Shown here: one piece after another, positions 1 to 20,353 of the stretch
Layout: the number at the start of each line of letters is the position of its first letter
How positions within the stretch are numbered: the first letter of the stretch is position 1
Assembly: GCA_016215705.1 (NCBI GenBank)
Contig: JACRIR010000226.1
Span: 1-20,353 of the forward strand
Origin: Candidatus Poribacteria bacterium
GTDB taxonomy: Bacteria; Abyssobacteria; SURF-5
Direction: 5' to 3'
DNA length: 20,353 nt
The notes under the pieces: model-generated
What the model saw: the letters and a program-made list of their open reading frames with translations, nothing else
What the model was told of the DNA's origin: nothing
Database searches by the model: none
Position numbers and translations under genes: made by a program

Positions 1-125
1 CGTTCCCCCCTTTGCAAAGGGGGGAAGGGGGGATTTAAGACTCTTGTTTTCCAAGGATTTCTGCGACTTCCTAAATCCCCCTTTGTCCCCCTTTTTCAAA
101 GGGGGAGCATTGCAACATTATTTAG
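1..125. repeat. C-rich inverted-repeat element (MITE-like), copy A, probably cut by the window edge
   Basis: The stretch starts with a palindromic C/G block (CCCCCCTTTGCAAAGGGGGG) followed by AAGGGGGGATTT, has a short unique centre (GACTCTTG ... CTGCGACTT), and ends with the inverted counterpart (AAATCCCCC ... TTCAAAGGGGGAGC). The same order, including the unique centre, recurs at 15391-15550. It encodes no transposase, so it looks like a non-autonomous mobile element. The left outer end is missing because the window begins here. Confidence 0.8.
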
Positions 126-147
126 GAGGCGCTCTACTAGCGTGGGA

Positions 148-181
148 TTCTGTAGGTGCGAACAGATTCCCACCTACAGAA
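148..181. repeat. Small hairpin of the GTAGG type
   Basis: TTCTGTAGGTG (148-158) and CACCTACAGAA (171-181) are perfect 11-bp inverted arms around a 12-nt loop. It looks like a short relative of the TGTAGGGGC hairpins at 1901-1973, 4151-4229 and 15213-15240. The rest of 126-222 shows no coding signal. Confidence 0.65.
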
Positions 182-222
182 TTATGCGACAGCAGCCGCT
201 CCCTTGCGCATTCTGTCTCTCG

Positions 223-303
223 ACTATGGGACAACCCCCTACAGAACTATGGGACAACCCCCTAATCCCCCCCTTTTGCAAAGGGGGGAAGGGGGGATTT
301 GAA
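223..303. repeat. 19-bp direct repeat followed by a half copy of the C-rich element
   Basis: ACTATGGGACAACCCCCTA occurs at 223-241 and again at 246-264. The second copy runs into a C/G palindrome (265-303) that matches the left arm of copy A, including its GGGGGGATTT end. Its last bases lie about five nucleotides before the lutB start codon, so the leader of lutB at this point is repeat sequence. Copies of the repeat, not a recognisable promoter, fill the space upstream of lutB. Confidence 0.75.
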
Positions 304-308
304 GAGTC

Positions 309-1739
309 ATGAAGATCAAAACCGAACAATTCACCGAGGCTGCCAAGAAAGAACTCGCAAACACCCGCACGCGCGCCATCCTCGACGCCATAGCTTCAAT
401 GGTCGGCGCAAGGCGCGAGTTTGCAATGGAGTCGCTGGCCGATCCCTCGGCGGCACTCGCGTTGGGGAGAGCTATTCGCGCCGAGGCGATTGCAAGAATG
501 CCCGAACTTCTCGAGGAATTCGAGAAGAATGCCATCGCTAACGGCGCTAATGTTGTCTGGGCCCGCAATTCTGCAGAAGCAAACGAGTTCATCCTGAAAT
601 GCGCCAAAGAGCGCAATATCAAGTACGTCACCAAGGGCAAGTCTATGGTGACCGAAGAAATCGGCCTGAACAAAACTCTCGCGGAGAATGGCATCGAGGC
701 ATTCGAGGCCGATCTGGGAGAATTTATCGCGCAATTGCTCGACCGTCCGCCATTTCATATCGTCGGCCCCGCAATCAACATCCCTGTGGAGGAAATCTGC
801 GATATCTTCCTGCGCAGAGGAATCATGAAAGAGCCCACTCTGGACCCGGTCGCACTTGGCGCCGCAGCCAGACTCTATTTGAGAGACAAATTCCACCACC
901 TCGAGATGGGCATAACCGGCGTCAACATGGCCGTCGCCAACACCGGCACGATCATCAACGTTGAAAACGAAGGCAACATCCGACTGACAAAGTCCGCCCC
1001 CCGCACGCAGGTGTCGGTGATGACTCCGGAAAAAGTCGTTCCGACCATGCGCGATGCCATACATCTACTGCGGCTGTTGTGTCGAAATGCCACAGCGCAA
1101 AAGATATCAGCCTATGTGTCGATGGATAGCGGGCCCAGCAAAGCCGGTGAGATTGACGGGCCTGAAGAACTCTTCATTGTCATCGTAGACAACGGGCGCT
1201 CCGATTTCTACGCCGACCTCCACGCCCGTGAGGCGCTGCGCTGCATACGCTGCGGGGCCTGCATGTACGAGTGCCCGGTCTATATGAAAATCGGAGGATA
1301 TCCCTACGGATGGGCCTACTCCGGCCCCATGGGCCAGGTTCTCAATCCGCTGCTCCTCGGCCTCGCCCGAACTCAAGACCTCTACCGCGCCTGTACGCTG
1401 TGCGGACAGTGCAAAGAGATATGCCCGGCCGGCATCGATCATCCGAAGATGTTTCTGTCGTATCGCGCCAAAGACGTAGTAGGGGACCTCTCATATCAGG
1501 GAGTGAAGCGTTCCTGGAAGGAATCGCGATTCTTCGATCTGCTGACTTTTGGAATGATGCGCTCCTGGCGCTGGAATCTCGGCATCAAGGCAATCCGGCC
1601 GTTCCTTAATAAAGCATCCAAGAATGGCTCTGCCGACAAGACAAGAACACCCTTGCGTGGATGGAGCCGGAGCAGAGACCTTCCCCCCGTGTCCGAGAAG
1701 ACTTTCCGAGAGAGAATGAAAGATGGGGAAGTGAAGTGA
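309..1739 (+). CDS. lutB: LutB-type lactate utilisation iron-sulfur protein
   Basis: LutB belongs to the cytoplasmic LutABC complex, which oxidises L-lactate to pyruvate and passes electrons through iron-sulfur clusters. The 476-residue protein has an N-terminal LUD domain (about residues 60-300, with the GITGVNMAVANTGT motif near 201-214). Two [4Fe-4S] ferredoxin motifs follow: C312-x2-C315-x2-C318-x3-C322 and C362-x2-C365-x2-C368-x3-C372, each with Pro after the last Cys. The C-terminal LutB segment ends near GWSRSRDLPP (451-460). Length and layout match full LutB. The start ATG has only a weak GAAGAG upstream, because a C-rich repeat reaches almost to it. LutA is not in the window and would be expected upstream. 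lutC follows after a 475-bp repeat island, an unusually wide gap for this operon. Confidence 0.93.
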   Translation: MKIKTEQFTEAAKKELANTRTRAILDAIASMVGARREFAMESLADPSAALALGRAIRAEAIARMPELLEEFEKNAIANGANVVWARNSAEANEFILKCAKERNIKYVTKGKSMVTEEIGLNKTLAENGIEAFEADLGEFIAQLLDRPPFHIVGPAINIPVEEICDIFLRRGIMKEPTLDPVALGAAARLYLRDKFHHLEMGITGVNMAVANTGTIINVENEGNIRLTKSAPRTQVSVMTPEKVVPTMRDAIHLLRLLCRNATAQKISAYVSMDSGPSKAGEIDGPEELFIVIVDNGRSDFYADLHAREALRCIRCGACMYECPVYMKIGGYPYGWAYSGPMGQVLNPLLLGLARTQDLYRACTLCGQCKEICPAGIDHPKMFLSYRAKDVVGDLSYQGVKRSWKESRFFDLLTFGMMRSWRWNLGIKAIRPFLNKASKNGSADKTRTPLRGWSRSRDLPPVSEKTFRERMKDGEVK

Positions 1740-1781
1740 AATGATGAATGACCGAGTAATGAATGATGAAAGAAGAAATGC

Positions 1782-1890
1782 GGTGGGGGCGTTCGGCGAA
1801 GGAACAGTGATTCACTAGATGGAGGCAGCTGATCACGGTATCGAGGCGGAGCGGGTGGGGGCGTTCGGCGAAGGAACAGTGATTCATTAG
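1782..1890. repeat. 37-bp direct repeat, two copies
   Basis: A 37-bp unit beginning GGTGGGGGCGTTCGGCGAAG and ending GTGATTCA(C/T)TAG is present at 1782-1818 and 1854-1890. The copies differ at one base and are offset by 72 bp. The 35-bp spacer is unrelated. Two copies only, so this is not a CRISPR array. It is part of the non-coding island 1740-2214 between lutB and lutC. Confidence 0.85.
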
Positions 1891-1900
1891 TGAGCGCATT

Positions 1901-1973
1901 TGTAGGGGCGAACCTTGCGTTCGCCCAACTCCAAGGTGCTCCCTATCGGGCGAAAACAAGGTTCCCCCCTACA
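1901..1973. repeat. TGTAGGGG-type long hairpin
   Basis: TGTAGGGGCGAACCTTG at 1901-1917, continuing to TTCGCCC at 1926, is mirrored by 1948-1973, whose reverse complement reads TGTAGGGGGGAACCTTG and then TTCGCCC. The arms are about 26 bp with a few mismatches and a loop of about 21 nt. It is the longest member of the GTAGGGG hairpin class in the window and lies in the lutB-lutC gap. Confidence 0.75.
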
Positions 1974-2008
1974 AACACGCGAGTTCATCAAGATGCCATC
2001 AAGACCGT

Positions 2009-2197
2009 ACGGCGTGTTGCCCAAATGGCAATAGCCGTTTGTCATTCTGAGCGAAGCGTTTGTCATTCTGAGCGAAGCGAAGAATCTCTATAGGTCGCAA
2101 ATTTGCAGGAAGACGAGAGGTTCTTCGTCGCTTCGCTCCTCAGAATGACAATCCTGACAGCATTATGAAGCGCAATTTCATTCGGGCAACACGCCGT
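2009..2197. mobile_element. MITE-like palindromic element, copy 1 (GTCATTCTGAGCGAAGCG family)
   Basis: Outer 14-bp perfect inverted ends ACGGCGTGTTGCCC (2009-2022) and GGGCAACACGCCGT (2184-2197) enclose an inner inverted pair: GTCATTCTGAG-CGAAGCGA on the left and TCGCTTCGCTCCTCAGAATGAC on the right, spread over 2041-2149. The inner left arm is duplicated with a 21-bp period (2041-2061 and 2062-2082). There is no open reading frame. The core 2062-2197 is nearly identical to 14963-15101. Similar repeats are widespread in environmental genomes, as I recall. It ends 17 bases before the lutC start and may have inserted into the operon. Confidence 0.85.
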
Positions 2198-2214
2198 GTA
2201 GAGAGTGGGGAAAC

Positions 2215-2889
2215 ATGACCCAAACCGCAAGAGAAGAAATCCTGGGAAAACTCAAGGCTGCGCCAAAACAGAGCGCTCCTTCCCGGCCGGGTGTGCCTCC
2301 CCCTGCCGAGCTTTCGTGGACCCGCGAGCAGATGATCGAGGAGTTTACAGAAAACCTGCGGCGCGAAACCGCCATTGTCCACCGCGTGGAAAACTACGAC
2401 AAGGCCGCCGGGAAGCTGACGGAAATTGCCAAATCGGAGAATCTCAAGAAAGTGATTGTCTCAACGGATGACGTTGTTGCCGGAATGAATCTGCAGGAAT
2501 GGGGGACTGGAAACGGCATCGAGGTCCTCACGCATAAACAATTCACCGAGCGGGCCGCCTTCAAAAAGGCGGTCTTCGTCGATGTCGAGGCCGGCATAAC
2601 GGGCGTTGATTATGCCGTAGCCGAATCGGGCACGCTCTGCCTCATTCACGATGAGAATCATCCGCGCCTTCTTTCTCTTGCCCCGGCGACACATATTGCC
2701 ATCGTGCCGGCAGAGAGACTCTTTCCGGCTTACGAAAACGTGACCGATATAATATTTCAAGAAAAGCGACGACTCCCAAGCCATGTCACCTTCACAACCG
2801 GCCCGAGCATGACAGCCGATATCATGGGAGTTCCCTTCAAAGGGATGCACGGACCAAAGAAGCTCATTGTGATTATCATCGGAGGATAG
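2215..2889 (+). CDS. lutC: LutC-type LUD-domain lactate utilisation protein
   Basis: LutC is the small LUD-domain (DUF162) subunit of the LutABC lactate oxidation system in the cytoplasm. The 224-residue protein shows the family signatures GITGVDYAVAESGTL (127-141), TGPSMTADI (195-203) and GMHGPKKLIVII (210-221). Residues 1-90 form the usual variable helical N-terminus. It carries no cysteine cluster, as expected for LutC as opposed to LutB. The ATG at 2215 follows AGTGGGG with a short spacer. It sits 475 bp after lutB on the same strand. The gap is filled with repeats, so co-transcription is likely but not certain. The stop codon is followed at once by a perfect 22-bp-arm hairpin. Confidence 0.92.
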   Translation: MTQTAREEILGKLKAAPKQSAPSRPGVPPPAELSWTREQMIEEFTENLRRETAIVHRVENYDKAAGKLTEIAKSENLKKVIVSTDDVVAGMNLQEWGTGNGIEVLTHKQFTERAAFKKAVFVDVEAGITGVDYAVAESGTLCLIHDENHPRLLSLAPATHIAIVPAERLFPAYENVTDIIFQEKRRLPSHVTFTTGPSMTADIMGVPFKGMHGPKKLIVIIIGG

Positions 2890-2936
2890 GCGGATATTCG
2901 GAGACACCATGCCGCATGGTGTCTCCGAATATCCGC
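2890..2936. repeat. Perfect 22-3-22 palindrome directly after lutC
   Basis: The arms 2890-2911 and 2915-2936 are perfectly complementary over 22 bp around a 3-nt loop. The core reads ATTCGGAGACACCATG. It begins immediately after the lutC stop codon. No T-run follows, so it is not a classical intrinsic terminator, though it would form a very stable RNA hairpin. A second element with the same geometry and a related core is at 9517-9563. Confidence 0.9.
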
Positions 2937-2990
2937 GACCCGAAATAATGTGTGGTGTGACTTGAGACCCTGAAAGAAAGGAAGAAATCC

Positions 2991-4121
2991 ATGCCAAGTA
3001 TGTTCGATCCTATCAAAATAAAGAATCTGAATATCCGGAACCGGATTGCGCGCTCGGCCACTTATGAGGGAATGGGCAACCACAGGGGCGAGCCCTCACG
3101 ACATCTCGCGCAGCTCTACAACGCACTCGCCGAAGGCGGTGTAGGACTCATCTTCACGAGCGCCACAATGATCGAGAAGTTTAAGCTGGAGCTTCCGCCG
3201 GACGCTGATATGCCGTATCCGACCTTCATTCACACCGACGAAATGGCCGAGTTCTGGAAACCGATTGTGAAAGACGTGCACGCGCGAGGCGCAGCCATTG
3301 CGATGCAGGTCGTGCATGCCGGCCGACAGGAGGCCCCGATCGTGCGCGACGGAGAAGCGCCGATTGCTCCGTCCGCTGTTCAGGAGAAAACCTATGGCGT
3401 CGTGCCCCGCGAAATAACGCTCGCCGAGATCAAAGACATGATAGAGAATTTCGCTCAGGCCGTCCGCCGGGGCAAAAGCGCCGGCTTCGACGCGGCCCAA
3501 CTCCACGGGGGACACGGCTACCTCATCAGCAATTTCATATCGCCATACACCAACCGCCGCACCGACGAATATGGCGGCGACACGGCGAGGCGCGCGCGCT
3601 TCATCGTCGACATTGTTCGACGGGCGCGCGAGTTCGTCGGTGATTATCCCATCATGATCAAGATGAACTGCGACGATTTCATTCCCGGTGGCCTCGATAA
3701 GGATGAAGCGGCCCGCGTGGCGAATATCATCACGAAAGCAGGCATCGACTGCATCGAGGTAACTGGCGGCATTTACGAATCCCGGGAACAAATGAGCCGC
3801 AAAGGCATAAACAAGGAAGAGAAAGAGGCCTATCTGCGACCCTATGCAGAGGCGCTAAGAAAAGCTGTCGGTGTTCCTCTGATACTGGTCGGCGGAGTGC
3901 GCTCTCCGAAAGTGATAGATAGAATTCTCTCCGACGGCGCTGCCGATATGGTTTCCCTCAGCAGGCCGTTCATACGCGAGCCTCATCTCGTCAATCGCTG
4001 GAAGCAGGGCGACCTCTCAAAGGCCACGTGCATCTCCTGTAACCAGTGCGGGGAAAACACGTTTACCCAACCCATGCGCTGTTATGTGGAAGAAGCGCTG
4101 AAAGCCGGAAAAGACTCCTGA
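2991..4121 (+). CDS. NADH:flavin oxidoreductase, Old Yellow Enzyme family, with C-terminal Cys cluster
   Basis: This is an FMN-binding TIM-barrel reductase of the Old Yellow Enzyme / 2,4-dienoyl-CoA reductase family, which uses NAD(P)H to reduce activated C=C bonds. The N-terminus (FDPIKIKNLNIRNRIARSAT) is the standard FMN-binding start. The active-site motif LHGGHGYL (171-178, with H172 and H175) leads into NFISPYTNRRTDEYGG (181-196). Phosphate-binding GGVRSP (301-306) and SRPFIREP (324-331) follow. The end carries C347-x2-C350-x2-C353-x10-C364, a cluster motif like that of the iron-sulfur branch. The protein stops at 376 residues, so the second flavin/NAD domain of full dienoyl-CoA reductases is absent. 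AAGGAAG precedes the ATG. It lies 101 bp after lutC on the same strand. The physiological substrate cannot be read from sequence. Confidence 0.9.
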   Translation: MPSMFDPIKIKNLNIRNRIARSATYEGMGNHRGEPSRHLAQLYNALAEGGVGLIFTSATMIEKFKLELPPDADMPYPTFIHTDEMAEFWKPIVKDVHARGAAIAMQVVHAGRQEAPIVRDGEAPIAPSAVQEKTYGVVPREITLAEIKDMIENFAQAVRRGKSAGFDAAQLHGGHGYLISNFISPYTNRRTDEYGGDTARRARFIVDIVRRAREFVGDYPIMIKMNCDDFIPGGLDKDEAARVANIITKAGIDCIEVTGGIYESREQMSRKGINKEEKEAYLRPYAEALRKAVGVPLILVGGVRSPKVIDRILSDGAADMVSLSRPFIREPHLVNRWKQGDLSKATCISCNQCGENTFTQPMRCYVEEALKAGKDS

Positions 4122-4150
4122 GAGAATATCCCGTAATTGTGCATCAACTG

Positions 4151-4229
4151 TAGGGGCACGGCGCACCGTGCCCTAACACCCCGCAAAATCCCTGCAACCT
4201 CCGCAGGGGCGACCCGCCGGGTCGCCCCT
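4151..4229. repeat. Two adjacent GTAGGGGC-type hairpins
   Basis: The first hairpin is TAGGGGCACGG (4151-4161) paired with CCGTGCCC-TA (4166-4175). The second is AGGGGCGACCC (4205-4215) and GGGTCGCCCCT (4219-4229), perfect 11-bp arms around a 3-nt loop. Both lie between the 3' ends of the flavin reductase and the DUF378 gene. Together they may act as a transcription barrier, but neither has a T-run. Confidence 0.75.
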
Positions 4230-4274
4230 ACAAAATGCGTCACAGGATTCAGGAACCTCACTGCTAAGAAACAA

Positions 4275-4308
4275 AAAGCCTGTGCAAGCTCCTTCTCGCA
4301 CAGGCTTT
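4275..4308 (-). terminator. Intrinsic terminator of the DUF378 gene
   Basis: On the minus strand the 11-bp arms AAAGCCTGTGC / GCACAGGCTTT are separated by 12 nt and followed by TTGTTTC. It begins 27 bases beyond the DUF378 stop codon, which fits a rho-independent terminator. Confidence 0.8.
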
Positions 4309-4335
4309 AGCAACGCTCAACTCTCTGGCGCTGTC

Positions 4336-4572
4336 TCAATGGGCTCCAGCGTGGGTGAATCTCTCGCGAAAGAGCTTGAACTGGGACAGTTGATAAATGG
4401 CTGCCACACCAATCAGCGTATACGCGATCCTGCTCAATACGCTCATAGCGCCAAATATCGCAGCGACCAGGTCGAAGGAAAAGATCCCCACGAATCCCCA
4501 GTTCAGGGCGCCCAGAACTACCAGGAACAGCGTTGCCACGTCTATTCCTCTCATCATGTTTTCCTTTTCCAT
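4336..4572 (-). CDS. DUF378-family small membrane protein
   Basis: The 78-residue protein matches the DUF378 (YuzA-like) family of small bacterial membrane proteins, whose function is unknown. Two hydrophobic segments are visible: about residues 10-33 (VATLFLVVLGALNWGFVGIF) and 43-63 (VLSRIAYTLIGVAAIYQLSQF). They carry the family signature ALNWG and, between the helices, a short polar turn. The C-terminal FKLFRERF tail is basic. The start ATG at 4572 has an ideal AAGGAGG seven bases upstream. An internal Met (residue 6 or 7) is possible but has no better ribosome-binding site. A strong terminator follows, so it appears to be a single-gene unit. Its role cannot be inferred from neighbours. Confidence 0.85.
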   Translation of the reverse strand: MEKENMMRGIDVATLFLVVLGALNWGFVGIFSFDLVAAIFGAMSVLSRIAYTLIGVAAIYQLSQFKLFRERFTHAGAH

Positions 4573-4778
4573 TGTTTTCCCTCCTTATCGGCTGGGAAAC
4601 CCTCACACGTTCCCCCTTGATAATAATGTCATTTCAGGGTTAAAATCGCAAGGTTCACCATCAGGCGAGATATGGACATAACTGCTTACTAATGCGTCAC
4701 TTATGTAACAAGCCGACCTCAGACAGCTTGCCCGTTCAGGTTCACATAGAAGATATGTGTTGAGAAACATAAAAAACG

Positions 4779-4809
4779 GAAAGGCGCGACCAAAGCAGTC
4801 GCGCCTTTC
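4779..4809 (-). terminator. Intrinsic terminator of the phasin-like gene
   Basis: Arms GAAAGGCGCGAC and GTCGCGCCTTTC are perfect over 12 bp with a 7-nt loop. On the minus strand they are followed by CGTTTTTTATG (six T at 4771-4776). It lies 54 bases downstream of the phasin-like stop codon. Confidence 0.9.
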
Positions 4810-4862
4810 TAGCACAGAGCGATTGATGGGGGGAAGAACAACCGCTCGCTACGGGCTTGAAC

Positions 4863-5282
4863 TCAAGCTACTTTCTTCAGTAAAGCGTCCACCTTCTTGT
4901 CGAGGGCAGCAATATCCTCGCGTGTCGGTATGTTGAACAGATGGAGAACGCGGAGAAGCCATTCTTCCTTAGGCTCTCCCTTCTTCTCGGCCTTCACGGG
5001 CCTGTCGGTCTTCTTTTCGGCCTTCTTTTCCGCCTTCTTGAAAATGTCCGAGCCGTTCTCGATCAGTTTCTTGAAGTATTTCCGACCGGCCTTGCGGGTC
5101 TTTTCTCCTCTCTTTGTCAGCGAACTGATAAGATCGGAAAATTGATCCTCCGCGAGCGAGAGCGCTCCGACGGACATAAGCAACGGACGCCTCAAGACGC
5201 CGGCGGCGTCGAATCTCCCGTTGCCCTTCGCGCGGTCGGCCTTTACGGCCTTCTTCACGACTTTCTTCGTTGCCAAGTGCAT
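4863..5282 (-). CDS. Phasin-like (PHA granule-associated type) protein
   Basis: Phasins coat polyhydroxyalkanoate granules, and PhaF/PhaI-like members carry a C-terminal coiled coil. This 139-residue protein has a basic N-terminus, the phasin-like segment RRPLLMSVGALSLAEDQFSD (about 32-51), a Lys/Glu-rich linker with repeated KKAEKK (about 80-105), and a C-terminal oligomerisation helix containing IPTREDIAALDKKVDALLKK. The ATG at 5282 lies only three bases after AGGAGG. An in-frame TTG at 5276 (giving MATKKVVKKA, a typical start for this type) has a better 9-base spacing and may be the true start. It has its own promoter and terminator. No PHA synthase or depolymerase is in the window, so a PHA role is inferred from family only. 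A general coiled-coil or DNA-associated role is possible. Confidence 0.72.
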   Translation of the reverse strand: MHLATKKVVKKAVKADRAKGNGRFDAAGVLRRPLLMSVGALSLAEDQFSDLISSLTKRGEKTRKAGRKYFKKLIENGSDIFKKAEKKAEKKTDRPVKAEKKGEPKEEWLLRVLHLFNIPTREDIAALDKKVDALLKKVA

Positions 5283-5334
5283 TCACCTCCTTTGCGGTCT
5301 CGATTCTATTCTATAACGCATCGCGTCAATTGCT

Positions 5335-5363
5335 ATTTTAACACACTGCGTCAAATCTGTCAA
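5335..5363 (-). promoter_or_regulatory. Sigma70-like promoter of the phasin-like gene
   Basis: On the minus strand TTGACA (5358-5363) and TAAAAT (5335-5340) are separated by exactly 17 bp. The -10 lies 53 bases upstream of the ATG. This is the best promoter match in the window. Confidence 0.8.
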
Positions 5364-5487
5364 GGGGGTCTCCTGAATTTTTCTTCAATCCATCCCCGGC
5401 CCTCCCCGTGGCGGCCCGCTTTGCCCTTTCCCCTTTCCCCCCTCCTTGACCAATTCTTATGTCACACACACGCCCTTGACAATCCGT

Positions 5488-5516
5488 TTGAATTCTCGAG
5501 GCCCTAGGTATATAAT
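5488..5516 (+). promoter_or_regulatory. Sigma70-like promoter of the TolC pair
   Basis: TTGAAT (5488-5493) and TATAAT (5511-5516) are separated by 17 bp. A better -35 hexamer, TTGACA at 5476-5481, is 29 bp away and therefore misplaced. The start codon is 52 bases after the -10. It is divergent from the phasin promoter, with about 125 bp between the two -35 boxes. Confidence 0.75.
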
Positions 5517-5567
5517 ACACCGACTTTTCCGAAGCCCTTTTTCCGAAATTTCCCGTAGGGAGGCGCT

Positions 5568-7181
5568 ATGCGAATGCCGACTTGCTTCAGACTGTTGTCT
5601 TGCCTTGGCGTCGCGATATTCTTGCTTTTCGGATGTGCCGCGATTGCCAGGGCCGAAGAGGAGTCCCCTCCACCGACCGCACAGGAGACCGGCGTCATCG
5701 AAAAAAGTGTGACCCTGGGCTTGCGCGACGTGGTGATGCGGGCGTTGGCGGCCAATCTCGACATCGCCGTGGAGCAGTACAACCCCGCGATCAGAGACGC
5801 TGAGCTCTTAAGCGCTCAAGGGACGTTCGATCCGACGATAAAGTTGGATTTCTCATACTCGGACGAACAAGTCCCGCAGACCACGAGGGAAGGACTCGCA
5901 AGCAACGCTGCCGAAACCGAAACCATAACAAAAGACCTCTCGCTCACTTTCTCGGGAACACTCACGAGCGGAACCGAGTACGAAATATTCTTCGATCGTT
6001 CACAGTCGCAATTCACACAGAACAACACGTTCATTGACCCCGATCCGCTTGTCATCGGGGACGAATTCTTTGGCAACGTTCGCAATCCTTCACAATACGA
6101 TCTCGACCTCAATTTCAAGCTGACGCAGCCGCTCCTTAAGGATTTCGGTTTCGACGCAAACCTGGCCGATATCCGGATTGCCCGAACTGCCAGGGACATA
6201 AGCGTCGAAGATTTTCGCAAAAGCGTCATGGACACGGTTGCCGAAGTCGAGTCGGCCTATTGGGACCTCTTTCTAACCATTGAAAACCTCAAAGTGGCCG
6301 AAAGCTCGCTCGGATTGGCCCGGGACCTTCTCAAGGAAAACCGCATACGCCTCGAGGTAGGCACAATGGCCAGGCTCGAGGTGCTCCAGGCCGATACGGG
6401 CGTGGCGCAGCGCGAGGGAGATGTAATTGTGGCCCGCAGCCAGGTGAAAGACGCCGAGGACAATCTGAAACGGCTGCTCAACCTGCCGAAGGATACCGAA
6501 GACTGGAAACTGCGCATTGTGCCTGCGGACGAGCCTTCGACAATCGAGAGACAAGTCGACCTCCTCACCGAGTTGAACCTGGCGATGGAAAATAGGCCCG
6601 ACTACAAAAGCTCGCTGCTCCAGATAGAAAGCGATGCGATAAACGAACGGTTTACCCGCAACCAACTTCTCCCGAGTGTAGACCTCACCAGTGAATACGA
6701 GTTCCGGGCGGTGGACGCGGAGCTCCACAACGCTTTCGATGACATCGAGAGGGGAACCTCGCCCAGTTGGCTTGCAGGCGGGACCGCAGAGTATCCGATA
6801 GGAAACCGCGAGGCCAAAGGAAACTACAAAAAAGCGCAGCTTGAAAAGCTTCAATCGGAAAAAGAGACTGCAAATCTGAGGCTTTCCATAATCGTTGAGG
6901 TCAACAAGGCCGTCCGGGACATCGAGACCGGTCTTAAACGGATATCGGTAACCCGCAAGGCCACCGAGTTGGGGGAGGAAAGCCTTAAGGCGGAGCGGAA
7001 GAAGCTCGAGGTCGGAGTCTCGACGAGCCACCTCGTTCTACAATTCGAGGAGGAGCTTGCGGACGCCCGGAGGCGCGAGATCGCCGCGAAGATAGACTAC
7101 AGAAAAGCGCTCATAGCTCTTGCCGCCGCGACAGGCAACCTCCTGAAAGAAAACAATATCGTCGTCGATGAGACGCTTTAG
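5568..7181 (+). CDS. TolC-family outer membrane efflux protein (first of a tandem pair)
   Basis: TolC-family proteins form trimeric outer-membrane channels with a periplasmic helical tunnel, used in efflux or type I secretion. This 537-residue protein has a signal peptide (hydrophobic 8-24, likely cut after ARA at residue 29). Two repeated OEP halves follow: an N-terminal half with TQPLLKDFG (186-194) and VESAYWDL (227-234), and a second half from about 340 to 530 with RNQLLPSVDL and EVGVSTSHLVLQFEEELADA. The long amphipathic helices between them fit the tunnel. GGGAGG lies five bases before the ATG, and a good promoter is upstream. A closely similar gene follows after seven bases. No inner-membrane transporter or membrane-fusion protein is nearby, so the exported substrate is unknown. 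LFGC at residues 20-23 is a poor lipobox. Confidence 0.9.
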   Translation: MRMPTCFRLLSCLGVAIFLLFGCAAIARAEEESPPPTAQETGVIEKSVTLGLRDVVMRALAANLDIAVEQYNPAIRDAELLSAQGTFDPTIKLDFSYSDEQVPQTTREGLASNAAETETITKDLSLTFSGTLTSGTEYEIFFDRSQSQFTQNNTFIDPDPLVIGDEFFGNVRNPSQYDLDLNFKLTQPLLKDFGFDANLADIRIARTARDISVEDFRKSVMDTVAEVESAYWDLFLTIENLKVAESSLGLARDLLKENRIRLEVGTMARLEVLQADTGVAQREGDVIVARSQVKDAEDNLKRLLNLPKDTEDWKLRIVPADEPSTIERQVDLLTELNLAMENRPDYKSSLLQIESDAINERFTRNQLLPSVDLTSEYEFRAVDAELHNAFDDIERGTSPSWLAGGTAEYPIGNREAKGNYKKAQLEKLQSEKETANLRLSIIVEVNKAVRDIETGLKRISVTRKATELGEESLKAERKKLEVGVSTSHLVLQFEEELADARRREIAAKIDYRKALIALAAATGNLLKENNIVVDETL

Positions 7182-7188
7182 GGTATCC

Positions 7189-8859
7189 ATGAGAAAAATC
7201 CCCGCCATGTACAATCGTTTGCTGTCTCTTTGCCGGCGCGCATGCGCTGCCCTCTCTTTTGCTCTTCTCTCTTTGCCTTTCGCCTCCTTCTTCCTGTTGA
7301 CGACCGGTGTCGCAATAGCCGAGCCGCTCCAGGCCGAGGTCGGCACAGGAAGAGCCGCGCTGCCGCTTTCACTCGAGGATTGCATCTCGGTCGCCATGAA
7401 GAACAACCTCGATATCGGGGTTGAGAACTATGTGCCCGCAATCAGCGACGCTGACGTTCAGACCCAGAAAGGACTGTTCGACCCACACATCTTCTTCAAT
7501 GCCACATATATAAACCGGGTTGACCCTCTTTCCGCAAACGTGTCGGTTTCCGCCGGTGGCCTGACATCGGTCAAGACCGAACAGTGGCTCTTGTCGGGCG
7601 GGCTCACGGGCGCCATAGCAACCGGGCTTGCTTACGAAGCCTCGATTTCGAGTGAACATACACCGTTCTCGACTATTACCGACTTCTTCGAGGCAAATGG
7701 GGAACAGAGGTTTACAACCGCCCTCACTGTCACACAGCCGCTTCTCAAGAATTTCGGCGTCGACGTGAATACCACCGGCATTCGCGCTGCCGAGAAAACC
7801 AGGGAGGCGTCGGTCTACGAACTCGAGCTGACAATCCTTACAACCTTGTTCGATGTCGAGTCGGCCTACTGGGAACTCGTGTTCGCCCGTGAAAATCTGC
7901 AGGCAAAAATGCGCTCGCTGGAGCTTGCGCAGAATCTGCTCGATGAGAACAGGATTCGCCTTGAGGTCGGCGTGATACCTCCGCTCGCTGTGCTTCAATC
8001 TGAAACCGGTGTGGCCGTGCGTGAGGAAGAGGTAATAGTCGCACGGAGCCAGGTTGAAGATGCCGAAGACCAATTGATACGTGTGACAAACCTGTTACCC
8101 GACAAGTTCATATGGGACCTGGAGATCGTTCCCACTGACTCCCCGGTCGTCCTTCCCCCTCAGGAATATGTTGAAGGCCGGGAGATAACTGCTGCGCTCA
8201 CAAAAAGGCCGGAATTGAAACAACTTCTCAAACAACAGGAAGCGGCCGAGTTGAACGTTCGATTCACAAAGAACCAACTCCTTCCCGCTCTTGACCTGAA
8301 CGCTTCAATCGGGCTCATGGGCCTTGACGACGGCTTCGACAGTTCCGTATTCTCTCTCGCCTCTTTGGGGCTTCCCCTGCCTCCGCCCCCGCACAAAGGG
8401 ATAGACCCTGCCACCGACGACCTTTTCTCGGGAGATCACCTCCAGTGGGTTCTTGGGTTTACGTTCGAGCTGCCGTGGGGAACTCACTTCGAGCGAGGCC
8501 AGTACAAATCGGCAAACCTGCAAGTAAGCCAGATCGACGCGAGCATCCGGAACCTGCGCCAGGTCATCATCCAGGACGCTCGAAACGCGCTCCGGGGCGT
8601 TGGAACAAACTGGGAACGAGTTCAGGCCACAAGGGACATTACCCAATTCAGAAGAGAAAGCCTGCTGGCCGAGAAGAAAAAATTTGAAGTCGGCGTGTCC
8701 ACCGCTCACGATGTGCTCCAGTTCGAGGACGAATTGGCCGCCGCTGAGGCCGACGAGCTCCGCGCCACCGTGGACTACGTGCTCTCACAGACAAATCTCC
8801 TGCGCGCCACGGGCACACTGCTTGAGGCCCGCAACGTGCGCCTGGCTGTTAATCCCTGA
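7189..8859 (+). CDS. TolC-family outer membrane efflux protein (second of the pair)
   Basis: This is a second TolC-like outer-membrane channel, 556 residues from ATG 7189. That start is preferred because AGGG lies five bases upstream and it avoids overlap with the preceding gene. An in-frame ATG at 7168 would overlap it by 14 bases and has no ribosome-binding site. A basic N-region and long hydrophobic stretch form a signal peptide ending near GVAIAEP. Family landmarks are TQPLLKNFG (182-190) and VESAYWEL. Blocks such as VIVARSQV, RIRLEVG, NQLLP and VLQFE are shared with the first copy, so the pair probably arose by tandem duplication and has diverged considerably. It carries an extra proline-rich loop (LPLPPPPHKG) before the second beta segment. 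It is likely co-transcribed from the promoter at 5488-5516. Confidence 0.9.
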   Translation: MRKIPAMYNRLLSLCRRACAALSFALLSLPFASFFLLTTGVAIAEPLQAEVGTGRAALPLSLEDCISVAMKNNLDIGVENYVPAISDADVQTQKGLFDPHIFFNATYINRVDPLSANVSVSAGGLTSVKTEQWLLSGGLTGAIATGLAYEASISSEHTPFSTITDFFEANGEQRFTTALTVTQPLLKNFGVDVNTTGIRAAEKTREASVYELELTILTTLFDVESAYWELVFARENLQAKMRSLELAQNLLDENRIRLEVGVIPPLAVLQSETGVAVREEEVIVARSQVEDAEDQLIRVTNLLPDKFIWDLEIVPTDSPVVLPPQEYVEGREITAALTKRPELKQLLKQQEAAELNVRFTKNQLLPALDLNASIGLMGLDDGFDSSVFSLASLGLPLPPPPHKGIDPATDDLFSGDHLQWVLGFTFELPWGTHFERGQYKSANLQVSQIDASIRNLRQVIIQDARNALRGVGTNWERVQATRDITQFRRESLLAEKKKFEVGVSTAHDVLQFEDELAAAEADELRATVDYVLSQTNLLRATGTLLEARNVRLAVNP

Positions 8860-9107
8860 GATAAACCATTAATCGCCCGCATCGCCCATCCATTTCACCC
8901 CATTTCATGCCTTCGGCCATTCCAAACAGCCATCGCTTCTGATAAATGCCATATTAGAGACTGCCCGGTAATTCTGTAAGTGCGAGTTTGTTCGCCTCTC
9001 CTCATTTTACATCCTCATATCTCTGTGTCAGAGTTGTTTCAAGAACATAGGCGAGTGAAATCGGAACTCGCGCGGCAGGGTAGGGATCGAAAAGAAAGGA
9101 TTCTACT

Positions 9108-9455
9108 ATGGCGATTGAAGGCGACAAGGTCTACACATGCACCACATGCGGCAGGGTCTCAAGCCAAAAGGGTCACCTGTGCTCGCCCGCGGATGAGCAA
9201 TATGTGTGCGAATTTTGCGGCGCCGAATCAGTGGACCCAAGGCACGTCTGTTTTCCGAAAGTCGAGAAGCTTCGCTATGTCTGCGAAACCTGCGGGCGCG
9301 TAGCCGTCAGCAGCTCTCACGTGTGCGCGCCGAGGGCCATCGAGGGAAGCCCGCCGACAAAGAAAACAAAAGCCAAACCTGCAAAAGCGAAAAAGAGCGC
9401 GAAGAAAACCAAAAAGGCCTCGGGCAAGGCTGCAAAGAAAAAAGCGAAAAAGTAA
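9108..9455 (+). CDS. Small protein with three CxxC-x8-HxC modules and a lysine-rich tail
   Basis: I do not recognise a named family. The 115-residue protein contains three modules with identical spacing, C-x2-C-x8-H-x-C: C11/C14/H23/C25, C34/C37/H46/C48 and C59/C62/H71/C73. Each is a probable zinc site, and each has Gly after or near the second Cys. Residues 84-115 are almost entirely Lys, Ala, Thr and Ser (KAKKSAKKTKKASGKAAKKK), like histone H1-type tails that bind nucleic acid. There is no signal peptide, so it should be cytoplasmic. AAAGGA lies eight bases before the ATG. It has an intrinsic terminator (9489-9517). The 248 bases upstream show no clear promoter. A nucleic-acid-binding or ribosome-associated role is inferred from composition only. 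Confidence 0.8.
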   Translation: MAIEGDKVYTCTTCGRVSSQKGHLCSPADEQYVCEFCGAESVDPRHVCFPKVEKLRYVCETCGRVAVSSSHVCAPRAIEGSPPTKKTKAKPAKAKKSAKKTKKASGKAAKKKAKK

Positions 9456-9488
9456 CACTAACGGTGTTCCACCTGCATTGTCATTTTC

Positions 9489-9517
9489 AGGCGAGGGCCT
9501 GTGGCTCTCGCCTTTTC
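9489..9517 (+). terminator. Intrinsic terminator of the zinc-module gene
   Basis: AGGCGAG (9489-9495) pairs with CTCGCCT (9507-9513) around an 11-nt loop and is followed by TTTTC. It lies 34 bases after the stop codon. Its end touches the next palindrome. Confidence 0.75.
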
Positions 9518-9563
9518 TCATAATTCGGGGACACGATGTGGCATCGTGTCCCCGAATTATGAG
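9517..9563. repeat. Perfect 22-3-22 palindrome, second family member
   Basis: Arms 9517-9538 and 9542-9563 are perfectly complementary over 22 bp with a 3-nt loop. The core ATTCGGGGACACGATG differs from that at 2890-2936 at two positions of 16. It lies between two convergent 3' ends (the zinc-module gene and the bifunctional-nuclease-family gene). Confidence 0.9.
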
Positions 9564-9606
9564 GAACAATCGCAGTGGCTAACCTCGCTGCGCGCGAACT
9601 CATCTT

Positions 9607-10089
9607 CTACTCCAGAAAGTCCTCCTCTCCACTCTCTCCTTCCCCTTCCTCTCCTCCTTCGGCGTCCTCTTGTGGCATACTGTCCTGGCCTGCCACGCGA
9701 AGCACTTCTTCTTCAACGTATATCGGGCTCGACATCCTGACTGCAATCGCAATCGCATCACTCGGGCGGCAGTCGATCTTGATAATGTTCGTGTCTGCTG
9801 ATCCGTTTTCCTCCTGAGTGAGGATCAGATAGGCATAGAACGTGCCCCCCTCAAGCTTGTACACCTGGATGCTCTGGAGACTTGTCTGAAAACCCTTCAA
9901 AATGAACGTTATCAGGTCGTGCGTCATCGGGCGCGGCATGTCGATCTTTTCCATGCCGTTCGCTATCGCGAATGCTTCCGCGTTTCCCACCAGAATGGGC
10001 AGTATCCGCTCGCCGTACCTTAGTATAACGATGGGCCTCTTGAGCACGTCGTACATAACCCCATCGAGTTTCATTTCAAGCATTGCCAT
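9607..10089 (-). CDS. Bifunctional nuclease (BFN/DUF151) family protein
   Basis: The BFN (DUF151) family is named after a plant protein reported to have DNase and RNase activity. Bacterial members are small cytoplasmic proteins of uncertain role. The 160-residue protein has the family core: PIVILRYGERILPILVG (19-35), RPMTHDLI (53-60) and the signature DCRPSDAIAIAVR (106-118). The last 25 residues are strongly acidic (repeated Glu/Gly), a common tail in this family. The start is set by AGAAGGAGG, seven bases before ATG 10089. The frame stays open to 10161 but those codons lie upstream of this site and overlap the promoter. It has its own promoter at 10123-10151, just after the glycosyltransferase stop. 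Confidence 0.9.
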   Translation of the reverse strand: MAMLEMKLDGVMYDVLKRPIVILRYGERILPILVGNAEAFAIANGMEKIDMPRPMTHDLITFILKGFQTSLQSIQVYKLEGGTFYAYLILTQEENGSADTNIIKIDCRPSDAIAIAVRMSSPIYVEEEVLRVAGQDSMPQEDAEGGEEGEGESGEEDFLE

Positions 10090-10122
10090 TGAAAAACCTC
10101 CTTCTAGGATGGCGCTTAAGCA

Positions 10123-10151
10123 ATTATATAGTTGTGCATAAGAAAAGGCAA
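10123..10151 (-). promoter_or_regulatory. Sigma70-like promoter of the bifunctional-nuclease-family gene
   Basis: On the minus strand TTGCCT (10146-10151) and TATAAT (10123-10128) are separated by 17 bp. The -10 is 34 bases upstream of the start codon, giving a leader of roughly 26 bases that contains the ribosome-binding site. It supports ATG 10089 over upstream in-frame codons. Confidence 0.75.
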
Positions 10152-10165
10152 GACCGCTCATAATT

Positions 10166-11986
10166 CTATCGAAGCCTGAAATTAAGACTGCCGCGCGGAA
10201 AATTCGGATTGTAGAAGGGGTCCGACGGACACCGGTTCTCCCATTTGCGCTGGAAAACCCGCGAGTCAGGTTTATCCACCCGCGGTCCGGTGACCGCGCT
10301 CTCGATGTGGTAAAGAAGCGAAAATGGCGTGTAGACTGTCCTGTATCCGCACTCCCACGCGCGCAGGCAGAATGCCACTTCCTGATAAGCGATCGGCAAC
10401 TCCGGATCGAGCCCCCCGAGCTCGTCGAAAATGCTCTTCTTGATGAGCATGCAGGCGGCGGTCACCGCCGAGCAATTGCGCATTGCGTCCGCCATGCCAA
10501 AATAGCCGTGGTTATCGCGATGGAGCCGGCTGTGCAAATGTCCGGCGACACCGCAATGCCAGAGAACTATTCCCGCGTGCTGGACCGTGTCGTCCGGATA
10601 TAACAGTTTTGAGCCGACAACGGCCACGCCGGGAATCTGGGCAACCTCGAGCATGGCTGTAAGCCAATCCGGCCGGACCGCCTCCGTGTCGCTATTCAGA
10701 AGGAGCAGGTGCGAACCTCGCGCTCGATTGGCCGCCAGATTATTGATGGCGGAGAAATCATAAGGCTTGTCATATGCGATAACCTGCGTATTCTTTTGAG
10801 AGGCGAGCCTTCCGAGGAATTCGATGGTCTCGGGTTTCTCACTGCGATTATTGACGACGATAACCTCGAAGTTCCGATAATCATTCTCATCAACAGACCG
10901 GATGCACTTCTCCAGAAGACTCAAATTGTCGCGTGTCGGAATGATTATGGTGACCAAAGGATTGTCCTTCACCATTGGTCTCACCCTGTAGCTTCCCTCG
11001 AAAAGCCCCGGCTCCACGCGCCCATCTATACCTCTTCGCTGCATCGCCTCACGCAACGCCTTTAGTGAGCATTCGGCGGGAGCTTTCATTCCGCTGTGCC
11101 CCGCGCCGCGACCCGAATAGCTGGAGGCCGTCGAACCAGGCGAGTGTCTCCAATGATAAAGAATTCTGGGGATATGGCGGATTCTGCCCGTGCGCTCCGT
11201 CAGTCGTAACACAAGGTCGTAATCCTGCGCTCCCTCGAAACCTTCCCGAAAACCGCCGATCACGTCTATGACGCTCTTTCTGTAGACGCCGAGATGGCAC
11301 GTGTACATATTGGACAGGAGCAGTTCAGGTGACCAATCCGGCTTGAGAAACACCTCGACGTGGCGGCCGCGCTCGTCGAGCTTGTCCTCGTCGGAATAAA
11401 TCATGTCGGTGTCGCGGTGGGAGTTCAACAGCTTTACGTTCTCGAACAAGGCGTCAGGGGAAAGCTCGTCATCATGGTCGAGCAGCGCAATAAACTCACC
11501 GCCCGCGAGCTCGATGGCTGCATTCGAGGCGCACGAAATGCCGGTATTGCCTTCGAGGAACCTGATCCTTATTCTGTCACTGACCTGTGAAAGCCTTTCT
11601 AGTTCAGCTTTGGTTTCTGATCGCGTCGAGCCGTCGTCAGCGATGCACAATTCCCAGTTCGGATAAATCTGCCGTTCTACGGATTCAACCGCGCGTCTCA
11701 AGAACGCGGCGTCAACATCAAAAACCGGCATTACCACACTAATGAGCGGAGAATAATCGAACCGCTTGACTTCCGCCCGCATCCTCTCAAAATCCGCTTC
11801 AGTAGGCGTGTTCCGCCGACGCCATTTCTGATAGCATATATCCTCGATCGACAGCAGCCGCCTTCCGAAAAGCCTGAAGCCGAGATATGAGAGACAAAAC
11901 CGAAACGCAGTCTCGACGCCCTCCGTCTGAGCCAATTCAACTGTTTTCTCTATCTTCGATGTCAAATAATCCTCGCCCGTTCTCAT
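10166..11986 (-). CDS. Two-domain family 2 glycosyltransferase
   Basis: The 606-residue protein has two GT-A fold GT2 domains of the type found in O-antigen, rhamnan and other cell-surface glycan synthesis. Domain 1 (about 80-290) begins PLISVVMPVFD and shows ADDGS (116-120), the metal-binding LLDHDDE (168-174) and AQDYDLVLRL (253-262). Domain 2 (about 343-575) begins PLVTIIIPTRDN and shows LLNSDTE (429-435) and AYQEVAFCLRAWECGYR (533-549), followed by LLYHIESA. In this last motif the usual acidic residue (ND/ED-V-D-F) is Ala, so domain 2 may be altered. There is no membrane segment, hence a cytoplasmic enzyme. The start ATG has only GCGGGA upstream. It is divergent from the glycosidase gene. 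No other surface-polysaccharide genes are present. Confidence 0.9.
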   Translation of the reverse strand: MRTGEDYLTSKIEKTVELAQTEGVETAFRFCLSYLGFRLFGRRLLSIEDICYQKWRRRNTPTEADFERMRAEVKRFDYSPLISVVMPVFDVDAAFLRRAVESVERQIYPNWELCIADDGSTRSETKAELERLSQVSDRIRIRFLEGNTGISCASNAAIELAGGEFIALLDHDDELSPDALFENVKLLNSHRDTDMIYSDEDKLDERGRHVEVFLKPDWSPELLLSNMYTCHLGVYRKSVIDVIGGFREGFEGAQDYDLVLRLTERTGRIRHIPRILYHWRHSPGSTASSYSGRGAGHSGMKAPAECSLKALREAMQRRGIDGRVEPGLFEGSYRVRPMVKDNPLVTIIIPTRDNLSLLEKCIRSVDENDYRNFEVIVVNNRSEKPETIEFLGRLASQKNTQVIAYDKPYDFSAINNLAANRARGSHLLLLNSDTEAVRPDWLTAMLEVAQIPGVAVVGSKLLYPDDTVQHAGIVLWHCGVAGHLHSRLHRDNHGYFGMADAMRNCSAVTAACMLIKKSIFDELGGLDPELPIAYQEVAFCLRAWECGYRTVYTPFSLLYHIESAVTGPRVDKPDSRVFQRKWENRCPSDPFYNPNFPRGSLNFRLR

Positions 11987-12056
11987 CGTTCCCGCTTTTG
12001 AAGGAATCCTTCGAAATCTTTCTTTGTTCTTGATTTTACTCCAGGTTTCACACTAA

Positions 12057-12062
12057 TATAAT
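12057..12062 (+). promoter_or_regulatory. Possible -10 element in the divergent glycosyltransferase/glycosidase region
   Basis: The 116-bp space between the two divergent genes contains an AT-rich patch, ACTAATATAATATC, with TATAAT at 12057-12062 on the plus strand and TATTAT/TATATT on the minus strand. No convincing -35 hexamer lies at 16-18 bp for either direction. Confidence 0.35.
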
Positions 12063-12102
12063 ATCATGAATCGCCCAATTTCTCATTCACCGGATTAGAA
12101 TT

Positions 12103-14511
12103 GTGACCGTGGTTTCCCATCCAGCGTGTGTGCCGGAGGCGCGCATTGCCATGCATCAGGATAGACCTTGCTGGAACACCTATGACCCTCTTGGACTGAA
12201 CCGTATAGTGCGTTTTCCCGAGTTATATGAGATTCGCATTTCCGTCTTCTGCCCGGAGTCACACTCATATACTTCAAAGCTCTATTTCCTCGAGCATCTT
12301 GGAGACGTCGGAAACGTGCTGCGAACTGGCGCTCACTCGCCCGACTGCTCTTATGCATCGGCCGACCTGAGCTTCGCCGGCTTCATGTTTCGGATTGAAT
12401 ACGCCGTCGCCCATAACGGCGCCCTGTCATGCCTCGTCACGCCTCTTTCGGTTGCGGACCCATCCACCCTCGTCATCGTGGAAGTTCTGAGGGCATGGGA
12501 CCTCGATGGCAAGGTTGAACTCGACAGCGAAGACGTTATCTCTTTTCCCTCTGAGACTGGTGGCGCAATCAAGGTGGCGGCGGAGCAGAATTTCAGTTCG
12601 GTTCACTGCCCCGGAAAACCAGTGGCAAGTGGCGTCTACCATTCGGAAGAAGAACTCGCACAATCTCTTGTCGAACGGAAAACATTGAACGCGGCCGGAG
12701 GAAGAGCCGGAATCGCGGCTCTTGGTTTCCTGGCAAGGATTCCATTAAGAATCTCCTCGTGGGAGGAGAAGATTCCCCGGGAAACGTCGGACAAGTTGCC
12801 GGGTCTCGTCCAAATCGCAACAAATATCTCTGAGGCCAAGCGGTCTCTCGAACAAGAATCGGCGGAAATCCACGGAGGACCTTTCGATGGATGTTACCGC
12901 GCAGTTTCCTCCGTCATGGGCTGGATGACCGTGTGGGACCAACTACATGGGATTCCTTATGCGCCGGTCAGTCGTTCCTGGGTAGATAATTACATGGTCA
13001 GGATAGGATTCGATAAGTCCGTTCGCGGTCCGCTCACTGGCCTATGGGACAGCTTCTTTCATGCAATCCTTCAGTCCGTAAATGACCGGCGTCTTGCCGA
13101 AGCCAACCTTCGCGTCGTACTCGATGATCACGCGCTGACTGAGGAGGGCTTTCCCACAAACTACATCGTGTCCACATTCAAATCCGGAGATCGCAGTCAG
13201 CCGCCTATCGGCGCGCTTGCGGCGTGGAAATTATACCGCAGGTTCGGGAACAACGATTTTCTCGCATGGGCGTATCCTCGCCTGAAGAGGTGGCACCAGT
13301 GGTGGAAGACCCACCGGGACGGCAACGCCGACGGCCTGCTTGAATGGGGCTCGAACGCCGGCGTCCGCGACCCCGGTAATGACGCCGGTACCCTGTTTGC
13401 GGCGGCATGTGAATCGGGAATGGATAATAGCCCGCTCTATGATGAAGCATCCTACGATCCGGCCCTCGGCACAATGAACCTCTCTGATGTCGGCCTGAAC
13501 TCGCTCTATGCGGCCGACGCGATGTTTCTGTCGCGAATCGCTGATGCGCTCGGATACGCCGATGACAAAAGAACATTTGATGCCGAACACTCTGCGCTCA
13601 GCGACAGGATCAATGCCGCTCTCTGGAACGAGCAGACGCAAGCTTACATGGATAGGTTCTGGAACGGCCGTTTTTCTGCCCGCCTCGGACCGACAGCATT
13701 TTATCCGCTGCTTGCGGGCATCCCCGATCACGAACGAGCAAAGCAACTCGTGCGCCGTCATCTCCTGAACGAGATCGAATTTTGGGGCGAGTTCGTGATA
13801 CCGGCCATCAGCAAGAACGATCCTGCGTTCCGGGATCAACTCTACTGGAGAGGCCGCATCTGGGCCTCAGTGAATTACCTTGTCTATCTTGGACTGAAGG
13901 CATACCGGTTCGACGACGTCGCCTTTGACCTCGCGCTCCGCAGCGTGACCCTGTTCATGCAGGAATGGAATCTCAAAGGTCACTGCCACGAGAACTACAA
14001 CGCCATCACTGGAGAGGGCTGTGACGTGCCTATCCCGTCTTCGCCCGGTTCTAATGGTTCCGACCGTTTCTATCCCTGGGGCGCGCTCCTCCCGTTAATG
14101 GGGATCGAAGAGCTATTCGACGTCGAGCTCGACAGCGGCATCCGGTTCGGCTGCCGATTCTTGCCCGTGGAAACGTCCGTGACCAATGTCCCCTTTGGCG
14201 GGAGTGTTTATTCGATCAAGCCTTCGCTCAGGGAAACCATGGCCTGCCGTGACAATAAGGAATTCTTCTTCTCATCTCCGGGGGTCAGCGTGCGAAACTA
14301 TACGGTAAGCGGCGGAAACGTCAAGTTTGCCGCAACAGGGGAAGGGAACGTTCTCTTGCGGATATCGGAATTCGCTCCTCATGCTTCCGTGGCCGCGCGT
14401 ATTGGCGCCGATGCGCCTCACCTGATCACCGCGAACGCCCAAGGAACGATATCGTTGACTGCTCTCTTCGCGGCAGGAGGTCAGACTCTGACATTCGACA
14501 TAAAAGTTTAG
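12103..14511 (+). CDS. GH63-like (MGH1/trehalase-type alpha/alpha barrel) glycoside hydrolase
   Basis: This is an inverting glycosidase of the GH63 / mannosylglycerate-hydrolase-like clan, with an (alpha/alpha)6 barrel. The 802-residue protein has an N-terminal beta-rich region (about 40-170) and a barrel from about 250 to 675. The barrel contains WDSFFHA (315-321), the signature ESGMDNSP (437-444), where D441 is the expected general acid, YWRGRIWASVNYLVYLGL (581-598), and HENYNAITGEG (629-639), where E630 is the expected base. A C-terminal beta region (690-802) follows. There is no signal peptide. The GTG at 12103 is the first possible start in frame and has a weak ribosome-binding site. ATG 12151 has GGAGG 11 bases upstream and is a fair alternative. 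The substrate (glucosylglycerate, mannosylglycerate or an oligosaccharide) cannot be decided. Confidence 0.85.
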   Translation: MTVVSHPACVPEARIAMHQDRPCWNTYDPLGLNRIVRFPELYEIRISVFCPESHSYTSKLYFLEHLGDVGNVLRTGAHSPDCSYASADLSFAGFMFRIEYAVAHNGALSCLVTPLSVADPSTLVIVEVLRAWDLDGKVELDSEDVISFPSETGGAIKVAAEQNFSSVHCPGKPVASGVYHSEEELAQSLVERKTLNAAGGRAGIAALGFLARIPLRISSWEEKIPRETSDKLPGLVQIATNISEAKRSLEQESAEIHGGPFDGCYRAVSSVMGWMTVWDQLHGIPYAPVSRSWVDNYMVRIGFDKSVRGPLTGLWDSFFHAILQSVNDRRLAEANLRVVLDDHALTEEGFPTNYIVSTFKSGDRSQPPIGALAAWKLYRRFGNNDFLAWAYPRLKRWHQWWKTHRDGNADGLLEWGSNAGVRDPGNDAGTLFAAACESGMDNSPLYDEASYDPALGTMNLSDVGLNSLYAADAMFLSRIADALGYADDKRTFDAEHSALSDRINAALWNEQTQAYMDRFWNGRFSARLGPTAFYPLLAGIPDHERAKQLVRRHLLNEIEFWGEFVIPAISKNDPAFRDQLYWRGRIWASVNYLVYLGLKAYRFDDVAFDLALRSVTLFMQEWNLKGHCHENYNAITGEGCDVPIPSSPGSNGSDRFYPWGALLPLMGIEELFDVELDSGIRFGCRFLPVETSVTNVPFGGSVYSIKPSLRETMACRDNKEFFFSSPGVSVRNYTVSGGNVKFAATGEGNVLLRISEFAPHASVAARIGADAPHLITANAQGTISLTALFAAGGQTLTFDIKV

Positions 14512-14553
14512 CGATTTCTCTGTCGCGCCCGCCAAATTTATGTTTCCTGAATA

Positions 14554-14668
14554 ATTCGCATAATTCGTGGCATTCGTGATCCAAATCTTCTTCTTTTTGT
14601 TCGTGCAATTTGTCTCGCGCCTTGCGCGATTCGTGACATTTGTGTTCCGGGACTTTTCTCGGTTTTGG
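14554..14668. repeat. Degenerate 9-bp ATTCGTG repeats
   Basis: Three contiguous units ATTCGCATA, ATTCGTGGC and ATTCGTGAT (14554-14580) are followed by scattered TTCGTG and ATTCGTGAC copies to about 14650. Similar ATTCGTT/ATTCGTG spacing recurs at about 20178-20212. No coding signal is seen in 14512-14690. Confidence 0.55.
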
Positions 14669-14694
14669 TCACGGCCACGCCGCGTTGCGTGCCC

Positions 14695-14877
14695 CTACAC
14701 CGAGACCAGACAGATTCCGTCGGCGCGGCGTTCTTTGAGCCTTTTGGCAAGGTCGAGGTATTTCTCGTGGATCAGTTTCCTGTCGTATTTCCAGCACTGC
14801 TCCAGCATCTCCGCCCGCTCGTCATCGTTCAGGTAGTCCATCGAAGCGTAATAAAACCGCTCCTCTGAGCCATCCAT
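14695..14877 (-). pseudogene. Short coding remnant next to a tandem repeat
   Basis: The 60-residue reading frame looks like real protein: an acidic then basic helical segment MDYLNDDERAEMLEQ, then WKYDRKLIHEKYLDLAKRLK, ending RRADGICLVSV. I do not recognise the family. The first residues and the ATG at 14877 come from the 21-bp repeat array, which also supplies an in-frame TGA just upstream. There is no ribosome-binding site for the first ATG, nor a well-spaced one for the internal ATG at 14841 (GAGGAG is 17 bases away). The simplest reading is the 3' end of a gene whose 5' part was displaced by the repeat. A genuine 48-residue small protein is possible. Confidence 0.4.
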
Positions 14878-14968
14878 TTGTCATTCTGAGCCATCCATTT
14901 GTCATTCTGAGCCATTCATTGTCATCCTGAGCCATCCATTTGTCATTCTGAGCCATCCATTTGTCATT
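14865..14968. repeat. 21-bp tandem array, five units
   Basis: Units of CTGAGCCATCCATTTGTCATT-type sequence (21 bp) start at 14865, 14886, 14907, 14927 and 14948. Four are identical. The third is 20 bp and has two substitutions. The array runs directly into the left arm of the MITE-like core at 14963, whose GTCATTCTGAG is part of the same unit. Confidence 0.9.
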
Positions 14969-15101
14969 CTGAGCGAAGCGAAGAATCTCTGTTATAGGTC
15001 GCAAATTTGCAGGAAAACGAGAGATTCTTCGTCGCTTCGCTCCTCAGAATGACAATCCTGGCAACACTATGAAGCGCAGCTTCATCTGGGCAACAGGCCG
15101 T
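14963..15101. mobile_element. MITE-like palindromic element, copy 2 (GTCATTCTGAGCGAAGCG family)
   Basis: This 139-bp core matches 2062-2197 nearly base for base: the left arm GTCATTCTGAGCGAAGCGA, the AGGTCGCAAATTTGCAGGAA centre, the right arm ending CTCAGAATGAC, and the outer end GGGCAACAGGCCGT. The outer left end seen in copy 1 is absent. The 21-bp array is in its place. Confidence 0.85.
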
Positions 15102-15212
15102 CACCAGCCGAAACACCCGGCCGGGCTCTTGTTCCTCGTGCTCCCGATACTGTGCTTTAGCCCCTAGTGTGCTGTCAATACAAAATTTGCGGGTATTGGC
15201 GCTTGGTTCTTC

Positions 15213-15240
15213 GTAGGGGCACGGCGCGCCGTGCCCCTAC
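15213..15240. repeat. Perfect GTAGGGGC palindrome
   Basis: GTAGGGGCACGGCG and CGCCGTGCCCCTAC form a perfect 28-bp palindrome without loop. It closely matches the first hairpin at 4151-4175. It may be nested in a larger element bounded by CTAGTGTGCTGTCAATAC (15164) and the inverted, imperfect CTTGACTTGATACTAG (15259-15274). Confidence 0.75.
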
Positions 15241-15270
15241 AGATACCAACAAAATTAACTTGACTTGATA

Positions 15271-15380
15271 CTAGTGTCCTGAGTCATTAATTCGTTTATG
15301 AAGTTACATGCGGTTTTGTCCGATTTTGCTGAGATTTTGGCCCATGGAACTGATTACGTTTTTATGACTCAGCACACTAG
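15271..15380. mobile_element. Short MITE with 20-bp inverted ends and TA flanks
   Basis: CTAGTGTCCTGAGTCATTAA (15271-15290) is the inverted match of 15361-15380 with two mismatches. Both ends contain TA at the position expected for a TA target duplication, as used by IS630/Tc1-mariner elements. The 70-bp interior has no reading frame. An 11-bp copy of the same end (CTAGTGTGCTG) also occurs at 15164-15174. Confidence 0.7.
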
Positions 15381-15390
15381 CATGACACTT

Positions 15391-15550
15391 CCTAAATAAC
15401 ATAGCATTGATACTGCAATGTTCCCCCCCTTGCAAAGGGGGGTAAGGGGGGATTTAAGACTCTTGTTCCCAATGTCTTCTGCGACTTTCTTGAATCCCCC
15501 CTTTTCAAAGGAGGAGCTTTGCAACAAGAATCAGGCAACACCCTACTTAG
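15391..15550. repeat. C-rich inverted-repeat element (MITE-like), copy B
   Basis: It contains the same blocks as copy A at 1-125: CCCCCCCTTGCAAAGGGGGG, then AAGGGGGGATTTAAGACTCT, a CTGCGACTT centre, and AATCCCCCCTTTTCAAAGG. The outer ends CCTAAATAA (15391) and TACTTAGG (15543-15550) are inverted and are also seen at the right end of copy A. The element ends one base before the stop codon of the minus-strand gene at 15552, so its hairpins form that gene's 3' UTR. Confidence 0.75.
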
Positions 15551-15551
15551 G

Positions 15552-16205
15552 CTATTGTCCTTCTTGCCCCTCCTTCTTGCTAAGTCTCTCAATGGCCTTG
15601 CCGAGGTCCTTGATCGCTTTGTCCACCTCTCCAGATGCAACCGTATCCTTCTTGAGCATCTTCTCGGCCATAGTCGCCGCCGCCTTCGCCGCATCGAGCA
15701 TGATCTTCTCGCCTTCGTATTCAGTCCAGGCCACCGCTCGTTCCAGATGCATTGCGGCGGCTCGCATGGAGCTGCCGGCATTCTTCTGGTCCTTCATTTT
15801 CCAGGCTGCCTCGCCCTGCATATAGTTGTTCATTGCGAGCGCGGTGTGCGCATGGGCAAAAGCGGTATTGAGCTCTTCAACGGAATCGACCGAGCCTCTT
15901 TGCACTTTGTCGGCCAACTTCTTCAGTTCCTCGTACGAAGCCATAAGGTCTTTTTCGGCCTCCTCCGAGGATCGGTTTGCCTTCATTTTTATGAAACCCG
16001 CCGCAGTTCGTATCTCCTCAGCGGCTTCGGCGTAGCTCTTTTCGAGCAAATCCACGCGCGCGTCGTAGAAATGGCGGTCAACATCGTGAACGAGGTAAAT
16101 TCCGGTGTCGTCGTACCAATCACCCTGTCCATCTTGAGCCGCCGCCACGCCACACCACATCATCACCGTGAAAGCAATTGCACAAAAGAATGCTCTATAC
16201 CGCAT
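15552..16205 (-). CDS. Secreted helical protein of unknown function (YfdX-like appearance)
   Basis: I do not firmly recognise the family. The 217-residue protein has a signal peptide (MRYRAFFCAIAFTVMMWCGVAAAQ, cut near residue 23), so it should be periplasmic. The mature part is almost wholly alpha-helical with Ala-, Lys- and Glu-rich heptad-like patterns (AEAAEEIRTAAGFIKM, AGSSMRAAAMHLERAVAW, AAKAAATMAEKML). Its overall look resembles YfdX-type periplasmic helical proteins, but no diagnostic motif confirms this. The start at 16205 is fixed by GAAAGGAGG six bases upstream. An in-frame ATG at 16232 precedes the ribosome-binding site and is unlikely. It is divergent from the FxLYD-like secreted protein. 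A C-rich repeat touches its stop codon. Confidence 0.75.
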   Translation of the reverse strand: MRYRAFFCAIAFTVMMWCGVAAAQDGQGDWYDDTGIYLVHDVDRHFYDARVDLLEKSYAEAAEEIRTAAGFIKMKANRSSEEAEKDLMASYEELKKLADKVQRGSVDSVEELNTAFAHAHTALAMNNYMQGEAAWKMKDQKNAGSSMRAAAMHLERAVAWTEYEGEKIMLDAAKAAATMAEKMLKKDTVASGEVDKAIKDLGKAIERLSKKEGQEGQ

Positions 16206-16337
16206 GGTGTTCCTCCTTTCGTTCGTTTCCACCCTTACACTGCCTGACGATCTGCCCCTTCAATCGCAACAAAGCGCATCCAGAATAATTTTGACTATGT
16301 CACCGTCAGCCTCTTCTGACAAGTAAATGACGCAGTC

Positions 16338-16376
16338 TTGACTTTTGAGAGGGATACTGTAGAATGTATCTATAAT
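16338..16376 (+). promoter_or_regulatory. Probable promoter of the FxLYD-like gene
   Basis: TTGACT (16338-16343) and TAGAAT (16360-16365) are separated by 16 bp. A second possible -10, TATAAT (16371-16376), has no well-placed -35. The start codon is 34-45 bases downstream. Confidence 0.5.
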
Positions 16377-16409
16377 AACGTCAGAGTAATCTTTGGGGGT
16401 GAAAAGGCT

Positions 16410-17177
16410 ATGCGCCGAAACCTGCTTCTCTCTGTTGCTTTCGCGACTATCTTCCTTTTCAGCGCTGTCGCGCGCTCAGACCAGTTGTCCTTGAAAAACG
16501 GCAAGCGGCTCGATTGCATCATCCTCAGCAGCGACAATAGCTCTTACAGAATAAAGTATTTCGACGCGAAAGCTTGCAAGATCAAAATCGCGCAACTCGG
16601 CGCAGGGGACGTCGTGCTGGCATCCCGCGATTGCGGCAATAACAGCAGACTTCTTTCCACATGGGAACAGTCCGTTAAGGATAATTGCCCAAACACGCCC
16701 CCGGCCGAAAAAGCGGACCCTGCCTCCGATCTCCCCGATGAGCCACAGCATTCCGGCTCCACCCTGGTTATCACCAATCCCGATCTCCCGAAACACGTGC
16801 CTAAAGCTGCCGGACAACAGCCCCCAAAAACGTCTGACGAAGCGCCTCCCTTGACCAACTGCGCCAAGAGGAGAATCGCCCTTGGCAAACTGACGGTTGA
16901 TTCCTGGTCCTGGGAAAACTTGCCGTATTCCACTGGCCTCAAAGTAAGCAAAGGTGTAAGAGTCACGGGCGCCGTCAGCAACAACTCCTCGTTTCCCGCT
17001 TCGGGGGTTATGATCCATGTCGAGCTTCGCGACTTCCTTAACCGCCCGGTCGGCGCCGGAGAAGCGGTCCTCAAGCCCCGAACAATTTTCCCCGGCGGAA
17101 CCGCAACATTCGAGGTTTACCTCCGGGACGCTGAGTGCTCCACGAAGCAAGCGGACTTAAGCTACCACTTTCAATGA
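16410..17177 (+). CDS. Secreted protein with C-terminal FxLYD-like domain
   Basis: This 255-residue exported protein is of unknown function. The signal peptide covers residues 1-23 (LLLSVAFATIFLFSAVARS). Residues 24-75 form a small beta-rich region beginning QLSLKNGKRLDCIILSSDNS, which looks like the short beta domain often found after signal peptides in proteins describing 'use of a residue or name' motifs. A Pro-rich linker (95-150) follows. The C-terminal part (175-240) resembles the FxLYD/DUF3426 type of Ig-like fold: VRVTGAVSNNSSFPASGVMI, then VELRDFLNRPVGAGEAVLKP and FPGGTATFEVYL. ATG 16410 is preferred over upstream in-frame codons because GGGGGTG and AAAAGG precede it and the signal peptide starts there. 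It converges on the SEC-C gene with a 111-bp gap. Confidence 0.72.
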   Translation: MRRNLLLSVAFATIFLFSAVARSDQLSLKNGKRLDCIILSSDNSSYRIKYFDAKACKIKIAQLGAGDVVLASRDCGNNSRLLSTWEQSVKDNCPNTPPAEKADPASDLPDEPQHSGSTLVITNPDLPKHVPKAAGQQPPKTSDEAPPLTNCAKRRIALGKLTVDSWSWENLPYSTGLKVSKGVRVTGAVSNNSSFPASGVMIHVELRDFLNRPVGAGEAVLKPRTIFPGGTATFEVYLRDAECSTKQADLSYHFQ

Positions 17178-17288
17178 ACTGGCGCACCCAATCTGCACGC
17201 TTTACGACTACGGCCTCAACAACCACGCCCGCATCCAGAAACACTTCTCGGCTCTCGGTTGAAAAGCGTCCTCCGGGCAGCGCTGGAA

Positions 17289-19694
17289 TTATCGCCCTTT
17301 CCCCAGACAGCACTTCTTGTATTTCTTGCCGCTGCCGCACGGGCACGGGTCGTTGCGCCCGACATCTCGACGGGTTTCTTTTGAGAAGAAGGATATTTGC
17401 TGCTGCGGGAGATTCTCGATGTGCAGTCTGTCGCGAATCCGGTTGTAAACTTCCACAAAATGTTTAACGAATTCTTTCGGTGTTATGCGATCAAGCCGGT
17501 AGTAGCGCCACGCATCCTTGCGTCGTAGTGATTCATTCATGATATCGAAGGCGCAATCCATCTCACCTCTCTCCATGTGGATCTTGGCGAGCGATACGGC
17601 GGCTTCAGGGCAAGTTTTGTCCAAATCGAAACACCTGCGGTAGCATTCTTCAGCCTTCCTTGTCCGCCTGACATTCAAGTAGGTATTTCCCAAGGCGATG
17701 AGATCGACGACGCTGCCGGGGTCCTCTTCCAGCGCCCGACGATGATATTCAATGATTTCCCGGAAGAACATCGGGCGTCCGTCAACCAGTCGCGACTCCA
17801 CAAACTTAATCGGGCTCTCCACTTCTTTATCCTTCATTATTGCGCCAGTGATCCTCATTGCTTCTGCGGAAAGCACGGCGAACGATTTTTCTGTCAGCTC
17901 AAATTCCGCTTCCGGTTGTTTCCCGCATGATGAGCACGTTATCTCCTCCGAGATGAAAGGCGCCGCGCCTTGTCGTTTGGGGTCAACATAAACTTCCTTC
18001 ACGTCGTAGATATTGAGGTCACCGCACAGGGGGCATCGGAGTTCAATGCGTATATTCTCTTCAAACACGTCGTCGAATGGCCCCGCTTCCGTCCTTTGTC
18101 GCACATACTCGCGATTCTCTTCCACCCTTGCTCGCGCAGAAATTAGTGAAGGATGGAACACATCCAGTAGCGCGCACAGAACGGTGAATGCCTCGTCTAT
18201 GACAGGATGTTTCCGTCTGACGTCAGGCTCGAGGACTTCGACGAGCCGGATATCAGGCACGCACATTGCCATGTCGCACCACGGGTCCAAATCGGCGTTT
18301 CTCATCTCAGGATATGCATTGACCAGAAACCGAACAGTTCTCTCTCCCCCCACCTTGCCAAGAATTCTCATGCCGTATATTCGCTGCGAGTCATCGAGTT
18401 CTTTCCAACGCGCGATAATCTCCGTTTCCGCGGCAGGTCCCATCTTGCACAGCGATTTGTCGGCCTCTTCGCAAACGAAGTCCGCTTTGTCATTGCAAAG
18501 AAGATTCACAAGCGTCGGAACGAAGTCGTTCCATCCAAGGGCGCCCATTATCCGGACAAGATGAGCTTCGCCATATGTGTTCGATGTCTTCGGAAGGCAA
18601 TTGTTCATGTGCGAAACGATGGCGCCCTTCGGGAATCTCTTGATGTTGGCGATGATCTCGTCATACCCATTGCCGGGAAAGGACCTGATGTCCCAAGACG
18701 CCACGTCGAACAACTCGCTCAGTGATAATTGCGACCAGTCGAACGCTTCGCGCACATAACAGGCCGCAGTCACGGCGAGCATGAATTGAGCGATTATGTC
18801 CTGGTTTCCTTGTCTGATCTCTCGTTCCTTGTTCTTGTATACTGACACCAGCGCTGACTGCAAGGGCCTCCGTCTCGGTTCGGGCACAGCGCTCAGCAAT
18901 TCCGACGCCGCTCTGATCTTTTCTCTGCTTGCAAGGCGAATGGCGCGGTCCAGTTGATCCAAAGGCGCTTCATCGCAGAAAAACCTCGAAAGTGATCCAA
19001 ACGACTGATGCGTCGAACCGGACCCACTTTCCGTAAGCATCTCGAAGAACGGAAGACGGTCAAAGGTGACGCGATAGACCGGTTGCAGCGTACCATCGAT
19101 TGACTCTGTTTCAAAAGGACCAGTCATCAATTCTGCCAGTAGATCGCTGAACACAGGCAGGGCATGGACCGAAGCGACCGCAATCATAGTTGGCAGCAAC
19201 AGATCATGAACAAGCGGGTTTTTTCTTGCCCGGACAGCATCAATCACTCTGGATGCAGGCGCCTTCCAACGCGCGTCCTTGGATTTCAGCAGAGCTTGAA
19301 AGACGCCGAGCAATTTGTCGGTATCGTGACGCGCATAGACTGACTCAATGCATTTATTGAGAAGAGATTCCGCCCTTTCCGGGGCAATCTCTGCGAGCGC
19401 AATCATCGAAGTGCCGGCGAGGGTTCCTGTCCAATGCGGCCATTGTTCGGCAATAAGCGGCGCTGCAATCCTCAGGCGCTCCAGCGATACGTAAAGGAGT
19501 ACTCCAGACAGAATGGCGTGGTCGTCAATGCAAACGAGACGCTGAATCGTCTCATCATCAAAGACCATTCTCTCAAACTCCTCGATGTCCGGCGCCCAGC
19601 CCCTCTTGTCCGAGAGTCTGTCAATAGCCCATTGAGCAACGATCGGGTCCTGCATCTTCTTATGAATGTCTTTGATTCTCATCATCATGCTCAT
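17289..19694 (-). CDS. Large HEAT-like / zinc-ribbon / TPR / SEC-C protein
   Basis: The function is unknown; domains point to a cytoplasmic scaffold. In the 801-residue protein, residues 1-500 are helical with HEAT-like repeats, clearest at 375-465 (VRIMGALGWNDFVPTLVNLL, then IYGMRILGKVGGERTVRFLV). A zinc ribbon has C554-x2-C557 and C587-x2-C590. TPR-like helices cover about 645-730 (IALGNTYLNVRRTRKAEECY, then AKIHMERGEMDCAFDIM). A SEC-C zinc motif closes the protein (781-797: NDPCPCGSGKKYKKCCL, with C784, C786, C795, C796), as in the SecA tail that binds SecB and ribosomes. Many other proteins carry SEC-C without SecA function. ATG 19694 has GGAG six bases upstream. The minus-strand TTGACA at 19724-19729 has no matching -10. 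Confidence 0.85.
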   Translation of the reverse strand: MSMMMRIKDIHKKMQDPIVAQWAIDRLSDKRGWAPDIEEFERMVFDDETIQRLVCIDDHAILSGVLLYVSLERLRIAAPLIAEQWPHWTGTLAGTSMIALAEIAPERAESLLNKCIESVYARHDTDKLLGVFQALLKSKDARWKAPASRVIDAVRARKNPLVHDLLLPTMIAVASVHALPVFSDLLAELMTGPFETESIDGTLQPVYRVTFDRLPFFEMLTESGSGSTHQSFGSLSRFFCDEAPLDQLDRAIRLASREKIRAASELLSAVPEPRRRPLQSALVSVYKNKEREIRQGNQDIIAQFMLAVTAACYVREAFDWSQLSLSELFDVASWDIRSFPGNGYDEIIANIKRFPKGAIVSHMNNCLPKTSNTYGEAHLVRIMGALGWNDFVPTLVNLLCNDKADFVCEEADKSLCKMGPAAETEIIARWKELDDSQRIYGMRILGKVGGERTVRFLVNAYPEMRNADLDPWCDMAMCVPDIRLVEVLEPDVRRKHPVIDEAFTVLCALLDVFHPSLISARARVEENREYVRQRTEAGPFDDVFEENIRIELRCPLCGDLNIYDVKEVYVDPKRQGAAPFISEEITCSSCGKQPEAEFELTEKSFAVLSAEAMRITGAIMKDKEVESPIKFVESRLVDGRPMFFREIIEYHRRALEEDPGSVVDLIALGNTYLNVRRTRKAEECYRRCFDLDKTCPEAAVSLAKIHMERGEMDCAFDIMNESLRRKDAWRYYRLDRITPKEFVKHFVEVYNRIRDRLHIENLPQQQISFFSKETRRDVGRNDPCPCGSGKKYKKCCLGKGR

Positions 19695-19704
19695 AGAAAG
19701 CTCC

Positions 19705-19717
19705 AGTACACTGTACT
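19705..19717. promoter_or_regulatory. Small palindrome just upstream of the SEC-C gene
   Basis: AGTACA-C-TGTACT is a perfect 6-bp inverted repeat with one central base, 11 bases from the start codon and next to the ribosome-binding site. It could be an operator, but one site by itself is weak evidence. Confidence 0.3.
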
Positions 19718-19772
19718 ACTCACTGTCAAAATCTTGTATTTCTGTCGTAATTTCCTGGATTTACTTCTGTGG

Positions 19773-19846
19773 GGCCGAATTCATTCGGCCAGTTTGGTCG
19801 GCGGCCCAGCCACACTATGGGCAGTTCCGGATGCGCCCGGAACTGC
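19773..19846. repeat. Two hairpins in the final intergenic region
   Basis: GGCCGAAT (19773-19780) pairs with ATTCGGCC (19783-19790). GCAGTTCCGG (19821-19830) pairs with CCGGAACTGC (19837-19846) around six bases. The first, with its preceding TGTGGGG, resembles the GTAGGGGC hairpin class. No coding signal is seen in 19695-20040. Confidence 0.6.
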
Positions 19847-20041
19847 TGGATATCAAGCGCCTCAGAAACCAAAGCGCTCCCGCAGATTATACCACCTGCC
19901 TGAAGAAACACGAAGGGTAGTTCCCTCCAACGCGCCTCCTGCGCCGTGTTTCTCGCCTCAACTTAATGACTGATAACCTGTCTGCGCCTTGTCGAAATTC
20001 TCACAGCGCAACCGGCTCCCTCCAACGATGATCTTCTTCCT

Positions 20042-20113
20042 TCCACCTCGTCCACCTCGTCCACTTCGTCCATTTCGTCCATGTCGTCCACTCCGTCCAT
20101 TTTGTCCATCTTC
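20042..20113. repeat. 9-bp minisatellite, about eight units
   Basis: Units follow TCCA(C/T)NTCG: TCCACCTCG twice, then TCCACTTCG, TCCATTTCG, TCCATGTCG, TCCACTCCG, TCCATTTTG and a degenerate last unit. The translations (Arg-Pro repeats on one strand, Gly-Arg repeats on the other) are by-products and lack a ribosome-binding site. Confidence 0.85.
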
Positions 20114-20219
20114 AGAAAGAATCTTCAAACGACGGGCACACACGGATCTCTTAGACCTCTGTGGCTTACAATTCTTTTCGTTCGTATCCCATTCGTTTGA
20201 TTCGTGTTCCGACTTTGGT

Positions 20220-20353
20220 CCTTTTTGTTAACAAAAAGGTCGTTGACCGGCCCATCCGCCCGTGGTATAACTACCACAGTCAACTGAAAGAACACCGGCC
20301 CCCGTGGGCCAGGTGGCCTGGTTGGCGACGGAATGCGCGTTCCATGAACAACG
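20220..20353. other. Terminal intergenic stretch with small palindromes
   Basis: CCTTTTTGTTAACAAAAAGG (20220-20239) is a perfect 20-bp palindrome. GTGGTA-TAAC-TACCAC and GGCCC-CCGT-GGGCC follow within the next 70 bases. I see no gene start before the window ends. The sequence may be the upstream region of a gene outside the window. Confidence 0.5.

Follow-up and report, generated by a model that had tools for sequence, protein, structure and literature searches.

A protein with three CxxC/HxC modules and a lysine-rich tail represents a widespread, uncharacterised bacterial family

A short open reading frame in a 20,353-nt stretch of DNA from a Candidatus Poribacteria bacterium (contig JACRIR010000226.1; the whole stretch is called the window here) encodes a protein in which one Cys/His motif occurs three times, followed by a C-terminal tail rich in lysine and alanine. 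What kind of protein this is, and whether its tail is essential to it, are the questions raised by the locus. A first-pass annotation of the DNA had read the product as possibly a zinc-dependent nucleoid or RNA-binding protein. The features concerned are:

9095..9100, +: AAAGGA 7 nt upstream of the ATG, a probable ribosome-binding site
9108..9455, +: open reading frame (115 aa) for the triple C-x2-C-x8-H-x-C protein with C-terminal Lys/Ala tail
9132..9188, +: module 1, residues 9-27, YTCTTCGRVSSQKGHLCSP
9201..9257, +: module 2, residues 32-50, YVCEFCGAESVDPRHVCFP
9276..9332, +: module 3, residues 57-75, YVCETCGRVAVSSSHVCAP; its His71 is not a conserved family position
9345..9452, +: Lys/Ala-rich tail, residues 80-115, with 17 K, 8 A and no D/E; predicted disordered
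9489..9513, +: terminator-like hairpin 3' of the gene, 11 bp stem, T-rich 3' side (consensus match only)

The gene and its surroundings

The translation of 9108-9455 (+) is MAIEGDKVYTCTTCGRVSSQKGHLCSPADEQYVCEFCGAESVDPRHVCFPKVEKLRYVCETCGRVAVSSSHVCAPRAIEGSPPTKKTKAKPAKAKKSAKKTKKASGKAAKKKAKK. Its closest homolog, 62% identical, is encoded on contig QZKI01000144.1 of Candidatus Abyssobacteria bacterium SURF_17, which belongs to the same family as the window's genome. Over 113 codons the two genes differ at 33 first, 20 second and 77 third positions. This excess at third positions points to purifying selection on the protein; no dN/dS value is given because synonymous sites are saturated. Judged from these codon-position differences, 9108-9455 is a real gene, and an artefactual reading frame was rejected. 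A TolC-like gene precedes the finger gene in both genomes, and the one in the window belongs to PF02321. A profile search of the window genome found no convincing paralog, and the finger protein had no match in a third genome of the same family (G001). The product is probably a small cytoplasmic protein.

Several other elements of the window were recorded. Directly downstream of the finger gene, 9514-9566 contains a 25-nt near-perfect inverted repeat, TTTCTCATAATTCGGGGACACGATG, which may be a REP-like element, and a similar palindrome, GCGGATATTCGGAGACACCATGC, lies at 2890-2936. Another palindrome, CCCCCCTTTGCAAAGGGGGG, is present three times with a conserved flank (5-48, 269-312 and 15424-15467). 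Repeat blocks based on TTTGTCATTCTGAGC are shared by 2035-2197 and 14864-15101; they include a tandem array of a 21-nt unit (about five copies, 14864-14974) and two 109-nt copies that are 91% identical. A Lys-rich phasin-like protein encoded at 4863-5282 (-) (PF05597, E 4.5e-10) suggests polyhydroxyalkanoate granules in this lineage. The gene at 17289-19694 (-) encodes a protein of about 800 aa whose C-terminus carries a SEC-C metal-binding motif (PF02810, E 8.6e-10); its TPR matches are below threshold.

Three copies of one module

The motifs read C11TTC14-x8-H23LC25, C34EFC37-x8-H46VC48 and C59ETC62-x8-H71VC73, spanning 63 residues from C11 to C73; C25 and C34 are separated by 8 residues, C48 and C59 by 10. 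The translation confirms the three exact C-x2-C-x8-H-x-C motifs and the linkers of eight and ten residues described in the first-pass annotation. That geometry is exact, but the true repeat unit is longer: it is a frame of 19 residues, Y-x-C-x2-C-G-x7-H-x-C-x-P, with a Tyr two positions before the first Cys and a Pro two after the last. Shuffle tests support tandem repetition of one module, as had been proposed. Pairs of modules have 4, 6 and 7 identities at 15 non-ligand positions, a total (17/45) reached in none of 100,000 within-module shuffles, and shuffling the whole protein 200,000 times never produced three such motifs. The six frames of the window contain no further C-x2-C-x8-[HC]-x-C. 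The modules are identical to each other at just 26-33 of 57 nucleotides, so their duplication is not recent. With 9 K/R and 10 D/E, the finger region (residues 1-79) is not basic.

Distribution of the three-module family

A single-protein scan of genome contigs returned no homologs. Of 386 genomes searched by profile, 20 had matches; the strong matches were mostly three-module proteins and the weak ones included one-module relatives. A degenerate DNA pattern for module 1 matched at least 119 stretches, about 104 of them three-module proteins, counts that represent a sample in which CxTCG...HLCxP is favoured. In total, about 105 three-module homologs were assembled. By the NCBI labels of their metagenome bins, which are rough, their hosts belong to Desulfobacterota, Nitrospirota, Nitrospinota, Omnitrophota, Riflebacteria, Ozemobacter, Hebobacteria, Planctomycetota (including the Brocadiales Brocadia, Kuenenia and Scalindua) and others. 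Many of the named hosts are sulfate reducers, anammox bacteria or members of other lineages known as anaerobic. No three-module match was found in phage and plasmid records. Eight pattern matches were set aside as not being members: L146 (a viral contig), L060, L071, L081, L107, L116, L121 and L145.

The family signature consists of two CxxCG-x7-HxC modules followed by CxxCGR-x9-C-x-P, in about 65 residues, and the window protein carries it. The family profile detects the window locus with an E-value of 1.9e-32, the window protein itself being a row of that profile. The finger regions of the window protein and of the scanned homologs score below every curated cut-off in Pfam, NCBIfam and PHROGs, in line with the first-pass annotation, which had named no family, and no description of the three-module family was found in open-access text. 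The three-finger proteins are a widespread uncharacterised family, not a new kind of system. Their core has been kept across many phyla, anammox and sulfate-reducing bacteria among them, and is without a Pfam or NCBIfam model; naming the family would annotate a recurrent hypothetical protein.

Ligand conservation and the third module

Ten positions (C11, C14, H23, C25, C37, H46, C48, C59, C62 and C73) are identical in all 82 aligned homologs and C34 in 81. G15 and G63 are likewise invariant (82/82), R64 is kept in 81 and P75 in 79. The invariance of module 1 is partly forced by the search pattern; the 11 homologs found independently of it, by profile and protein searches, also have the C-C-H-C sets of modules 1 and 2 intact. 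In module 3, only 9 of the 82 homologs have His71 (15 of 104 in the wider set, among the matches listed). Since most homologs lack it, the family signature is CCHC-CCHC-CC(x)C. Eleven of the twelve metal ligands originally proposed are thus at or near invariance and His71 is the exception; three identical CCHC modules are true of the window protein, but not of the family.

Module 3 has relatives among unnamed one-finger proteins of 50-75 aa (L154, L165, L166, L167, L168 and L172). Their signature is C-x~24-C-x2-C-[GA]-R-x8-L-C-x-P, with a C-x2-C-x10-C core and an LCxP ending. A profile-profile comparison that aligns them to module 3 of the three-finger family (probability 97.3%, E 2.6e-11, 45 columns) indicates that they are homologous, and CxxCGRxA...LCxP is common to both. 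Unlike the three-module proteins, the one-finger proteins have a single module and, in place of the His, an invariant Cys some 24 residues upstream; they have no long Lys tail and are likewise not in Pfam. Because this family has an upstream Cys and aligns to module 3, it raises an alternative partition of the ligands, in which C48 would complete a site with C59, C62 and C73, as against pairing inside modules.

The lysine tail is optional

The Lys/Ala-rich composition noted at first reading stands; the tail is 36 residues long rather than about 30. Its low pLDDT in the AlphaFold2 model (47-58) goes with the predicted disorder. The window and SURF_17 proteins are 50% identical in the tail and 67% in the fingers; between these two Abyssobacteria genomes the tail retains its charge better than its sequence.

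Among the 104 homologs listed, 37 have a K/R-rich extension (N-terminal in 18, C-terminal in 15, at both ends in 4) and 67 have none; the call follows a simple composition rule, and borderline proteins such as L029 and L112 shift the count by a few. That they occur at one end, the other or both means that they were gained or lost several times. At least 7-8 changes are needed on the finger tree, which is poorly resolved (74 columns). The extension is optional and mobile, and by its distribution the lysine tail is a recurrent add-on. A basic tail as a family trait is not borne out, being absent in 67 of 104 and variable in position. No homolog encountered lacks the Cys/His positions as well as the tail: the Cys/His positions are kept and only the tail may be absent. 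Homologs with and without tails, and with tails at either end, offer a natural comparison for the role of a lysine tail in a small bacterial zinc protein.

Predicted structure

Two AlphaFold2 models, of the full and the trimmed protein, agree in placing beta-hairpins on the CxxC motifs, a helix over residues 49-54 and strands over 57-59 and 75-77. In the trimmed model pLDDT is 84-93 over residues 31-80 (modules 2-3) and 57-72 over module 1. Fold searches returned weak matches to C2H2 arrays, at best E 0.025 (Foldseek) and Z 2.3 (VIA-align), and no significant match to a nucleic-acid-binding protein. Matches this weak do not argue for a new fold.

Gene neighbourhood and fusions

Gene-neighbour clustering at the 104 loci listed revealed no partner common to the family, and the neighbours gave no pointer to replication, transcription or translation. 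Inspection by eye within four genes found rubrerythrin-like genes near 8 of the 104, oxoacid:ferredoxin oxidoreductase subunits near 7 and ferredoxin-like genes near 5, in few clades. A same-strand neighbour lies within 60 nt of 36 of the 104 genes, so the family is not strictly monocistronic.

The three-finger domain is fused to Hsp20 in Riflebacteria (L088:538-1098 (-); PF00011, E 4e-23) and to dodecin in L013 (genome G231; PF07311, E 1.7e-14). At two Omnitrophota loci a ferredoxin domain lies upstream, in frame with the fingers; a strong ribosome-binding site before an internal ATG makes a separate start possible.

Possible role

Tentatively, the protein is best read as a finger array stabilised by zinc, to which an optional cationic tail adds nucleic-acid affinity; a protein adaptor ranks next, and a redox or zinc-buffering protein after it. 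Each 19-residue module would fold as a CxxC-bearing beta-hairpin, and the H-x-C that follows would close the site to make a short finger. Modules 2 and 3 are predicted to pack as one unit, with module 1 attached more loosely. The array would then be a rigid docking surface, and in the window lineage the disordered tail would raise, through long-range electrostatics, the affinity for a polyanion, DNA or RNA being the likeliest. Ligand conservation is the support for zinc as the metal. Nucleic acid is proposed as the partner mainly because histone-H1-like lysine repeats in bacterial TopA, Ku and HupB aid or stabilise the binding of DNA (PMC7398561); a cationic extension that recurs independently of position is what would be expected of an affinity enhancer, and the tail's better retention of charge than of sequence agrees with such a role. 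The fingers themselves are non-basic and 67 of the 104 homologs listed have no basic extension, which argues against a nucleic-acid partner, as do the fold searches and the uninformative neighbours. The interpretation in the first-pass annotation is upheld in part: the modules, eleven ligands and lack of a named family stand, the tail and the third His fall as family traits, and the binding of zinc and of nucleic acid is inferred.

The Hsp20 and dodecin fusions fit a role at the protein level as well or better. Both are oligomeric proteins, and the fingers might dock a protein partner, with the tail adding only a weak electrostatic pull, on acidic proteins, polyphosphate or RNA-rich condensates. 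Such an adaptor agrees with the non-basic fingers and the tail-less majority; it is somewhat unlikely, given that strong cationic extensions recur and that no conserved neighbour gene presents itself as a partner.

A thiol redox sensor or zinc buffer, whose Cys would lose their metal or become disulfide-bonded when anaerobes meet oxidative stress, is less likely again. Eleven conserved Cys/His in about 65 residues, the many anaerobic hosts (sulfate reducers, anammox bacteria and others), the rubrerythrin-like and ferredoxin-like genes near 8 and 5 of the 104 loci listed, and the ferredoxin domain in frame at two Omnitrophota loci (where a separate start of the fingers is possible) all speak for it. 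However, those gene associations are limited to a few clades and such genes are common in anaerobes, and the strict H-x-C and CxxCG geometry exceeds what a buffer needs. That at least one site holds iron, cobalt, nickel, an Fe-S cluster or nothing is improbable: module 3 has just three conserved Cys in most homologs and 5 of 14 purified archaeal C(P)XCG proteins were zinc-free (PMC11241148), but modules 1 and 2 have the full C-C-H-C sets typical of structural zinc.

A broader extension of the zinc-finger and nucleic-acid reading is doubtful: the family would be an undescribed, widespread class of small zinc-dependent nucleic-acid-organising proteins from mostly anaerobic bacteria. Histone-like lysine tails would have been added repeatedly to its three-finger core, at one end or the other, and in most members module 3 would have three Cys and an open metal site.

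Comparison with known systems

There is some likeness to classical C2H2 fingers (PF00096), with a weak match at the CxxCG hairpin, a tandem array and a presumed zinc-stabilised hairpin; PRDM9 and Aart arrays are weak profile matches as well. The spacing differs, being C-x2-4-C-x12-H-x3-5-H in PF00096 (classically C-x2-C-x12-H-x3-H) and C-x2-C-x8-H-x-C here, and the score of 19.1 bits (E 0.0017) is below the 25.2-bit cut-off, so membership was rejected. The models have no long recognition helix, the linker is not TGEKP and the best structural Z is 2.3. A check for a beta-beta-alpha fold found predicted hairpins and 3-residue helices inside the modules, with weak matches (Foldseek E 0.025 and 0.15, Z 2.0-2.3).

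HVO_2753-like archaeal proteins (PF07754) are also small and stand-alone, with CxxCG zinc knuckles. They have C(P)XCG knuckles (PMC11241148) and are not known to carry a basic tail, in contrast to the CxxC...H-x-C modules here, and membership was rejected at 15.7 bits against a cut-off of 33.2. For archaeal small proteins of this kind, AlphaFold2 could not predict metal binding (PMC11241148). RCKP-type rubredoxin-like proteins (NF045720, cut-off 45 bits) were rejected too: the best homolog scored 22.5 and the window protein was unmatched at E <= 10.

Histone-H1-like DNA-binding proteins (NF038053, cut-off 80 bits) gave no match to the window protein at E <= 10, and one Lys-tailed homolog scored 11.1 bits, the similarity being of tail composition alone. 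The lysine-repeat tails of TopA, Ku and HupB resemble the window tail in composition and offer a functional analogy for DNA affinity (PMC7398561). Here, by contrast, the lysine tail is carried by an unrelated finger array, to which it is an optional addition at either end.
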